A stretch of DNA of 64,000 bases, taken from positions 124,001 to 188,000 of the forward strand of contig NZ_WTEV01000002.1 in the NCBI RefSeq assembly GCF_009795885.1, written 5' to 3'. This DNA comes from Gilliamella sp. Pas-s25. Its GTDB lineage: Bacteria; Pseudomonadota; Gammaproteobacteria; Enterobacterales; Orbaceae. The notes beneath the pieces are model-generated. The model saw only the letters and a list, made by a program, of their open reading frames with translations. It searched no databases and had not been told where the DNA came from. The stretch's first letter is position 1. The number at the start of each line of letters is the position of its first letter. Shown piece after piece: positions 1 through 64,000 of the stretch. Made by a program: the position numbers and the translations under genes.

Positions 1-1093
1 GCTGAATTAATAAATTACCGCTAGAAGCATATGCTGTCGCAATGCCGTGGTTTAATAATGATTGTTGCTCTGTTAGTGTAAACTGATTGCTATCAGATGC
101 TGGCAATGCACCATTTAATAATCCAGTTTGCGTTGGGCGAGCAGGATCATTACGAATAAAAATAGCGTTTCGCGCTGTTCGCATCGCAATTAATTCATCA
201 ATCCCCGTTTGAATGGTTTTCTCATAACCTGCAACGGTAATATGTTGGTAATTTAATTTATCGCCAAACTCTATAAGTTCGGATAAATCACCTTTTTTAG
301 CGGTATAAGCATGTCCATACAATTGGCGCGCATAGCTCCAACGCCCTGTAGTATCATCCATTTCATGATTAAATGTTGCCAAAGATGATAAGTCATTAAA
401 TGGGAATGCGATAAAATCAAGTAGTTTGTCACCCATAGCGGCAATAACTGGCGTTAAATCTGGAGTGCCAGTTCCACCATGCATTTGAGTGATAACAATA
501 TTTAAACCGTCTGGGGTTTCTTCTCCGCCGATTGTGCCATAGTAGTTAAAGCACAGAGGAATATCATTACCACTCAATCCTTTGTGTTTAGCTGTTAGCG
601 TTATTGTGCTATTCGTCACGGTTGCGGTAACGGGTAAATCAGGATGAGCATTAATCGCATTATGTAAACCGTTTGCTATGCTTTCTGCAGTATCAGAAAC
701 GGTTACTCTCGATTGAATTTTACTGTTACCGATATAGAGACTTAATGTGCCTGTTTGTTCTGCTGTGCCCGATATTTGAATAGTACCAGATGCATTCGAG
801 CCAGCAGTGGGTTCATCTACTGCAATCACAAAAAGTTCGCCAAAATTATCGATATTGCGATAGGATTCAACCATTCTAGATAATTGACTGCCTCGGCCTG
901 CGAGTTTTTTTGCTTGATCTACAGACGACATAATAATGAGCTTATTACGTTCAATGGTACTATCCGCTAGCGGATAAGCAATAATTAATGAAGCACCACT
1001 ATCTTGGATTGTATTCGCTGCAGATGAATCCACTTCCGCATAAAATAGAGGGACTTTTATATTGTTAGGAATATTGTTAAAACTAATTGTCAT
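1..1093 (-). CDS. Phage tail sheath protein (3' end cut by window)
   Basis: Encodes the contractile sheath surrounding the tail tube. The frame is open from ATG at 1093 to the window edge, giving about 364 residues without a stop. The N-terminus begins MTISFNNIPNNIKVPLFY and continues with a phrase of the type AEVDSSAANT, the usual beginning of Mu gpL-like sheath proteins. The C-terminal part, which carries most of the conserved sheath domain, lies outside the window. It is the downstream partner of the DUF2635 and Gp37-like genes, as in Mu-type tail operons. A sheath gene marks this as a myovirus. Confidence 0.87.
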   Translation of the reverse strand, partial: MTISFNNIPNNIKVPLFYAEVDSSAANTIQDSGASLIIAYPLADSTIERNKLIIMSSVDQAKKLAGRGSQLSRMVESYRNIDNFGELFVIAVDEPTAGSNASGTIQISGTAEQTGTLSLYIGNSKIQSRVTVSDTAESIANGLHNAINAHPDLPVTATVTNSTITLTAKHKGLSGNDIPLCFNYYGTIGGEETPDGLNIVITQMHGGTGTPDLTPVIAAMGDKLLDFIAFPFNDLSSLATFNHEMDDTTGRWSYARQLYGHAYTAKKGDLSELIEFGDKLNYQHITVAGYEKTIQTGIDELIAMRTARNAIFIRNDPARPTQTGLLNGALPASDSNQFTLTEQQSLLNHGIATAYASSGNLLIQ

Positions 1094-1099
1094 TTTTAG

Positions 1100-1267
1100 C
1101 TACCTTTTTTCTTGTTTTACTTTGATGTTTGTGACTTCTTCAACATCATTATTTGTTAGTCGTCTAGCCCAGTATTGGTTAAACTCAACATTACGTCCGT
1201 CTACTGGTAAATAATCTCCGTTATCGGGGTCATATATCTGCTTGCCCCTCACTGGTTTAATTATCAT
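1100..1267 (-). CDS. DUF2635 small tail-region protein
   Basis: A 55-residue protein containing KPVRGKQIYDPDNGDYLP and a YWARRL motif, the pattern of DUF2635 proteins that sit between the tail terminator and sheath genes in Mu-like tail modules. I chose ATG 1267 over upstream starts because a GAGGG ribosome binding site lies seven to eight bases before it; this start overlaps the upstream gene by 11 bases, which suggests translational coupling. The role of DUF2635 is unknown. It ends 7 bases before the sheath start. Confidence 0.78.
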   Translation of the reverse strand: MIIKPVRGKQIYDPDNGDYLPVDGRNVEFNQYWARRLTNNDVEEVTNIKVKQEKR

Positions 1268-1838
1268 TATTGCCCTCATAGATATTATTGTGTTCAAAAT
1301 TAACGGTTACTAATGAATCAGTATCTTTTAAAGCCCCTGACAATGTGTCGAACTTGCCTATATTTAATGGGTTATAATTTTCTTTTGGATTTAAATCGAA
1401 ATATTGTCGAGTATCCTCAAACCCAACTTCCCGCAGTGCGCTAAAATTAAATTGATAAAAAATTCTCCCTCGGTCCAAATCAAGTAAATCACCACCATCA
1501 TATTGAATAGGATAATGCGCGGGCGAAGGTTCATAACCAAGCAATGCTCGCCAAAGTTCGGTTTTTATGTTTTCGATAATGTCGTATGCTTCGTGTTGAC
1601 CCCGTTCATCCAACGGTTTTAATACAACAATAACCCCAAATCCCTCTGTCACATCCTGCCAATAATCAGTTTGTGATTTATTATCATCTACTCTGTCATC
1701 AAGCGGTACAACGTAAGCTGCAGGTAATTTCAAAAATGCGGCATCTTTAATAGCTGAAAATTCAGCAGCACCACCTACGCGACCTTCAAAACTTGGACTT
1801 AATTGTCGTAAAGCCTGAACAATATTTGATAATTTCAT
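1257..1838 (-). CDS. Gp37-like tail terminator protein
   Basis: A 193-residue protein with the layout of Mu gp37/DUF1834-type proteins, thought to cap the tail tube and join it to the head. Visible features are an N-terminal helix (MKLSNIVQALRQLSPSFEGR), a central segment FGVIVVLKPLDERGQHEAYDIIENIK, and a late RIFYQFNFSALREV strand. The start overlaps the preceding gene's stop by four bases (ATGA type). Placement between the gp10-like and DUF2635 genes supports the call. Family assignment is from motif pattern and synteny only. Confidence 0.7.
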   Translation of the reverse strand: MKLSNIVQALRQLSPSFEGRVGGAAEFSAIKDAAFLKLPAAYVVPLDDRVDDNKSQTDYWQDVTEGFGVIVVLKPLDERGQHEAYDIIENIKTELWRALLGYEPSPAHYPIQYDGGDLLDLDRGRIFYQFNFSALREVGFEDTRQYFDLNPKENYNPLNIGKFDTLSGALKDTDSLVTVNFEHNNIYEGNNDN

Positions 1839-2335
1839 TGTTTAACCTGCTTCATAGCGTTAACGAGTTCTTTGGCTAATGTATATTTACTCCACGATGA
1901 TTCTTTATTTAACGCATCAATCATAAAGTTTTTACGTGGTACAATGCGCCAAGGCGTTCCACCTGATGCTCCTTTTTTATGGCTTTTCCCTCGTTTGGCA
2001 TTACGCCTAACGCCATAAAATAAAAATGCTGGATAATACGGACCCATTAGCTTTTCCATGTTACTGCCTCCTTTAACGTTCGGCATCACAATAACCATGA
2101 GTCCAGGTCGCCATGATGTTGGCCTTGGAACTTTATAACCGATTGAACGACTCAGCTTACCACTTCGATATCCCGGATATTCGCCACTTTTTGAAACCTG
2201 TTTTTTACTGACTAATGCGCGTGATGTTGCTTGAATTTTTCGACCGATTTTGACGAATGTTTTACGCACCTTTTTTCTATCCAGCTCAGCCACTTCGGTT
2301 ACTTTAAAATCAACATGAACGTTGTAATCATTCAT
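1835..2335 (-). CDS. HK97 gp10-like head-tail protein
   Basis: About 166 basic residues. HK97 gp10-like proteins are minor structural proteins at the head-tail junction. Supporting features are the charged N-terminal helix (AELDRKKVRKTFVKIGRKIQ), the segment GEYPGYRSGKLSRSIGYK and a C-terminal helix. ATG 2335 was chosen because AGGAG lies about ten bases upstream and the overlap with the head-closure gene is then only eight bases; an upstream ATG at 2359 would overlap by 32. It overlaps the next gene by four bases. Confidence 0.66.
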   Translation of the reverse strand: MNDYNVHVDFKVTEVAELDRKKVRKTFVKIGRKIQATSRALVSKKQVSKSGEYPGYRSGKLSRSIGYKVPRPTSWRPGLMVIVMPNVKGGSNMEKLMGPYYPAFLFYGVRRNAKRGKSHKKGASGGTPWRIVPRKNFMIDALNKESSWSKYTLAKELVNAMKQVKQ

Positions 2336-2663
2336 CTGCGCCAATCTCCTCACATTCAATTAGCAAAAAACTGGTAGACTCCTCTATTTCTCTTACTCTT
2401 TTGATCCTATAAATTTTATTTTTAAAAACAATTTCATTGTCCGTTGTTAAACATTTGTCATCTCGACGTCTAATAATCACATAATGAGTAATTGTGTTAT
2501 CTATTTGTGAAGAATTTAAATACGTTGATGATTTTGAATGAACAATTTTCGCAAAAGTATGGAATCTATTAACATGAGTTTTTTGCAAATCATAAGCGTG
2601 AACAGGTATATCTTCCCGTGTTCGCACCAATATGTATTTTGTTAATTCACCTGAATGGATCAT
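2328..2663 (-). CDS. Phage head closure protein
   Basis: A 111-residue protein in the position of the head-closure (SPP1 gp16/HK97 gp7-type) gene, between the gp6-like connector and the gp10-like protein. The N-terminus MIHSGELTKYILVRTRED resembles the start of this small beta-barrel family, and the later strand KNKIYRIKRVREIEESTSFL is also typical (the family often has G-x-xY-xIxxV in this position). The reading frame is clean, with a stop overlapping the next gene. Identification rests on synteny and pattern. Confidence 0.62.
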   Translation of the reverse strand: MIHSGELTKYILVRTREDIPVHAYDLQKTHVNRFHTFAKIVHSKSSTYLNSSQIDNTITHYVIIRRRDDKCLTTDNEIVFKNKIYRIKRVREIEESTSFLLIECEEIGADE

Positions 2664-2668
2664 TTTGG

Positions 2669-3001
2669 TTAGCCTATAAAGTGTTCTCGATACGGAAACA
2701 ATAAAACGTCCACAGCCATAGGTAATTTATTAACATTATTCCCAACTGAAATAATGCCTCTATTTTCAAACCAATGAGTAACAATTAAATAAACAGCTTG
2801 ACGCAAAGATTCATCAAAATAGATTACTTTTTTTGAGCCACATTCAGATATTTGTTCTGATGATGTTACTATTTTAGAATTTAGCTCATTTTCAATATGC
2901 TTATGGGCTGCTTGAATATAAGATTTAATTAATTTGTCATGAATTGTTAAGTCATTATCTATAGATAGGTGTTGCTTCATTATTTCTAAGTCAACAATCA
3001 T
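2669..3001 (-). CDS. gp6-like head-tail connector protein
   Basis: A 110-residue, largely helical protein. MIVDLEIMKQHLSIDNDLTI followed by HDKLIKSYIQAAHKHIENEL is the signature of phage gp6-like connectors, which form a ring beneath the portal. The middle carries FDESLRQAVYLIVTHWFENR, the second conserved helix pair. It lies directly downstream of the Ig-domain head protein and five bases before the head-closure gene, the standard HK97-type order. Confidence 0.8.
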   Translation of the reverse strand: MIVDLEIMKQHLSIDNDLTIHDKLIKSYIQAAHKHIENELNSKIVTSSEQISECGSKKVIYFDESLRQAVYLIVTHWFENRGIISVGNNVNKLPMAVDVLLFPYREHFIG

Positions 3002-3014
3002 ATTGAAGCCTCAA

Positions 3015-3545
3015 TTATTTTTTATAACGCTTGGCTACATTCCGTGTTTCAACTAATTCTTTTGCATAACTAGCTTCAAAACCCGCAATATCACCACGTG
3101 AATAACGACTAAAAGGACAAATGAATTCAACAATAACTTTAGTATCGTTTTTAGCACATTTTTGCTGTTGCTGTGTTTTTTTATCATCAGGCGGTAACGG
3201 CGGCAAATCTGGACTTTTTTCTTCAATATATTTCAATTCAATTGAATTTTGATTAACCACATCATTCACGCTAAAGCTAAATGTTTCTGCACCAACATTA
3301 GTTGTTGAAACTGTGCATGTATATGTACCGTCGTCATTGCTTGTTAGTGCAGACAAAATACTTTTACTTTCAGAAATTAACGCTACTTTATATTCACTAG
3401 ACAGATTTTTAATATCATTACCTTCTGAGTCCTTTAATTGTATTGTAATAACAGCTTGATCTGTCCCATTTGCTAAGATTTGCTCTTTGTTTATCGATAA
3501 TACAGATAATTGTGCATCAGCAACTAAGGTTTTAGTTTTGCTCAT
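3015..3545 (-). CDS. Head-associated protein with N-terminal Ig-like domain
   Basis: A 176-residue protein of two parts. Residues about 10-105 look like a bacterial Ig-like (invasin/BIG_1-type) domain: ILANGTDQAVITIQLKDSEG, then a DDGTYTCTVS strand. A proline-rich linker (PPLPPDDKK) and a glutamine run follow. The last 45 residues (FICPFSRYSRGDIAGF then ASYAKELVETRN) resemble a very short protein that many phages encode alone between the capsid and connector genes. I infer a capsid-decorating Ig domain fused to that small head protein. A good AGGAG site precedes ATG 3545. No function is proven for either half. Confidence 0.6.
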   Translation of the reverse strand: MSKTKTLVADAQLSVLSINKEQILANGTDQAVITIQLKDSEGNDIKNLSSEYKVALISESKSILSALTSNDDGTYTCTVSTTNVGAETFSFSVNDVVNQNSIELKYIEEKSPDLPPLPPDDKKTQQQQKCAKNDTKVIVEFICPFSRYSRGDIAGFEASYAKELVETRNVAKRYKK

Positions 3546-3555
3546 AATATTCTCC

Positions 3556-3590
3556 TAAAAATAAAACCATCGATATTGATGGCTTTATTA
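3556..3590 (-). terminator. Hairpin-T terminator after the capsid gene
   Basis: On the minus strand an AAAGCCATC arm pairs with GATGGTTTT across a six-base loop (one G-T pair), followed by a T-rich stretch. It lies between the major capsid gene and the Ig-domain gene. Together with the hairpin at 4915-4940 it isolates the capsid gene within the late operon. Confidence 0.55.
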
Positions 3591-3623
3591 TTGATATGTT
3601 TTAATTAGACAAAATCACCTAAA

Positions 3624-4895
3624 TTAGAAAGTAACTTTCGATCCGAATGACAACCCTTCTGGATGACGGAATCCGATATCATGTTCGGTAACAACACGAA
3701 TTAAAGACTGATTACGTGCAAAAGCAGAAACCTGATTACCGTTTGCATCGATATATGTTGCTTCTCGTGAATAGTCAATTGTCATATTGCCATCTTCACC
3801 AATTACGACATCATTGAAATCAGCAAAATAAATTTCGGTTTCATTTGAGCTAGCACCTAAATTCGATGGAATGGCATTTGTATGCTCAATTGGATAGCCT
3901 TTCAGCATCCCCTGCGCCATTTCTGGATAAACTTTATTGCCATTACCATCACGAAGTCCATATAGATACATCCATGTTCGAGGCGACATTGCCCAGCCAC
4001 ATGCAATCATCAAGCTGTTTGACTCCATCAGTTTTAAAATCAATGAGTCTAAATATTTATCAACTTCATTCAAATTCACAGCCCCCGACCAATCAACATT
4101 ACGTAAATTATCCAAAGCTGTGGCTTTAAACCCTTTTGGCGTATTATTACTACCATCATCACGTAAAAAGGCTTTATCTTCACGCACTGCAATTGCTGAC
4201 AGCACATCAGCTAATACCATTTGTTCAACATTGAAACCTGCTCGACCAATTAATTGGTTAGACATCGGCACTAGCGCAATCATTGTTTTAGCCGCTAATT
4301 TAACATCGTCAAATGTTGACTCCGTGGCTTTTGCTTCATTACCTTCGCCAACATAGGACGCTGTTGCACCACCAGACATACGAGGCAAACTCAAATTACC
4401 ATTTGGTAATGGAATTGAACGCGCCCCCAGTTTTCGAACTACAGTGCGATCACGTAAAAGCTCAATAACTTCGCTATATAAATTTTGCGGAATTAATGCA
4501 CCACCCGATGCCTGTGTAGTACTAATTGCCATTGAAACACCTTTGTCACCGATTTCTGTTTCGGCAAATTTTGCAGCATCTTGAAGATTACCTTTACCTG
4601 CAGCGATAGACATGGCAATTCTAGCCAACCCAGCACCAGGATATTGTTTAAGATCTTGCTTAACAACTACTGCTGGAGCATTAACTGCACTGACTGGTTG
4701 TGCAATAGCTGCTTGCATTTTTTCTGCTTTTTCAAGTTGTTCTATTTGTGCTGTAACTTCATCAAATTCGTTACAAAGTTGTGTGAACTGAGTAGATTCA
4801 TCACTCGTTAAACCCGCTTCTGACTTTTTAGCTAAAGCTTGCACTTTATCATTTACTTCTGAACGTTTTCTTCGTAATTCTAGAATTTTAGACAT
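3624..4895 (-). CDS. Major capsid protein, HK97 family
   Basis: A 423-residue HK97-fold coat protein. Residues 1-75 form a coiled, charged segment (MSKILELRRKRSEVNDKVQA, KKSEAGLTSDE) that is the delta/scaffold domain removed on maturation. The mature part likely begins near the first hydrophobic segment after residue 100. Conserved patterns include GGALIPQNLYSEVIELLRD and LPRMSGGATASYVGEG. ATG 4895 is preceded by AAGGTG; longer upstream frames have no ribosome site and run back through the protease gene. The gene is flanked by two terminator-like hairpins, which suggests separately tuned expression. Confidence 0.93.
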   Translation of the reverse strand: MSKILELRRKRSEVNDKVQALAKKSEAGLTSDESTQFTQLCNEFDEVTAQIEQLEKAEKMQAAIAQPVSAVNAPAVVVKQDLKQYPGAGLARIAMSIAAGKGNLQDAAKFAETEIGDKGVSMAISTTQASGGALIPQNLYSEVIELLRDRTVVRKLGARSIPLPNGNLSLPRMSGGATASYVGEGNEAKATESTFDDVKLAAKTMIALVPMSNQLIGRAGFNVEQMVLADVLSAIAVREDKAFLRDDGSNNTPKGFKATALDNLRNVDWSGAVNLNEVDKYLDSLILKLMESNSLMIACGWAMSPRTWMYLYGLRDGNGNKVYPEMAQGMLKGYPIEHTNAIPSNLGASSNETEIYFADFNDVVIGEDGNMTIDYSREATYIDANGNQVSAFARNQSLIRVVTEHDIGFRHPEGLSFGSKVTF

Positions 4896-4914
4896 GTTTT
4901 CACCTTGTTTAGAT

Positions 4915-4940
4915 ATAAAAAAAGCGACCGAAGTCGCTTG
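4915..4940 (-). terminator. TTCG-loop terminator between protease and capsid genes
   Basis: Minus-strand arms AAGCGAC and GTCGCTT pair perfectly around a TTCG tetraloop and are followed by seven T residues, a textbook intrinsic terminator. It sits 20 bases before the capsid start, so it either trims late transcription before capsid, is read through under Q antitermination, or serves as a stabilising 5' hairpin. Confidence 0.75.
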
Positions 4941-4956
4941 ATGAGAGTAAAAATTA

Positions 4957-5889
4957 TTAAATTCGTGATGCGTGATCAATTGCCTGTGCACGAATCTTAA
5001 TGTTATTTTGAGCTTTTGCTTGTTGTTGATACTGTGATGCAATTAAATTAATTGCGTTTTGCGGTGTTTGTAATTCATCAGCTAATCCGACACTTATTGC
5101 TTCATTACCGAAATAACATCTTGCTTGTGTATTGATAATCGTTTGAACATCAACACCTCTATATTTAGCAACTGATTCAGTAAATAATTTATACATCCAG
5201 TCAAGCTGTGCGTTAAGAAATTCCAGAGCATGATCGCTTAATGGCTCATGAATTGAACCTGCATTTTTATAATCACCTCGATAGAGTGTTGTAAATTTAA
5301 CACCTTCATTTTCTTCCAGCTTTGACATTTCCATATGTTCTAGAATTACACCAATTGATCCAACTCCTGATGTTTCACTGATAATAATTTTAGAACATGC
5401 CGAAGCAATGAAATAAGCAGCAGAAAAAGCGCAATAATTAACAATAGCCGTTATTGGTTTTATTTCTCTTGCTTGAAAAATAAAATCAGCCAGCTCTTTA
5501 CAACCTGTTGCGGATCCACCTCCAGAATTTATATCAAGCACAATTTCCTTTATTGATGCATCATTTAGTGCTTGATTGATATCAGTATGTAATTTCTCAT
5601 AGCTAACAAGCTCAGTGCAGGCGGCATTGATTGAACCCCGACGTGTAGTTAACAAACCGTGGATAGGGATAACTTTAACAGGGCTAGCGGTGCTTGTCAC
5701 AGCAGTTGCTTCAACATCATTCGTGCTTAAATTGATTTTATTCAATTCAAGATCTGATAATGTCAATGAACCACTTAGCATCCGCGGAACAACAACCGCT
5801 TTTACTGCGTTCAATGTTTGCGGTGTTGCATAATGAGGAACTCCAAAAACTTGATTTGCTAGATGAGGATAATTAATTAATTTCGGCAT
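4957..5889 (-). CDS. S49-family prohead protease
   Basis: A 310-residue SppA/ClpP-fold serine protease that processes the capsid shell during head maturation. The substrate-binding stretch IVLDINSGGGSATGCKELAD is followed by the nucleophile segment NYCAFSAAYFIASAC (catalytic Ser in AFSAAY) and the general-base lysine in LYRGDYKNAGS. A typical GVGSIGVILEH motif lies between. The first 80 residues vary in this family. The start overlaps the portal stop by 13 bases. The gene stands directly before capsid, as in HK97-type head modules where protease and scaffold functions are linked. Confidence 0.9.
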   Translation of the reverse strand: MPKLINYPHLANQVFGVPHYATPQTLNAVKAVVVPRMLSGSLTLSDLELNKINLSTNDVEATAVTSTASPVKVIPIHGLLTTRRGSINAACTELVSYEKLHTDINQALNDASIKEIVLDINSGGGSATGCKELADFIFQAREIKPITAIVNYCAFSAAYFIASACSKIIISETSGVGSIGVILEHMEMSKLEENEGVKFTTLYRGDYKNAGSIHEPLSDHALEFLNAQLDWMYKLFTESVAKYRGVDVQTIINTQARCYFGNEAISVGLADELQTPQNAINLIASQYQQQAKAQNNIKIRAQAIDHASRI

Positions 5890-7130
5890 AGTATTGTCTC
5901 TATTTCTTTTATTTGAGATGGCGTTGCTTTTTTAATTCCTGTTAACATTGATGTATCAACCATATTCAATGGTGTTAAATAAGTATCGCCGCCAGATATT
6001 GGGGTTAGGTTTTCCATTCTTCGGATATCATTGACAGATAACCACCCCCATTGACGCCCGATTGCATACGATTCATACCGTGCCTTTTGATCGCCTCTAA
6101 GCAATCCCGACACGTTAAATTCAATATATAAATCTTTACGTTCTGACGGTAATAATAAATCACGCATCATTGCTGCCTCGTGACGTTTTAACCACGGCAA
6201 TAAAGTATAAATAACAAACTGTAACCCTTGATGCTCAATATTGCTAAATGTAGCTTTATCAAGCGATTGAATCATATGAGGCGGAACTTTATATAATCGG
6301 CAGACTTCAATCACGCCATATTGGCGGCTTTCTAGTAGTTGTGCCTTTTCGTTGTCCATAGCTAATTGCTTATAAGTCATGCCCTCTTGTAACAAAGCAA
6401 CTGAGAATGCATTGCGGATACCACTGTGTTTTTCTCTCCATTTATTTAAAATAGCATCAACTTTTTCTTGAGATTCAATTGGTTTAACATCACTAGGTCG
6501 TTCAATTACACCGCTCATTGTTGTACCGTTGGCAAACACTTGTGATGCATGCTGATCAACGGCAATACTTAAACCGATAACATCCGCATTAGTTTGTAGC
6601 GGTGAAACACCCACAAAGCCATCAAATGAAAATGCTTTAACATGATGTATCATATGCATAGGTACAATTTCATTGTGATCTAAAAGGTTGTAATAAGGTA
6701 ATCCATCAGGACCTTTTAAAACTTGAATTTTTTTAGGATTTACAGGGATTAACTCTGTTACATAACCGCGTCCATCACGCTCTATTAATGAATAACTATT
6801 TCCATCAACACCCAGATAGCCCTGTTTTTGTTCATTGAATTCAAAAATAGTGTCTTTTTTATTTGGCTGGTTATGAATTAAATCATATAAAGGGTGATCT
6901 GTTGCTCGTTCTCGCTGTCCATTTTTACCACGGCGATATAGTTCACAGGGCAACTGTGCTACAGACTCGGCTAAAAGAGTAACACACGCCTGAACTGCGC
7001 TTTGTGCAAATGCTGTTTCACGATTTACCATTACCCCTGCCGAGCTTGATTTTCCAGAAATAGAGCTAATCCAACGCCAAGCTCCGCTCTGTTGAATTTT
7101 ATGCCCTTTGAACATTGAGGGAGTAAACAT
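5877..7130 (-). CDS. Phage portal protein, HK97 family
   Basis: A 417-residue portal subunit; twelve copies form the DNA entry ring at one head vertex. Typical HK97-family segments are TAFAQSAVQACVTLLAES near residue 40, LPCELYRRGKNG, the central YYNLLDHNEIVPMHMIHHVK and GVSPLQTNADVIGL, and MDNEKAQLLESRQYGVIEVC followed by FKVPPHMI-like text (here YKVPPHMIQSLDKATFSN). An AAGG site precedes ATG 7130. It is placed between the small membrane protein and the protease. Confidence 0.94.
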   Translation of the reverse strand: MFTPSMFKGHKIQQSGAWRWISSISGKSSSAGVMVNRETAFAQSAVQACVTLLAESVAQLPCELYRRGKNGQRERATDHPLYDLIHNQPNKKDTIFEFNEQKQGYLGVDGNSYSLIERDGRGYVTELIPVNPKKIQVLKGPDGLPYYNLLDHNEIVPMHMIHHVKAFSFDGFVGVSPLQTNADVIGLSIAVDQHASQVFANGTTMSGVIERPSDVKPIESQEKVDAILNKWREKHSGIRNAFSVALLQEGMTYKQLAMDNEKAQLLESRQYGVIEVCRLYKVPPHMIQSLDKATFSNIEHQGLQFVIYTLLPWLKRHEAAMMRDLLLPSERKDLYIEFNVSGLLRGDQKARYESYAIGRQWGWLSVNDIRRMENLTPISGGDTYLTPLNMVDTSMLTGIKKATPSQIKEIETILCRN

Positions 7131-7132
7131 TA

Positions 7133-7312
7133 TTAACCTTCTTTATTTTCAATTTGTTGTGAGTTAGCAATCACCTTTGAAGCAAAATATGACCACAGGA
7201 TAAAAATACAACCTGCAGTAATAAAACCACATGCGGGCAATATCAGCCACGCTCCATAAGAGACTAAAACAACTCCAAGAATACCAATGAAAAAAATAAT
7301 TATGTTTAGCAT
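7133..7312 (-). CDS. Small membrane protein between terminase and portal
   Basis: A 59-residue frame whose ATG at 7312 overlaps the terminase stop (ATGCTAA arrangement) and which ends two bases before the portal ATG. It begins [20 protein letters not shown] and continues through a second hydrophobic stretch ([16 protein letters not shown]), so it appears to be two transmembrane helices with a short charged tail. Many HK97-type phages carry a tiny unstudied membrane protein in exactly this position. The tight overlaps on both sides favour a real gene. Function unknown. Confidence 0.65.
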
Positions 7313-9030
7313 AAGACATCCGTTTTTTCGTAAATTGAATCTTCATCATCTTGTTCAGATAAAATAATTCGACCAATAGCCATTATTAATGCTACCGCTC
7401 CATCAATTTTGTTTTCATTCCGCTCTTTTATCGGTCGCACAACATCATCATTACCTGGTGCGTTTTTTCCAACAACGTTACTAATACACCACGTTAAAAT
7501 AGGGTTACCGTCGTGATGAAATCTGCCCGATTGAATGGCCGCTTCCAATTCTTTCATTGGATCACTTAAATTAGTAAAGTTTTGAATAATTGTGACTGGG
7601 TTTAATCCCTCGTCAGCTAAATGGTGTGACAGGTTTGTAGCTCCATGTGGATCTATCGCTGAAACTGTAACTGGATTATCTTTGTTGGACTCAATAGCGT
7701 CATGTAATATTTCACGATAATCAATTTCGGCACCATCAGTAACATCTAGATGCCCAGTATTAATCCATTTTTGAAAGCGTTCTGCTGTTTTTCTATCTTC
7801 GACATCAGCACCGTAAACAGTATCATAGGGCACCCAAAACTTTGGAGAAATACAATAATAATGGCGTTTACCATCAAGAATTCGGTGAAATAGCCTAACG
7901 CCACTGTTCATATCCAATTTTCTGGCCAAATCATATCCACGTATTACTGATTGCCCCTCAAATTGCTCTAACGATAAACTTTTATCTTCGCAGCTTGCCC
8001 AACTGATCATATTAAAAAATGCTGATTTTGCTGAAACCCACACATTTAAATGTTTAGTCTTAAACGTATTGGCCAATCTTGCATTATTAATTGCTCTTTG
8101 TTGTTGGCTTAATAAAAAGTCACGATAAACAGAAATACCTATATTGGGATTTGCTTTTTCAAGTGCGGCAGGATCTGTCCAGTCATCGCCTTCGTCAATC
8201 GTGTAAATAATGCCAAACAGTTCATCATTCGGAACCGTTCCATTTAGCATATCAATCACTTCTCGACGCTTGTCATAACAAGGACCTTCAATGTTATAAC
8301 CTGCGGTTGTAATCGCCCACATCAACGGCTGTTTACGTGCCCCCATACCTGTTAGCATTGTTGTGTAAAGTGAATCCGTATCATGTTCATGATATTCATC
8401 AACAATTGCACAACTCGGAGAAGCACCATCACCAGGATTACCGATCAATGGTTCAAAGCGAGCACCGTCTGCAATTCGACTAAGATTAGACGCATTCACG
8501 TTTATACCAAATGCTTCACAAAGAAGAGGGGTTCGTTTGCACATTAATCGAGCTGGGCGAAAAACTTCCCACGCTTGTTTTTCAGTTGTGGCACCAGAAT
8601 AAACTTCTGCACCAAATTCATTATCCGCAGTAAAGCAGTATAACCCCGCTCCTGCTGAAATTGCCGACTTCCCGTTTTTACGGGGAATTTCAGTGTACAC
8701 TTCACGAAATCGACGTAAATTTGTTTTTTTATGAACCCATCCGAATACACAACAAAATATAAATAATTGCCACGGCTCTAATGTGATCGGCATTCGTTTA
8801 AATGCCCATTCGCCTTTCGTGTGTGGCAATAATTGAATAAATCTACATACTTTTTCCGCAAGATCTTTATTAAATTTATATTTAAACGACTTATTTTTTT
8901 CTTGTTCTAAATCATCTAAATGTCTTTGGCATGCGTCAATTACATATTTACACGCAATAATTTTCCCTTTAACAATATCTCTTGCATATTGATTTGCAGC
9001 ATTAACATTTTTATATGATTTTTTGGCCAT
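7306..9030 (-). CDS. Terminase large subunit
   Basis: A 574-residue HK97-type TerL that pumps and cuts DNA during packaging. The N-terminal ATPase has the Walker A variant [16 protein letters not shown] (RKNGKS) and the Walker B region [16 protein letters not shown]. The C-terminal RNase H-like nuclease includes [20 protein letters not shown] (first acidic residue) and [15 protein letters not shown] (second acidic site). Full length for the Terminase_1 family. It starts two bases after the small subunit and overlaps the small membrane protein. Confidence 0.95.
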
Positions 9031-9032
9031 AA

Positions 9033-9518
9033 CTATAAATTACTAAATGGGTTATTTGATTTTTCTTTAGTCGCTAAACCAATCAATCTTTGACGGCTAC
9101 TAGGATCTAAACCAAGCAATGCACCAGTTGTGTTCATTTCAGATTCTTGTTCTTTTTTGGCAGTTAACTCAGGATTTTTTACTGGTCCACCAGTTGCACC
9201 GATCACGGTATTACCCTGCCGAGCAATATTAATTACAGCCCTCCGCCAAAATTCATATGCGACACACCAACGCTCAAGAATACTCAAATCGGTTACACAC
9301 AATAGTCCCTCGGCACACAGCTCTTTTGCTGTTAGCTCCCACATTAGTATTGCGAGTTGTAAATCAGCTTCTACGAACCATTCTGGAGGGCTAACGCCCA
9401 CAATCGGAGTGAATGTTGGCTCATATTTGTTGAGTTTTCGTTTACCAGGATTATTAGTAAGTTTTTTTATTGCGACTGGTTTTGGCTTACGTCCTGACCG
9501 TCCGCTTGCTCCAGCCAT
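9033..9518 (-). CDS. Terminase small subunit, P27 family
   Basis: A 161-residue DNA-recognition subunit of terminase. The N-terminus [20 protein letters not shown] and the motif [14 protein letters not shown] are characteristic of P27-type small subunits, followed by helices with [20 protein letters not shown] and the C-terminal [16 protein letters not shown]. It directly precedes terL; the HNH gene 95 bases upstream is the usual partner in this class of phages. Confidence 0.92.
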
Positions 9519-9612
9519 AACATCTCCAATTTAAAGTTCATTTTTCGCGGTTGTAAAAATTTGACTAGGGGGGCGGTACTCAGGAAGAAAAGCTACAGAG
9601 ATTTGATCCCCC

Positions 9613-9975
9613 CTACCTAAGCCGCTCTCTTGCTGTTTTCTTGTCATGACAGTGCTTATTAATTGCACGCAGATTACTTAGATCATCTGTTCCGCCATGT
9701 GCTTTTGCAATGATGTGATCGACATGAGTAGCTTCTTTAACTAAGCCTAAACCCCTACATTCATCACACTGACAAATATATTTATCACGTTGCAAGACTT
9801 GCTTTCTTAGCTTGTCCCAAGATGATCCATAACCTCGCTCATGTCTAGAGCGACCTTTTTGGTACCTAGCCCAACTGTTTTCCGTTGGTTTGTGACTTGT
9901 ACAATAACCTGACGCATCAGTTGTAACCCTTGGGCAACCTTGTTTTCTACACGCTTTTGGTGTGCGAGCTGGCAT
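9613..9975 (-). CDS. HNH endonuclease next to terminase
   Basis: A 120-residue HNH nuclease. The N-terminus is a small zinc-type segment (ACRKQGCPRVTTDASGYC then H). The HNH core is RDKYICQCDECRGLG (two CxxC-like pairs), ATHVDHIIAKAHGGTDDLSNL (catalytic DH) and a final H at NKHCHDKKTARE. In HK97-like phages HNH proteins next to terminase stimulate cos-type DNA cleavage and packaging, which suggests a cohesive-end mechanism here. The ATG at 9975 is followed by a clean frame; about 95 bases separate it from terS. Confidence 0.88.
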   Translation of the reverse strand: MPARTPKACRKQGCPRVTTDASGYCTSHKPTENSWARYQKGRSRHERGYGSSWDKLRKQVLQRDKYICQCDECRGLGLVKEATHVDHIIAKAHGGTDDLSNLRAINKHCHDKKTARERLR

Positions 9976-9987
9976 ATTAACTCCAAA

Positions 9988-10179
9988 TTAGACAAACCAA
10001 TTATGTTGAGAACAGTAACGTTTTCCTTGTGATGTTTTGTTCTTACATCCCTTCTTATTACAAACAGACCAATCCATTTGACGTTTTATTTTATTCACCT
10101 TGATCATGTATAAATGTTTATCACAATAACCACTTGCTGAATACGCACAAACACAACAGCCTTTTGCTTTACATCTCAC
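9988..10179 (-). CDS. Small cysteine-rich zinc-binding protein
   Basis: A 63-residue protein built of two similar zinc-finger-like halves, each with paired cysteines and a terminal C-x2-H: CKAKGCCVCAYSASGYCDKH and CNKKGCKNKTSQGKRYCSQH. The N-terminal region of the adjacent HNH protein (CRKQGCP...GYCTSH) shows the same motif, so this looks like a detached or duplicated copy of the HNH zinc module. Its stop is 12 bases before the HNH start. Function unknown. Confidence 0.65.
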   Translation of the reverse strand: MRCKAKGCCVCAYSASGYCDKHLYMIKVNKIKRQMDWSVCNKKGCKNKTSQGKRYCSQHNWFV

Positions 10180-10547
10180 CTCAACACCTCAATCTCGACA
10201 CCATTAGAGTTTGTTATAAAGACGCTTTCACCTTCATAAATAAACAAATATGAAAGTTCCTCTTTATCATTTTGATCATCTGTTGATAAACAAACTAATC
10301 CTATGATCATCGTATTATCATTAATGCAACGAGGAAGAACAAAAACCTTACTATCATCGCGATAAACGCCTTTTTCAATTTCAGTAGCTCTCCCATAACA
10401 AATCATATGCTCTGGTCTTTCATACCCCTTTTTTTTGGCCTCGGCAATTGTTGAATCAAACATTAACTGACCAGGTCTAGCTATCACTACTGAATCACAT
10501 TCGCTAATAATTGTGTTGTTATTTGTGTTTATCTTTACTGTTTGCAT
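10176..10547 (-). CDS. Hypothetical phage protein
   Basis: About 123 residues with no family I recognise. The segment SVVIARPGQLMFDSTIAEAK followed by ERPEHMICYGRATEIEKG hints at a compact soluble fold, and the C-terminal half is beta-rich (YLFIYEGESVFITNSNGVEI). ATG 10547 was preferred because TGGTGA lies six bases upstream. The stop overlaps the cysteine-rich gene by four bases. It lies between the lysis cassette and the packaging genes. Confidence 0.55.
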   Translation of the reverse strand: MQTVKINTNNNTIISECDSVVIARPGQLMFDSTIAEAKKKGYERPEHMICYGRATEIEKGVYRDDSKVFVLPRCINDNTMIIGLVCLSTDDQNDKEELSYLFIYEGESVFITNSNGVEIEVLR

Positions 10548-10854
10548 TATTTTCACCAATCACTTTTTCGTAAATAGTTATACATGAGTTAGCACGATTC
10601 CGCTCTTTTTCACCCCATGTTTTATATTCATTCATTAATTTAAGCGCATCTTTCCACTTAACAAGATTTTGCTCTGTTATTACAGGTTCAGGATTTTGTT
10701 TCGAAATGTTATCCGATAATGGAACGTAAGTTGGAGTTACATATTCAATTCTAGTTTGTTGAGAACAACCTGCGGCGGACATCATCAGCAATATTACGAT
10801 TGCTACACTCGTCACTTTTAAGTAATGCATCCATATCTTTCTGTAATACATCAT
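10519..10854 (-). CDS. o-spanin lipoprotein (Rz1-like)
   Basis: Outer-membrane partner of the spanin pair. A hydrophobic signal (VTSVAIVILLMMSAAGCS) ends in a lipobox (SAAGC), predicting cleavage before Cys and lipid attachment. The mature part is short, proline-containing (YVTPTYVPLSDN) and helical. The reading frame begins inside the Rz gene in another register, the classic embedded arrangement of Rz/Rz1. The exact start is uncertain: ATGs at 10854, 10851 and 10830 all give a plausible signal; an AGGG site favours the first two. Function inferred from architecture, since spanins diverge widely. Confidence 0.75.
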   Translation of the reverse strand: MMYYRKIWMHYLKVTSVAIVILLMMSAAGCSQQTRIEYVTPTYVPLSDNISKQNPEPVITEQNLVKWKDALKLMNEYKTWGEKERNRANSCITIYEKVIGENNANSKDKHK

Positions 10855-11116
10855 ATTCACCCTGTAACTGCTCGTTTAAGTTCATATAAAGATTTGTTTC
10901 TTGCACAACTGTTTCGATTGAACTTTTTGTCAGTTCGCGCTGATATTCCAACTTACCAACATACTCTTTCTCTCGCTTCAAATCTTCTTGAGCGTAAATC
11001 AATTGTATTTTTGCAATTTTGCCCTTTAAGCGTTCAGAGTTATAAACCCAAAATCCATTGCTTGAAATTAACAACACAATCAGAACAAAGATCATTATTG
11101 CTATTTTTTTATTCAT
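10751..11116 (-). CDS. i-spanin (Rz-like)
   Basis: A 121-residue inner-membrane spanin: an N-terminal transmembrane helix (IAIMIFVLIVLLISSNGFWV) anchors the protein and the remainder is a long charged coiled coil (KREKEYVGKLEYQRELTKSS). With the overlapping o-spanin it fuses inner and outer membranes at the end of lysis. It starts two bases after the lysozyme stop. Sequence similarity in this family is low, so topology and position carry the call. Confidence 0.78.
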   Translation of the reverse strand: MNKKIAIMIFVLIVLLISSNGFWVYNSERLKGKIAKIQLIYAQEDLKREKEYVGKLEYQRELTKSSIETVVQETNLYMNLNEQLQGEYDVLQKDMDALLKSDECSNRNIADDVRRRLFSTN

Positions 11117-11118
11117 GA

Positions 11119-11559
11119 TTACGCTCTATCAAATAACTCTTTTTCAGCTTGGCGACGTTGAGTCAAACCAAGGCTCGGTTTTTTAACGCCATTTACCCTG
11201 ATTTTGTTCCACACCAAAAATTGATTAGATGCCCCTGAATAATCCCCTGCATTTAATTTTCTTAATAATGTTGAACCAGTAAATGCAGTAATGCCAATAT
11301 TAAAAATCAACAAAATTAGAGCATCAAATTGATTTTGATTGATCGGTACCTTAACTAATTTATTCACTGCATTTTCAAACTGAACTAAATCACCCGTTAG
11401 GAAAATTTCAGCTTGCCCGATTGTTATTTTATCGCCCTCTTTTACTCCCGTAGTATGACCCCAACCGATAGTCCAAACACCCGCTGAGCATTGGTATGCT
11501 ATTAACCGTAATCCCTCAAACGACTTTAATTTAGATTTTCCATTAATGCTTATTTTCAT
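11119..11559 (-). CDS. Endolysin, GH24 lysozyme
   Basis: A 146-residue peptidoglycan hydrolase. The catalytic region SFEGLRLIAYQCSAGVWTIG then WGHT shows the GH24 E-8x-C-5x-T arrangement (Glu in FEG, Cys in YQCS, Thr in VWTIGW). Downstream are VPINQNQFDALILLIFNIG and TLLRKLNAGDY, also conserved. No obvious signal-anchor is present, so release probably depends on the holin. ATG 11559 is preceded by a perfect AGGAGG, and overlaps the upstream holin by 17 bases. Confidence 0.93.
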   Translation of the reverse strand: MKISINGKSKLKSFEGLRLIAYQCSAGVWTIGWGHTTGVKEGDKITIGQAEIFLTGDLVQFENAVNKLVKVPINQNQFDALILLIFNIGITAFTGSTLLRKLNAGDYSGASNQFLVWNKIRVNGVKKPSLGLTQRRQAEKELFDRA

Positions 11560-11902
11560 TCTTCCTCCTAAAATTAAATATCCTTGGCCATGTTGCATTT
11601 TTAAATGCGCCAACAACATTACCGTTGTGTGCCAATAAAACAGCCAGAATAAAACTTCTACCTAATATTTCCGTAAGATCAATTATTTTAGGTTGACCTA
11701 TAAATACCAGGATTGGATCGGAAATCATTGCAAGCATTAATGAATAAGCCAACAGAGACGGAAAGAATCTAAACTTTGACTTACCTCGTCTATAACAAAA
11801 CAGCACACCTGCAGATGATAAACTCAACAAAACCACGACCCATTTAAGAAGTGGTTGCACAGAGTTCATATCGAAGTTAAATAAACTAGCTAATAGATAC
11901 AT
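11543..11902 (-). CDS. Holin-like protein, three transmembrane segments
   Basis: A 119-residue membrane protein with hydrophobic segments around residues 18-36 (LLKWVVVLLSLSSAGVLFCY), 47-70 (LLAYSLMLAMISDPILVFIG) and 82-100 (GRSFILAVLLAHNGNVVGAF), and a basic C-terminal tail (RIFNFRRKNENKH). The pattern fits the 3TM phage holin families found upstream of GH24 lysozymes. It may form the lysis pore or act as the partner/antiholin of the next gene. It overlaps both neighbours by one and 17 bases. Confidence 0.75.
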   Translation of the reverse strand: MYLLASLFNFDMNSVQPLLKWVVVLLSLSSAGVLFCYRRGKSKFRFFPSLLAYSLMLAMISDPILVFIGQPKIIDLTEILGRSFILAVLLAHNGNVVGAFKNATWPRIFNFRRKNENKH

Positions 11903-12294
11903 TAATCATCCCTCCTACTATTATTGGAGAGCCATTTTATAATTGAACTAAAAATAGATTTTTCGACATCTCTATTCTCTAAAAAATACACTAGCACTTT
12001 TACAATAAATGCGGATGACAACAATGCACCTAATGACTGATCAACAGTTAACTGAACAAATGGGACCAATGCAGCTATAATTTTCCCAACCGCGTTAGAT
12101 GTCGTGATACCAAGAAAAAATGACAAAATAAAATACAACCACCGCCGACTCAAACTAATATTATGACTAGATGTCATATATAGTGTTGCACCGGCAAATG
12201 AACTAATTATTACTGGATATGCGTCAGATCCAGACACAACACCAATAGCGCACATTACCGCTAAAAATGCTGATGTAGTGGCTGGCTCTTGCAT
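11902..12294 (-). CDS. Putative holin, first gene of lysis cassette
   Basis: A 130-residue hydrophobic protein. The beginning MQEPATTSAFLAVMCAIGVV resembles the MxEPxT start of a putative phage holin family (Phage_holin_8 type). Further hydrophobic stretches are YPVIISSFAGATLYM, WLYFILSFFLGITTSNAVG and ALLSSAFIVKVLVYFL; the tail is charged (NNSRRDD). It is the first gene after the presumed late promoter region and is coupled to the second holin by a one-base overlap. Which of the two is holin and which antiholin cannot be told. Confidence 0.72.
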   Translation of the reverse strand: MQEPATTSAFLAVMCAIGVVSGSDAYPVIISSFAGATLYMTSSHNISLSRRWLYFILSFFLGITTSNAVGKIIAALVPFVQLTVDQSLGALLSSAFIVKVLVYFLENRDVEKSIFSSIIKWLSNNSRRDD

Positions 12295-12442
12295 GTTTTT
12301 ACCCTTTTAATTTAAATGTTTAATAAGTGAGTATAATGAACGAACATGTTCCAAATAAAGAAAGGTGGCGAGTTGCAGCGATATAAACACTGTGGAGCTA
12401 ATGTGGAGTAATAGCGTTTATATCTCTCGCCATATTTTAGAC
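12295..12442 (-). promoter_or_regulatory. Presumed late promoter region (PR' position)
   Basis: This gap between the Q-type gene and the first lysis gene occupies the place of lambda PR'. On the minus strand a TATACT -10-like box lies near 12330-12335, with a weak TTATTT -35 candidate 17 bases upstream and a perfect palindrome GAACATGTTC (12342-12351) between them. Upstream, at 12368-12431, is a long inverted repeat: GATATAAAC/GTTTATATC inside GGCGAG/CTCGCC, with unequal internal loops. Inside it are two copies of the GTGGAG motif (plus strand) seen before other phage genes. The promoter call is tentative. Confidence 0.4.
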
Positions 12443-12474
12443 AATAAAAAACCCCAACTTGTTAAGCTGAGGTT
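12443..12474 (-). terminator. Intrinsic terminator after the Q-type gene
   Basis: On the minus strand AACCTCAGCTT pairs over 11 bp (two G-T pairs) with AAGTTGGGGTT around an AAC loop, followed by six T residues. It ends the early right transcript downstream of the antiterminator gene, leaving the lysis genes under a separate late promoter, as in lambda. Confidence 0.75.
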
Positions 12475-12548
12475 ATTTATAGAATTCCTGTGGAATATAT
12501 CACAAATATACTACCTTATAACTTTTTTTGCAATATTTTTTTATTTTT

Positions 12549-13694
12549 TTATTTATCTATTTGATTTAATTCATATTGAATAGACGCGTAAAGTTTTTCT
12601 TTAATAAAAGATAAGCACCAATGCACACGATCTCTACATTGCTTAACTGTTAGATTATAATCAGTTATTTTTAATATATATTGAGATATTGCAGTCATGC
12701 TATACCCATAAACATAATAATAAACAGCAATTCTAATTAATGGATTTTGTACACCAAAAGTTTTTATAAGCATTCTATCAACAAAACTTGCTTCTTCATT
12801 TGTGCATTCAGCATAACTTCCATGTCGTAATGAAGCCAAAATATCTGTTGCTTTTTTTACAAGATCTTCTCCTGAATACCCTTTATTATATAACTTTTCA
12901 AAAATTTCAACGACCTTACAATGATGAATGGTCCTATAGCCATCAACTGATGCCATCATCCTAGCGATAGGATTTGTGTTATTTTGCTTATCTATTCCTG
13001 AGTATGCCCATGCCCCCCAACCACACATCATTCTTTCAATGAATATAGTTTGGTATTTATCTAGAGGTTCTGTTTTACCTAATTGAAGTTTTCGTTTTAA
13101 TTGAGATATGGTTCTAATTTTATCATTTGTAAAAACTCGTTTATTTGTCGATTTGGAAAAAAAGTCATTACTAAACCGCTTTAGAAATTGATTCACTGCT
13201 TTTATTGCTTTAGATCTTTCACTATATCGACCTAGATAATAAGGCTGCCCCAGATGTTGAACTGTTGCAACCCATTTTTTATCAGATTTAGCAAAATGAA
13301 CACATCTCGCTCCTGAAGCGTTAACTTTTTTACTTAATCTTAAGTTATGAGAATTATCCAGTGGTGTTTCTTCTATTCTTAAATTGCCAAACCGATTATC
13401 TGCGATGTTGCCATTGATATGCTCAATATTTTTTCTTGCCCATTTACCTGTCATATAAAACCACGCTAATCTATGAGCTTGATAACGACGGCCATTAACA
13501 CAAATAATTAAATAACCTTTATCATTGAACGAGCCTTTTATATATAGCCCCGAATTATAACGACTAGTAAAAACACCTGTATCAGGATTATATTTCAATG
13601 CGTCCTTTATTCTTTTATGTTGAATTGCTGTTGGCGACATATCTTGAACAGGATATTCAAAAGATATAAGTGACTTTCGATAAGTTTTTGGCAT
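12549..13694 (-). CDS. HNH-AP2 endonuclease fused to Q-type antiterminator
   Basis: A 381-residue protein of two recognisable parts. Residues 30-172 are an HNH_3/AP2 homing-type endonuclease: DALKYNPDTGVFTSRY, GYLIICVNGRRYQAHRLAW, EHINGNIADNRFGNLR (catalytic H/N), then an AP2-like DNA-binding domain (WVATVQHLGQPYYLGRYS). Residues about 205-375 match phage antitermination Q proteins: ERMMCGWGAWAYSG, then ECTNEEASFVDRMLI and IRIAVYYYVYGYSMTAISQY with a helix-turn-helix. No start codon lies between the parts until MMCGWG, so the fusion seems real. Its place at the end of the early right operon, just before the lysis genes, is exactly that of Q. Confidence 0.8.
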   Translation of the reverse strand: MPKTYRKSLISFEYPVQDMSPTAIQHKRIKDALKYNPDTGVFTSRYNSGLYIKGSFNDKGYLIICVNGRRYQAHRLAWFYMTGKWARKNIEHINGNIADNRFGNLRIEETPLDNSHNLRLSKKVNASGARCVHFAKSDKKWVATVQHLGQPYYLGRYSERSKAIKAVNQFLKRFSNDFFSKSTNKRVFTNDKIRTISQLKRKLQLGKTEPLDKYQTIFIERMMCGWGAWAYSGIDKQNNTNPIARMMASVDGYRTIHHCKVVEIFEKLYNKGYSGEDLVKKATDILASLRHGSYAECTNEEASFVDRMLIKTFGVQNPLIRIAVYYYVYGYSMTAISQYILKITDYNLTVKQCRDRVHWCLSFIKEKLYASIQYELNQIDK

Positions 13695-13733
13695 GTAACG
13701 ACATCTCCATTCTTAAATTAGAAAGGATTTACA

Positions 13734-13761
13734 CAATAAACAGTCTGCACTCTATTTATTG
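13734..13761 (-). promoter_or_regulatory. AGTGCAGA-loop hairpin before the Q-type gene
   Basis: Minus-strand arms CAATAAATAG and CTGTTTATTG (10 bp, one G-U) enclose loop AGTGCAGA. The hairpin is about 40 bases before ATG 13694, with an ATGGAG ribosome site between. A GTGGAG copy also occurs just before the hairpin. See the repeated-hairpin finding. Confidence 0.7.
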
Positions 13762-13853
13762 CTCAAACTCCACAATAATGTCATTTTACCATCTAGATAT
13801 CTAGACGTAAAGAAGCCCAAAATTATTTATCAATAAAATTTAAAAAGTTATTG

Positions 13854-14873
13854 TTACGTGATTACTTTCATACCAAAAACTCGATCCAAAAATTGAATTA
13901 ACAATAATATCTGTGAACCGTGCTTTTGTTCCCACTCTTCGGTGTTCTTATGCAATTCGTTGTGATGAATTCTGCAGAGTGGCAATGTAAAGATATCATG
14001 AGCCTTTCCTCCCATCTTGCCTTGACCATAACCAATTATATGGTGTGGATCATCAGCTTGATTACCACAGCATACACAAAGTTGAGTTTTTACCCACTGA
14101 GTATATTTTTCACATTCCCAGCGTTTTAATTTTGGCCTTAACATGAATGATTCCGGTGATTCAGGATTCACTGCGATTTTCTTAACTGGTTTAAATAATG
14201 CTTGTAGGTGTTGGTGTGTGTTATTTATTTCATTTTGTAATCTAGGTTTTGAACGATCATCACTAGCAACTAATTCAGATTCTTTGTAAACAGATTTTAT
14301 TTCTTCAATTGGCCTATTATGTAATAACCTGGCCATGTTCTCGGGTATGAGTTCATGCAGTTTGTTGATTACGGCCCACCACGCTAATTCTTGAATTGAT
14401 AACAGATGATTACTGTCATGTTTTAACTGGTTTATAACACATTCGATTAGAAATTTTTTTAAGTTGCGCTTTGCTAGCGTTTTCACATTATCATCAATAA
14501 CTAAATCTTTATTGTGATGCCAGCACACACGAATAGCTGAATTGCCAACTTTTTCATTCACTAATTCATGATGACAATACTCGCCATCTTCTAACTGACA
14601 TTTATATCGTTGATTTAAAAAATAATCAAAGTTATATAGATTTTTTAGTTTATTAACTACTGTGTCATGTAATATAAATGGATCGATATATTTATTATTT
14701 AATAATGGTTGCTCATCTTGAATAATACCCGATTTAATACCCGCGTACTCTTCACCACTTTGAGAAATAATAATACGATTACCTGTGCACAGTTTTTTTA
14801 GTAACTCTGCACCAGGTTTTAAAATAATAATTCCAAGCTCGGGTTGATAATAAGGAGTAAGTAATGCTTTCAT
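13854..14873 (-). CDS. DUF968 protein with C-terminal HNH motif
   Basis: A 339-residue protein. The N-terminus MKALLTPYYQPELGIIILKP is the hallmark of DUF968 proteins found in the nin-like region of lambdoid phages. The last 110 residues form a putative HNH nuclease: WVKTQLCVCCGNQADDPHHI, GKMGGKAHDIFTLPLCRIHH and NELHKNTEEWEQKHG (two CxxC-type cysteines, HH and terminal H). It probably acts in recombination or DNA processing; the biochemical role is unestablished. It ends 160 bases before the Q-type gene and starts four bases after a hypothetical gene. Confidence 0.85.
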   Translation of the reverse strand: MKALLTPYYQPELGIIILKPGAELLKKLCTGNRIIISQSGEEYAGIKSGIIQDEQPLLNNKYIDPFILHDTVVNKLKNLYNFDYFLNQRYKCQLEDGEYCHHELVNEKVGNSAIRVCWHHNKDLVIDDNVKTLAKRNLKKFLIECVINQLKHDSNHLLSIQELAWWAVINKLHELIPENMARLLHNRPIEEIKSVYKESELVASDDRSKPRLQNEINNTHQHLQALFKPVKKIAVNPESPESFMLRPKLKRWECEKYTQWVKTQLCVCCGNQADDPHHIIGYGQGKMGGKAHDIFTLPLCRIHHNELHKNTEEWEQKHGSQILLLIQFLDRVFGMKVIT

Positions 14874-14876
14874 TGG

Positions 14877-15221
14877 TTAATGAAATATCCTAGTACTATT
14901 AACATAGTCAGTCAGTTCCTTTTTCATTACCTGACGCACACCTTCAAGAATTATCGGAAATCTACCATCCCAGAAATATGGCACGGTTTCATCACCATCA
15001 CCCGTTGATAAGTTTAAACCAAACCATTCTGCTTCTTCATTTATTACCCAGTATTTTTTATTTTTACCATTAACTTTGACATACTCAACCCGAACAATAC
15101 CTAGTCTTTTAATTTTTTGTAATAATCTCTCTGGAGATAAAGTAACATTATGAATAAGAATTAATTTATTAAGATTTTCTGCAGTACAACCAATATATGA
15201 ATTATTTGTGTTATTAATCAT
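14877..15221 (-). CDS. Hypothetical protein, KilAC-context
   Basis: A 114-residue protein. Its segments SYIGCTAENLNKLILIHNVT and LLQKIKRLGIVRVEYVKVNG followed by WVINEEAEWFGLNLSTGDGD suggest a winged-helix-like fold, and the C-terminus VPYFWDGRFPIILEGVRQVM resembles the terminal part of some phage antirepressor or KilAC-like proteins. A TTAGGAG site precedes ATG 15221. It lies ten bases after the Rha/KilAC gene, suggesting co-expression. No firm family assignment. Confidence 0.5.
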   Translation of the reverse strand: MINNTNNSYIGCTAENLNKLILIHNVTLSPERLLQKIKRLGIVRVEYVKVNGKNKKYWVINEEAEWFGLNLSTGDGDETVPYFWDGRFPIILEGVRQVMKKELTDYVNSTRIFH

Positions 15222-15230
15222 TTTATACTC

Positions 15231-15977
15231 CTAAGAAATAAAACCATCGTTGATAAGTTTGTTAGTCAGCCATACACGGCCTTTTCCTGTTATTAGTGTT
15301 GTGTATGCCGTTCTAACTTCTCCATTCTTAGATTCATAATGACTTTCTTTTAGTGTGAAATAACCTTGATCTATATATGATTGTCTTGGAGTATTGTGCC
15401 TTCGTCCCTCAGAATTTAAATATTTTTTCTTTCTCAAGTAATTAAATAATTTAATCGGTCCTACTTTTATGCTTTTTGCATAATTTGAGATGCTTTCTCC
15501 ATTTTGTGATAACGATACTTTATCTGCATAAGCGACTTTGGGGGCATCTTGTTGAACTTTGTATTCTAATTTCAATTTTTCTTCAGCAAGTTCAGCAGCT
15601 AGTCTCAAGGCATCTGGCAATGTCTGAGGTATTACTATTTGACGATGATAAAATTTGGTTTTTAATTGTTCAAGAACAATTCGTCTAACCTTTTTTGATT
15701 CTCTCATTGCAACTAACATACACATATCTTGTGTTAGCTCAAAATAAGTAGATTTTGTATTGTTTAAATTTTCTACTACAAAAGTTTTGTAGTTAAAATC
15801 TGACAGCTCATCAGCTACTCTTTCATGAAACTGGTTAACCCTGACAGCGTTCTCATTTTCTTCTAGCCTTACCTTGTTGATCATTTCTAATAGATCACGG
15901 CTAGACATGGTAAATTGATTGCCTGACGGCATTGTTGATGTGGCATTACCTACCACCATAGAAGATTGGCTATACAT
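15231..15977 (-). CDS. Rha-type phage antirepressor with KilAC domain
   Basis: A 248-residue regulator. Residues about 22-110 match the Rha family (MSSRDLLEMINKVRLEEN, STYFELTQDMCMLVAMRESK). A helical linker (LPDALRLAAELAEEKLKLEY) leads to a C-terminal KilAC/ANT domain (SISNYAKSIKVGPIKLFNYL, RQSYIDQGYFTLKE). Such proteins antagonise or bypass CI-type repressors in related phages; here that is inference. GTGGAGTATTAAA precedes ATG 15977, and two AGTGCAGA-type hairpins lie within the preceding 85 bases. Confidence 0.85.
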   Translation of the reverse strand: MYSQSSMVVGNATSTMPSGNQFTMSSRDLLEMINKVRLEENENAVRVNQFHERVADELSDFNYKTFVVENLNNTKSTYFELTQDMCMLVAMRESKKVRRIVLEQLKTKFYHRQIVIPQTLPDALRLAAELAEEKLKLEYKVQQDAPKVAYADKVSLSQNGESISNYAKSIKVGPIKLFNYLRKKKYLNSEGRRHNTPRQSYIDQGYFTLKESHYESKNGEVRTAYTTLITGKGRVWLTNKLINDGFIS

Positions 15978-16005
15978 TTTAATACTCCACTTGTTTTCAA
16001 TACAC

Positions 16006-16028
16006 GCTTAACATCTGCCTTGTTAAGC
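16006..16028 (-). promoter_or_regulatory. Repeated-family hairpin, loop AGGCAGA
   Basis: Arms GCTTAACA and TGTTAAGC pair perfectly (8 bp, minus strand) around AGGCAGA, a one-base-shorter variant of the AGTGCAGA loop. GTGGAGTATTA of the antirepressor gene follows 15 bases later. Confidence 0.68.
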
Positions 16029-16042
16029 ACCTTTTCGCAACA

Positions 16043-16062
16043 TGTCAGTCTGCACTCTGACA
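16043..16062 (-). promoter_or_regulatory. AGTGCAGA-loop hairpin upstream of the antirepressor
   Basis: Arms TGTCAG and CTGACA (minus strand, 6 bp; extendable by CAA/TTG with mismatches) enclose AGTGCAGA. It is 14 bases upstream of the second hairpin, so the antirepressor leader carries two in tandem. Confidence 0.68.
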
Positions 16063-16175
16063 ATTGATACGATAGCAAACTGAATATAACTTTTCAAATA
16101 GAACTAACTTCATATCCTTTCAATATACTAATGAATCCACTTAATATATAAAAATATCTTCACTAGTCTCGATCG

Positions 16176-16934
16176 TTAGTTACTTAGTAACTCGTTAAGA
16201 TAAAGCACTTCTGTTTTTATATTTAAAAAATCATATATTATTTTTGCTTTTTGAAAAAGTTTTTCATCATGAGTTATGAAAAGATCCGTATAAGAGGCAT
16301 AAATAATATGGCCAATATCGTACAATCTTGACCTAGAATTTTTCATTTTTTCTGGATAAATATTTTTCAGTTCGCAAAGATGAAATAGAGCCTCGATTGC
16401 ATTTTGTCTGAAATTAAAACTATTTCGTATTAATGACAGTGTATTTTCATCCTTGTAAACTATAATATCTGAAAAAGCTTCAGATTCTATATTTCTTAAG
16501 TGATCGATCAACACATCGAAATCAGATTTATCAAGCATCTTTTGTGAGTTATTTTTTTTTATCGATTTTATAGTTTTTAGCCTTTTTTTACTAAAAGATT
16601 CAACACAATCATTTAAGTAACTATCGCTGATGGCTCTATTATAACACGTACCTGGGTATTCAGTTCTAAATACAACACTATCATCTTTCGGTCTTATTGA
16701 GTTTTTCCCAAAAAAATAAGTAAAATATCCTATGTCCCTGATAATTACTTCATCATCAACATCACTATGTCTCTTAGAAACGGCTAATTCTTCTAAATGA
16801 GCAGGACTAAAAAAGAAACAATGTCCATTTAATTTGTAGTTGGCTATTTTCTTTTCTAATTCTTCCGAATTTATTTCGGATGATTTTTTATCTTTTAGAA
16901 AAATTAACACATTGTAATCTAAATAAATTTTCAT
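16176..16934 (-). CDS. PIN-domain-like nuclease, probable cargo
   Basis: A 252-residue protein beginning MKIYLDYNVLIFLKD, the first strand of a PIN-fold ribonuclease with the early acidic residue in LDYN. A second element, HLEELAVSKRH, supplies an acidic pair, and the C-terminus has the usual final motif (YDIGHIIYASYTDLFITHDE, with D and THD acidic residues). PIN nucleases cleave RNA and are common in toxin-antitoxin and abortive-infection systems. This gene is inserted between the antirepressor and rusA, five bases before rusA's end, with notably AT- and Lys-rich coding. No antitoxin gene is next to it. Role in exclusion or defence is inference. Confidence 0.62.
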   Translation of the reverse strand: MKIYLDYNVLIFLKDKKSSEINSEELEKKIANYKLNGHCFFFSPAHLEELAVSKRHSDVDDEVIIRDIGYFTYFFGKNSIRPKDDSVVFRTEYPGTCYNRAISDSYLNDCVESFSKKRLKTIKSIKKNNSQKMLDKSDFDVLIDHLRNIESEAFSDIIVYKDENTLSLIRNSFNFRQNAIEALFHLCELKNIYPEKMKNSRSRLYDIGHIIYASYTDLFITHDEKLFQKAKIIYDFLNIKTEVLYLNELLSN

Positions 16935-16938
16935 TTTT

Positions 16939-17295
16939 TTATTCCAATTTTAAAATATTGATTAATAATTTACCATTTTTAATTGACTCACACCACTCAG
17001 ATTCAATCCTTTTTATTTGACTATCATCAACCCAAACGCCCGCTGTTGTGAGCGAATCAAACAAAGCTTTAAAATAATTATCCATATCACGCCTGATATT
17101 ATTAGGCGGATAAAATTCAACTTTGACAGCAACATTATCTGTAATTGGTTTAGGCTTCTTTTTTAACTGCTCATATACTGCAGCAATAACCGCAGTTTTA
17201 TATTTTCGACCTTTAACACTTAATAGCGTTCTGCCATTCAAGTTGCGCCAGTAAGTATTCATTGATGGAGGGAATGGTAAAACCAAAGTTATCAT
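16939..17295 (-). CDS. rusA: Crossover junction endodeoxyribonuclease RusA
   Basis: A 118-residue Holliday junction resolvase. The start MITLVLPFPPSMNTYWRNL is typical (PxPPSxNxYWR), and the catalytic aspartates are seen in NNIRRDMDNYFKALFDSL and TAGVWVDDSQIKRIES. It resolves recombination or replication intermediates of the phage genome. The start overlaps the upstream small gene by 83 bases in another frame, an unusually long overlap. Confidence 0.95.
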   Translation of the reverse strand: MITLVLPFPPSMNTYWRNLNGRTLLSVKGRKYKTAVIAAVYEQLKKKPKPITDNVAVKVEFYPPNNIRRDMDNYFKALFDSLTTAGVWVDDSQIKRIESEWCESIKNGKLLINILKLE

Positions 17296-17476
17296 TCGCT
17301 ATTAATCCTTTTATGCTTTGTTGTGTTGATGCTTTTAATACCCAGCCTTGAAATGCTGATTCCATATTTTTTCTTAAATATCCGCCCTTTCGGTCCTTTC
17401 TTAAATGAATATCAGGACACCCTTTTTTACGCATTGTTTTTTCAAACTCCATGCGTTCTAAATTAATATTTATCAT
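17213..17476 (-). CDS. Small phage protein upstream of rusA
   Basis: An 87-residue protein. The phrase FEKTMRKKGCPDIHLRKDRK followed by GGYLRKNMESAFQGWVLKAS has the spacing of a small domain often seen in enterobacterial phage early proteins (x-FE...L-R...G-Y...W-GW). The last 27 codons overlap rusA in a different frame, so the C-terminal part is constrained by rusA. It lies 45 bases after the methylase gene. Function unknown; existence is likely because the N-terminal half has no competing gene. Confidence 0.6.
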   Translation of the reverse strand: MININLERMEFEKTMRKKGCPDIHLRKDRKGGYLRKNMESAFQGWVLKASTQQSIKGLIANDNFGFTIPSINEYLLAQLEWQNAIKC

Positions 17477-17521
17477 TATTTGACCCTACATTCATATACA
17501 ACATTACCAACATAAAAAGCA

Positions 17522-18274
17522 TTAAGCTTTTGGCATAGCCTCCATTCTATTTACCAAAAACCGAGCAGCATTATTAATTTGCTCTGGCGATAGCCGATCA
17601 ATAATCATTTTGTTAATGCTTTGTTTAACTTTTGTTTGATGTTCAATTGTTAAATTTTTTGCATACTCAATTGAATTAAATATCTGGTCAACCTCTTTTG
17701 GCCATACAGCACTCACCGCAGGATCTGGTAATGTTTCCTTGATTTTTTCGTATGTTGCATAAATTTCACTTCTATCAACAAATGAAACACGACAATCACC
17801 AAATGCCTTGGGATTGAATACCGCAAATAATGAACCTCGGTTATTACCGTTAATTTTTTGCTTATTATCAGAACGGACAAACGAAATACGACCATTAACA
17901 ATAAAATAAATTTCACTAGCTAATTTTCGTAACTCGTTAAACCATTCAACCGACGTATCAACGGGTAACAACATCACGGTACCAACCCCGCAATCTGCGG
18001 CTTCTCGTGCCTTTTTGACCCATGGCAATATACGAGAGTAAGGTGGATTGCAGAAAGCAAAACCGCTTTTTAAGTGTGACCATCCATTTAGTAACGAATC
18101 ATATGACTCAGTTAAATAATTCAAATGCAAATGATTGTGATCACTAGCAGCCACATCACAAACAAAACTAAAACGAGCATTTAAAAATTCATATAACTCA
18201 ATCGGCGTTTGCCATAGATCTTTTATATCTGAATCAGTTTTGCTTTTTGAATGTTTATAATCAACTTTAGCCAT
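17522..18274 (-). CDS. Phage N6-adenine DNA methyltransferase (Dam-type)
   Basis: A 250-residue methylase of the phage N-6-adenine family. WQTPIELYEFLNARFSFVCD is the family's N-terminal signature, and the catalytic motif IV is NPPY in GFAFCNPPYSRILPWVKK. A further motif is VMLLPVDTSVEWFNE and GRISFVRSD. It likely modifies adenine in phage DNA, protecting it from host restriction or altering regulation. The target site cannot be read from the sequence. Overlaps the P-like gene by eight bases. Confidence 0.92.
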   Translation of the reverse strand: MAKVDYKHSKSKTDSDIKDLWQTPIELYEFLNARFSFVCDVAASDHNHLHLNYLTESYDSLLNGWSHLKSGFAFCNPPYSRILPWVKKAREAADCGVGTVMLLPVDTSVEWFNELRKLASEIYFIVNGRISFVRSDNKQKINGNNRGSLFAVFNPKAFGDCRVSFVDRSEIYATYEKIKETLPDPAVSAVWPKEVDQIFNSIEYAKNLTIEHQTKVKQSINKMIIDRLSPEQINNAARFLVNRMEAMPKA

Positions 18275-18986
18275 TTTCTGCTATACTCCTTTTTGCTTTC
18301 TCTCTCGCCCTTTCTCTCATCGCGTTGACTGCATCAGAATTGCAATAATATACGCCGTACCCTGATTTTTTTTCTTCAAGTTGGACACGAATTTCAGGTA
18401 TTACTTCACCGTTACTCAATTTTTTTGCCCATTTGTTGATTAGCATTTCGGCACGCTTTTCAACCTCGAACTCAGATTGATTGTATTGGCGCATGTGCTT
18501 TCTCAGATCGGTAACAATCCAGTACATAACTGGATGAGACCACGGGAATTGCTCTGCTGTTTGACATGAAAAACCAATCTCAGCACTATACTTGTTGAAC
18601 TCTCGCATAACTTGAGCAACTGTTGGTAACCCCATATCTGATGCCTCGCCCTCTTTGCACCATGAAATAAATTGACCAGGCGATGGGACAAATGGTGTGT
18701 TTTGTTGGCGTGCTTTCTTCATACCAATTTCAAACTGACGTAACGTTGTTATGCCGTTTTCTTTAAATGCCAGTAACCATTGGTTTTTGAACTCATCAAG
18801 ATCTATCTGAGTTTTTATTAACGCCGTTATTGCAGGGAATACCTGTTTTAATTGGATAAACAATTTGTTAAAGTTTTTTTCAATTTCACAATTAAATTTT
18901 GGCGTTCCAATACATGTATTTTGGTGGCTAACATTTTTTTTTATCGCAATTTCAGATGCGCTGTAAATTTCGTTTAAAGGTTTCAT
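18267..18986 (-). CDS. Replication protein P-like helicase loader
   Basis: A 239-residue lambda P-type protein, expected to bring the host DnaB helicase to the phage origin. Family features are QVFPAITALIKTQIDLDEFK, WLLAFKENGITTLRQFEIGM, and PFVPSPGQFISWCKEGEAS. The last part (VNAMRERAREKAKRSIAENG) is basic and helical. It is coupled to the O-like gene by a four-base overlap and to the methylase by eight, forming an O-P-methylase series as in several lambdoid phages. Confidence 0.92.
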   Translation of the reverse strand: MKPLNEIYSASEIAIKKNVSHQNTCIGTPKFNCEIEKNFNKLFIQLKQVFPAITALIKTQIDLDEFKNQWLLAFKENGITTLRQFEIGMKKARQQNTPFVPSPGQFISWCKEGEASDMGLPTVAQVMREFNKYSAEIGFSCQTAEQFPWSHPVMYWIVTDLRKHMRQYNQSEFEVEKRAEMLINKWAKKLSNGEVIPEIRVQLEEKKSGYGVYYCNSDAVNAMRERAREKAKRSIAENG

Positions 18987-19924
18987 TGTAGGACCTCCTC
19001 ACGTAACCACCCTGTACTATTCCAATCAATTTCAGACGATTTGTTTACCACTGTTTTACTATCAGATAGCATTTGAGTCGTGAGGATCATCCATTTCTCA
19101 GAAAGGCTCGACGGTGACAAAATGTTTTTAAACCAAAATTCATGATGATTAGCCCAATTAAAAACTTCTAATATTTCTCGTGTCCGCTTGTTGACTCGTT
19201 TTTTTAACAACCGAATCTCATTGCTCCATCGTGGCCAATTAGGTTCTTGGTAAGTTGGGTTAATCTCAAGCACTTTTTGATAAATATACTGGGCTACTTT
19301 CAAATCATCTTTTGAACCCCAGTATTTTCCGTTTGCTGAATAAATTTCAGCTTGAGGATGTTTTTCTAAAAATTGGGATAATTTATCAGCGTCGGAAATT
19401 TGACTAAAATTTCCAGACCCTAATTTATTATTATTTATATTATTATTTATATATGGATCGGGGTCAGATTCTGTCCGGTCAGGATTTGACCCCTGAGAAT
19501 TTCCATACCCTGATGAAGCGTTGATAATATTAGGAATTTGATTTTCTGACAGGTCAATTTCTGTCGGGTCAGTTTTTGACCGGTCAGAATGTGACGGGTC
19601 AGAATTTGGCTGGTGAGAATTAACAATTTCTAAAGCTAGTTTTTGTAGTTTTTGGACATTTATACAATACAAATTACTGTCATTCCGTTGACCATTTCGA
19701 CGAGCTTTTACATATAACCAATCATCTTTCTTTAGGCTGCTAAGGGCTAACTTAACAGCACTTTTACTTGAGCCAGTTTGGCTGACAATTGTATCAATTG
19801 AGGGGAAACTAACCCCCTCATCATTGGAAAAATCAGCTAACCTTAGTAAAACTAATAATTTAGTGCCTTTCATTCCACTTGTAGCACAAACATCCCAAAC
19901 ATAGGAAGTTAACTTGGTACTCAT
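18983..19924 (-). CDS. Replication initiator, phage O-like
   Basis: A 313-residue origin-binding protein. Residues 1-95 form a winged helix (GMKGTKLLVLLRLADFSND, PSIDTIVSQTGSSKSAVKLA, LSSLKKDDWLYVKARRNGQR). The middle, residues about 100-165, is a low-complexity region whose codons contain the iteron origin: repeated acidic/polar peptides such as SDRSKTDPTEIDLSEN and SNPDRTESDPD, then a poly-Asn stretch. The C-terminal domain (residues 185-313) likely contacts the P-like protein. A start at 19924 overlaps the upstream small gene by four bases. Confidence 0.88.
   Translation of the reverse strand: MSTKLTSYVWDVCATSGMKGTKLLVLLRLADFSNDEGVSFPSIDTIVSQTGSSKSAVKLALSSLKKDDWLYVKARRNGQRNDSNLYCINVQKLQKLALEIVNSHQPNSDPSHSDRSKTDPTEIDLSENQIPNIINASSGYGNSQGSNPDRTESDPDPYINNNINNNKLGSGNFSQISDADKLSQFLEKHPQAEIYSANGKYWGSKDDLKVAQYIYQKVLEINPTYQEPNWPRWSNEIRLLKKRVNKRTREILEVFNWANHHEFWFKNILSPSSLSEKWMILTTQMLSDSKTVVNKSSEIDWNSTGWLREEVLQ
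19421..19621 (-). other. Replication origin: iterons plus AT-rich tract within the O-like gene
   Basis: Eight copies of a repeat resembling TGACSGGTCAGAATT are visible with core GGTCA (or variants) beginning near 19462, 19477, 19492, 19552, 19567, 19582, 19597 and 19612. Every interval is a multiple of 15 bp, i.e. five codons. Immediately beside them, 19421-19454 is almost pure A/T, a likely unwinding element. Iterons inside O beside an AT-rich region is the lambda ori plan. Confidence 0.85.
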
Positions 19925-20112
19925 AGATTAACCTCTTTGTTATTGTCGTTATTCAAACTTTGTTGTTTGATTAGAAAAGACCACAAAAATTCGACAAATT
20001 GGTGGCTGACAGGTGTCCAGATGTGATTTATCATGGCTTCATATTCAAAGCCTGATTGTGAAAACTTACAACGCAATTGCGTTACAGTACAATTTAGTGT
20101 TAAACTATTCAT
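19921..20112 (-). CDS. Small hypothetical protein between CII-like and O genes
   Basis: A 63-residue protein, MNSLTLNCTVTQLRCKFSQS then FVEFLWSFLIKQQSL, with no recognised family. The start is set at ATG 20112 because TGTGGAGTATTA lies just upstream, the ribosome-site signature used by six other phage genes; the longer frame from 20190 lacks such a site and overlaps the preceding gene. An AGTGCAGA-related hairpin with a 10-bp stem precedes it. Stop overlaps the O-like start. Confidence 0.6.
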   Translation of the reverse strand: MNSLTLNCTVTQLRCKFSQSGFEYEAMINHIWTPVSHQFVEFLWSFLIKQQSLNNDNNKEVNL

Positions 20113-20146
20113 GCGACTAATACTCCACAAGTGTTTTTTCGCAACC

Positions 20147-20179
20147 GACCGATAGCCTTCTGCAAAATTGCTATCGGTC
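20147..20179 (-). promoter_or_regulatory. Repeated-family hairpin with TTTTGCAGAA loop
   Basis: Minus-strand arms GACCGATAGC and GCTATCGGTC pair perfectly (10 bp) around a 13-base loop containing TGCAGA. The stem includes the stop codon of the CII-like gene. The GTGGAGTATTA site of the next gene follows 18 bases later. Confidence 0.65.
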
Positions 20180-20656
20180 ACCCTTTCCAAAAATCATCTC
20201 AGTTATAACGATAATTTCACTCAATCTACATTGAATTGCATACGACGTAGCTTTTAATGACTTTTTCTCTTTTTTATCTAATATTCCATCTGCAGTAAAT
20301 TCATTATGTTGCCGACAAAATTGACCCAGTTCTGCAATCAGATTATTAAATTTATTTAGTAACTCGTCGTTATCAAATTCATTAAATTCAGGCAACTTAA
20401 CAAAAACACCGCCTCGATATTTTGCAATTGCTTCTGTAATAACATTAGAATTGGCTTCTGCTTCCATTTCTAATATCATTCCCAGCGGTACCATTTGCCC
20501 ATTTAATTGCCGCACACGATTGCGTAATGCGTTTTCTGTACCCGATGTTGGATCTAGTCGTTTCGCCATCTCAGGGTACTTACCGTCAAATGATGTGATT
20601 AACTGATGAATTGCATCGGTTATCTCTTTCGGTGTTGGATAATTTCTATTGTCCAC
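20171..20656 (-). CDS. CII/YmfL-type phage regulator
   Basis: A 161-residue putative transcription regulator of the CII (CP76/YmfL) type. The N-terminal helix-turn-helix region contains EITDAIHQLITSFDGKYPEM followed by GTENALRNRVRQLNGQMVPL; the middle EAIAKYRGGVFVKLPEFNEF and the C-terminal FTADGILDKKEKKSLKATSY also fit YmfL-like proteins. It lies directly after Cro in the early right operon, the position of CII, so a role in the lysis-lysogeny decision is likely. Confidence 0.82.
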   Translation of the reverse strand: MDNRNYPTPKEITDAIHQLITSFDGKYPEMAKRLDPTSGTENALRNRVRQLNGQMVPLGMILEMEAEANSNVITEAIAKYRGGVFVKLPEFNEFDNDELLNKFNNLIAELGQFCRQHNEFTADGILDKKEKKSLKATSYAIQCRLSEIIVITEMIFGKGDR

Positions 20657-20682
20657 ATTTACCTCTATTCTTGGTGGTTGTT

Positions 20683-20868
20683 TTAATGTTTATTTCGATA
20701 TAATTTTGTATCAACTTTTAATGCTCCATTGGTTATTTCCTGAATCCGATACGCATTTTTTTCGGGAATAATGTCTCCCCATTGAGAGATAGCCCCTTTT
20801 GATATACCTAAACTTTTAGCTAATGGAGTTACACCATTAAAATAATTTAAAACGATATTTTTGAACAT
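20683..20868 (-). CDS. Cro-like repressor
   Basis: A 61-residue Cro of the P22/YdaS type. The single helix-turn-helix domain is FNGVTPLAKSLGISKGAISQ then WGDIIPEKNAYRIQEITNGA, where GVTPLAKSLGIS is helix 2-turn and KGAISQWG the recognition helix. It diverges from CI across the shared operator region and would shut down CI synthesis. AGGAGG precedes ATG 20868. Confidence 0.9.
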   Translation of the reverse strand: MFKNIVLNYFNGVTPLAKSLGISKGAISQWGDIIPEKNAYRIQEITNGALKVDTKLYRNKH

Positions 20869-20884
20869 TTACGCCTCCTTTTTG

Positions 20885-20946
20885 TTTAGTTTTCTAAATA
20901 TTATATGTTTATTTATCTAAAGTCAACAGGTGTTAAGATAACTAAA
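20885..20946. promoter_or_regulatory. OR operator region and PR promoter
   Basis: Three related 14-bp sites lie between cro and cI: TTTAGTTTTCTAAA (20885-20898), TTTATTTATCTAAA (20908-20921) and TTAAGATAACTAAA (20933-20946), spaced 23-25 bp. A fourth, perfect-type copy lies at OL. The cro-ward promoter on the minus strand has TTGACT (20921-20926 complement) with TAATAT 17 bases or TATAAT 15 bases downstream, overlapping sites 1 and 2. These are the likely CI/Cro binding sites. Confidence 0.78.
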
Positions 20947-20968
20947 CTATTTATTAATAGGTGTCTTT

Positions 20969-21616
20969 ATGAATACAATTGGATCTAGAATAAAACAAAA
21001 ACGAACAGAACTGGGCTTAACCCAACGCGAACTAGCTAAATCAATAAAAGGGGCAAACCATTCTTCTGTTTCGCAATGGGAGTCAGATATATCTACACCC
21101 AGTTCTAAAAATTTATTTGATCTGTCAATTGCTCTTAATTGTGATTTTGCGTGGTTATTAAAGGGAAACTTTGAATCTAATATAGTCCCAGTAGAATTAC
21201 ATTCATACAAAGTACCATTAATTAGCTACGTCCAAGCTGGAGCGTGGACAGAGTCTTGTGAACTAAGAGACTCTACAGGATTTGAATATATAATAACCTC
21301 TTTAGATCTATCAAAAAAAGCATTTGCACTTAAAATAAAAGGGGATTCCATGGAGCCCGAGTTTAAAGAAGGTGATTTAATAATCGTAGATCCTGAAGTA
21401 CTGCCATATCCTGGTGAATTTGTTGTCGCAATGAACGGCGAATCAGAAGCAACCTTTAAAAAATATCGTGAATTAGGTTATGACAAGCATAATAGGATGC
21501 AGTTTGAATTAATACCATTAAACCCAGATTATAGCCCCATGAGCACATTAAACCAGCAAATACGTATAATAGGTACAATGGTTGAACATAGAATATTTAG
21601 GAAAAGACGAGTATGA
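20969..21616 (+). CDS. CI-type repressor with S24 autocleavage domain
   Basis: A 215-residue prophage repressor. Residues 1-65 are an Xre helix-turn-helix (IKQKRTELGLTQRELAKSIK, SSVSQWESDISTPSS). The C-terminal LexA/S24 domain has the cleavage site region YVQAGAWTES (Ala-Gly), the serine nucleophile in IKGDSMEPEFKEGD and the lysine in SEATFKKYRE. It maintains lysogeny by blocking PR and PL and should be cleaved under RecA activation, so the prophage is SOS-inducible. AGGT precedes ATG 20969. Confidence 0.95.
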   Translation: MNTIGSRIKQKRTELGLTQRELAKSIKGANHSSVSQWESDISTPSSKNLFDLSIALNCDFAWLLKGNFESNIVPVELHSYKVPLISYVQAGAWTESCELRDSTGFEYIITSLDLSKKAFALKIKGDSMEPEFKEGDLIIVDPEVLPYPGEFVVAMNGESEATFKKYRELGYDKHNRMQFELIPLNPDYSPMSTLNQQIRIIGTMVEHRIFRKRRV

Positions 21617-22110
21617 AATATAAATGTATATCATTAATTTTATTGTTGAGCTGTATGAGCAATATGGCTTATGCGGACTGGGAAGTAAAAAAAGAAGGTC
21701 AAACAGAAATAACAGCGAGTATGCATGCAGAAAGAAGCTCTGAAGAAAACACTTTAATATCGATTGGTTGCACAGATCTTTTTAGTGTAAATGATAATGG
21801 AGATTTAACATTTTTCATTTATACAGAAGACCCTAATTTTAAAAATGCAGGTGAAATAGATGTTTTAATTGAAGATCTTAATAATAACTCTACTAGAAAA
21901 AAAATGTTTTCTAGTGATAAATATATAGTGCTAGAACAAGGAAGTCATGATGTTACAGAAGTGTTTAACTTCATGAAACATAAGAAACGTATCATTGTTA
22001 CAATGAAACCATTAACAAAGAATACTAAAGCGGAATTCATTGCATTTTTTGATCTTGATAACTACGATAGTATCGTTACAGATGTAGAAAAAACGTGCAA
22101 AATAAAATAA
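21613..22110 (+). CDS. Exported protein co-transcribed with the repressor
   Basis: A 165-residue protein with a signal peptide (ISLILLLSCMSNMAYA, cleavage predicted before DWEV). The mature part is mostly beta (EGQTEITASMHAERSSEENT, DLTFFIYTEDPNF) with two cysteines (IGCTD and EKTCKIK) that could form a disulfide. The ATG overlaps the cI stop (ATGA), so it is expressed in the lysogen. Genes in this position often alter the host envelope or exclude other phages; no family is recognised, so this is inference. Confidence 0.75.
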   Translation: MKYKCISLILLLSCMSNMAYADWEVKKEGQTEITASMHAERSSEENTLISIGCTDLFSVNDNGDLTFFIYTEDPNFKNAGEIDVLIEDLNNNSTRKKMFSSDKYIVLEQGSHDVTEVFNFMKHKKRIIVTMKPLTKNTKAEFIAFFDLDNYDSIVTDVEKTCKIK

Positions 22111-22119
22111 CAATAAAAT

Positions 22120-22146
22120 AGTGACCTTATCAGGTCACTTTCTCCT
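22120..22146 (+). terminator. Terminator after cI operon
   Basis: Arms AGTGACCT and AGGTCACT pair perfectly around TATC and are followed by a pyrimidine-rich TTTCTCCT. The T-run is short, so termination may be incomplete. Confidence 0.6.
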
Positions 22147-22197
22147 ACCATAACGTTTACCTTTCTAAAATTATTTTATTATTCTATAAAAATAATA

Positions 22198-22225
22198 TTG
22201 ACTTTTTTGTTTAGTTATCTAAAAT
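22198..22225 (+). promoter_or_regulatory. PL promoter with OL operator
   Basis: TTGACT (22198-22203), 16-bp spacer, TAAAAT (22220-22225). The operator TTTAGTTATCTAAA (22210-22223), matching the OR sites, covers the spacer and -10. A boxA-like site follows 20 bases after the -10, so the unit mirrors lambda PL-OL-nutL and would drive the early left genes. Confidence 0.78.
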
Positions 22226-22244
22226 TAGATGCAGTTAATTTTAC

Positions 22245-22262
22245 ATAGCTCTTTAAAAATCA
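22245..22262 (+). promoter_or_regulatory. boxA-like antitermination site, copy 1
   Basis: ATAGCTCTTTAAAAATCA closely resembles bacterial boxA (consensus near TGCTCTTTA). It lies just after PL, where a nut site is expected. Two near-identical copies occur downstream. Confidence 0.6.
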
Positions 22263-22268
22263 AAACAT

Positions 22269-22484
22269 CTAATTAATTATTCTTGTTTTCAGTTCGTCGT
22301 ATTTGAAACCCGTTTCTGATTCCATGAATTCTACTGCTGAAATTGGATAACCGCATAAAGCGCATGAAATGCTTTTCACAAAAACCGCTTCATCATTTGG
22401 ATTTAGCTTAGGTTCATGTTCGAAAAGATATTCGTGGCTTTGGCATATAACACAACTGTGTTTTATTGTTTTAATCTCGTCCAT
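22269..22484 (-). CDS. Small zinc-ribbon-like protein
   Basis: A 71-residue protein with two CxxC knuckles (SCVICQSHEY and SCALCGYPIS) about 30 residues apart, the pattern of a zinc ribbon, plus an acidic C-terminal helix (VEFMESETGFKYDELKTR). It is antisense to the PL transcript and its stop codon ends seven bases past boxA copy 1. The ribosome site is weak. No family name can be given; it could be a regulatory or anti-host cargo protein. Confidence 0.5.
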   Translation of the reverse strand: MDEIKTIKHSCVICQSHEYLFEHEPKLNPNDEAVFVKSISCALCGYPISAVEFMESETGFKYDELKTRIIN

Positions 22485-22573
22485 AGTCTTAGATCTGTTA
22501 ATCAGTTAATTAGAGTTATTCATTATAATAAAATACTGAATTTATATACAGTGTTTTTTAATGAATTGTTTTG

Positions 22574-22593
22574 ATAGTTCTTTAAAAATCAGG
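22574..22593 (+). promoter_or_regulatory. boxA-like site, copy 2
   Basis: ATAGTTCTTTAAAAATCAGG differs from copy 1 by one base in the shared core. The next minus-strand cargo gene ends eight bases beyond it. Confidence 0.58.
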
Positions 22594-22600
22594 CTCAATA

Positions 22601-23125
22601 TCAATTATCAGATTCGCTTTCTGGATAAAGTCCCGTATTATTTTTTAAATATTCAGATTGATTAGGTAAATCACCAGCTAACCAAGATATGATTTTTTCA
22701 AATTTAGTTAGCTTTATTGGAGGATTATCTCTAAGACCTAGACAAATAGCTGCTCTTTGTTGTGCAGCGTTACGTAGAACAGAAAAAACATGGCTATCAT
22801 CTTTTTCCATTAATTTTAGTTTTGATGCTAATTGGTCATTTTCAAGAGAGTCAACATCTCGAATTAATGCCAAATATTGATAAGCTCTGGATTGTGCTAC
22901 CGCTGAATTTTTACCAAATTGGTAAACTGAGTTAAATGCAGCAACACATGCTATCAGTCCACCATAAAAAATAGTACCTCGAAAATCCGCAAAAACAGCG
23001 GCGCCAAAGAATAAGATTAGAAATGATAAGAAACGATCTACCCTACCACACAATGTGGATTGCATTTTCTCTAAAGTATATGAGTAATTAATATCATAAA
23101 TAATGTCGTGTCTTATTGTTTCCAT
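22601..23125 (-). CDS. Two-transmembrane SLATT-like protein
   Basis: A 174-residue protein: a short N-terminal helix (NYSYTLEKMQSTLCGRVDR), two adjacent transmembrane segments (FLSFLILFFGAAVFADF and FYGGLIACVAAFNSVYQFG), then a long cytosolic helical region (QYLALIRDVDSLENDQLASK, LRNAAQQRAAICLGLRD). This layout resembles SLATT-type membrane effectors found in conflict systems and superinfection-exclusion proteins, but the family match is not certain. ATG 23125 has AAGGTG eight bases before it; a GTG at 23134 is the alternative. It is downstream of a tiny proline-rich gene and antisense to the early operon. Confidence 0.62.
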   Translation of the reverse strand: METIRHDIIYDINYSYTLEKMQSTLCGRVDRFLSFLILFFGAAVFADFRGTIFYGGLIACVAAFNSVYQFGKNSAVAQSRAYQYLALIRDVDSLENDQLASKLKLMEKDDSHVFSVLRNAAQQRAAICLGLRDNPPIKLTKFEKIISWLAGDLPNQSEYLKNNTGLYPESESDN

Positions 23126-23137
23126 TTTATTCACCTT

Positions 23138-23218
23138 TTAACTTTTCCGTTGCGGTTTTGGTGGTGGCACAGGCCTTTCATTAATTGGCTTATGTGCATC
23201 AGGCTTAGGGGCATTCAT
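23138..23218 (-). CDS. 26-residue proline-rich peptide
   Basis: A tiny frame starting at ATG 23218 after a GGAG site (GGAGTTAATT before the start). The product is rich in Pro, Lys and Arg: it begins MNAPKPDAHKPIN and ends PVPPPKPQRKS. Its stop is 12 bases before the ATG of the two-transmembrane gene, so the two form a bicistron. The PPPKP run is a typical SH3-like binding motif, but no target is known. Existence rests on the ribosome site and spacing. Confidence 0.45.
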   Translation of the reverse strand: MNAPKPDAHKPINERPVPPPKPQRKS

Positions 23219-23370
23219 AATTAACTCCTTAAGGTTGGTGTTTGGCGATTCCAATCTTACCACGATGGCTGTGAGTGGTAAATAATCAGCCACCATTTCG
23301 TATATTTAACCCAATTGAGGTAATTGATACTGAGCCTGCATTTTATATGAACGTAATATATTAAGCTATT

Positions 23371-23389
23371 TAGCTCTTTAAAAATCAGG
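23371..23389 (+). promoter_or_regulatory. boxA-like site, copy 3
   Basis: TAGCTCTTTAAAAATCAGG, combining the left part of copy 1 and the right part of copy 2. It lies 41 bases before the first plus-strand early gene. Confidence 0.58.
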
Positions 23390-23429
23390 AACAGCATTAA
23401 CTAAGTGTTTAATCATTTTGGAGGTTTGT

Positions 23430-23639
23430 ATGTTGGCTCAAAATAATCTTTTATCTGGAACAGATAAAGAAAAAATAAAAAACGCAATTTTAGAAAGCGT
23501 CTCTAAAGCAGATGCTAGTTGTTACGCTAGCCTTGAAAAATTAGCCTTACAAGTTTGCAAGGCTATTAGTACAGTTAATTCTTATCCAGAGGATCATCCC
23601 CAAGGTCACTCTCTAAACGTGACGATAGCTCTAAAATAA
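23430..23639 (+). CDS. Small early protein
   Basis: A 69-residue helical protein (DKEKIKNAILESVSKADASC then LEKLALQVCKAISTVNS). ATG 23430 is preceded by GGAGG at ideal distance; the upstream TTG is not needed. It is the first plus-strand gene after PL. Unknown function. Its last 65 bases overlap the 3' end of a convergent minus-strand gene. Confidence 0.6.
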   Translation: MLAQNNLLSGTDKEKIKNAILESVSKADASCYASLEKLALQVCKAISTVNSYPEDHPQGHSLNVTIALK

Positions 23640-23763
23640 AATCAGCTACATCATCAGCCGATTTTTTATCATAAGAGTCAGAAGAAATTATTGCATTTGG
23701 GTTAGTTTGTAAAATTTCTCTCGCTATTGCTATAGCAAATTTTTCTGCCTGATATTTTTTCAT
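23575..23763 (-). CDS. Small helical protein, antisense
   Basis: A 62-residue protein, MKKYQAEKFAIAIAREILQT followed by a Ser/Asp-rich segment and SADDVADFILELSSRLESDL. AAGGA precedes ATG 23763. It converges with and overlaps the preceding plus-strand gene. No known family; resembles many tiny phage early proteins. Confidence 0.5.
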   Translation of the reverse strand: MKKYQAEKFAIAIAREILQTNPNAIISSDSYDKKSADDVADFILELSSRLESDLGDDPLDKN

Positions 23764-23919
23764 ATTGTTTCCTTTTTTATCTGTTGTGGTTGTTTAAATT
23801 ATATCAAAATTCCTTGCTGTTGTGGTGACAAAAAGGACACTTGAGCCTAACAAGTATAAAGATAGGCACACTTAGTTAATGCAGTTCCTGATTACAGAAT
23901 GTTAGTGGAGTAAATCGTA

Positions 23920-23949
23920 CGCTCTTGGAGTGCAGACCAGAGCGTTTTT
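23920..23949 (+). promoter_or_regulatory. AGTGCAGA-loop hairpin followed by T-run
   Basis: Arms CGCTCTTGG and CCAGAGCG (8 bp, one bulged T) enclose AGTGCAGA, and TTTTTATT follows, so this copy may also act as an intrinsic terminator. GTGGAGTAAA lies just upstream. Confidence 0.65.
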
Positions 23950-23964
23950 ATTACTAACAAACCA

Positions 23965-23990
23965 TGTGTGTCCTGTGCAGAGGGCTCACG
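23965..23990 (+). promoter_or_regulatory. Weaker repeated-family hairpin before the 255-residue gene
   Basis: TCC and GGG close around a GTGCAGA-containing loop, with a possible outer GTG/CAC pairing and mismatches between. The stem is poor, but the position and the TTGTGGAGG site 22 bases later match the other copies. Confidence 0.45.
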
Positions 23991-24025
23991 AACAAAATTA
24001 TTTACAACATTTGTGGAGGATGGAA

Positions 24026-24793
24026 ATGACAGATAAAACATTAAAAGACTTGTTATTAGAAGGTGTTGACCGTTTTAATAATAGTGATAAACCTGCATCA
24101 ATAATTGATGAAGCACTTGAAGGATTATTTAAAAATGCAATTGAAAGCGAGCTTAGCCCGTATGGCGATTTTGGGCGAGCGGTAAAAGAGGCGGTCAAAG
24201 AAACATTACCTGCCAATATTCAAGATGTTATTTCTCTACCTAAATATAACCAATTAATTGTCAACTCACTTCAACAGCAATGGCTTTCATCGAATGTTGA
24301 GCAAAATTTTGTGGATAAAGCGACAAAAATGCTTAATAACATTATTAATGAATACCCTATTCCTGAATATATTTATCTTTCTGATTTACTGGAGGCTTTT
24401 GTTGAAGAATATGCAGAGGAAGCAATGGAAAACGATTGGGACAACCCAGACATTCGGATCAATGAAAGTGATTATGACCATGACTATATTAGTATCTATT
24501 TTGATAAGAAGCCTAAAGAGAGTTATTTAGAAAGACCTAAATACTTATTGGATAACAACCTAGGTTGTTGCCGTTTAGACGAAAAAATAAAAGGTAAATG
24601 CGGCGAATATGATGATGAATATTACGCTTATGAAGTTTATTCAGCAAGAATTGCTGGCGAATGTATTGGAAAATTGATTCAACCTACAAACACAAAATAT
24701 CAAAACTTAATTATTGCTCTTTATTACGGACAATCAAAACTTGTATTTGACTGTGATATAGACGACTTTATTTACCCGAACCATTGCGATTAA
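24026..24793 (+). CDS. Hypothetical early left protein
   Basis: A 255-residue acidic protein, no family recognised. The N-terminal half is helical (LKDLLLEGVDRFNNSDKPAS, AVKEAVKETLPANIQDVISL) and the C-terminal half is rich in Asp/Tyr (CGEYDDEYYAYEVYSARIAG). ATG 24026 was chosen because GTGGAGG ends six bases upstream; the ATG at 24020 is too close and longer frames lack a site. Located before rdgC in the early operon. Confidence 0.65.
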   Translation: MTDKTLKDLLLEGVDRFNNSDKPASIIDEALEGLFKNAIESELSPYGDFGRAVKEAVKETLPANIQDVISLPKYNQLIVNSLQQQWLSSNVEQNFVDKATKMLNNIINEYPIPEYIYLSDLLEAFVEEYAEEAMENDWDNPDIRINESDYDHDYISIYFDKKPKESYLERPKYLLDNNLGCCRLDEKIKGKCGEYDDEYYAYEVYSARIAGECIGKLIQPTNTKYQNLIIALYYGQSKLVFDCDIDDFIYPNHCD

Positions 24794-24799
24794 TTAAAC

Positions 24800-24817
24800 A
24801 TCTTAGTGCAGAAAGAT
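24800..24817 (+). promoter_or_regulatory. AGTGCAGA-loop hairpin before rdgC
   Basis: Arms ATCTT and AAGAT (5 bp) enclose AGTGCAGA. TGTGGAGTATTAA follows 11 bases later and leads into ATG 24843. Confidence 0.68.
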
Positions 24818-24842
24818 AAAATAAAAATGTGGAGTATTAAAT

Positions 24843-25730
24843 ATGTTTTTCAAAAACCTAATTATTTATCAATTCGATAAAAACAGTAGCATAGAACGTT
24901 TAGACAACAACATGTTAAAAAACATGGCGTTCACACCATGCGGACCAACGGACTCAATTAAAAAAGGTTTTGTTTCGCCAATTAATGACGATGACGTATT
25001 AAAATTACAGGTCCAAGGGCACTCATTATTAAAGTTACGCATTGAAAGCAAACTGCTACCGGCATCTGTTATCAAGAAAAAAACTTCTGAACGAATTGAA
25101 CAGCTTGAACAAAAACTTGGTCGTAGCGCAACTAAGAGCGAAAAACATTGTGTAAAAGATGAGGTTATTATTGACTTATTGCCCGTTGCATTCACAAAAG
25201 ATCAATACGTCTATGTTTGGATTAATGATAAAGATAAATTTATAGCGGTAGAAACAGCCAGCTTTAAAAAAGCCGAAGACGTTCTTGCGCTGATAAGAAA
25301 AGAATTAGGCGCATTAGCACTCAAACCACTTTCTGTTGAAAACAATATATCATTCACGTTAAAAGAATGGGTATGTAATGACAGCACTCCACCTAACTTT
25401 TTTGTACTCAATGATGCAATGTTAGCCGACCCATTAGACGGTAATGGAAAAATAAAACTTATTGACGAAAACCTCACTGCAGAAGAAGTCAAAAGTTATC
25501 TAAATGGTGGGCATGAAATTAAATCGCTATCGTTCTCATATAAACAGCAAACAGTTTTTACAGTAAATACTGAGCTCGTTTTTTCCAAAATTAGCTATTC
25601 ATCTGAAATGTTAGATGAAAATAGCGATATCTCACTAGATGATAAAGCAAAACGAATAGAAGCTGATTTCTTTTTAGTTGCTAATGAACTAGCTAATTTA
25701 ATCAACGATTTTACTAAAGCGGTGCAATAA
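24843..25730 (+). CDS. rdgC: Recombination-associated protein RdgC
   Basis: A 295-residue RdgC, a ring-shaped DNA-binding protein that modulates RecA loading. The start MFFKNLIIYQFDKNSS, the segment PCGPTDSIKKGF (family GW/GF motif after P-G), KTSERIEQLEQKLGRSATKS and DLLPVAFTKDQYVYVWIND are strongly conserved family features. Length equals that of host RdgC. It lies within the phage early operon, so the phage brings its own RecA modulator. A structured RNA candidate follows the stop codon. Confidence 0.94.
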   Translation: MFFKNLIIYQFDKNSSIERLDNNMLKNMAFTPCGPTDSIKKGFVSPINDDDVLKLQVQGHSLLKLRIESKLLPASVIKKKTSERIEQLEQKLGRSATKSEKHCVKDEVIIDLLPVAFTKDQYVYVWINDKDKFIAVETASFKKAEDVLALIRKELGALALKPLSVENNISFTLKEWVCNDSTPPNFFVLNDAMLADPLDGNGKIKLIDENLTAEEVKSYLNGGHEIKSLSFSYKQQTVFTVNTELVFSKISYSSEMLDENSDISLDDKAKRIEADFFLVANELANLINDFTKAVQ

Positions 25731-25734
25731 CGTA

Positions 25735-25911
25735 GGTGGCGTCTGGTATATGCGTTGATAATTAGTGTTAGCAGTGATCTGTTCCTTAGCAGTTAGCCCA
25801 CTAATTTGAAATATACAAGCCAAAATGCTTTCCAGACGGTAGCCACGCCGTTGGCGACAGAGTGGCAATTACTTAATACAACAATAGTTAACTGCTAAGA
25901 GGAGTTTATAA
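25735..25911 (+). ncRNA. Candidate structured leader RNA with RBS-proximal pseudoknot
   Basis: The gap after rdgC shows nested complementary segments. P1: GTGGC+GTCTGG (25736-25746) with CCAGAC (25832-25837) and GCCAC (25842-25846). P2: TATAT (25747-25751) with ATATA (25811-25815). P3: AATTAGTG (25760-25767) with CACTAATT (25799-25806). P4: AGCAG/CTGTT (25770-25783). Pseudoknot: CTTAGCAGTTAGC (25785-25797) with GTTAACTGCTAAG (25887-25899), 13 bp with one G-U, ending exactly beside AGGAG (25900-25904). GCCAC can alternatively pair with GTGGC at 25862-25866, enclosing GCC/GGC. These are hand-found pairings; folding energies were not computed. Confidence 0.6.
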
Positions 25912-26094
25912 TTGGCTAAGTTTATTGAGGTAACAGACCAAGACGGTAAGATGTTAGTTAACATAGAATGCATTATTTATATTCAAGAAACCGATAGTAT
26001 TGAAACAGTTATTGAAATACTTAATGACAAAACCCTTTTTGTTCAAGAGCCATACGAAGAAATAAAATCAAAACTGGAGATTGCTAATGCCTAA
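25912..26094 (+). CDS. FlbD-like small protein, TTG start
   Basis: A 60-residue protein with the layout of FlbD-type small proteins: a strand (FIEVTDQDGKMLVNIECIIY), then ETDSIETVIEILNDKTLFVQ and a closing helix (PYEEIKSKLEIANA). The start is TTG 25912, seven bases after AGGAG; no upstream ATG exists and the first internal ATG would remove the first strand. Its translation start is next to the structured RNA. Role in phage unknown. Confidence 0.65.
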   Translation: MAKFIEVTDQDGKMLVNIECIIYIQETDSIETVIEILNDKTLFVQEPYEEIKSKLEIANA

Positions 26095-26302
26095 ATTAAA
26101 TTGGCGTGATGCTAGCAAAGAGTTGCCTGACGGCACCGATGAAGACGGACTTCCAATGATGTGCTTGACATTATCGTTTCATAAAAATAAACCAGTGTTT
26201 AGTGAAAATTGGATTCATAGTACAACAAAAACGTGGGCGTATGGTGATGATAAAGTTAAATATTGGGTTTATCTAAGTGAAATACCATTGCCTGAGGAGT
26301 AA
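26087..26302 (+). CDS. DUF551-like small protein
   Basis: A 71-residue protein. WRDASKELPDGTDEDGLPM and the ending VKYWVYLSEIPLPEE match the usual frame of DUF551 proteins (W...LP at the start, W-x-PLPE at the end) common in enterobacterial phages. ATG 26087 is preceded by TGGAG and overlaps the previous stop by eight bases. Function unknown. Confidence 0.65.
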   Translation: MPKLNWRDASKELPDGTDEDGLPMMCLTLSFHKNKPVFSENWIHSTTKTWAYGDDKVKYWVYLSEIPLPEE

Positions 26303-26305
26303 ATT

Positions 26306-26569
26306 ATGATTACAGATGAAGAGTGGAAAAAGCTAAAAGTTGGGGATGTTATTTGGTATACAGATCAACATGCATTAACTCCCGAAAAATTAATAATCAC
26401 AAAAATAACCAAAAATAGTGTTTATTGTGACAAGACAAGGATTGATAAGGAGAGTTATTTATTGCATTCAAGTTTAAACGACGCAACGCGAGCTGTAAAT
26501 TTTAGATTAGAAAAACGAATTGAAAAAATACAGCATCAAATTGACAAAAATTTAAAACAACTGGAGTAA
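26306..26569 (+). CDS. Hypothetical early protein
   Basis: An 87-residue protein, MITDEEWKKLKVGDVIWYTD, with a probable small beta-barrel N-terminus (KVGDVIWYT, KITKNSVYC) and a C-terminal charged helix (RLEKRIEKIQHQIDKNLKQL). GAGGAG precedes the ATG. Unknown function; tightly packed with neighbours (3 and 2 bases). Confidence 0.6.
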   Translation: MITDEEWKKLKVGDVIWYTDQHALTPEKLIITKITKNSVYCDKTRIDKESYLLHSSLNDATRAVNFRLEKRIEKIQHQIDKNLKQLE

Positions 26570-26571
26570 GA

Positions 26572-26760
26572 ATGAGCGTGATTATGTCAACTAATAAACC
26601 GGTTAGAGTGGACCAAATAAGTTTGGTTTGTTCAATTATGAAAGAAATAGATGAACAAAACAATGGTTGTTTTATCACATATGATCAGATGAACACAATC
26701 ATAAAAGCCGCAAATATTATATGCGATGAATTTAATAATAAGGATTCTAAAAAAGAATAA
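26572..26760 (+). CDS. Hypothetical early protein
   Basis: A 62-residue protein (VRVDQISLVCSIMKEIDEQN, CFITYDQMNTIIKAANIICD), helical, no family recognised. TGGAG lies just upstream of ATG 26572; a second ATG at 26584 is possible. Belongs to the same compact operon. Confidence 0.55.
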   Translation: MSVIMSTNKPVRVDQISLVCSIMKEIDEQNNGCFITYDQMNTIIKAANIICDEFNNKDSKKE

Positions 26761-26784
26761 TTTTTCAAGAATTTTTAAATTACA

Positions 26785-26806
26785 AATAACGAGTGCAGAC
26801 GTTATT
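26785..26806 (+). promoter_or_regulatory. AGTGCAGA-loop hairpin before the HD hydrolase
   Basis: Arms AATAACG and CGTTATT (7 bp) enclose AGTGCAGA. TGTGGAGTATTAAT begins seven bases later and leads into ATG 26828. Confidence 0.72.
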
Positions 26807-26827
26807 AATTAAATGTGGAGTATTAAT

Positions 26828-27343
26828 ATGACTTGGATTACAACCTATTCAGGGTTACATTTTGATTACAAAAACCCTATCATCGATTCAATCTGTATTG
26901 AAGATATCGCAAAAGGCTTATCTCATGAATGCCGTTACACTGGGCAGCTTGATAGATTTTATTCTGTAGCTCAACATTCTATTGAATGTAGTTACGTTGT
27001 TGCCGATAAATTTAAATTAGAAGCATTGTTACATGATGCTGTTGAAGCGTACTGCAAAGACATCCCGTCACCACTAAAAAAATTATTACCTGATTACCGC
27101 CTGGTTGAAGACAAGGTTGATCAAGTTATCAGGCAAAAATTTAATTTGCCATTAACTATTTCTCCCGAAGTTAAACAAGCTGACCTTATTTTATTAGCAA
27201 CTGAGCATCGTGATATAGCTAATGATGGCAAAGAATGGCCAATGTTGAAAGGCATTCCATTGCTTGAGAGAAAAATAGAGCCTGTACCAAGTGGTGTTGC
27301 TTATAACCGCTTCATGCGTCGATTTTATGAGTTGTTGGGGTGA
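26828..27343 (+). CDS. HD-domain phosphohydrolase (YfbR-like)
   Basis: A 171-residue HD hydrolase. Metal ligands are visible in YSVAQHSIECSYVVAD (His), KLEALLHDAVEAYCKDIPSP (HD) and LLATEHRDIA. Phage members of this family act on nucleotides, and YfbR is a 5'-nucleotidase, so a role in reshaping nucleotide pools is plausible. The start is ATG 26828 (MTWITTYSG) after GTGGAG, not the in-frame ATG inside that site. Confidence 0.85.
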   Translation: MTWITTYSGLHFDYKNPIIDSICIEDIAKGLSHECRYTGQLDRFYSVAQHSIECSYVVADKFKLEALLHDAVEAYCKDIPSPLKKLLPDYRLVEDKVDQVIRQKFNLPLTISPEVKQADLILLATEHRDIANDGKEWPMLKGIPLLERKIEPVPSGVAYNRFMRRFYELLG

Positions 27344-27348
27344 AAATT

Positions 27349-28197
27349 ATGATTAAGATTAAAAACTTCATTCCGGCAAGGCAATTCAAACATAACCCAA
27401 ATAGATTTAATGTTATGTCATCAGGCATGGGGACTCAATCAAACGCAATTATTTGTATGATCCATGCAGGAATTTTACCAAAACCAGATGTTATTGTTGC
27501 TGCTGATACAGAGCGAGAAGCTTCAAACGTATTTGAGTATCAAAAAAAACACATTCAACCTTTATGTGATGAAATGAACATTCCATATTATATAGTTCCA
27601 AAATCACAATTTACTAATGTTGATTTAGTTCAGCCATCTTCTGGCATGACTTTAGCCGGATATTATTCAGAGTGGGATGGTCGAAAAGAAAATGGAGAAT
27701 GCAGAGGAAAACAACCAGGATACTGTTCAGCTCGATGGAAAAGAGAAGTAATAGAACGGTTTTTAAATAAAAAATACGGGCAATCATATCTAACCAAAAG
27801 AGGGGTCGATATGTGGATGGGGATGTCACTAGATGAGCCCAAACGCATCAAAGTAACAACAGGCAAGTGGCATCGTGTTTACCCGCTATTTGAAATGATG
27901 ATTACAAGACAAATGGCAATTCAATTTGTTGAGCAATATGGCTTACCCACTCCTCCCCGTTCTGCATGCTGGATGTGTCCAAACAGAAGAGAAAGCGAGT
28001 GGTTATGGATGAAAGAAAATGTTCCAGAAGATTTTAAAAAAGCATGTGAACACGAGAAAGAAATACAGAAAGATAATCCTCATCTCTGGTTAACAAAATA
28101 TGGAGTCCCTCTTGCAGACGCCCCTCTAAAATCAAACGGAATGGATGAGCAATTAGATTTAGTTCAGTTCTGCGATTCTGGAATGTGTTTTGTTTAA
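27349..28197 (+). CDS. PP-loop ATPase, PAPS reductase-like
   Basis: About 282 residues with the PP-loop motif in NVMSSGMGTQSNAIICMIHA (SGMGTQS, a variant of SGGxDS) followed by DVIVAADTERE. Cysteines in GYCSARWKREV and SACWMCPNRRESEW may bind a metal or cluster. The family is common in phages and is annotated as phosphoadenosine phosphosulfate reductase-like, but sulfate reduction is unlikely here; nucleotide or nucleic-acid thiolation-type chemistry is an inference. ATG 27349 follows a GGGGTG site. Confidence 0.72.
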   Translation: MIKIKNFIPARQFKHNPNRFNVMSSGMGTQSNAIICMIHAGILPKPDVIVAADTEREASNVFEYQKKHIQPLCDEMNIPYYIVPKSQFTNVDLVQPSSGMTLAGYYSEWDGRKENGECRGKQPGYCSARWKREVIERFLNKKYGQSYLTKRGVDMWMGMSLDEPKRIKVTTGKWHRVYPLFEMMITRQMAIQFVEQYGLPTPPRSACWMCPNRRESEWLWMKENVPEDFKKACEHEKEIQKDNPHLWLTKYGVPLADAPLKSNGMDEQLDLVQFCDSGMCFV

Positions 28198-28233
28198 CAC
28201 GATAAACAAATTAAATAACTATAGGAAGTAAAA

Positions 28234-28950
28234 ATGGCAGAATATGGCGTAAAGGTTAATAGTTCTAATTTTATTGAAATCTCATCTGGGCAACAAAAGT
28301 TTTTAGTTCTAACTACTGCACGTGATCCCATGATTGGGGACATATTAATTATCAAGGATAGAAACGATCCTGGTAACTCAGTTGAAGCGATTATTACCAG
28401 TTTTGACATTGAAGCAAATGGAATTGAAAACGGTTTTATCGTTGTCAGCATTGATATTAACTCCAAAGACCAAAGTGCAGTTGTAAAACAATCTCAAACA
28501 GATGAAAAGATTATTTTATTAAATAAGAAACTATCTGAATTAACTAAAAAATATAATGCATCATGCAACAATTACAACGAATTAGATAATGAAAAAACTA
28601 AAATTAATGAACTATTGAAAAAAGAAATAAAAAAAAGTGACAGTATGCAAGAAGAAATATCTTCACTAAAAGAGGAAATCTCAAAACAAAAAAATGAGTT
28701 AGCAAGAAATCATAACACAATAAAAGACCTTCAATCTGAGGTTAAGAAGCAAAAGGATAGCATAGAATGGTATCAAGTTCGAAATGATGAGTTAGCTAAT
28801 TTAAATGCATCTTTGAACCAGGAAATACATAGCATAAAAAATAAAAATGACATTATGAATAAAGCAACCGAACATGTAGTTCCTGATAGTTATATCAAGC
28901 TAAGAAGCCTAACCAAAAACTTATTATCTTATATCGATAGTAATTTATAA
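28234..28950 (+). CDS. DUF3850/ASCH-like domain fused to coiled coil
   Basis: A 238-residue protein. Residues 5-80 resemble the DUF3850 (ASCH superfamily, PUA-like) pattern: SNFIEISSGQQKFLVLTTAR, DPMIGDILIIKDRND and IENGFIVVSIDIN. Residues 95-215 are a near-continuous coiled coil (EEISSLKEEISKQKNELARN and similar heptads). The C-terminal 25 residues (VVPDSYIKLRSLTKNLLSYI) are separate. An RNA-binding N-domain with a dimerising stalk is inferred. Confidence 0.6.
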   Translation: MAEYGVKVNSSNFIEISSGQQKFLVLTTARDPMIGDILIIKDRNDPGNSVEAIITSFDIEANGIENGFIVVSIDINSKDQSAVVKQSQTDEKIILLNKKLSELTKKYNASCNNYNELDNEKTKINELLKKEIKKSDSMQEEISSLKEEISKQKNELARNHNTIKDLQSEVKKQKDSIEWYQVRNDELANLNASLNQEIHSIKNKNDIMNKATEHVVPDSYIKLRSLTKNLLSYIDSNL

Positions 28951-28979
28951 CTGCAGTTAATAAATGCTAGAACGTAATT

Positions 28980-29462
28980 ATGAAAAAGAAGCGAAACAAA
29001 AAATATAACTCAACACTAAAATATCAACAAATATCTAGAATTGTGGCCAAAGATTACATGATCTTAGATATCACTGCTATTGATGTGTTTGTTTATTACA
29101 AAGGTTCTGAAATAAAACCTAAATCATTTGAAGCAAGGATGTTAAACGAAGTGCGTTATAAATGGCAAATAATGGCGGGTGTTATTTGTCGAGATCAGCT
29201 AAAACGCGAATATTTAAAAACCGACACATTTATAACGGCTAATGAGTATTTTACATCTGAACTATCTGATTATCTGGCAGAGTTTCAAGCTGATCTTTGG
29301 GAAACGGCCAACCCATTACATAGATTAACTCAATTCTGGTTAGCTACACCAAATAAAACTGAAATTACAGAACAAGTTGTCATGAAAATGATTAATAGTA
29401 AAAAAGGTTTTAATAATTTTATGACTGTGTATGAGTACCAACAAAGCAAAGTCACATTTTAA
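28980..29462 (+). CDS. Hypothetical protein
   Basis: A 160-residue protein with a basic start (MKKKRNKKYNSTLKYQQISR), an acidic/aromatic middle (FEARMLNEVRYKWQIMAGVI, SDYLAEFQADLWETANPLHR) and no recognised family. The gene has a weak ribosome site and lies 29 bases after the coiled-coil gene, across a CTGCAG palindrome flanked by TTTAT/ATAAA. Probably an early function. Confidence 0.6.
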   Translation: MKKKRNKKYNSTLKYQQISRIVAKDYMILDITAIDVFVYYKGSEIKPKSFEARMLNEVRYKWQIMAGVICRDQLKREYLKTDTFITANEYFTSELSDYLAEFQADLWETANPLHRLTQFWLATPNKTEITEQVVMKMINSKKGFNNFMTVYEYQQSKVTF

Positions 29463-29476
29463 ACGGAGTGATATAC

Positions 29477-29689
29477 ATGAATAAAATCAGATATTTAACA
29501 GAAGATAAATTATTGGAAATAGCTGGAAGTTACGATCGTGAAAACCCACCAACCACTGAGATGGTTATGGCTGTCGAAATACTAAATCGTAGAGCAGAAA
29601 TTATGTTAATAAAAAGAAAAGTTTATTCAACAAAACAAAGAATAGATAACGATATTGAAGAACTATATTTAGATATAGAACGACTATAA
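29477..29689 (+). CDS. Hypothetical early protein
   Basis: A 70-residue protein, MNKIRYLTEDKLLEIAGSYD then a charged helix (NRRAEIMLIKRKVYSTKQRI). ATG 29477 is preceded by GGAG at eight bases; the upstream GTG is rejected. No family recognised. Confidence 0.55.
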   Translation: MNKIRYLTEDKLLEIAGSYDRENPPTTEMVMAVEILNRRAEIMLIKRKVYSTKQRIDNDIEELYLDIERL

Positions 29690-29752
29690 AGCATGGAACA
29701 AGCGATTGAGGGCTAAATATGACTAGATATAGCAAACAAGGAGAAAATTAAA

Positions 29753-30352
29753 ATGACAATTAATACAGTTATTATTGATATTGAAACATTAGATACAAAA
29801 CCGTCGGCAATTATATTGTCAATTGGAGCATTTGCATTTGATAGATTTAATTTAAATGAAACGTTAGAAAAAATAGAAATGGTTGAAATTTCAGGTTGTT
29901 ACAGTGATCATCATCTATACCTGTCATGTGACCTGCCAGACCAATTATTTTATTCCAGTCGAACGATCAGCAATGAAACGCTAGAATGGTGGAGATCTCA
30001 AGTTGATAAAAAAATTGCATCCCCTGCACCAGGGCATTCTCACTTAGAAGAAGCTCTTAAGAAATTAATATCTAAAATAAATGAATGGAAAAAAATTAAC
30101 CCTGATATTGCATTTTATTTTAGAGGAACAAATTTTGACCCGATTATTTTAGAAAATGCATTCAATGAATATTCATTACAAACGCCGTGGTTATATTATC
30201 AGGTCAGAGATGTTAGAACATATATTGATGCATTAACACGAACAGCAAAAGGGAAAATTGAAAACTATACATCGTCATTTAATTTTTTAAAACATAACGC
30301 ACTACATGATGCAATGTTCGATGCAGAGCAAATGTGTTTGGTTTCAAAATAA
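29753..30352 (+). CDS. DEDD-type 3'-5' exonuclease
   Basis: A 199-residue exonuclease of the RNase T-like fold (Rv2179c/DUF5051-type, frequent in phages). Motif I is NTVIIDIETLDTKPSAIILS (D-x-E), motif II FYFRGTNFDPIILENAF (Asp), motif III KHNALHDAMFDAEQM (H-x4-D, DEDDh type). AGGAG precedes ATG 29753. It may trim nucleic acids in recombination or degrade host RNA; substrate unknown. Its stop overlaps the hairpin at 30351. Confidence 0.85.
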   Translation: MTINTVIIDIETLDTKPSAIILSIGAFAFDRFNLNETLEKIEMVEISGCYSDHHLYLSCDLPDQLFYSSRTISNETLEWWRSQVDKKIASPAPGHSHLEEALKKLISKINEWKKINPDIAFYFRGTNFDPIILENAFNEYSLQTPWLYYQVRDVRTYIDALTRTAKGKIENYTSSFNFLKHNALHDAMFDAEQMCLVSK

Positions 30353-30375
30353 TTGTTAAGTTGCAGATAACAATT
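30351..30375 (+). promoter_or_regulatory. Repeated-family hairpin before excisionase
   Basis: Arms AATTGTTA and TAACAATT pair perfectly (8 bp) around AGTTGCAGA, a one-base-longer form of the conserved loop. TTGTGGAGTAAAAGGAG follows 12 bases later. Confidence 0.7.
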
Positions 30376-30411
30376 ATTTAATAATTTTGTGGAGTAAAAG
30401 GAGTGCAAAAA

Positions 30412-30612
30412 ATGATACGTTATTTACCAATTTCTAAATATTGTAGCGAATATGGCGACACGGTAGGTGCTGTAGATAAAAGGCTAAAACGTGGCATTTG
30501 GGCTTTTGGAGTACATGTTTTCCGTGTTGAAGGCATAAAAGAACGTCAGGTAGATATAGTAGCGGTTGATGAATGGAAAGGAAAGGAAAAGCAAAAATGT
30601 CGCGTGGTGTAA
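30412..30612 (+). CDS. Excisionase-like protein
   Basis: A 66-residue basic protein directly before integrase: RYLPISKYCSEYGDTVGAVD, then KRLKRGIWAFGVHVFRVEGI, a winged-helix Xis pattern in which RRGIWxxGVHV is characteristic. It would bend attachment-site DNA and direct excision. ATG 30412 lies eight bases after AAGGAG; a GTG at 30403 is the alternative. It overlaps integrase by 16 bases. Confidence 0.82.
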   Translation: MIRYLPISKYCSEYGDTVGAVDKRLKRGIWAFGVHVFRVEGIKERQVDIVAVDEWKGKEKQKCRVV

Positions 30613-31742
30613 CAATTCGAAAACACGCAAACGTTCAAACATTAATTATCACATTTACGTTCAAAGGTGTTTGCTGTCGTGAACCGCTACGAGGCCTACC
30701 AGTTACGCCATCAAACATAAAATATGCAGAACGGCAAAGAGGTGAAATATTAAATAGTATTGAGCGCGGAACTTTTAATTATGCTGATTTCTTTCCAAAG
30801 TCAAGCAAGCTGAAAATATTCGGCTATTCGAGTAAAGGATTAAAAGTTAAGAGCTATTTAGATAGTTATTTATCTTTATGTGAAAAACGAAAATTATCTC
30901 CATCAACGATCAACGGCTATCAGAAGTGCATTAATGCACTTCATGATCTTCATGATATTTGCATAACTGAATTAACACCAGGAATTATAAAAAATTGGGT
31001 ACAAGAACAAACAACATCAATTAAGACTAAACGTAACAACCTATCTTATCTAAAATCATCTCTTGATGATGCCATTATTGATGGGATAATCTCTATTAAT
31101 CCCGTTCAGTCTGTATCAGTATCTAAATATCATGACAAAAGCACAGAGCAAGATAAAAGTGATTACGTTGTTGATCCTTTCTCGCCTGATGAAGTTAATG
31201 CAATATTACAATGTTGTAGCAATGAACAATGGGAAAATTTATTTAGGTTCGCTTTTGCAACAGGCATGAGGTCAAGTGAGCTTTGCGCATTAAAATGGAA
31301 AAATATCGACTTTATTAAAAACAAAGTACATGTAAATTCTGCTCTAGTAGTTGGAGTTGAAAAAGGAACAAAAACAAAAGCGGGAACTCGTATTATTGAT
31401 CTGGATAATAATGCACTAATAGCATTAGCTAAACAAAAAAAATTTAGTTTTTTACATAATGAGTATGTTTTTTTGGATCCAAAAACAAATAAACAATGGG
31501 AAGGTGCTGATGCAATACGAAAAAAAGCTTGGGTACCAGTGTTAAAACGATCTGGAGTACGCTACCGCAACCCGTATCAAACTAGACACACGTTTGCAAC
31601 ATATCATCTAAGCAACGGTGTTAATCTATTCTGGTTAGCAGAGCAAATGGGCCATAAAGGGCCAGAAATGTTATTCCGGCATTACGGTTCGTACCTTGAA
31701 TCATATGATGGTAATACATCAATCAAAAAAGCATCAAAATAA
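30597..31742 (+). CDS. int: Phage integrase, tyrosine recombinase
   Basis: A 381-residue integrase. The N-terminal arm-binding region starts MSRGVTIRKHANVQTLIITF; a core-binding SAM-like domain follows (LKVKSYLDSYLSLCEKRKLS). Catalytic residues are visible: Arg in FATGMRSSELCALKW, His-x-x-Arg-type motif in YQTRHTFATYHLS (RHT), His in EQMGHKGPEMLFRHYG and the tyrosine in FRHYGS. ATG 30597 lies within xis. The attachment site is 73 bases after the stop. Confidence 0.95.
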   Translation: MSRGVTIRKHANVQTLIITFTFKGVCCREPLRGLPVTPSNIKYAERQRGEILNSIERGTFNYADFFPKSSKLKIFGYSSKGLKVKSYLDSYLSLCEKRKLSPSTINGYQKCINALHDLHDICITELTPGIIKNWVQEQTTSIKTKRNNLSYLKSSLDDAIIDGIISINPVQSVSVSKYHDKSTEQDKSDYVVDPFSPDEVNAILQCCSNEQWENLFRFAFATGMRSSELCALKWKNIDFIKNKVHVNSALVVGVEKGTKTKAGTRIIDLDNNALIALAKQKKFSFLHNEYVFLDPKTNKQWEGADAIRKKAWVPVLKRSGVRYRNPYQTRHTFATYHLSNGVNLFWLAEQMGHKGPEMLFRHYGSYLESYDGNTSIKKASK

Positions 31743-31814
31743 AATGCACGCCCAATGCACGCAAAAAACAAACAAAATAAAAAATCATTATTATTTATAT
31801 TGATATTGAAATCT
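31743..31814 (+). other. Integrase-att interval with ATGCACGC repeats
   Basis: Between the integrase stop and the att core there are two direct copies of ATGCACGC (spaced 13 bases apart) followed by an A/T-rich stretch. Short direct repeats here could be integrase arm sites; this is only a suggestion. Confidence 0.35.
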
Positions 31815-31846
31815 GGACGCGGGTTCAACTCCCGCCAGCTCCACCA
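31815..31846 (+). other. Attachment site: 3' end of ssrA (tmRNA)
   Basis: The 32 bases from GGACGCGGG through CTCCACCA match the T-arm and acceptor 3' end of gammaproteobacterial tmRNA, including CCA. The upstream body of ssrA is absent (phage DNA instead), so this is the displaced half of a duplicated core; an intact ssrA should lie at the left prophage end outside the window. Confidence 0.9.
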
Positions 31847-31892
31847 CTTAGTCCTTTGTCATCCGCATTAAGTTAAATTTATAAATAAATTT

Positions 31893-32075
31893 TTACTTAA
31901 CATACAATTCAGATGTATCTAATTTAAATTCATCATAAATATCAAGTTTTTTCATAATATGCGCTAAAACTTGATTAATAGTTCGCATTCCAACTAATAA
32001 CTCATCCATATAAATATCTGGATGTAATCGCGATGAATTGTAACCTAAGCTTTCCTTTTCTGCTTTACAGCCCAA
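31893..32075 (-). other. Doubtful short open frame
   Basis: A 60-codon frame with a TTG start (HPDIYMDELLVGMRTINQVL, then KKLDIYDEFKLDTSELYV). It has an ordinary codon composition but no clear ribosome site or family. Could be a relic of a gene disrupted next to the att site. Confidence 0.25.
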
Positions 32076-32159
32076 TTCATCGTTTGACGCATAAACTGTA
32101 GAAATTTCTCGCGTTGTTTACAGTAATTTGAGACATGACTGTAATGAATATACATAAAA

Positions 32160-32946
32160 AGCAAAATTAACGCTTTATAACAGACAAGAAATATGGCGTC
32201 TATATCATAAAGAAAAAATAACCGTCACTGATTTAGCTAAACGCTTTATGGTGAGTCGCTAGGCCATTTATAGCGTGCTAAAGAAAGCTCACTTGAAGCT
32301 TTTTGTCCCTTTAACCAGTAAAGAATGAACGTTATAGAACCATCAGTTATGGTATTAAATGTCTGGTTAAAGTTAAAAAATCTATTGAAGATAAATTAAG
32401 ACGGCAAGCTAAACGCTATAACAAACCTATCCGGGTGAAATGCTACACGTTGACACCAAAGGTTTACCGTTACTTAAAAATGAAACGCAACAGCAAACTA
32501 GAGACTATTTATTTGTCGGCATTGATGATTTTTCACGTGAGCTTTATGCAGGTATTTACTCTGATAAATCCCAATTTAGCTCAGCACAGTTTTTACAAAA
32601 TGAGGTGTTAGCCCAATGTCCTTATACCACTACATGTATTTATTCCAATAATGGACGTGAATATCAAGGCACCTGCTAACCCCAATTTGTTAAAATGTAT
32701 CATAACCATCATATTAATCAAAAATTTACCAAACCCGCCTGCCCACAAATGAATAGAAAGCCGAAAGAGTAATACGCACTTTGAATTGAGATGTGGCATA
32801 ATCAGCAAATATTTAGCGACTCAAAAGATAGAAAACAAAAGCTTAAACACTTTATTAATTTTTATAATACAGTTAAACCGCATAAAGCGATTTCGGGGAA
32901 AACACCTTATGAATTTTTAGAGGATTATTTTAGCTATGAAGTGTAA
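32160..32946 (+). pseudogene. IS481-like transposase remnant
   Basis: Decayed DDE transposase gene. Readable pieces in shifting frames include an N-terminal helix-turn-helix (EKITVTDLAKRFMVSR, then an in-frame stop), the core (LFVGIDDFSRELYAGIYSDK, first catalytic Asp), and CIYSNNGREYQGT (second Asp region degraded to NN). At least three frameshifts or stops are present. A closely related fragment occurs at 34863-35003. Confidence 0.75.
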
Positions 32947-32966
32947 ACAACTCGGTGTTTTCCTAC

Positions 32967-33060
32967 ACATTAAATAATATGACGCCGATTGAGTATAAAA
33001 CCCTAAAACAAGCAGCCTGATTTTCTACGTCAGTTTTGTACTAACATGGGGTATCTACAC
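32967..33060 (+). mobile_element. Right-end fragment of an IS3-family element
   Basis: About 94 bases closely matching the last part of the IS3 element at 34770-34863 (end of orfB, then GGGGTAT and TACAC terminal inverted repeat). The rest of this copy is missing, so it marks an earlier insertion followed by deletion or recombination. Confidence 0.7.
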
Positions 33061-33099
33061 TTCGTTATCGTAAATTTTAAAAAATAAGGAGATTTTACA

Positions 33100-33666
33100 A
33101 TGAAAACACTAATAATTTATTCTCATCCATATGAGCAGAGCTATAATCATGCCATTTTAAATAAAACTATATCACTTTTGAAAGAAAGTGGAAAAGATTT
33201 TGACATTATTGATTTATATAAAGACGGTTTTAGTCCCGTATACACTAGTGAAGAATTAAAATTATTTAGTACGGGACAAACAACAGATCCTTTAGTAGAA
33301 AAATATCAAAAAATGATAATGGATGCATCCGATATTGTATTTATCTTTCCTATCTGGTGGAATGATTTGCCAGGAATCTTAAAAGGTTTTATTGATAAAG
33401 TCTTTAAGAAAAATTTTTCTTACGTTGATACTCCAACAGGCGTAAAAGGAAAGATTCGCAATATTCATTCAACTACAGTTTTGACTACTTCATCATCTCC
33501 CACATGGTTTATTCGTTTCTTTGCTGGGAATGCCATTAAATCTGTTTTTATTAAATCAACTTTGAAACAATTAGGAATTAAGAATGTGACTTGGAAAAAT
33601 ATGGGACAAATTAGGACAGCTTCTCAAGAGAAAAGACAACTATTTTTGAAAAATATTAGATTGTAA
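33100..33666 (+). CDS. NAD(P)H oxidoreductase, flavodoxin-like fold
   Basis: A 188-residue Flavodoxin_2 (MdaB/KefF-like) protein. FMN site motifs are MKTLIIYSHPYEQSYNHAIL at the start and FIFPIWWNDLPGILKGFIDK in the middle (WW-x-xPxxLKG). VLTTSSSPTWFIRF supplies the third loop. AAGGAG precedes ATG 33100. It reduces quinones or other electrophiles using NAD(P)H. It is an intact gene isolated between IS fragments. Confidence 0.85.
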   Translation: MKTLIIYSHPYEQSYNHAILNKTISLLKESGKDFDIIDLYKDGFSPVYTSEELKLFSTGQTTDPLVEKYQKMIMDASDIVFIFPIWWNDLPGILKGFIDKVFKKNFSYVDTPTGVKGKIRNIHSTTVLTTSSSPTWFIRFFAGNAIKSVFIKSTLKQLGIKNVTWKNMGQIRTASQEKRQLFLKNIRL

Positions 33667-33741
33667 TGTGTAACTATCCCATAAAATAGTACAGCAAAAA
33701 AGTAGAAAATTCTCTATGATAAAAGTAAAGGGGATTTAATT

Positions 33742-33999
33742 ATGAAAAAAATGACTGAACATCAAATCGTCGCTATTTTAAAAGAAGCTGAAGCGGGTAT
33801 TCCCGTTAAAGAACTCTGCCGTAAATATGGCATGGGTAATTCAACTTTCTATAAATGGCGGGAAAAATACGGCGGAATGGAAATTTCGGATATCAAACGC
33901 TTAAAGGAGCTGGAGGCTGAAAACCGTAAGCTTAAGCAGATGTTTGCCGAGCTGAGCTTAAAATCCCAGCTTCAGGAAGAAATTATAAAAAAGCTTTAG
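33742..33999 (+). CDS. IS3-family transposase OrfA
   Basis: An 85-residue OrfA: helix-turn-helix (HQIVAILKEAEAGIPVKELC, RKYGMGNSTFYKWREKYG) then a leucine-zipper helix (LKELEAENRKLKQMFAELSL). The gene ends at an A-rich run (AAAAAAG) where a -1 ribosomal frameshift would fuse it to OrfB. GGGGAT lies upstream of the ATG. Confidence 0.9.
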   Translation: MKKMTEHQIVAILKEAEAGIPVKELCRKYGMGNSTFYKWREKYGGMEISDIKRLKELEAENRKLKQMFAELSLKSQLQEEIIKKL

Positions 34000-34860
34000 T
34001 GCCCACAAAGGCACGTAAAACGTGGGCACAGCAACTACAACAAAATCATTTAGTTACTATTGCTATGAGTTGTGCCATTGTTGGCTTAAGCCGTTGTGCT
34101 TACTATTATCAACCTAAGTTACAGGATGATTCGGTGATTATTTCGGTGTTGAATGCTATCACAGACCGGCATTTACGCTGGGGCTTTCCTAAATGCTTTA
34201 ATCGTATCAGAAAGCTCGGCTATAAATGGAATCATAAACGGGTGTATCGGGTGTATTGTGAATTAAAGCTTAATCTCAGGGTAAAGCGTAAAAAACGTAT
34301 CTCCCCACGAACACCAGAAAAGCTATTGGTTCCTAATAAACAAGGTGAATGTTGGTCAATGGATTTTATGAGTGACAGTAGTGGTAATCAACGTCGCTTT
34401 AGGACATTCAATGTCATCGATGACTTTAATCGTGAGGTGCTAGGCATTGATATTGCAGTAAGCTTACCGGCAGGGAGAGTTACCCGTTACTTAGATAAAT
34501 TGGCTGAATATCATGGGTATCCATTAAAAATACGAGCCGATAATGGACCGGAATTTACAGGAAAAACCTTTATAAACTGGGCTAAATCACATGATATAGC
34601 CATTGATTATATTGAGCTCGGCAACCCATATCAAAATGGGTATATTGAACGATTTAATCGCATCTATCGCACAGAGGTACTAGACTTATATCTATTTAAT
34701 AATCTGGAACAAGCAAGAAAGATAACCGAATAATGGCTAACCAGTTATAACAACGAAAAACCTCATGAAGCATTAAATAATATGACGCAGATTGAGTATA
34801 AAACCCTAAACAAGGAGTATTATTTTCTACTTGAATCTTGTACTAAGTTTGGGGTATTTA
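33999..34860 (+). pseudogene. IS3-family transposase OrfB with premature stop
   Basis: Integrase-core transposase. DDE residues are seen in GECWSMDFMSDSSGNQRRFR (D), LKIRADNGPEFTGKTFINWA (D) and PYQNGYIERFNRIYRTEVLD (E). A TAA at 34731-34733 interrupts the frame after ARKITE; reading on gives WLTSYNNEKPHEALNNMT, the normal C-terminus. The lost part is the short conserved tail, so the protein is probably impaired. Confidence 0.85.
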
Positions 34861-34862
34861 CA

Positions 34863-35003
34863 CGTGAGCTTTATGGGGTCATATACCCCGATAAATCCCA
34901 ATTTAGCTCAACACAGTTTCTACAAAATGATGTATTAGCCCAATGTCCTTATATCATTGAATGTATTTATACCGATAACGGACGTGAATATCAAGGGACA
35001 GGT
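34863..35003 (+). pseudogene. Second IS481-like transposase fragment
   Basis: Homologous to 32537-32672 (ELYGVIYPDKSQFSSTQFLQ, CIYTDNGREYQGT) and less decayed, retaining the TDN catalytic pattern. Only the middle of the gene is left. It starts exactly at the right end of the IS3 element. Confidence 0.7.
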
Positions 35004-35030
35004 TGTAACCACCCCATAAAACAGCACAGT
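35003..35030 (+). mobile_element. Left-end remnant of an IS3-family copy
   Basis: TGTAACCACCCCATAAAACA resembles the left terminus of the IS3 element at 33668, in the same orientation. No transposase follows. Confidence 0.55.
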
Positions 35031-35109
35031 TTTAAGACTGCTGCTAAGATAGCATTTCATTGCTTTTCAAATATGTTAAAATGCAAATAAATTAGGATAA
35101 GGAAATAAT

Positions 35110-35679
35110 ATGATAACAATTAATATGTTAACTCAGAATCAAAAGCTATCTGATTTTGAAGATGTCATCGCGTTCTTTGATAAGATTTATGAGTGTATCC
35201 CTTGCGAATCAGAGCTAAGCACAAAACTGGATCGAAATGCTTTCTATGCTTTTGTTGTCATTCATACCATTAGTCATTGGCAAAGTGATGGTTGGTGTAA
35301 TCTTTTATGGAATTATGCTACAGCAAAATATGTTGTACCAGCAATGAAAGCAGTAAATTTACCGCAAATTGCAGATGCTTTTGAACAAGTAGAACAAACT
35401 TATCCCTTTTCCTATTCAGAATGTGAAAATGAGAAAGAATTATGTAGTTTAGGCAATTTTATTGAAAACCCACGGCAAAAGCGCAAATACATTTCGTCAG
35501 AAAGGTTACTAGCCATGTCAGATGAACAACGTCAAACCTATTCAAAAAATTTTCTCGCTAAATTGCAAATATTAGATGAGTTAGTTACACCCTTATGGGA
35601 TTATCAAGCACCCGAACAAGAAATTTGGCAACCTGTCATTGATTTTATAAATCAACATATAGAAAAGCAATCTATATAA
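35110..35679 (+). CDS. Hypothetical DMP19-like protein
   Basis: A 189-residue protein. The segment LDRNAFYAFVVIHTISHWQS then DGWCNLLWNYATAKYVVPAM resembles the DMP19/DUF4375 layout (conserved aromatic helix pair around a variable G-W/F-x-Y region), known for a DNA-mimic protein in Neisseria. The match is weak. AAGGAA precedes ATG 35110. It is an intact gene downstream of IS debris. Function not established. Confidence 0.5.
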   Translation: MITINMLTQNQKLSDFEDVIAFFDKIYECIPCESELSTKLDRNAFYAFVVIHTISHWQSDGWCNLLWNYATAKYVVPAMKAVNLPQIADAFEQVEQTYPFSYSECENEKELCSLGNFIENPRQKRKYISSERLLAMSDEQRQTYSKNFLAKLQILDELVTPLWDYQAPEQEIWQPVIDFINQHIEKQSI

Positions 35680-35879
35680 CGATTTAATCAAACCAGATTT
35701 TCATTATTTATTTCACTTGCTCCAATATGGTTATAAGTGTGATAAAGGACTATATAACACGCCAATTTCTGACAAAAGTAAAAGGCAGTCACAAACAACT
35801 ACCTTTTACTATCTTTATTGAGGTATAACTTTTGTGGGAAATGTAAACATATCCCCGAAATATCCAAACTAATATTAAT
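35680..35879. other. Gene-free interval with inverted repeat
   Basis: Contains arms AGTAAAAGG (35777-35785) and CCTTTTACT (35802-35810), a 9-bp inverted repeat that could terminate either neighbour, and a short frame with no start. Nothing else identified. Confidence 0.35.
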
Positions 35880-36407
35880 TTATTTTGCTTTTTCAGTACT
35901 ACACACTAATTTAGCAAGTGTTCCTTGATGCTGATCTTGGGTGTCAACTGCCCAACAAGTTTTCAGTGATGCATCAATAGGCTTTGTCAATTGTACTTCG
36001 TTATTGTAGTTATAATTACAGCTAGCCCAAAAGCTCAGTTTATTAGTATCATCACTGCTCTCTAACAACCAAACTGCCTGATATTTTTTCCCATTTATCG
36101 TTGCGGGCTTGGGTTTTATTCGTTTTGCTGAATCAGTTGATTTTCCGGAATATACTTCAACTTGATTGAGTCGAATAAGAGAGCTGGTGTGAGCGATATC
36201 TTCTGGCAAAATTAAACCATTAATTTTATTCTTATCATAGCCTTTTTCAGACACTTCCCAGCCTTCAGGCACAACTTCTAGTTCAGGTTTAGCATATTTT
36301 ATTTTTACCGATTCGGGACAAACTATCTCTTGATTTGCATTAGCTGAACGGCAAAGACTCCCCCCCATTACGACAATTGCAGCTAGACTTAAAATTTTAC
36401 CTTTCAT
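35880..36407 (-). CDS. STY0301-like exported protein, copy 1
   Basis: A 175-residue exported protein: signal peptide (LSLAAIVVMGGSLCRSANA, cleavage before NQEI) and a mature part with IVCPESVKIKYAKPELEVVP, PEGWEVSEKG and FWASCNYNYNNEVQLTKPID, the CP...P-GW...C-x-Y pattern of STY0301-family proteins. Four cysteines could form two disulfides. It is a paralogue of the next gene. Function unknown; periplasmic or secreted. Confidence 0.7.
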   Translation of the reverse strand: MKGKILSLAAIVVMGGSLCRSANANQEIVCPESVKIKYAKPELEVVPEGWEVSEKGYDKNKINGLILPEDIAHTSSLIRLNQVEVYSGKSTDSAKRIKPKPATINGKKYQAVWLLESSDDTNKLSFWASCNYNYNNEVQLTKPIDASLKTCWAVDTQDQHQGTLAKLVCSTEKAK

Positions 36408-36530
36408 GTTTGCTATTCCTTCTTAATCTTATAAAAAATGCAATGATTTCTAATAGTTAATATCATTTTATTAAGTTAAATGCATTAGACTATTAACTAT
36501 CTAAACCAAGGCTATTTTTGCTATCTAACT

Positions 36531-37058
36531 TTATCCGATGTTAGAGCTTAAACTAACTTTATTTTCACGTTTAGAATATGATTGTCGACCTTCATGTATT
36601 TTTTTATCGCAATTTAGTTTTACTTTCATATTACCTTTTGCATCTTTTGAAGAGATTACCCAGCAGGTTTTCATAGTCGGATCGATGTGTTTTATCAGGC
36701 GAACCCGATTACGTGAATAAGAACAATTAAACCAATAACCAGTATCATTAGGTGTATCATAACGAGTATCAACACTCCATGAATCCTTATATTTTTTACC
36801 TTTAATGGTAGTTGTAAAGGGTATCATCTGTCCTAAATTCACTGGTTTACCATGGTATACTTCACCACTATCAACTCGCAACAACAGATTTTTTTGTTCG
36901 AATATTTGCCACCCTTCAGGTAATGTTTCTAATTCGGTGGGGATAGCGTTTACCTGAACAGAATCAGGGCAAGTTATCTCATAAATTGCATTAGCTGAAA
37001 GGGGCATACAAGCTCCAGCTAATAATATTATGGCAATACTAAAAATTTTTCCTTTCAT
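36531..37058 (-). CDS. STY0301-like exported protein, copy 2
   Basis: Also 175 residues, with signal ends ACMPLSANA, then ITCPDSVQVNAIPTELETLP, PEGWQIFEQ and YWFNCSYSRNRVRLIKHIDP. It shares the signal peptide start (MKGKI) and spacing with copy 1, so the pair arose by tandem duplication; sequence divergence is considerable, showing the event is old. The C-terminus is longer and basic. No promoter was resolved. Confidence 0.7.
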   Translation of the reverse strand: MKGKIFSIAIILLAGACMPLSANAIYEITCPDSVQVNAIPTELETLPEGWQIFEQKNLLLRVDSGEVYHGKPVNLGQMIPFTTTIKGKKYKDSWSVDTRYDTPNDTGYWFNCSYSRNRVRLIKHIDPTMKTCWVISSKDAKGNMKVKLNCDKKIHEGRQSYSKRENKVSLSSNIG

Positions 37059-37656
37059 GTTAACTATTCCTTTTTAATTATAAAAAACACTATTTTTAGT
37101 GTTGAATAATATAACCTTTTTTAAAATTTAAGTCATTAATCATTTATATTAGGTGATCAATTGTGGATTAAGTACATTATTACAAACCCAACTTGTTTTG
37201 TAATTCATGCAGGATTAAGTATTGCTGCTATATTGGTGGGCGCAATTGCTCTTGAGCTGGAGAAACTTTTCTTTGATGATTTAACCTTAATTTGCCAATA
37301 ATCATGCTTTCATCCCTAAAAGCATATAACGATAGGTGGTTCAGTTAGTTTAACCTATCCACTCGTATTTATAGAATATGATTGAAGACAATCAAGATGC
37401 TGAGGCACTAAAGATAAGATAAAGATAAAAAACACCTGAACATAAAATCAATAAAGCAGTCCTGATTATATGACTTTTCATGTTTTGACAGGATATTAAT
37501 ATTATTTGATGATAGCGTAAAATTTTTATACGGTATTCGTGTAATGTTTAATGACAAAAAGCCATTAAAAAATACATTATATATTTTAGTGTGTTATAAG
37601 TGATAAGTGCAGTAATTATTGGCTCTACTCGCTCTCACCGATAGAGCCAAAAAGTA
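37059..37656. other. Gene-poor interval
   Basis: No intact gene. A short stretch on the plus strand near 37170-37300 reads as a hydrophobic peptide (HAGLSIAAILVGAIALELEK) without a convincing start, possibly a relic. Arms TTGGCTCTA and TAGAGCCAA (about 37619-37651) form a hairpin just after the carbonic anhydrase gene; it lacks a T-run on the minus strand, so its terminator role is weak. Confidence 0.4.
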
Positions 37657-38394
37657 TTAATTAACTATCACACGACCATTTAAAGGCTGGATTGGACGGT
37701 TGTTATCATGATGCATGATTGAGTGGAATTTTTCAATTTGTTTGGCAGACACGCTACTTTCTTGTTCTAACACAATCCATCGAACACCTTCAGAGCAAGG
37801 TGGCGTTGTCAAAGATCCACTAAAGCGATAAAAATCTAACCTATTCGGTAATAAAGTCTTAATATCGACAGGCTGATTTAATGCTGCTGTACCCCCTTCT
37901 TCTTCTGGCATTTGTTGCCAAGCTTTCGCCAATTCAGGGTTAGCTTTTCCCTTATTAAACATCAGGCCGATAACCGTTAAGTCGCCCTTGTCGTTTTTAT
38001 AAACAAAGTGAGCTTCCATCGGAAAGGGTTTACTTTTAATCATATTTTCGCTTGGTGCATGAAAATGGAATTGTTGTAACGTAAAGATTTCATTATCAAT
38101 TTCTAAGGTATTACCTTCGTTAACATTGATTTGAATGGTATGACCGTTGTTGATGATTTCTTGCTTGCTGGGTTTAAACACCAGTTTAAGTTTATCATGG
38201 TGCGTTTTTAGTGCATGTTCAATATTGATCGGCGATTGATTTTTGCCATTTTCACAGGTTGAAAATTCAGGTGAAAGTTTTCCCCAATTTTCGGGTTTAA
38301 ATTCGCCTTCATAATCCCAATGCGGAGCAGGCTCTACAGCAGCACAAGATAAACTGGTTGCCATTAAGGCTGCAATGATTATATTAAATTTCAT
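37657..38394 (-). CDS. cah: Periplasmic alpha-carbonic anhydrase
   Basis: A 245-residue alpha-class carbonic anhydrase interconverting CO2 and bicarbonate in the periplasm. A signal peptide (IIIAALMATSLSCAAVEPAP) precedes the mature enzyme WDYEGEFKPENWGKLSPEFS. Zinc ligands are the two His of FHFHAPSEN and the His of MEAHFVYKND. QSPINIEHA and the late SGSLTTPPCSEGVRWIV motif are conserved. The cysteines in STCENG and PPCSEG would form the usual disulfide. Full length. Confidence 0.93.
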   Translation of the reverse strand: MKFNIIIAALMATSLSCAAVEPAPHWDYEGEFKPENWGKLSPEFSTCENGKNQSPINIEHALKTHHDKLKLVFKPSKQEIINNGHTIQINVNEGNTLEIDNEIFTLQQFHFHAPSENMIKSKPFPMEAHFVYKNDKGDLTVIGLMFNKGKANPELAKAWQQMPEEEGGTAALNQPVDIKTLLPNRLDFYRFSGSLTTPPCSEGVRWIVLEQESSVSAKQIEKFHSIMHHDNNRPIQPLNGRVIVN

Positions 38395-38787
38395 GTTGAT
38401 TTTACGTTAGAAAGTTGTTTAGTGGATACCAAATTATACGCCACAAAAAACCACCTTACTACAATCACACATCATCACTTTTTGATATTTTTATAAAAAA
38501 ATCGTTTGACATTTATACAAAAAACTAGCTAAAAAATAACCTGTTTTGTTTGGTACTAATTTTACTCAATTTTTATTATGATAATATCTAATTGTTTATG
38601 TTGAGTAACTTTTTACAGCTTAAGCATCGTCAGTCGGGGAAGTGCTTTTTGATTTTCCGTCATTAAAGCGCAAAGCTCGCAGGCTCTGCCTGCGCCCCCC
38701 AACTGACACGCGGGAGCTGTTCTTTGATAACTTGATCAACAACAGTCATATAAGCACCACCGCGTTCTAAAGACTAAGAACTAAATG
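38395..38787. other. Gene-free interval with GC-rich hairpin
   Basis: Mostly A/T-rich, except about 38660-38725, which is GC-rich and contains CGCAGGC/GCCTGCG (38678-38694, loop TCT), a perfect 7-bp hairpin. The compositional jump suggests imported DNA, possibly an end of a mobile element. No gene. Confidence 0.4.
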
Positions 38788-39009
38788 CTAAAAGCTAAGG
38801 TCAGTACAAATAACACCGAAGTCATCAATGGGGTCATCGTTGTAGATTACATCGTAGTCCTCTCCTTCGACAACAAGCTTGTCGCCATAGTCAGAATCTA
38901 TAGCGAAGACGTTAGCGTGGAAACCTTCATCTAATACTCGCCTCTTTGATGCTATCTTTACTTTACTCAGATGTTCAAATTTATTCCTAACAAAGCCCAA
39001 ACTCGCCAA
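38788..39009 (-). pseudogene. Orphan protein fragment of foreign origin
   Basis: A 73-codon frame starting at TTG and lacking a ribosome site. The second half is acidic and well formed (GFHANVFAIDSDYGDKLVVE, then EDYDVIYNDDPIDDFG). Base composition is higher in GC than its neighbours. It resembles the end of a small phage-type protein (perhaps filamentous-phage derived), but I cannot name the family. Located beside the GC-rich hairpin. Confidence 0.35.
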
Positions 39010-39324
39010 ACATCCATACTTGCCGTGCTAATCTCGCTTAATTGTCGACACATTCTAGCGCGGTAAAAGGGCAGCTATATTGACCTTACAATATTATGAG
39101 AATATTGTTTGACTATAAAAACCGTTTATTTATCAAGTTGATTTTAATTAATATTTAAAAATAACTACCATGATAACATTCAATCCAATTGTGATCATTT
39201 TAATTTCTTTTAGCAACTCATTAATTTTATAAGAAGATTAAAGAATTAAATACATATCCCAAAAAACGTGGTTTTAAGCGTATTTGTTATAACAAAAAAA
39301 TAAATAGGTAGGTATTTTAAGATA
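39010..39324. other. A/T-rich gene-free interval
   Basis: Nothing coding seen. The stretch is very A/T-rich and borders the tRNA-Asn terminator. Confidence 0.4.
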
Positions 39325-39350
39325 CAAAAAACCTGCTATAAGCAGGTTCT
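39325..39350 (-). terminator. Terminator of tRNA-Asn
   Basis: On the minus strand AACCTGC and GCAGGTT pair around TTATA, followed by TTTTTTG. It lies 15 bases after the tRNA 3' end. Confidence 0.8.
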
Positions 39351-39364
39351 AAGAATTCGAAAAT

Positions 39365-39440
39365 TGGCTCCTCCAACAGGACTTGAACCTGTGACATACG
39401 GATTAACAGTCCGCCGTTCTACCGACTGAACTATGGAGGA
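39365..39440 (-). tRNA. tRNA-Asn (GTT)
   Basis: Seventy-six bases on the minus strand, including encoded CCA, nearly identical to enterobacterial tRNA-Asn: acceptor TCCTCCA, D-arm AGTTCAGTCGGTAGAAC, anticodon loop CTGTTAATC (anticodon GTT), T-arm with GGTTCAAGTCC. The acceptor stem pairs throughout. Confidence 0.97.
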
Positions 39441-39588
39441 ACACTTAACAGGCAGAATATTAACTATCTATAACAACAATGTCAATCTATAAAACACCAA
39501 ATAGCATCAACTGCTCAGCTTGTAAGCAAATCAGGCGATTAGTGTGTTAAAATAATGAGTAAGTGACATAACAGGTAGAATAAAATTG

Positions 39589-40164
39589 ATGAAAAAAAAT
39601 ATTTGTGTTTTTTGTGGTGCAAGTGAAGGAAGCCGCCTAGAATACCGGACTCATGCTGAACAATTAGGTAAAATATTAGCGGAGCAACACAGGCGTTTAA
39701 TCTATGGTGGTGGTAATAAAGGCTTAATGGGTATTATTGCTAATGCAGTCTTAGCTCATGGAGGCGAGGTAATTGGTATTATCCCTGAACGTTTAGTCAA
39801 AGCCGAAACGGCTCACCACGGTATCACTCGTTTAGAAGTGGTAGATAATATGCATCAGCGCAAAGCAAGACTGTCTGAGCTTGCCGATGGCTTTATTGCA
39901 ATGCCGGGCGGAACAGGTACGCTAGAAGAGGTTTTTGAAGTCTGGACGGGTATGCAAATCGGTTATCACGAAAAGCCGGTAGCTTTATTTAATCCAGCTG
40001 AATTTTGGCAGCCTATGCTCAATTTTTTACAACATGCTGTGAACGAGGGGTTTGTTCGAGATAGTTTTTATAAAACATTAATCGTTTCGGAAGATCCGAA
40101 ATCTATGCTACAACAAATAGATCACTTTATTCCTAGAGATTTACAACGTTGGATAAAAAAATAA
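39589..40164 (+). CDS. LOG-family nucleotide phosphoribohydrolase
   Basis: A 191-residue Rossmann-fold enzyme of the LOG (TIGR00730) family, which releases the base from nucleoside monophosphates. The start KKNICVFCGASEGSRLEY, the nucleotide loop RRLIYGGGNKGLMGIIANAV and the catalytic motif AMPGGTGTLEEVFEVWTGMQ (PGGxGTxxE) are visible. ATG 39589 is preferred over the TTG three bases earlier. Physiological substrate not determinable. Confidence 0.9.
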   Translation: MKKNICVFCGASEGSRLEYRTHAEQLGKILAEQHRRLIYGGGNKGLMGIIANAVLAHGGEVIGIIPERLVKAETAHHGITRLEVVDNMHQRKARLSELADGFIAMPGGTGTLEEVFEVWTGMQIGYHEKPVALFNPAEFWQPMLNFLQHAVNEGFVRDSFYKTLIVSEDPKSMLQQIDHFIPRDLQRWIKK

Positions 40165-40182
40165 CGTATTGATGATAAAAAA

Positions 40183-40210
40183 ATCGCCATCAAATGATGG
40201 CGCTTTTTTT
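40183..40210. terminator. Bidirectional terminator
   Basis: CGCCATCA pairs with TGATGGCG around AA, with A-run on the left and seven T residues on the right. It serves both the LOG gene and the converging fru operon. Confidence 0.85.
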
Positions 40211-40225
40211 ATTTATATTTCAGAA

Positions 40226-41917
40226 TTAAGCTACAGCTGTAGATTCTAACTCTGGTTGTTTAATAAATGCATAAGCCACACCAGCAATAACAGAACCAGC
40301 CACAATAGATAACAAGTAGCCACCTACTGGTTTAACCACGCCAGGAATGGCTAAAGCGAATAACCCTCCATGTGGCGTCATTAATGTTGAACCAAAAGCT
40401 AACGCCATGCCACCAGTAATTGCCCCACCAATAATACAACATGGGATAACACGTAATGGATCACGAGCAGCAAATGGAATTGCCCCTTCCGATATAAAGC
40501 ATAAACCTAATACCAATGAAGCTTTACCACTCTCTTGTTCAGTTTTAGCAAATTTTTTGCGTGCAATAAGTGTTGCAATGCCCATCGCTAAAGGTGGAAC
40601 CATACCCCCCGCCATAACTGCCGCCATTGGTGCATAAACTTGTGCTGAAATTAAACCTGTACCAAATGCATAAGCAACCTTATTAATTGGCCCACCCATA
40701 TCAGTACACATCATTCCCCCTAAAATAGCCCCCAATATAACAGCATTGGCAGTACCCATTGAATTTAACCATACTGTTACAACGTTCATTAACCATGCAA
40801 TCGGGGTACCAACAATAAATTGCATCACAAGACCTGTAATAAGCGTTGCAAATAGTGGTACGATTAGTATTGGCTTTAATGCCTCTAGCGTTTTTGGTAA
40901 TGGTAAATATTTTGTGATTAATAGCGCCAAATAACCTGCAAAATAACCAATAATAATCCCACCTAAAAAGCCTGCGCCAGTCGATACGGCAAGTAAACCA
41001 CCCACAAGCCCCGGTGCAAGCCCAGGTCTATCCGCAATAGAATAAGCAATATAACCTGAAAGCAATGGCACCATAAGTGAAAAAGCAAGCCCTCCAATTT
41101 GAGCTAAATGCGGTTCACCAATTAATTTTTGCACCCCATCAACCATTTCAAACGAACCAAAAGCAAATGAAAGTGCAATAATCAAACCACCTGCAACCAC
41201 CATTGGTAACATGTAAGATACGCCGGTTAATAGATGTTGATAAACACCTTTTTTATCATTGCTTGATTCAGTTTTTGCAGCATTTGCAGGCTGATAAACC
41301 GTTGCTTCTTCAAATGCTTTATCAAATTCTTGTGCTGTTTTTTTCAGGGCTGGTCCTGTTTTGGTGCGATAAAGTTTTTTACCTGTAAATTTGCTTAAGT
41401 CAACATCGATATCGCAAGCTGCGATAACTACATCGGCAGAAGCGATTTCTTCTGGTGTTAATTCATTGCCAACACCGACTGAACCACGAGTTTCAACTTT
41501 ACACCACCAACCCCGTTTTTTGGCTTCTTCTTCAATCGCTTCTGCAGCCATAAAGGTATGTGCAACCCCTGTTGGACAGGCAGTAACAGCAACAATGCGT
41601 TTTATACCATTATTTGGCGTTGATGTTGGTGCCACCTCAGCAGATTGTTCATAAACACTCGCTTTACTTTGTGCATCAGTTAAAATCTGTTTTGGATTAG
41701 CAAAAAGCTGATTTAAGTCTTCAATAACATAAACTTTTTTACCCACCACTGATTTATCACTGATGGTCCCCGAACCGACAGCAACAATAACATCTGCTGA
41801 TGCCGCATTTTCAACTACGTTTAAATTTAAGGCATTTGCCGCTAAAGCTAATTCTGCTTTAGCTAAACGTCCATTAACTGGACCTGCATGACTACCTTCA
41901 ATAATATATATATTCAT
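40226..41917 (-). CDS. fruA: PTS fructose-specific EIIBC component
   Basis: A 563-residue membrane permease that imports fructose as fructose 1-phosphate. Domains: IIB' (residues 1-100, no cysteine), IIB with the phosphorylated Cys in VAVTACPTGVAHTFMAAEAI (around 115), then IIC from about 225 with eight or more membrane helices (VSYMLPMVVAGGLIIALSFA, LLAVSTGAGFLGGIIIGYFA) and the substrate loop MCTDMGGPINKVAYAFG. Last gene of fruBKA; ten bases after fruK. Confidence 0.96.
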   Translation of the reverse strand: MNIYIIEGSHAGPVNGRLAKAELALAANALNLNVVENAASADVIVAVGSGTISDKSVVGKKVYVIEDLNQLFANPKQILTDAQSKASVYEQSAEVAPTSTPNNGIKRIVAVTACPTGVAHTFMAAEAIEEEAKKRGWWCKVETRGSVGVGNELTPEEIASADVVIAACDIDVDLSKFTGKKLYRTKTGPALKKTAQEFDKAFEEATVYQPANAAKTESSNDKKGVYQHLLTGVSYMLPMVVAGGLIIALSFAFGSFEMVDGVQKLIGEPHLAQIGGLAFSLMVPLLSGYIAYSIADRPGLAPGLVGGLLAVSTGAGFLGGIIIGYFAGYLALLITKYLPLPKTLEALKPILIVPLFATLITGLVMQFIVGTPIAWLMNVVTVWLNSMGTANAVILGAILGGMMCTDMGGPINKVAYAFGTGLISAQVYAPMAAVMAGGMVPPLAMGIATLIARKKFAKTEQESGKASLVLGLCFISEGAIPFAARDPLRVIPCCIIGGAITGGMALAFGSTLMTPHGGLFALAIPGVVKPVGGYLLSIVAGSVIAGVAYAFIKQPELESTAVA

Positions 41918-41926
41918 GAATACTCC

Positions 41927-42862
41927 TTATGCAGCAATTATTTCAATTTTTTCTAGCATATTATTTACAGCTTGGCGCTCAGCGATACCCACACCAGCCT
42001 GTCCAACCGATAAAGCCGCAACACTTGATGCAAATACTAAAGTGTCTTTAATTGATTGCTCAGTGATTAAACCATATATTAAACCAGCGACCATTGAATC
42101 ACCGGCACCCACAGTGCTAACTACTTGGCATTTAGGTGGTTTTGCTAACCATGCTTCATTTTTAGTGACCCATAATGCACCTTTACTTCCAAGCGAAATA
42201 ATGACATTGTCAACGCCACCATTAACTAATTCCATAGCAGCATTTTTTACATCATCGAGTGTAGATAATTTGCGACCTATCCACATTTCGAGCTCTTTAT
42301 CATTTGGTTTAATTAACCATGGTTTTGCTTTTAATCCTGCGACCAATGCATCTCGACTACTATCGAATACAATTTTTGGACAAATCGCTTTAACTTGTTC
42401 CATCCAATTTGTAAATTTATCAAGTGATACCCCAGCAGGTAAACTACCGCTAATAGCAACCATATCAATGTCTTTTAACCATTCAAGCGAGTTTTTTACA
42501 AAGCTTTGCCAGTCTTGCTCACTAATAGTAAAGCCAGAAAAATTTAGATCGGTCACTTCGCTATTTTCTTCGGTTAATTTGACATTAATACGTGTACGAC
42601 CGTCAATTGTTTCAAATTTATCAACCACATTTAATGATTTAAATAATAAATTAAAGCCATCACGGTTTTCTTTACCTAAAAAACCACCAACGGTTAATTG
42701 AACATCTAAATCCGACAAAACTTTAGCAACATTGATGCCTTTACCAGCAGCTAGTAATGCATTGGTTTGGACTAAATTAACATCGCCAAGCTCTACTTTT
42801 GGGCAAAAACCTAAGAGATCATAAGCAGGATTTAAGGTGATTGTTGCAATACGATAAGTCAT
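41927..42862 (-). CDS. fruK: 1-phosphofructokinase
   Basis: A 311-residue PfkB-family kinase that makes fructose 1,6-bisphosphate from fructose 1-phosphate. PfkB signatures: substrate-site segment ALLAAGKGINVAKVLSDLDV near the N-terminus and the ATP/catalytic site QVVSTVGAGDSMVAGLIYGL (catalytic Asp in GAGDS). Stop and start abut its neighbours (one base from fruB), so it is co-translated. Confidence 0.96.
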   Translation of the reverse strand: MTYRIATITLNPAYDLLGFCPKVELGDVNLVQTNALLAAGKGINVAKVLSDLDVQLTVGGFLGKENRDGFNLLFKSLNVVDKFETIDGRTRINVKLTEENSEVTDLNFSGFTISEQDWQSFVKNSLEWLKDIDMVAISGSLPAGVSLDKFTNWMEQVKAICPKIVFDSSRDALVAGLKAKPWLIKPNDKELEMWIGRKLSTLDDVKNAAMELVNGGVDNVIISLGSKGALWVTKNEAWLAKPPKCQVVSTVGAGDSMVAGLIYGLITEQSIKDTLVFASSVAALSVGQAGVGIAERQAVNNMLEKIEIIAA

Positions 42863-44068
42863 TTAAACACCCTCACCTAAACCGCTTTCAATCGCTTTGC
42901 CAATTGCTTCAAGCGCTTGTTCGGCATCGTCACCAACGGCAGTAAATTGTAATCGACTGCCTTTTTTGGCACCTAGCGCAACAATTTTCATTAAGCTCGT
43001 TGCACTTACTGCTTCACCTTTACCATCTAAATTAGCAACGGTGACTTTACTGTTGAATTCTTTAACGAGTTTAACTAAAACAGACGATGGACGAGTATGT
43101 AAACCATTCTCGTTAGGAATAATAAATTCTCGACTTAATGATTCATTATTCGATTCAGTAGCTGTCGACTCATTTGTAGAGGTCGATTGAATTCCTGATT
43201 TATCAGCACCTCCTGTCGTTTCAGAGCCAGATAAAAGAAGATTGATAAACCCATCGCTATTTGCTGATAATAGTAATGCTAATTTTTGGTTAAACACTAA
43301 AGTTGCAATGTTATTTACAACCTCAGAAACAGAATCATCAACGACTGACATGGTGATAAGTAACTTAACTGGCTTACCATCTTCATTAAGATTACTAGTG
43401 GTACGACTAATTGCTATAGCATTTTTTAAATTACCTTCTTTACTATCATTTAACCAAACACCATCACCTAGGTAAGTAGGTTTATTATCTAATACTTCAG
43501 TAATAAAACTTGTATTGACAGCATTTTGCTGTTTTAAACGCGATGCATTTAATGCTTGTAGTGTTGATAAACTATCAGCAGGAATATCCAATAATAATGC
43601 AGATTCATTTACTGTGAATTGACTATCTTCTAGACTTGTTTTGCCGGTTAAAATGGCAATTGCTTCGTCCGCCGATTGAATTTTTCTGATGCGCTCCTCT
43701 ACCCCATCAGCCCCAAGTACGTGAGTTAGTTGACGAAGTAATTCTAGATGCTCATCAGAGCTTGCGGCAATACCAATTGCAAGATAGGCCTTTTCACCAT
43801 CATCCCCCCATTCAACACCATTAGGAAAACAAAATACTTGTACCCCTGTTTTTTTGACCAAATGACGTGTTTTTGTTGTGCCATGGGGAATAGCAAGACC
43901 GATACCTAAATATGTCGCCGCTTGAGTTTCTCGTTCAAGCATGCCATCGACATAACCTTCTTCAACAAATCCTGCACTCGTTAAGGCTGTAGCAATTTTT
44001 TTTATCGCTTCAGTTTTATTGGTAGCTTGTTCATTTAAATGAATGTTTTCTTTAACTAAATGAAACAT
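42863..44068 (-). CDS. fruB: Fructose PTS diphosphoryl transfer protein FruB
   Basis: A 401-residue fusion of EIIA(Fru), a middle domain and an FPr (HPr-like) domain, passing phosphate from EI to FruA. The IIA active site is GLAIPHGTTKTRHLV (His around 62). The C-terminal HPr-like domain has EFIIPNENGLHTRPSSVLVK (phosphorylated His in GLHTRP) and the regulatory region SATSLMKIVALGAKKGSRLQ. First gene of the operon, downstream of the Cra operator. Slightly longer than the enterobacterial protein owing to the linker. Confidence 0.95.
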   Translation of the reverse strand: MFHLVKENIHLNEQATNKTEAIKKIATALTSAGFVEEGYVDGMLERETQAATYLGIGLAIPHGTTKTRHLVKKTGVQVFCFPNGVEWGDDGEKAYLAIGIAASSDEHLELLRQLTHVLGADGVEERIRKIQSADEAIAILTGKTSLEDSQFTVNESALLLDIPADSLSTLQALNASRLKQQNAVNTSFITEVLDNKPTYLGDGVWLNDSKEGNLKNAIAISRTTSNLNEDGKPVKLLITMSVVDDSVSEVVNNIATLVFNQKLALLLSANSDGFINLLLSGSETTGGADKSGIQSTSTNESTATESNNESLSREFIIPNENGLHTRPSSVLVKLVKEFNSKVTVANLDGKGEAVSATSLMKIVALGAKKGSRLQFTAVGDDAEQALEAIGKAIESGLGEGV

Positions 44069-44143
44069 ATAATAAATACCTCTGGGTTAAAATGTTGGGT
44101 CGACTAAAATGACTCAGCAAATATAAATCCTTGAATTAACATT

Positions 44144-44159
44144 ATTGAATCGTTTCAGC
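44144..44159 (-). promoter_or_regulatory. Cra (FruR) operator
   Basis: TGAATCGTTTCA lies about 75 bases before fruB, a nearly perfect match to the enterobacterial Cra site. The regulator gene is just upstream on the same strand. Fructose 1-phosphate would release repression. Confidence 0.85.
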
Positions 44160-44293
44160 AATAATGAATAAATTAATATCAATTATCAAATAAATTATGT
44201 CTATTAATAAGTAATTTGTGATCTGGATCTTATTTTTTATCTAAAATTTAAACTGTTTTAAAACCAATATTGCGTTTAGTGCCTATCAATATC

Positions 44294-45298
44294 TTAACGG
44301 CTTAAGCTACCTCGATAGATCAATCTCCTCGGAATTATTGTCGTACCCGATTGGTAATTTTCATTATGCAGATAGTTTAAAAACAGTTTTATTGTTATAT
44401 TCGCAACTTCTTTATGATCTTGTGCAAGCGATATGACTTTACATGGTAAAAAATCTAACAACTCATTATCGCCAAAGGTAGCAATAGTTAAAGTATCGGG
44501 TAAATGTCCAAATTTTCTTAAAATTGCATCAATACTTCCTTGTAATAAAGAAAAGGAAGTAGTAAAAATGCCATTAGGCATCTCATGACTTTCTAACCAT
44601 TGGCTAAAGGCAAAATCAGCATCTTGACGACTATAGTTATTTGCATATAAAAAATCAATTTTATTGCAATTATTAAGCTGGATATCTTTAAAGCCATCTA
44701 GACGAAGTTGACTAACAGACAAGTCTGGTAAAGCCCCAATATAAACCGCTGAATCTTTTACAAAATTATTAAATGCTTTGGCTAGTGATTTAGAATCCTG
44801 TCTATCCGCCCCTACAATATTTCTAAATTTAGAGATGGATAATATTCGATCAAGTGCAAATAATGGAATCTTTTCGTTTTGCCAGTTATCATAAAAAAGA
44901 TAATCCTGCGCAGAAACAAATGACGATGAAATAATTAAAGCATCTACTCGGCGTTGCTGAAGATGCTTAACGCACTCTTTTTCGATGTGTGGATTATCTT
45001 CAGAACATGCTAATAATAACTGATATCCTTCTTTTCTTACCAGCTGTTCTAAATAATTAGCGATGCGGGTATAACTGTTGTTTTCTAAATCAGGAATAAT
45101 AAAACCGATAGTACGGGTTTTACCAGCTCTAAGTCCTGCTGCTACGGCATTAGGTTGGTAATTATGCGCTTTTACCACCGACATGACTTTTTCAACTGTT
45201 TTGTCACTCACGCGATACTTTTTGGCTTTTCCATTAATCACATAACTTGCTGTTGTTCTTGAAACACCCGCCAAAAGAGCGATTTGTTCTAATTTCAT
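44294..45298 (-). CDS. fruR: LacI-family regulator Cra/FruR
   Basis: A 334-residue repressor. The helix-turn-helix MKLEQIALLAGVSRTTASYV then INGKAKKYRVSDKTVEKVM is nearly that of enterobacterial Cra, followed by the hinge HNYQPNAVAAGLRAGKTRTI. The periplasmic-binding-like domain includes FIIPDLENNSYTRIANYLEQ. It should respond to fructose 1-phosphate. The position upstream of fruB suggests a dedicated fru regulator (as in pseudomonads), while the sequence is Cra-like. Confidence 0.92.
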   Translation of the reverse strand: MKLEQIALLAGVSRTTASYVINGKAKKYRVSDKTVEKVMSVVKAHNYQPNAVAAGLRAGKTRTIGFIIPDLENNSYTRIANYLEQLVRKEGYQLLLACSEDNPHIEKECVKHLQQRRVDALIISSSFVSAQDYLFYDNWQNEKIPLFALDRILSISKFRNIVGADRQDSKSLAKAFNNFVKDSAVYIGALPDLSVSQLRLDGFKDIQLNNCNKIDFLYANNYSRQDADFAFSQWLESHEMPNGIFTTSFSLLQGSIDAILRKFGHLPDTLTIATFGDNELLDFLPCKVISLAQDHKEVANITIKLFLNYLHNENYQSGTTIIPRRLIYRGSLSR

Positions 45299-45337
45299 AA
45301 CACTATCTCAGCTAAAATATAGTTAGTTATTTAACCT

Positions 45338-45366
45338 GAATCAGAATAATTTGTAAAGACTGATTC
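45338..45366. promoter_or_regulatory. Inverted repeat upstream of fruR
   Basis: GAATCAG and CTGATTC are separated by 15 bases, about 40 bases before fruR. The half-sites resemble the TGAATC of the Cra operator, so autoregulation is conceivable; function not shown. Confidence 0.35.
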
Positions 45367-45436
45367 TAATGTCTACTCAATAAGTTAGCTATATTTTATG
45401 TTTTGCAAAAAGCCTAAATACAAAAAGGGTTGATTC

Positions 45437-45465
45437 AAAAAAATAGGATTTCGCCAAGTCCTATC
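45437..45465 (-). terminator. Terminator after the iron ABC operon
   Basis: Minus-strand ATAGGA pairs with TCCTAT over a ten-base loop and seven T residues follow. It lies 24 bases after the ATPase stop. Confidence 0.65.
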
Positions 45466-45488
45466 AATAACAATAAGCACATTAGTCA

Positions 45489-46244
45489 TTAGTAATAAAT
45501 AGCAATATTTTGATCATGGACATGTTCAATTTTGACTGGAGTATCAAATATATCTTCTAAAATAGTCGCATTCATAATCTGTTGTGGGCTACCTTGGTAT
45601 ATTAGTTCGCCATTTTTCATGGCTAAAATGTAATCTGAATACACTGATGCAAAGTTGATATCATGAATAACAATCACAATTGTTTTACCCAGTTCATCGG
45701 CAGCACGGCGCAACTGTTTCATCATAGCAACAGCATGTTTCATATCGAGATTATTGAGTGGTTCATCAAGTAATACATATTCAGTATCTTGGCAAAGTAC
45801 CATGGCAACATAAGCTCGTTGCCGTTGCCCACCTGATAATTCATCTAAAAAACGCTCTTTATATTCGGTAAGATTTAAAAAATCAAGGGCACGATGAATA
45901 TGGTTATAATCATCAGCATTTAATCGACCTTTGGTATAAGGGTAACGTCCAAACCCGACTAACTCAAAGACAGTCAATCTACTGGTAAAACGGTTTTCCT
46001 GCCTTAATACGGATAAATAGGTGGCAAGTTTATCACTCGGTGTATTTACAACATCCATATTTTGGATTTTAACTTGCCCTTCGTCAGCTAATAAAAGTCG
46101 ACTGATAATCGATAGTAACGTCGATTTACCCGCACCATTTGGACCAATAATGGCAGTAATGCCACCTTGTGAAATGGTCGCACTGACATTTTTTAGTACA
46201 GGTATTGTTTGATAGTTTTTACTAACATTAGCAATTTTTATCAC
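45489..46244 (-). CDS. Iron-siderophore ABC transporter ATP-binding protein
   Basis: A 251-residue FepC/CeuD-type ATPase. Walker A is IIGPNGAGKSTLLSIISRLL, signature DELSGGQRQRAYVAMVLCQD, Walker B EYVLLDEPLNNLDMKHAVAM, H-loop VIVIHDINFASVYSDYILAM. It powers uptake of a ferric siderophore through the two permeases encoded upstream; start overlaps the second permease by four bases. Confidence 0.93.
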   Translation of the reverse strand: MIKIANVSKNYQTIPVLKNVSATISQGGITAIIGPNGAGKSTLLSIISRLLLADEGQVKIQNMDVVNTPSDKLATYLSVLRQENRFTSRLTVFELVGFGRYPYTKGRLNADDYNHIHRALDFLNLTEYKERFLDELSGGQRQRAYVAMVLCQDTEYVLLDEPLNNLDMKHAVAMMKQLRRAADELGKTIVIVIHDINFASVYSDYILAMKNGELIYQGSPQQIMNATILEDIFDTPVKIEHVHDQNIAIYY

Positions 46245-47212
46245 ATCCTAACCTTTTTTAATAATAAGAAAATAAACAAAGAACCACCAATAAATTCAAT
46301 CACAATGGATAATGCACCAACCATATTTAATACTCGCTCTAAGAGCATTTGCCCACCAACAAGAAAAATAATACCTAATAAAAAAGCAGTAGGGAGTAAA
46401 AAACGATGTTGGCTTGATCCACTAATACTATAAGCTAAATTAGCAATTAAAAGACCTAAGAACGTAAACGGTCCAACTAATGCTGTTGATATCGACACCA
46501 AAACAGAGACTAGCAACAAAATAATAGTGATATTTTTTTGGTAATCAATACCTAAATTTATTGCATTATCACGCCCCAAAGCTAGCACATCAAACTTAAA
46601 TCGCATTCGCCATAAAAATAGACCAATAATAGTTGCAATCACCAATGAAAAGATGATCAATATAGGCTCTGCGCGTGTAAATGTCGCAAAAATACGACTT
46701 TGTAGCACAGCAAATTCAGACGGCGTCATCAAACGCTGCAATAAATTAGAAAAACTACGGAATAATGTACCTAAAATGATACCAATTAATAACACCAAAT
46801 GTAAGTTTTGCTTGAGCTTAGTAAATAAACCTCGATACAAAAATAGAGAGAATAAGATTAATAACAGTGATTCAACTATAAATTTGCCAACAATACCGAT
46901 ATAAGGAATGCCTTGTGAATCAATAAAAAAGATCACAACAGTTTGAATGAGTACAAATAGAGATTCAAACCCCATAATTGAAGGAGTTAAAATTCTATTA
47001 TTAGTGATCGTTTGAAAAAGCAATGTTGATGTTGCTGCCGAGAAAGCAACTAAAATCATAGTTAGCATAATCCATGTTCGATGGATCAAAATGTAACTGA
47101 TATTGCCCTTTAGGCCAAAGACCATAAAGCAAATTACGCAAATTAGCGCAATAATAAACAATAAAAATACTCTTTTTTGGCATAAACAATGGCGTTTTTG
47201 GCTAACTAACAT
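46241..47212 (-). CDS. Iron-siderophore ABC transporter permease, second
   Basis: A 323-residue FecCD-family permease with about nine membrane helices (VFLLFIIALICVICFMVFGL at the N-terminus, LALLLVSVLVSISTALVGPF-type late helices). The EAA-like coupling loop sits around GPFTFLGLLIANLAYSISGS. It pairs with the upstream permease as a heterodimer; overlap of 11 bases. The short N-terminal cytosolic segment is Cys-containing, of no clear meaning. Confidence 0.88.
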   Translation of the reverse strand: MLVSQKRHCLCQKRVFLLFIIALICVICFMVFGLKGNISYILIHRTWIMLTMILVAFSAATSTLLFQTITNNRILTPSIMGFESLFVLIQTVVIFFIDSQGIPYIGIVGKFIVESLLLILFSLFLYRGLFTKLKQNLHLVLLIGIILGTLFRSFSNLLQRLMTPSEFAVLQSRIFATFTRAEPILIIFSLVIATIIGLFLWRMRFKFDVLALGRDNAINLGIDYQKNITIILLLVSVLVSISTALVGPFTFLGLLIANLAYSISGSSQHRFLLPTAFLLGIIFLVGGQMLLERVLNMVGALSIVIEFIGGSLFIFLLLKKVRM

Positions 47213-48161
47213 GGCGTTTTCGACTCAACAATATTAAAAAAATAATAGCACCAACTACACCAAGAATTACGCTAACAGGAATTTCAAAAGGATAGCGAAT
47301 AATACGTCCAATAATATCGCAAATTAAAACTAATCCACTACCAAATAAACAGATCCATGGAATGGTTTTACGGACGTTATCACCAAATAATAAACTAACA
47401 ATATTGGGCACAATCAATCCTAAAAATGGTAAAACGCCAACTACCACAACAACAATACCACCGATTAATGCAATAACAATCAGTCCAGTCAACATAACAC
47501 GGCGATAATTAAGTCCCACATTGATCGAAAAATCTCGACCCAATCCTGCCACAGTAAATTGATCTGCGCTCCAACAAGCGAGTAATGTCAATCCGCCGAC
47601 CAGCCATAATAGCTCATAACGACCTTGTAAAATTCCAGAAAAATCACCTGATTCCCAACCACCAAGTGATTGTAACAAATCAAAATACATAGCAAAAAAT
47701 GTGGTAATTGCGCTAATAACAGATCCTAACATAATACCAATAAGTGGTACCATCAAAGTAGATTTAAAAATTACTTTTCGAGAAATTGCCATAAAAATCA
47801 TTGTACCAATCATGGCAAATAAGCTGGCAATAACCATTTTAGTCATAACACTTGCGCTAGGCGCTAAAACCATCATTACTAATAAGCCAAGACTAGCAGA
47901 TTGAGTTGTACCAACCAAAGAGGGTTCAACAAAGCGATTTTGTGTTAGCAGTTGCATAATTAAACCAGCAACACTCATAGCACTGCCAGCTAATAATAAA
48001 GCAGCTGTTCTAGGTACGCGGCTTACAAAAAAAATCTCGCGCATATTGCTATCTGACCACAGTTCAAATAGCGTTACATGCCCTGCACCAATAAATAGAC
48101 TTATTGCAGTCATTATCAATAAAATGAAAATGCCTGCAATAAAATAAAACGACTTAACCAT
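47202..48161 (-). CDS. Iron-siderophore ABC transporter permease, first
   Basis: A 319-residue FecCD permease. Conserved are FFVSRVPRTAALLLAGSAMS (RxPRxxxAxxxGxxL), LTQNRFVEPSLVGTTQSASL (family NPLA/EP...G) and LPFLGLIVPNIVSLLFGDNV near the end. Eight to ten membrane helices. It starts nine bases after the binding-protein gene. The set resembles CeuBCD/Vct-type catecholate transporters rather than FepBDG. Confidence 0.9.
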   Translation of the reverse strand: MVKSFYFIAGIFILLIMTAISLFIGAGHVTLFELWSDSNMREIFFVSRVPRTAALLLAGSAMSVAGLIMQLLTQNRFVEPSLVGTTQSASLGLLVMMVLAPSASVMTKMVIASLFAMIGTMIFMAISRKVIFKSTLMVPLIGIMLGSVISAITTFFAMYFDLLQSLGGWESGDFSGILQGRYELLWLVGGLTLLACWSADQFTVAGLGRDFSINVGLNYRRVMLTGLIVIALIGGIVVVVVGVLPFLGLIVPNIVSLLFGDNVRKTIPWICLFGSGLVLICDIIGRIIRYPFEIPVSVILGVVGAIIFLILLSRKRHVS

Positions 48162-48169
48162 GAGTCACA

Positions 48170-49123
48170 TCAATTTGTTGATGTTTTATGTAAAGCTTCA
48201 CTAATTTGATCCATCAAACGACTATAAGTTTGAATACCGCCTGCGATATACATTGAAGTTGAATCTAAATAGATAACATGTTGATTTTGCCATGCCGCTG
48301 TTTTTTCAATTAAGTCATTACTTAGTACTTGCTGTGCAGATTGTGCTTCTTTATTACCTATTGCACTATCTCTATCTAATACAAACAACCACTGCGGGTT
48401 AACACTTAAGATAAATTCAGAGGTCACCGCATTACCATGACGTCCAGCTTCTTGAAATGTGGTTGCAGGTTTAAAACCAAGTATATCAAACACAAAACCA
48501 AAACGAGATTTTGGACCATAAGCAGACATTTTACCACCATTAACCATAATGACTAATGCACTTCCGGCAGTGCTTGTTTTTGGTTTTAGTTGTTCAATTT
48601 TTTGATTAAAATTAGTAATAAGCTTTTTAGCTTCATCTTGCTTATTAAAAATAGTGCCTAATTGCTCTGTTCTTTGCGTTAAACTACCTAAAAAGTCTTT
48701 TGAGTCAATATCTAAAGAGATCGTTGGAGCAATGTCATTTAATTTTTTATAAGCATCATTAGCGCGACCACCAGCAATAATAACATCAGGCTCAATTGTG
48801 CTTAATACCTCATAATTTGGTTCAAATAAGGTCCCAACATTAGTATAGGTTTTATCGCTATATTTAGATAAAAAATCAGGTAAATGTACATCAGATTGCG
48901 GAACAGCCGAGACAGGAATATTCAAAGCATCAACAATATCAAGTGTTGCAATATTAAAAACAACGACTTTTTTAGGATTTTCAGGTACATCAGTTTTGCC
49001 TTGAGCATGTTCAACGGTAACCTTTTTCACAGGTGTTTGCTGTTCTTTTTTATTATCACATCCAACTAAAACAAGTAATACAGTAAGTAAAACTAAAAAT
49101 TTTACTTTGATATATGAATACAT
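48170..49123 (-). CDS. Siderophore-binding lipoprotein
   Basis: A 317-residue substrate-binding protein with lipobox LLVLVGCDNKKEQ. It resembles CeuE/YclQ/FatB-type class III binding proteins: KKVVVFNIATLDIVDALNIP, EPDVIIAGGRANDAYKKLND and the late VIYLDSTSMYIAGGIQTYSR. Tyr and Arg/His residues in the last two segments probably bind the ferric catecholate. First gene of the operon, controlled by a Fur box 40 bases upstream. Confidence 0.9.
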   Translation of the reverse strand: MYSYIKVKFLVLLTVLLVLVGCDNKKEQQTPVKKVTVEHAQGKTDVPENPKKVVVFNIATLDIVDALNIPVSAVPQSDVHLPDFLSKYSDKTYTNVGTLFEPNYEVLSTIEPDVIIAGGRANDAYKKLNDIAPTISLDIDSKDFLGSLTQRTEQLGTIFNKQDEAKKLITNFNQKIEQLKPKTSTAGSALVIMVNGGKMSAYGPKSRFGFVFDILGFKPATTFQEAGRHGNAVTSEFILSVNPQWLFVLDRDSAIGNKEAQSAQQVLSNDLIEKTAAWQNQHVIYLDSTSMYIAGGIQTYSRLMDQISEALHKTSTN

Positions 49124-49162
49124 TATAGCTCCTAATTATCAGCCTAAATAAAAAACCAAAAA

Positions 49163-49185
49163 ATGATAATTATAATAATTATCAT
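49163..49185 (-). promoter_or_regulatory. Fur box
   Basis: A near-perfect palindrome with half-sites ATGATAATTAT and TAATTATCAT, 40 bases before the binding-protein start. Iron-loaded Fur would repress the transporter. Confidence 0.85.
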
Positions 49186-49297
49186 TTACATTATGATTGT
49201 AACCAAAAAATAAGTAGGGTTCAATGAACTTTAAATTTTTAACAACGCAATATGCTATGAAAGATGGGGTAAATAGTTGTAAAATGAATAAATAGCT

Positions 49298-49324
49298 TAA
49301 AAAGCTATCGATTCATTCGATAGC
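49298..49324 (-). terminator. Terminator of the gln operon
   Basis: Minus-strand GCTATCGA pairs with TCGATAGC around ATGAA, followed by TTTTTA. It lies 18 bases after glnG. Confidence 0.88.
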
Positions 49325-49341
49325 ATAATGAATATTGGCAG

Positions 49342-50796
49342 TTATAGGCCGCTATTGGGATCAAGCGATAACTCTTTAAGTTTTCGAGTCAATGTATTAC
49401 GTCCCCACCCTAATAGATGGGCAGCATCTTGTTTATGACCACGAGTAAAATTCAGTGCACTTTTTAATAAGATACATTCAACTTCATTTATTACTTCAGT
49501 TAAAATGCCAATTTTACCTTCTATTAGAGCTTGTTTTGCCCATTGTTCTAATAATATTTTCCAATCAGCCTCTTGTTGAGAAACATGGTCGGCAGGTAAA
49601 GTAATGTTATCATTTTTAACACATGTTTTGGCTGTTGGTAACTGTAACAACTCTGGCGGCAAATCTTGAACCAAAACCTCTTGATTAGAAGACATCACCG
49701 TAATCCAACGACAAGTGTTTTCAAGCTGGCGCACATTACCAGGCCAATTAAATTGGCATAAGACATCTAATGTTTCTGGGTTTAGTATTTTACTTTCTAC
49801 CCCAAGCTCTTTTGCCGTTGTATATAAAAAATGTTCAGCAAGTTTTGGAATATCTTGTGCTCTATCGCGTAAAGGTGGAAGTAATATACGAATCACATTT
49901 AAACGGTGAAACAAGTCTTCTCTAAATTTTCCTTCTCTTACTCTTGCCTCTAAATCTTGATGTGTAGCAGCAATAATACGCACGTCAACTTTGACGGGCG
50001 AATAGCCGCCAATACGATAAAACTGTCCATCAGCAAGCACTCTTAATAACCGCGTTTGTACATCAAGTGGCATATCACCAATTTCATCTAAAAATAAAGT
50101 CCCTCCATTAGCTTGTTCAAAACGCCCATGTCTAATTTGAGCCGCACCAGTAAATGCGCCTTTTTCATGTCCAAAAAGCTCAGATTCAATCAAATCCTTA
50201 GGGATTGCCGCCATATTTAATGCAATAAAAGGAGATTGAGAACGAGGGCTATGGGTATGTAATGCCTTAGCAACCAACTCTTTACCTGTTCCTGACTCAC
50301 CATTAATTAACACACTAATAGAAGATTTAGATAATCGACCAATAATACGAAACACTTCTTGCATTGAAGGCGCTTCGCCAATAATACTTGTCGATGCTTT
50401 TACTGTAGTATTATGGTTAGTTTTGTTACTTTGAGTTTGTAAAATAGCCCGTTCAACAAGCTGAATAACTTCGTCCACATCAAAAGGCTTAGGAATATAA
50501 TCATAAGCGCCTTTTTGATAGGCATTTACTGCCGCATCGAGATCGGAATGAGCAGTCATAATGATAACAGGTAATTCAGGCAATTTTTCTTTAACATAAT
50601 GAAGCAATGTTAAACCATCAATTCCTGGCATTTTAATATCTGAAATTAATACCGATGGCTTTTGAGCATAAGTAACCAAGGCATCCATCACCTCTTGACC
50701 TGTCGAAAAACTGACACAATTTAAATGAGCATTAGTTAATGCTTTTTCTAGTACCCACCGAATAGAGCTATCATCATCAACAATCCAAATATTCAT
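49342..50796 (-). CDS. glnG: Nitrogen regulator NtrC
   Basis: A 484-residue sigma-54 activator. Receiver domain: [19 protein letters not shown] with phospho-Asp in [13 protein letters not shown]+ domain: Walker [16 protein letters not shown], the GAFTGA loop in [20 protein letters not shown], Walker [15 protein letters not shown]-terminal helix-turn-helix [23 protein letters not shown] 50796 has GAGG upstream; ATG 50811 overlapping glnL is the alternative. Confidence 0.95.
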
Positions 50797-50807
50797 TTTA
50801 ATATACC

Positions 50808-51857
50808 TCATTGCCTAATTGGCAAATAGACACAAAACGTGGTATGCCCAGGCCAACTATTAAATTCAATTTTACCATGATGTTGATCAACAATATTATG
50901 CGCAATTGAAAGCCCAATACCTGTACCGCCTTCATAACCGCTCACCATAGGATAAAACAAGGTATCTTGTATATGAACAGGTACACCGGGTCCGGTATCT
51001 TCAACATCAATACGAGCACACAAACGATAACGCTGTCCATGTAAAGTAACCTGAAAAGCCGTTCTTGTCCTAATGATAATTGTGCCGGAATTAGAACCGA
51101 TGGCCTGTAAAGCATTACGCACAATATTCAAAATTACCTGCTCTATTTGTTCTGAGTCATGAATAAAATCAGGTAGACTTGGATCATAATCACGTAGAAT
51201 TTCAATATTGACTGGTTTTTCTAAACACAACAAAGCATAAATACGTTCTATTGCTTGATGTATACTTTGTTCTTTTTGTTGCAATCGTTGTTGTGGCCCT
51301 AATAATCTATCTACGAGATTTCGCAATCTATCTGCTTGCTCAATAATAATTTTTGTATAATCTTGCAATTCATTGTTCGGTAATTGTCGTGATAATAACT
51401 GCGCAGCCCCTCGAAGCCCACCTAGTGGATTTTTAATTTCGTGAGCAAGTCCACGAACCAATTCGCGAGCGGCACTCTGTTGAGCTTGTTGTAATTGTTC
51501 TTGGCTAAGACGCTTGTGATTATTTAACGGCACCATTTCAATTAATATTCGACCATTACCTAATAGTTGAGCTGTCAGCGATAAAATATGTAACTCATTA
51601 TTAATAACTAAATTGACTTCATTATCTGTAAAACCTTGATTTTGTGCTAATGTACTAAGCATCAAATCAATATCTAAAGAGAAATACCCCAATAAATCGG
51701 GAAGATAACTTTCTAATAATTTTTTAGAACTTTGCGCTAACAACTGCTGCGCGGCAGTATTGACATAAAGAATATTAAGTTTGGTATCAAGTAATAAAAT
51801 ACTTGTAATCATAGAATCGAGAACAAGATTAGCATCAGATTCATTATTAAATGTCAT
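50808..51857 (-). CDS. glnL: Nitrogen sensor kinase NtrB
   Basis: A 349-residue cytosolic histidine kinase/phosphatase that controls NtrC under PII signalling. The PAS-type region has [20 protein letters not shown]; the H-box is [20 protein letters not shown] (phospho-His in AHEIKNP); N-box [15 protein letters not shown]-boxes [11 protein letters not shown] and [13 protein letters not shown]. The start is ATG 51857 (MTFNNES); the longer TTG frame begins inside the glnA terminator. Confidence 0.95.
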
Positions 51858-51877
51858 CGTTGGATTTCCGTCCTGAT

Positions 51878-51903
51878 CAAAAACCACCGCTAACAAGCGG
51901 TGG
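51878..51903 (-). terminator. Terminator/attenuator between glnA and glnL
   Basis: Minus-strand CCACCGCT pairs perfectly with AGCGGTGG around TGTT, followed by five T residues. It is 30 bases after glnA and would limit NtrBC production relative to GlnA. Confidence 0.85.
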
Positions 51904-51932
51904 GTAAAACGTTAAGTTATATAAAAAATAAT

Positions 51933-53342
51933 TTATAGACTATAGTACAATTCAAATTCAACTGGATGTGGCGTCATACGTACACGATCAACATCTTGAC
52001 GTTTTAAATCAATGTATGCATCAATAGTATCATTAGTAAAGACATTACCACGCGTTAAGAATTCACGATCTGCATCTAATGCATTAAGAGCTTCTTCAAG
52101 CGAACCCGCGACTTGAGGAATTAATTTAGATTCCTCTGGTGGTAAATCGTATAAGTTTTTATCCATCGCATCACCAGGGTGAATTTTATTGATAATACCA
52201 TCTAAACCGGCCATTAACTGTGCAGCAAATGATAAGTATGGGTTTCCAGCAGGATCTGGGAAGCGAACCTCAATACGACGTGCTTTAGGGCTAGTCACAA
52301 CAGGAATACGAATTGAGGCAGAACGGTTACGTGCAGAATAAGCAAGCATAACTGGCGCTTCATAGCCCGGTACCAGACGTTTATAAGAGTTAGTTGCAGG
52401 GTTAGTAAATGCATTGATGGCTTTAGCATGTTTAATAATACCACCAATATAGAATAGTGCCATTTCAGACAGACCTGCATATTTATCCCCAGCAAATAAA
52501 TTTACACCATCTTTCGCTAATGATTGGTGACAATGCATACCGGAACCATTATCACCAAACATTGGTTTTGGCATAAAGGTCGCTGTTTTACCATAAGCAT
52601 GAGCCACATTTTGTACGACATATTTATAGATTTGCACTTCATCAGCTTTTTTAGTTAGCGTATTAAAGCGACAAGCAATTTCGTTTTGACCCGCAGTTGC
52701 CACTTCATGATGGTGAGCTTCAATCACTAAGCCAAGCTGCTCCATAATTAAACACATTTCAGAACGGATATCTTGTGATGAATCAACAGGTGGAAGTGGG
52801 AAATATCCACCTTTTACGCCTGGACGATGCCCTTTGTTGCCTTCTTCATATTTTGTACCAGAATTCCATGCCGCTTCAATATCATCAATATGCACAAAAC
52901 TACCAGACATTGGCGAACCAAAACGGACATCATCAAATAAAAAGAATTCTGGTTCTGGTCCAAAAATAACAGTATCGGCAATACCTGATGATTTTAGATA
53001 CTCTTCGGCACGTTTAGCGATTGAACGAGGATCACGATCATACCCTTGCAACGTTGCTGGCTCTAAAACATCACAACGGATATTTAATGTTACCTCTTCA
53101 AAAAACGGATCGATAACAGCACTGGATGTATCTGGCATTAACACCATATCTGATTCATTAATACCTTTCCAACCTGCAATTGATGAACCATCAAACATCT
53201 TACCATCTTCAAAAAAATCGTCATCAATTTGACTAACAGGAATTGTAACGTGTTGTTCTTTACCTTTTGTATCAGTAAAACGTAAATCAACAAACTTAAC
53301 ATCATTTTCTTTAATTAGTGTTAAAACTTTTAGTGTAGACAT
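51933..53342 (-). CDS. glnA: Glutamine synthetase type I
   Basis: A 469-residue GSI that makes glutamine from glutamate and ammonia. Signatures: [20 protein letters not shown], substrate/metal site [14 protein letters not shown]-site [17 protein letters not shown], and the adenylylation tyrosine in [10 protein letters not shown] (about residue 398). Full length for enterobacterial GlnA. Expression from a sigma-54 promoter is suggested upstream. Confidence 0.97.
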
Positions 53343-53441
53343 TTATATTCTCCATGTAAGAACAAATAATTTAATTATTCTGTATAAAAAGCAATGTTTA
53401 AAGATAATTGGCTATCATTCATCTATATAAAATAAATTATA

Positions 53442-53458
53442 TGCAAATATGATGCCAA
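53442..53458 (-). promoter_or_regulatory. Sigma-54 promoter of glnA
   Basis: TTGGCATCATATTTGCA (minus strand) has the -24 GG and -12 GC elements at the required ten-base separation, close to consensus TGGCAC-N5-TTGCA. It is 100 bases before glnA. Confidence 0.75.
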
Positions 53459-53513
53459 TTCTCCAACGATACATTTATGAAGCAAGCGTTCAAAATAGTA
53501 ACATGGTTAACAA

Positions 53514-53560
53514 TATTGCACCATAATAGTTAGATAAGCACCAACTTGATGCACCAAAAT
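53514..53560 (-). promoter_or_regulatory. NtrC enhancer-like sites
   Basis: GCACCAACTTGATGC (53538-53552) is a near-palindromic NtrC-type site, flanked by a TTGCACCATAAT half-site (53516-53527) and an overlapping GCACCAAAAT. The cluster lies 60-100 bases upstream of the sigma-54 promoter, the right place for an enhancer. Confidence 0.6.
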
Positions 53561-53670
53561 CATTCATAATACTTCTACAGTCGTTTAATCGTCTAAATCG
53601 ACAATATTTACACTTGAATTTATGATAAATTACCAGGCTGCAGATCAGCTGCCGAATAATACGTCCAAAA

Positions 53671-54168
53671 CTATACTGGAGATCTATCACCAGAGACAAT
53701 TAAGTAAAATGTTACCTTATCCCGATCATGTTCAATGGTTTCTTCTGAAACCAATACAACATAATAGTACATATTATCTTTTGGATTAATTATCGTTACA
53801 TTCTGACCGCCCATTTCCCAATGGCAACAAATCAACTTAAGTTCAGTTACTCCCATTTTCTGAGTTAAATACTCTTGAGCTTGTTTTACATCTTTCCCTT
53901 CTATTTTATAAATGGCTTCAATCGATCTTGTTTGCCCATAATCATCAACATCACAACGTTCATATTGAAAATAATCCGGTGCAACATCATCAAATTCACG
54001 TAAAAAATCACGGCAAGTCAAATCTGGATCATAACTCGAAGGTTCAATAAGTGAAGCATGTTTTTCACCACTAACTTGCTCTAAAACTACACCGTAATTA
54101 CCATTAGCAATCACAGATGAAACCAAAAAAAATAATAAAAATAGCAAGATAGTCACTCTAAATTGCAT
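53671..54168 (-). CDS. Hypothetical exported protein, DUF4952-like
   Basis: A 165-residue protein with a strong signal peptide (VTILLFLLFFLVSSVIANGN). The mature part contains DPDLTCRDFLREFDDVAPDY, KVAEYLTQ-type helix AQEYLTQKMGV and LKLICCHWEM, resembling DUF4952 proteins (cysteines C-FL...C-H-W). AAGGAA precedes ATG 54168. Function unknown; an isolated gene between glnA and yibN. Confidence 0.62.
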   Translation of the reverse strand: MQFRVTILLFLLFFLVSSVIANGNYGVVLEQVSGEKHASLIEPSSYDPDLTCRDFLREFDDVAPDYFQYERCDVDDYGQTRSIEAIYKIEGKDVKQAQEYLTQKMGVTELKLICCHWEMGGQNVTIINPKDNMYYYVVLVSEETIEHDRDKVTFYLIVSGDRSPV

Positions 54169-54320
54169 CAATATTTTTCCTTATATCCAACACATTTTAT
54201 AACCTTTTAAAATAAAACAATTTACTATAAATCAATTTTTCAATTATTGGCACTATATTTCATCACGCAATATCGCTATAATCTCTTCTTATATTGAAAA
54301 AACTAGGTAATTATACAAGT

Positions 54321-54761
54321 ATGGACTTTATTACTCTCGAAATTCTACCTTTTGTAAAAAATCATCTTTTACTCTCATTGGGTTGGATTGTGCTGTTTAT
54401 TGCAATCATTGTACTAACCATTAAAGGTAAGCTATCTAAAGTTAAAATTATCAATAATGCTCAAGCAATCCATATGATTAATAAGCAAGGAGCTGTTATT
54501 GTTGACATTCGTTCTGCAGATAGCTTTAAAAAAGGACATATCACTGACTCTCACAATATTTTACCTATCGATATTAAAAATGCGAGCGCAAAAATAATTG
54601 AAAAATTTAAAGAAAACATCGTTATTTTAATTGATGAAAATGGTTTATCATCAGCAGGTATAGGTGAAATACTTGTCAAACAAGGTTTTTTAAATGTCTT
54701 TACTTTAAAAGACGGGATTGCTGGATGGAACGGCGAAAATTTACCACTAGTTAGAAAATAA
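54321..54761 (+). CDS. yibN: Rhodanese-like membrane protein YibN
   Basis: A 146-residue protein with one N-terminal membrane helix (LSLGWIVLFIAIIVLTIKGK) and a rhodanese fold (INKQGAVIVDIRSADSFKKG, then FTLKDGIAGWNGENLPLVRK). The loop that carries catalytic Cys in other rhodaneses is here IDENGLSSAGIG, without cysteine, so sulfurtransferase activity is doubtful. Precedes secB as in enterobacteria, but grxC is absent between them. ATG 54321 chosen over a TTG 27 bases earlier. Confidence 0.85.
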   Translation: MDFITLEILPFVKNHLLLSLGWIVLFIAIIVLTIKGKLSKVKIINNAQAIHMINKQGAVIVDIRSADSFKKGHITDSHNILPIDIKNASAKIIEKFKENIVILIDENGLSSAGIGEILVKQGFLNVFTLKDGIAGWNGENLPLVRK

Positions 54762-54786
54762 TATTATTCACAAATAAGGTTTTATC

Positions 54787-55257
54787 ATGACAGAACAAAA
54801 CAATACACAACAACCGGAAACACAGTTTGCTATTCAACGTATTTATACTAAAGATGTGTCGTTTGAAACTAATAATGTTCCAGAAATTTTCACTAAACAA
54901 TGGCAACCGGAGTTAAATCTTGAATTAAATTCATCTTCACAAGTTTTAAGTGAAAATGTCTACGAAGTTGCACTTCGTGTCACTGTAACTGTAAAACAAC
55001 AAAACGAAGTTGTGTATATTTGTGAAGTGACTCAAGCTGGTATTTTTTCACTTGTCGGATTTGATGAAAGCCAAATTCAACATTGCGTTGGCGCTTATTG
55101 TCCAAACATTTTATTCCCTTATGCGCGTGAAGTTATTTCGAGTTTAGTCAATAAAGGGACATTCCCGCAGGTAAATTTAGAGCCAGTAAATTTTGAAGCA
55201 TTATTCATTAATTATCTTCAACAACAGCAAGCTGAATCCACAGAAACATTGCAATAA
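54787..55257 (+). CDS. secB: Protein-export chaperone SecB
   Basis: A 156-residue chaperone keeping preproteins unfolded for SecA. Family features: [20 protein letters not shown] at the N-terminus, [34 protein letters not shown] and [20 protein letters not shown] followed by [15 protein letters not shown]. Acidic/glutamine-rich tail. It lies 25 bases after yibN and 43 before gpsA. Confidence 0.97.
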
Positions 55258-55300
55258 TTATTGTCTTTTAGTGAATTAACAATACATTTATTGGGTTATT

Positions 55301-56314
55301 ATGAAAAAAAATGCTGTAGTAACAGTAATTGGCGCAGGATCTTATGGAACCTCTTTAGCTATTTTACTAGCACGAAATGGCCATTCAACTTTATTATGGG
55401 GGCATAACCCGAATAAAATGGCCATTTTGCAGCATGATAGGCAAAATAAGCAATTTTTGCCAGATATTCATTTCCCAGATCTATTACAGATTGAAAGTGA
55501 TTTAAAAACAGCAGTTTCAGCTGCACCCATTTTACTTATTGTGGTTCCAAGTCATGCGTTTGCAAACATTTTGACTGAAATTAAGCCTTTTTTACGTCAA
55601 GATACAAAAATTGTTTGGGCAACAAAAGGGCTTGAAGTGGATACCGGTCGCTTACTACAGGATGTAGCGAAGGAAATTCTAGGCGATAAAATTCCACTCG
55701 CGGTTATCTCTGGCCCCACATTTGCCAAAGAAGTCGCTTCCGGATTACCTACAGCGGTGACTGTGGCATCAACAGATGAACATTTTTTAAATCAACTACA
55801 AACATTATTCCATTGCAGTAAAAGCTTTCGAGTTTATAGCAGTAAAGATTTTATTGGTGTGCAACTTGGTGGTGCAATCAAAAATGTGATTGCTATTGGT
55901 GCTGGATTATCGGATGGACTTGGTTTTGGCGCCAATGCCAGAACAGCATTAATTACGCGTGGACTTGCCGAAATGATGCGATTAGGGGCAGTATTAGGCG
56001 CAGATCCTGCAACCTTTATGGGAATGGCGGGACTAGGCGATCTGGTTTTAACCTGCACCGATAATCAATCTCGTAATCGTCGGTTTGGCATGTTACTTGG
56101 TCAAAACAAATCAATTCAAGAAGCGCAAGAGGCCATAGCTCAAGTTGTTGAGGGTTGCAAAAATACAAAAGAAGTTTGGTTACTCGCCCAAAAATATCAT
56201 GTTGATATGCCAATCACTGAACAAATTTATCAAATCCTTTATGAGCATAAAGATCCGAAACAAGCAGCGATGGCACTACTTGGACGTTCACAAAAAGCAG
56301 AACTAAAAAGCTAG
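55301..56314 (+). CDS. gpsA: Glycerol-3-phosphate dehydrogenase (NAD(P)+)
   Basis: A 337-residue enzyme making sn-glycerol 3-phosphate for phospholipids. N-terminal Rossmann loop [20 protein letters not shown]; substrate/catalytic region [17 protein letters not shown], with the lysine in [20 protein letters not shown]; late motif [20 protein letters not shown]. Full length. Classical secB-gpsA order; cysE does not follow. Confidence 0.97.
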
Positions 56315-56383
56315 TTTTATACTAAAACACCTAGCTACCTGAAACTTTTTGACAAAAAATCACCTTAATCCCACGAGCAATTA

Positions 56384-57358
56384 CTATAAATACGTGCCTA
56401 TTCCTTTTTCTTTGGCTTTAAGATAGATATCGTAACCAATATACACATCTAATACTGCGGTTCCAACCGTTTTAAACAACGTAATTTGTTGATCATTTTG
56501 GCGACATAGCATTGGATTTTGCACTAAATCTCCTAACTCCAGAAAGTCGTTTTTCGACACCAATTTTTGCTTAATTGGATCAATAATATCGCCAGCTTCA
56601 GCAAACACGCCCTCTTTAGTATCAACCACTCGAATATTAGCTTTTTCAACAATGTTCTTTGGAATTTCGTGCATCTCTGGTGTATAAGCACCTACACCAT
56701 TAATATGTGTACCGGGTTTTACTTTATCACCATTAAACGTCACCACTTTTGATGTTGTGACCGAAGTGATAATATCTGCTTGGCTAATCTCCTCATCCAA
56801 ATTTTGTGAAAAATAAAAATTAGTCGAAAAATGAGCAAAACGGTGTTTCATATCAATCGTAAATTGTTTTGCTTTTTGAGTATCAATATCAAAAATAGCT
56901 ACATCATTAAGTGAGCGAACAGTTAACATTGCTTCTAATTGGGATATCGCTTGCCCGCCTGTACCTATTAACACAGCTCGACTGGCATCTTTACGAGCCA
57001 ATAAATCAGTTGCTGCACCTTGCATAGCACCTGTACGGAGCTGAGTGACAAAGGTACCATCTAATATGGCACAAACTTCACCTGTTTGTGGATCTAACAT
57101 TAAAACTTGAGCAGGAACTGATGGTTTGCCCAATTTTGGGTTGTCAGGAAATACTGAGACAATTTTGATACCCACAATATCGCTACCTTTAATATGTGCG
57201 GGCATAAATAAGCATTGACCTTTTTGCATATCAAAGTTGATTCGTAATGGCACATCACTGTTTCCTTGGGTATAGATTTTCAACGCTTGTTTATCCGCTG
57301 CTATCGCTTCTTTCATGGTATAAAATTTTTCAATATCTTTGTGCGTTAAAATGAGCAT
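56384..57358 (-). CDS. Ornithine cyclodeaminase/mu-crystallin family protein
   Basis: A 324-residue NAD(P)-dependent enzyme. The Rossmann segment is DASRAVLIGTGGQAISQLEA, preceded by GTFVTQLRTGAMQGAATDLL (family RTGA) and followed by ADIITSVTTSK. The N-terminal PLRINFDMQKGQCLFMPAH holds substrate residues. Members act as ornithine cyclodeaminase, alanine dehydrogenase or ketimine reductase; the specificity cannot be read. It is convergent with gpsA and divergent from aas. Confidence 0.85.
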   Translation of the reverse strand: MLILTHKDIEKFYTMKEAIAADKQALKIYTQGNSDVPLRINFDMQKGQCLFMPAHIKGSDIVGIKIVSVFPDNPKLGKPSVPAQVLMLDPQTGEVCAILDGTFVTQLRTGAMQGAATDLLARKDASRAVLIGTGGQAISQLEAMLTVRSLNDVAIFDIDTQKAKQFTIDMKHRFAHFSTNFYFSQNLDEEISQADIITSVTTSKVVTFNGDKVKPGTHINGVGAYTPEMHEIPKNIVEKANIRVVDTKEGVFAEAGDIIDPIKQKLVSKNDFLELGDLVQNPMLCRQNDQQITLFKTVGTAVLDVYIGYDIYLKAKEKGIGTYL

Positions 57359-57548
57359 GCTTGTTCCTTATTAGTTTTTCATATTTATTTTACACTTTAG
57401 TATCTATTATCTATTTTTTAAATCAAGAATCATTATTAATTAAAACTTAACCATCTATTTTATATAACAAAATTATCATCCCTTGTATATTCTTTGCATT
57501 TTCACTATCATTACATGGTGCAATTTTGCACGATAATTGAGAAATCAG

Positions 57549-59690
57549 ATGCTATTTACAATATTAAGATTTTGTTTAAAGATTTTATTCCATGTCAAAA
57601 TTAAGGGTAATTTAGACAATTTAAAACAAAATAGACTCCTTATTACACCTAACCATGTATCTTTTCTTGATGGTATTTTAATCGGTGTTTTTTTGCCAAT
57701 AAGGCCTGTTTTTGCTATTTATGCAGGTTATATTAACCATTGGTTAGTCCGTTTAGCAAAGCGTTATGTTGATTTTGTGCCTATGGATCCATTGAGTCCA
57801 ATGGCAATTAAGCGATTAGTTCGCGAAGTTGAAAAAGGCCGTCCAATAGTCATATTCCCAGAGGGAAGAATTACTGTCACTGGCTCATTAATGAAAATTT
57901 ATGATGGTGCTGCTTTTGTTGCAGCCCGTTCTCAAGCAACAATTGTACCTGTCTGGATTGAAGGAGCTGAATTTACTTTAACCAGTCGTTTAAAAGGATT
58001 ATTTAAACGTCGTTTATTTCCTAAAATAACCATTCATGTGCTTGAGCCAACATCTATAGCTATGCCTAATGCACCTAAAGCGAGTGAAAGACGTTATATT
58101 GCAGGCGAAAAACTTCATCAAATTATGATGAATGCACGTATGGCAAGTCGCCCCAAATTAACGCTATTTGAAGCTTTGCTTGAAGCGCAAGTCCGCTATG
58201 GTGTCAAATCGCGAATGGTGCAAGACCCAACAACTCATGAAGCATCTTATCGTAATTTATTAAAACAAATCATTGGTGTTAGCTGTATTGTTGCAAAAAT
58301 TACTCAGAAAAAAGAACGTGTTGGCGTCTTACTGCCTAATGCAACTATTACCGTTGCAACAATTTTTGGCTTATCGGTTAAAAACCGAATTCCAGCTATG
58401 CTCAATTATACTGCTGGTACCAAAGGGCTGACTTGTGCAATTGCAGCTGCTGAAATTAAAACTATCATTACTTCACGCAAATTTATTCAAAAAGGGAAAC
58501 TTGATCATCTTCTGGAACAAATAAAAGATGTTAAATGGTGTTTTCTTGAAGATCTACGTAACAGTTTAACCTTTAAAGATAAACTTTATGTTGCAGTTCA
58601 TCAGTATATCCCTCGTTTGGTTAAACGCTCTCAATCAAGTGATGACGAGGCTCTCGTGTTGTTTACGTCGGGTTCAGAAGGTAATCCTAAAGGTGTTGCT
58701 CATAGTCATGGTAGTTTGCTTGCTAATGTTGAGCAAATTCGAACTGTTATCGATCCAACTCCGGCTGATCGCTTTATGTCCGCACTACCGTTATTCCATG
58801 CTTTTGGTATTACTGCTGGATTGTTTTTACCTCTGTTTTCTGGTAGTCGCACATTTTTATATCCAAATCCATTACATTATCGTATGGTGCCTGAAATAAT
58901 TTATGATCAAAATTGCACTGTCTTATTTGGTACGCCGACTTTCTTAGCAAACTATGCTCGTTACGCACATCCATATGATTTTATGCGTTTACGCTATGTT
59001 GTTGCTGGTGCAGAAAAATTATCAGACACAGTACGCGAGCAATGGAAAGATAAATATGGCATCCGTATTTTAGAAGGCTATGGTGTTACTGAGTGTGCAC
59101 CCGTAGTGGCACTTAATGTTCCAATGGCGTTTAAAGCCGGTACAGTAGGTCGATTATTGCCAGGCATGACATCAAGATTAATTCATGTGCCAGGTATTAG
59201 CGAAGGCGGTCAATTGCAAGTTAAAGGCCCTAATGTGATGAAAGGCTATTTACGTGTTGAAAATCCAGGCAAACTTGAAGAACCAATTGCAATCGATGAA
59301 AATGGGCAATCCGAAAAAGGTTGGTATGACACTGGCGATATCGTTGCTATTGATAACGAAGGCTTTGTCACAATTAAAGGACGCTTAAAACGATTTGCTA
59401 AAATTGCAGGAGAAATGGTTTCATTAGAAAGTGTTGAAGCCTTAGCAAAAAAAGTCGACATTGATGCCATGCACGGCGCAACAGTTAAAGCCGATGCAGC
59501 AAAAGGAGAAGCTATTGTTCTATTTACTACTTCGACAAAATTAAATCGAGAGCAACTTAACCAAGTGTCTCAAGAACTTGGTATTCCTGCATTAGCTATT
59601 CCTCGTGATATCCGTGTAGTTAAAGAATTACCATTACTTGGTACAGGTAAAATCGACTTTATTACACTACGAAAGATGGCTGACGAATAA
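57549..59690 (+). CDS. aas: Bifunctional acyl-ACP synthetase / 2-acyl-GPE acyltransferase Aas
   Basis: A 713-residue membrane enzyme that re-acylates lysophosphatidylethanolamine. N-terminal acyltransferase: [20 protein letters not shown] (H-x4-D) and [18 protein letters not shown]-terminal AMP-binding domain: [20 protein letters not shown] (P-loop), [39 protein letters not shown] and [14 protein letters not shown] with the catalytic Lys. ATG 57549 has a weak GAG site; the TTG 12 bases earlier is unlikely. Confidence 0.95.
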
Positions 59691-59705
59691 ATAAAAGGAT
59701 GCCAA

Positions 59706-61788
<2,083 letters not shown>

Positions 61789-61937
61789 TTTGATAAACAA
61801 TAAAAAATTTAAGTTTTTTATCAAAATGTGATAGACACGTTATTTTAAGCTTATTTTAAGGTGTAAAATAACTAGATATTTTTATTTTATATACTTTTAT
61901 ATTATGCAATTAATATAAAAATTAGGAGGAAGTTGTT

Positions 61938-62912
61938 ATGGTTGGAATTATCCTAGCAACTCATGGTGAGTTTGCAGAAGGTATTCTACAATCAGGAACG
62001 ATGATATTTGGAGAGCAAGAAAATGTTAAAGCTGTTACCTTGCATCCAAGTGATAGTCCTGAAAATCTAAAAGAACGAATGCTTGAAGCAATAGCAACAT
62101 TTGATAATCCAGAAGAAGTACTTTTTTTAGTAGATTTATGGGGAGGCACCCCATTTAATCAGGCTAATAATTTATGTGGAGAACATAGCAATTGGGCTAT
62201 TGTTACTGGTTTAAACTTACCTATGTTAATTGAAGCCTATTCTTCTCGTTTTTCAATGGAAACTGCGAAAGAAATTGCGGCAGCCGTTATAGAAACAAGT
62301 AAAGAAGGCATTCGAACAACTGTCGAAATACCTACACAATCCTCAGCGAACGCTAAAAGCGCAAATAGCATCCCAGAAGAAACCGTGCTTGGTAATGGTA
62401 AAATGAAAATCGTGTTAGCCCGTGTCGATTCTCGCTTATTACATGGCCAAGTTGCAACGGCATGGACAAAATCAACCAACCCCAACCGAATTATTGTTGT
62501 TTCGGATTCAGTTGCAAAAGATGAATTGAGAAAAAAACTCATCCAAGAAGCAGCACCTCCTGGCGTAAAGGCAAATGTTGTTCCAATTAAAAAAATTATT
62601 GAAGTTTCACGCGATCCTCGTTTTGGTAATACTAAAGCGTTACTCCTATTTGAAAACCCACAAGATGTACTGCGAACTATAGACGGTGGTGTCGATATCG
62701 ACGTCCTTAATATTGGTTCAATGGCACATTCCGTTGGCAAAGTCATGGTTAATAAAGTATTGTCAATGAATGCTGATGATGTTGAAACTTTTGAAAAATT
62801 AAAAGCCAAAAACGTAAAATTTGATGTTCGCAAAGTACCTAACGATTCTAACAGCAATATGGACGAATTATTGAAAAAAGCGAAAGAAGAATTAGCGCAG
62901 CAGAAGAATTAG
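61938..62912 (+). CDS. manX: PTS mannose EIIAB component
   Basis: A 324-residue fusion. IIA(Man): VGIILATHGEFAEGILQSGT (phospho-His in ATHGEF) and FLVDLWGGTPFNQANNLCGE. IIB(Man) from about residue 155: MKIVLARVDSRLLHGQVATA (phospho-His in LLHGQV). It passes phosphate from HPr to incoming mannose-type hexoses. AGGAGG precedes ATG 61938. First gene of manXYZ; an A/T-rich 149-base leader separates it from murQ. Confidence 0.96.
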   Translation: MVGIILATHGEFAEGILQSGTMIFGEQENVKAVTLHPSDSPENLKERMLEAIATFDNPEEVLFLVDLWGGTPFNQANNLCGEHSNWAIVTGLNLPMLIEAYSSRFSMETAKEIAAAVIETSKEGIRTTVEIPTQSSANAKSANSIPEETVLGNGKMKIVLARVDSRLLHGQVATAWTKSTNPNRIIVVSDSVAKDELRKKLIQEAAPPGVKANVVPIKKIIEVSRDPRFGNTKALLLFENPQDVLRTIDGGVDIDVLNIGSMAHSVGKVMVNKVLSMNADDVETFEKLKAKNVKFDVRKVPNDSNSNMDELLKKAKEELAQQKN

Positions 62913-62931
62913 TTTATTTAAGGGGTATATT

Positions 62932-63732
62932 ATGACATTATCAATTATTGCCATCATGTTAGTAATAATTATTGCCTTTTTAGCAGGGATAGAGGGTATT
63001 TTAGATCAGTTTCAATTCCACCAACCTTTAGTGGCTTGTTCTTTAATTGGACTTGTCACCGGTAATTTAGAAGCCGGAGTTGTATTGGGCGGCTCGTTGC
63101 AAATGATTGCTTTAGGTTGGGCCAATATCGGCGCTGCAGTTGCACCTGATGCGGCACTGGCAGCTGTTGCATCGTCCATCATTTTAGTATTAGGCGGACA
63201 AGGTATAGCTGGTGTATCGACAGCTATAGCAGTTGCTATTCCCCTCGCCGTTGCTGGATTATTCTTAACTATGATTGTTCGAACCATTGCGGTTCCTTTA
63301 GTCCATATGATGGATGCTGCTGCAGAAGAAGGTAATATTCGAAAAATTGAATGGCTACAAATTTTAGGTATCTGTTTACAAGGTCTACGTATTGCTATTC
63401 CTGCCACTGCTTTACTATTTATTCCAGCAGAAGCGGTTAAGGAAATATTAAATTCAATGCCTGAATGGCTAACAACGGGTATGGCTATCGGTGGCGGTAT
63501 GGTGGTTGCAGTCGGTTATGCCATGGTGATTAATATGATGGCAAACCGCGAAGTATGGCCATTTTTTATTATTGGTTTTGTCGTTGCTGCGATCTCACAA
63601 TTAACACTCATTGCACTCGGGGCTTTAGGCATCGCATTAGCACTCATTTACCTCAATCTTTCAGAACGTGGCAACTCATCCAACGGTGGTGGCAAAGGTG
63701 ATCCACTTGATGATATTTTAAATGATTACTAG
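62932..63732 (+). CDS. manY: PTS mannose EIIC component
   Basis: A 266-residue membrane subunit with about seven to eight helices. Features: FLAGIEGILDQFQFHQPLVA, GVVLGGSLQMIALGWANIGA (substrate-pocket motif) and AAVAPDAALAAVASSIILVL. Twenty bases after manX. Forms the sugar channel with EIID. Confidence 0.96.
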   Translation: MTLSIIAIMLVIIIAFLAGIEGILDQFQFHQPLVACSLIGLVTGNLEAGVVLGGSLQMIALGWANIGAAVAPDAALAAVASSIILVLGGQGIAGVSTAIAVAIPLAVAGLFLTMIVRTIAVPLVHMMDAAAEEGNIRKIEWLQILGICLQGLRIAIPATALLFIPAEAVKEILNSMPEWLTTGMAIGGGMVVAVGYAMVINMMANREVWPFFIIGFVVAAISQLTLIALGALGIALALIYLNLSERGNSSNGGGKGDPLDDILNDY

Positions 63733-63748
63733 AAACTTGGAGAAAAAA

Positions 63749-64000
63749 ATGATTGATAAAATTCAATTAAGCAAAAAAGATCGTTTGGCGGTCGCTTGGC
63801 GTTCAACCTTTCTCCAAGGATCTTGGAACTATGAACGAATGCAAAACGGCGGTTGGGTTTATGCAATGATCCCAGCTATAAAGAAACTATATTCTACCAA
63901 AGAAGATCGTTCTGCTGCGCTCAAACGTCACTTAGAATTCTTTAATACTCACCCATATTTAGCTTCACCCGTACTTGGCGTTACACTTGCTTTAGAAGAA
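63749..64000 (+). CDS. manZ: PTS mannose EIID component (cut by window)
   Basis: The first 84 codons of EIID: MIDKIQLSKKDRLAVAWRST, FLQGSWNYERMQNGGWVYAM, HLEFFNTHPYLASPVLGVTL. The family N-terminus is unmistakable. GGAG precedes ATG 63749. The rest lies outside. Confidence 0.95.
   Translation, partial: MIDKIQLSKKDRLAVAWRSTFLQGSWNYERMQNGGWVYAMIPAIKKLYSTKEDRSAALKRHLEFFNTHPYLASPVLGVTLALEE

Follow-up and report, generated by a model that had tools for sequence, protein, structure and literature searches.

The gap between rdgC and a TTG-started FlbD-like gene in Gilliamella sp. Pas-s25 raises the question of whether it holds a structured RNA and, if so, whether that RNA governs the gene behind it, as proposed in an initial annotation that described a pseudoknotted, possibly switch-like leader RNA after rdgC. 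In the window (the whole stretch of 64,000 nt analysed), a conserved RNA element lies at 25740-25866 (+), starting 9 nt after the rdgC stop codon. It is laid out as two H-type pseudoknots in series (PK1 and PK2). In PK1, helix P1 (3 bp) interleaves with P2 (6 bp), and the P3 insert that they enclose is variable; next come AAGCC and a short linker, and PK2 is formed by the interleaved helices S1 and S2, of 5 bp each, with the loop GGCGACAGA. The pseudoknotting and the conservation have been borne out, but the base pairs singled out as important have not. The features are as follows.

24843-25730 (+): rdgC, upstream neighbour, outside the element (Pfam RdgC, 4e-77)
25740-25866 (+): whole element (PK1, P3 insert, AAGCC, linker and PK2), with homologues by blastn and CM search in IMG/VR, named phages and about a dozen genomes of the genus
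25740-25742 (+): P1 5' strand CGU, paired with 25752-25754; many pair combinations among members, 94% paired
25743-25745 (+): loop YUG before P2; U-G invariant in alignment A7
25746-25751 (+): P2 5' strand GUAUAU, paired with 25811-25816; diverse members show covariation at five of the six pairs (arms chosen by complementarity)
25752-25754 (+): P1 3' strand GCG, supported by pairing among members
25760-25767 (+): P3 5' strand AAUUAGUG, the Orbaceae-type insert helix; two-sided changes at three of eight pairs among the 24 sequences of alignment A2
25768-25798 (+): variable apical region with the TTAGCAGT repeat and the 5' strand of a 13-bp pairing (alignments)
25799-25806 (+): P3 3' strand CACUAAUU (covariation in A2)
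25811-25816 (+): P2 3' strand AUAUAC (covariation in diverse members)
25817-25821 (+): conserved AAGCC after P2 (alignments)
25835-25839 (+): S1 5' strand GACGG; 28 different S1 combinations pair in matches not selected for S1
25842-25846 (+): S2 5' strand GCCAC, paired with 25862-25866; 14 combinations
25848-25852 (+): S1 3' strand CCGUU (covariation; the search pattern left S1 free)
25853-25861 (+): conserved pseudoknot loop GGCGACAGA (alignments)
25862-25866 (+): S2 3' strand GUGGC, the 3' end of the conserved element (covariation)
25887-25899 (+): 3' strand of the 13-bp pairing, part of the downstream module, outside the element and absent from most homologues
25912-26094 (+): FlbD-like gene of 60 aa with a TTG start, downstream neighbour, outside the element (Pfam FlbD, 4e-6)

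Homologues of the element were found by blastn against 99 related genomes in about a dozen genomes of Gilliamella and in one genome of another genus of the family, with the similarity confined to about 25740-25867, and prophages from IMG/VR raised the set to 24 distinct sequences when taken together with the genus copies. A degenerate pattern of the pseudoknot alone retrieved about 40 other viral contigs, which share the layout including the upstream YUG-P2 and P2'-AAGCC. The element is also carried by the Plectonema/Leptolyngbya phage Lbo240-yong2 (24.4 bits with model R2), the Alteromonas mediterranea plasmid CP004847, Pseudoalteromonas phage XCL1123, and 36 records of Erwinia, Salmonella, Hafnia, and Enterobacter phages; Aeromonas phage Avpx2 gives a weak R2 match (13.7 bits) in whose alignment S1 and S2 can be seen to pair, and H103 a short blastn match only. 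Each whole phage record holds one clear copy. Among 296 sampled Enterobacterales genomes, a strict pattern matched only in the window's family (nine genomes), and a backwards control pattern matched nowhere in the same set. One diverse query found no match in E. coli genomes, and the searched tRNA region of Felix O1 held no convincing copy. The R2 matches in G093, G191, G249, G533, and G567 were discarded because the pseudoknot was not shown in them, with G671/L357 kept, and an exact 16-mer scan of genome contigs returned mostly chance matches. The match in G005 proved to be a CRISPR spacer and not a copy of the element: this 34-nt spacer (L196:7111-7144, contig G005:C20), in an array whose repeats are spaced 61 nt, corresponds to the PK2 part with three mismatches to L055/L060, which indicates that a related Gilliamella targets the phage element.

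Selection on the fold is apparent at two levels of divergence. In the 24 distinct sequences, P2, P3, S1, and S2 are 99.1% paired, eight pairs have changed on both sides, and none of 500 shuffles matched the observed paired percentage or covariation score. Across 28 diverse members, 97.9% of the pair cells of all four helices are paired (29-46% in sliding controls), with compensatory change on both sides in 15 of 19 pairs and 127 compensatory cells as against 37 in shuffles; in this count, the P2 arms were picked by complementarity with variable inserts cut out, P1 was read by a rule fixed after the sequences had been seen, and S1 and S2 were unselected beyond three fixed pairs. A second pattern, which left all of S1 and the inner part of S2 free, gave 73 distinct matches, and in 57 of these S1 (5/5) and inner S2 (3/3) were perfect, with 28 different S1 combinations. 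The compensated variants of P2 include GUAUAU/AUAUAC, GCAGAU/AUCUGC, GCACAU/AUGUGC, and GGCGUU/AACGUC, and those of P1 in the wider family include CGU/GCG, GGU/GCC, CAC/GUG, and CCC/GGG. S1/S2 and P1/P2 are thus each two interleaved helices kept by compensatory change, the mark of an H-type pseudoknot. G-U pairs are frequent on this strand, which suggests it as the RNA strand, and the element is not coding since the length of the insert ranges from 7 to 84 nt in all three phases. A further stem, CGUC/GACG (A2 columns 1-4 with 115-118), was rejected, as it breaks in divergent members without compensatory change.

Several natural variants of this layout were observed. In the prophages L192/L021, L232, L385, and L389, a csrA-like gene is joined almost directly to PK2, so that the P1-P2-P3 half is missing and the second pseudoknot alone is retained. 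A copy in L045 (reverse complement, 7697-7781) has P1, P2, and PK2 without P3 and the apical insert, and L194:2463-2599 (-) in genome G038 is a second, partial copy of about the first 26 nt only, which precedes another gene and lies some 1 kb upstream of the complete element. A possible third long-range contact would join the GCC of AAGCC to the GGC at the start of the PK2 loop, and the exceptions AAGUC and AGGUC would retain G-U pairing with this GGC.

The element is a conserved double-pseudoknot RNA that is independent of its neighbouring genes and absent from Rfam. At the gathering score, Rfam 15 gave no match for the window element or for 21 diverse loci, in agreement with the earlier statement that no named RNA family fits, and low-stringency scans of Rfam gave chance-level matches only. 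A hammerhead-like reading of UGAU..GAAA was set aside, having no Rfam match and an unsuitable layout. No published description of the element was found in the literature searched, part of which was covered below full-text depth, and it is not annotated as RNA in the annotated regions inspected, including the well-sequenced Erwinia/Salmonella phage group.

The neighbourhood of the element is highly variable. The window copy shares the coding strand with a series of early genes and stands where the recombination module gives way to the next genes; neither a promoter nor a terminator belonging to it was identified. The flanks of the homologues change sharply on both sides, with RdgC, other genes read as recombination functions, or CsrA upstream and many different genes downstream (elsewhere terminase, exonuclease, RecT, endolysin, and Mu-like Mor/GemA genes), where names beyond Pfam/PHROG matches are a reading of the sequences. 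In many copies, a start codon follows after 15-45 nt. In L209, by contrast, no co-directional ORF of at least 60 aa occurs for 2.5 kb downstream, where the ORFs run the opposite way. In other cases the neighbours are tRNA genes: in Erwinia phage phiEa21-4 the unannotated element lies between tRNA-Asp and tRNA-Ser inside a tRNA array, it precedes tRNA-His by 5 nt in L357 and tRNA-Arg by 8 nt in L245, in L211/L228 and L301/L348 it comes immediately behind a tRNA, and in L353 behind three tRNAs. The tRNA directly upstream in some copies is tRNA-Trp or tRNA-Arg. A same-strand tRNA lies within 300 nt in 7 of 37 lineages, as against 2.1 expected for random positions in the same loci. Intrinsic terminators occur upstream of some copies or shortly downstream, and the L213 copy (reverse complement, about 8200-8450) lies between two of them (-185 and +19) and looks like a self-contained transcription unit; TTGTCA and TATACT stand just before it, where a promoter scan gave no score.

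The tRNA-like spacing on either side and the lack of a fixed downstream gene fit an RNA gene working by itself better than they fit a leader. The element is accordingly best read, with a probability of about 0.58, as a putative autonomous structured phage RNA that would work in trans and not as a switch of the FlbD-like gene. It would be transcribed with an mRNA or with tRNA clusters and would either survive or be excised in a compact, stable form. Its invariant single-stranded parts (UG, AAGCC, and GGCGACAGA) would mediate the action in trans, probably by binding, while the phage grows, a conserved machine or enzyme of the host. Against this, most lineages (30 of 37) have no adjoining tRNA gene, the copies shortly before a start codon would also suit a cis-acting leader, and the window copy follows closely on rdgC with no identified promoter or terminator.

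Known phage RNAs offer partial parallels to such an RNA gene. GOLLD and ROOL are likewise phage-encoded structured RNAs, often beside tRNAs and of unknown function, but many GOLLD RNAs exceed 800 nt (PMC12286853), whereas the element measures about 80-190 nt and differs from both in sequence and fold; the Rfam models of GOLLD and ROOL did not match the window element or the 21 diverse loci. The rnaC and rnaD of phage T4 (species 1 and 2 RNA) are small stable RNAs of 139 and 119 nt in a phage tRNA cluster, a setting in which the element is seen in phiEa21-4, its relatives, and some other lineages but not in most, nor in the window copy. Their sequences lack the AAGCC/GGCGACAGA core, and an R2 search of the T4 tRNA region found nothing.

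The main rival to an autonomous RNA gene is a processive antiterminator in cis, which would alter RNA polymerase so that phage operons and untranslated tRNA arrays are read through terminators. This explanation is less likely, yet it would also account for the independence from any particular gene, and it has a precedent in the put RNA of HK022, which is encoded near the phage early genes and acts without a phage protein (PMC9378689). The copies in L016, L058, L213, L232, L246, and L250 stand behind an intrinsic terminator and at the head of further genes, a terminator with genes beyond it lies 19 nt downstream in L213/L233, and in phage Lbo240-yong2 the element precedes the terminase genes. 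The phiEa21-4 copy, on the other hand, lies within its tRNA array and not at the head, and the L209 copy has nothing co-directional behind it for 2.5 kb. In addition, put is an RNA of about 70 nt with two stem-loops (PMC9378689), unlike the element, with which it is compared for mode of action only; the HK022 genome (AF069308) has no R1 match and no credible R2 match, the best reaching 8.5 and 8.1 bits (E 3.2 and 4.1) with filters off.

The first suggestion for this locus, a riboswitch or a leader under protein control that acts on translation of the next gene, is very improbable and is contradicted for the family. Its appeal comes from the window copy, in which CTTAGCAGTTAGC at 25785-25797 can indeed pair with GTTAACTGCTAAG at 25887-25899 in a 13-pair run with one G-U, AGGAG adjoins the 3' strand of this pairing, and TTAGCAGT occurs twice in the apical region, all as described; complementarity of the apical loop to the sequence before the Shine-Dalgarno site amounts to 8-13 pairs in the window copy and its near relatives, and in Orbaceae prophages the start codon comes some tens of nt after the element. 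The 13-bp pairing, which had been taken as the key feature, is at chance level across homologues and reaches beyond the conserved element. Runs of 13 pairs arose in 39 of 1000 dinucleotide shuffles (3.9%) and equally often elsewhere in the 64 kb, in 26 of 672 windows of the same size (3.9%), and the 201-nt stretch as a whole is of ordinary stability against shuffles (z -0.35). The full pairing is limited to the window copy and near-identical relatives, and other homologues keep the element without it, an outcome that the initial annotation had itself named as refuting: L054 retains the entire 3' strand with only nine pairs left, and L043 retains the 5' strand with the 3' strand broken. In a permutation test, pairing of the apical loop did not favour the downstream flank of the same copy over foreign flanks (p=0.42; p=0.91 once the window's group was left out), and the candidate pairing between apical loop and Shine-Dalgarno sequence was dropped. 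The apical loops of L039, L044, L053, L056, and L239 hold CCUCC, complementary to Shine-Dalgarno sequences, and no matched pairing with their own flank was found where tested.

The two exclusive folds proposed for GCCAC at 25842-25846 fared unequally, as the pairing with GTGGC at 25862-25866 is the real S2, with compensatory changes, but GTGGC at 25736-25740 lies outside the element; the S1 pseudoknot of GACGG (25835-25839) with CCGTT (25848-25852), absent from the initial annotation, is real. A switch that combines the 13-bp pairing with these folds and governs the AGGAG site is consequently not sustained by the homologues that lack the pairing, nor is a riboswitch for the FlbD-like gene, since the genes behind the element are unrelated and differ from phage to phage. 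No conserved pairing that covers or frees a ribosome-binding site was found in the homologues, whose downstream coding gene is variable or absent, and no consistent association with genes of one pathway, as expected of a riboswitch, was seen among the neighbours examined. Control of one ribosome-binding site is not the common role, given the varying downstream genes, the tRNA genes that take their place in L245 and L357, and the lack of a co-directional ORF in L209. Finally, a DNA-level linker for recombination of phage modules, conserved as DNA and not as RNA, is scarcely credible and as a sole role is refuted by covariation, for although the element marks a mosaic joint with sharply changing flanks and L054 is assembled from parts of different relatives, four helices show compensatory changes with G-U pairs, which require selection at the level of RNA.

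The element is a conserved RNA present once per phage in many unrelated phages. It may tentatively represent an undescribed, widespread class of small phage RNAs with a double-pseudoknot core, acting in trans on a conserved host machine (e.g., the ribosome, RNA polymerase, or an RNase), and this putative class, on the same tentative footing, would span phages of Pseudomonadota and of a cyanobacterium. That the fold is strongly conserved while no neighbour gene is fixed suggests a general task in the growth of phages.
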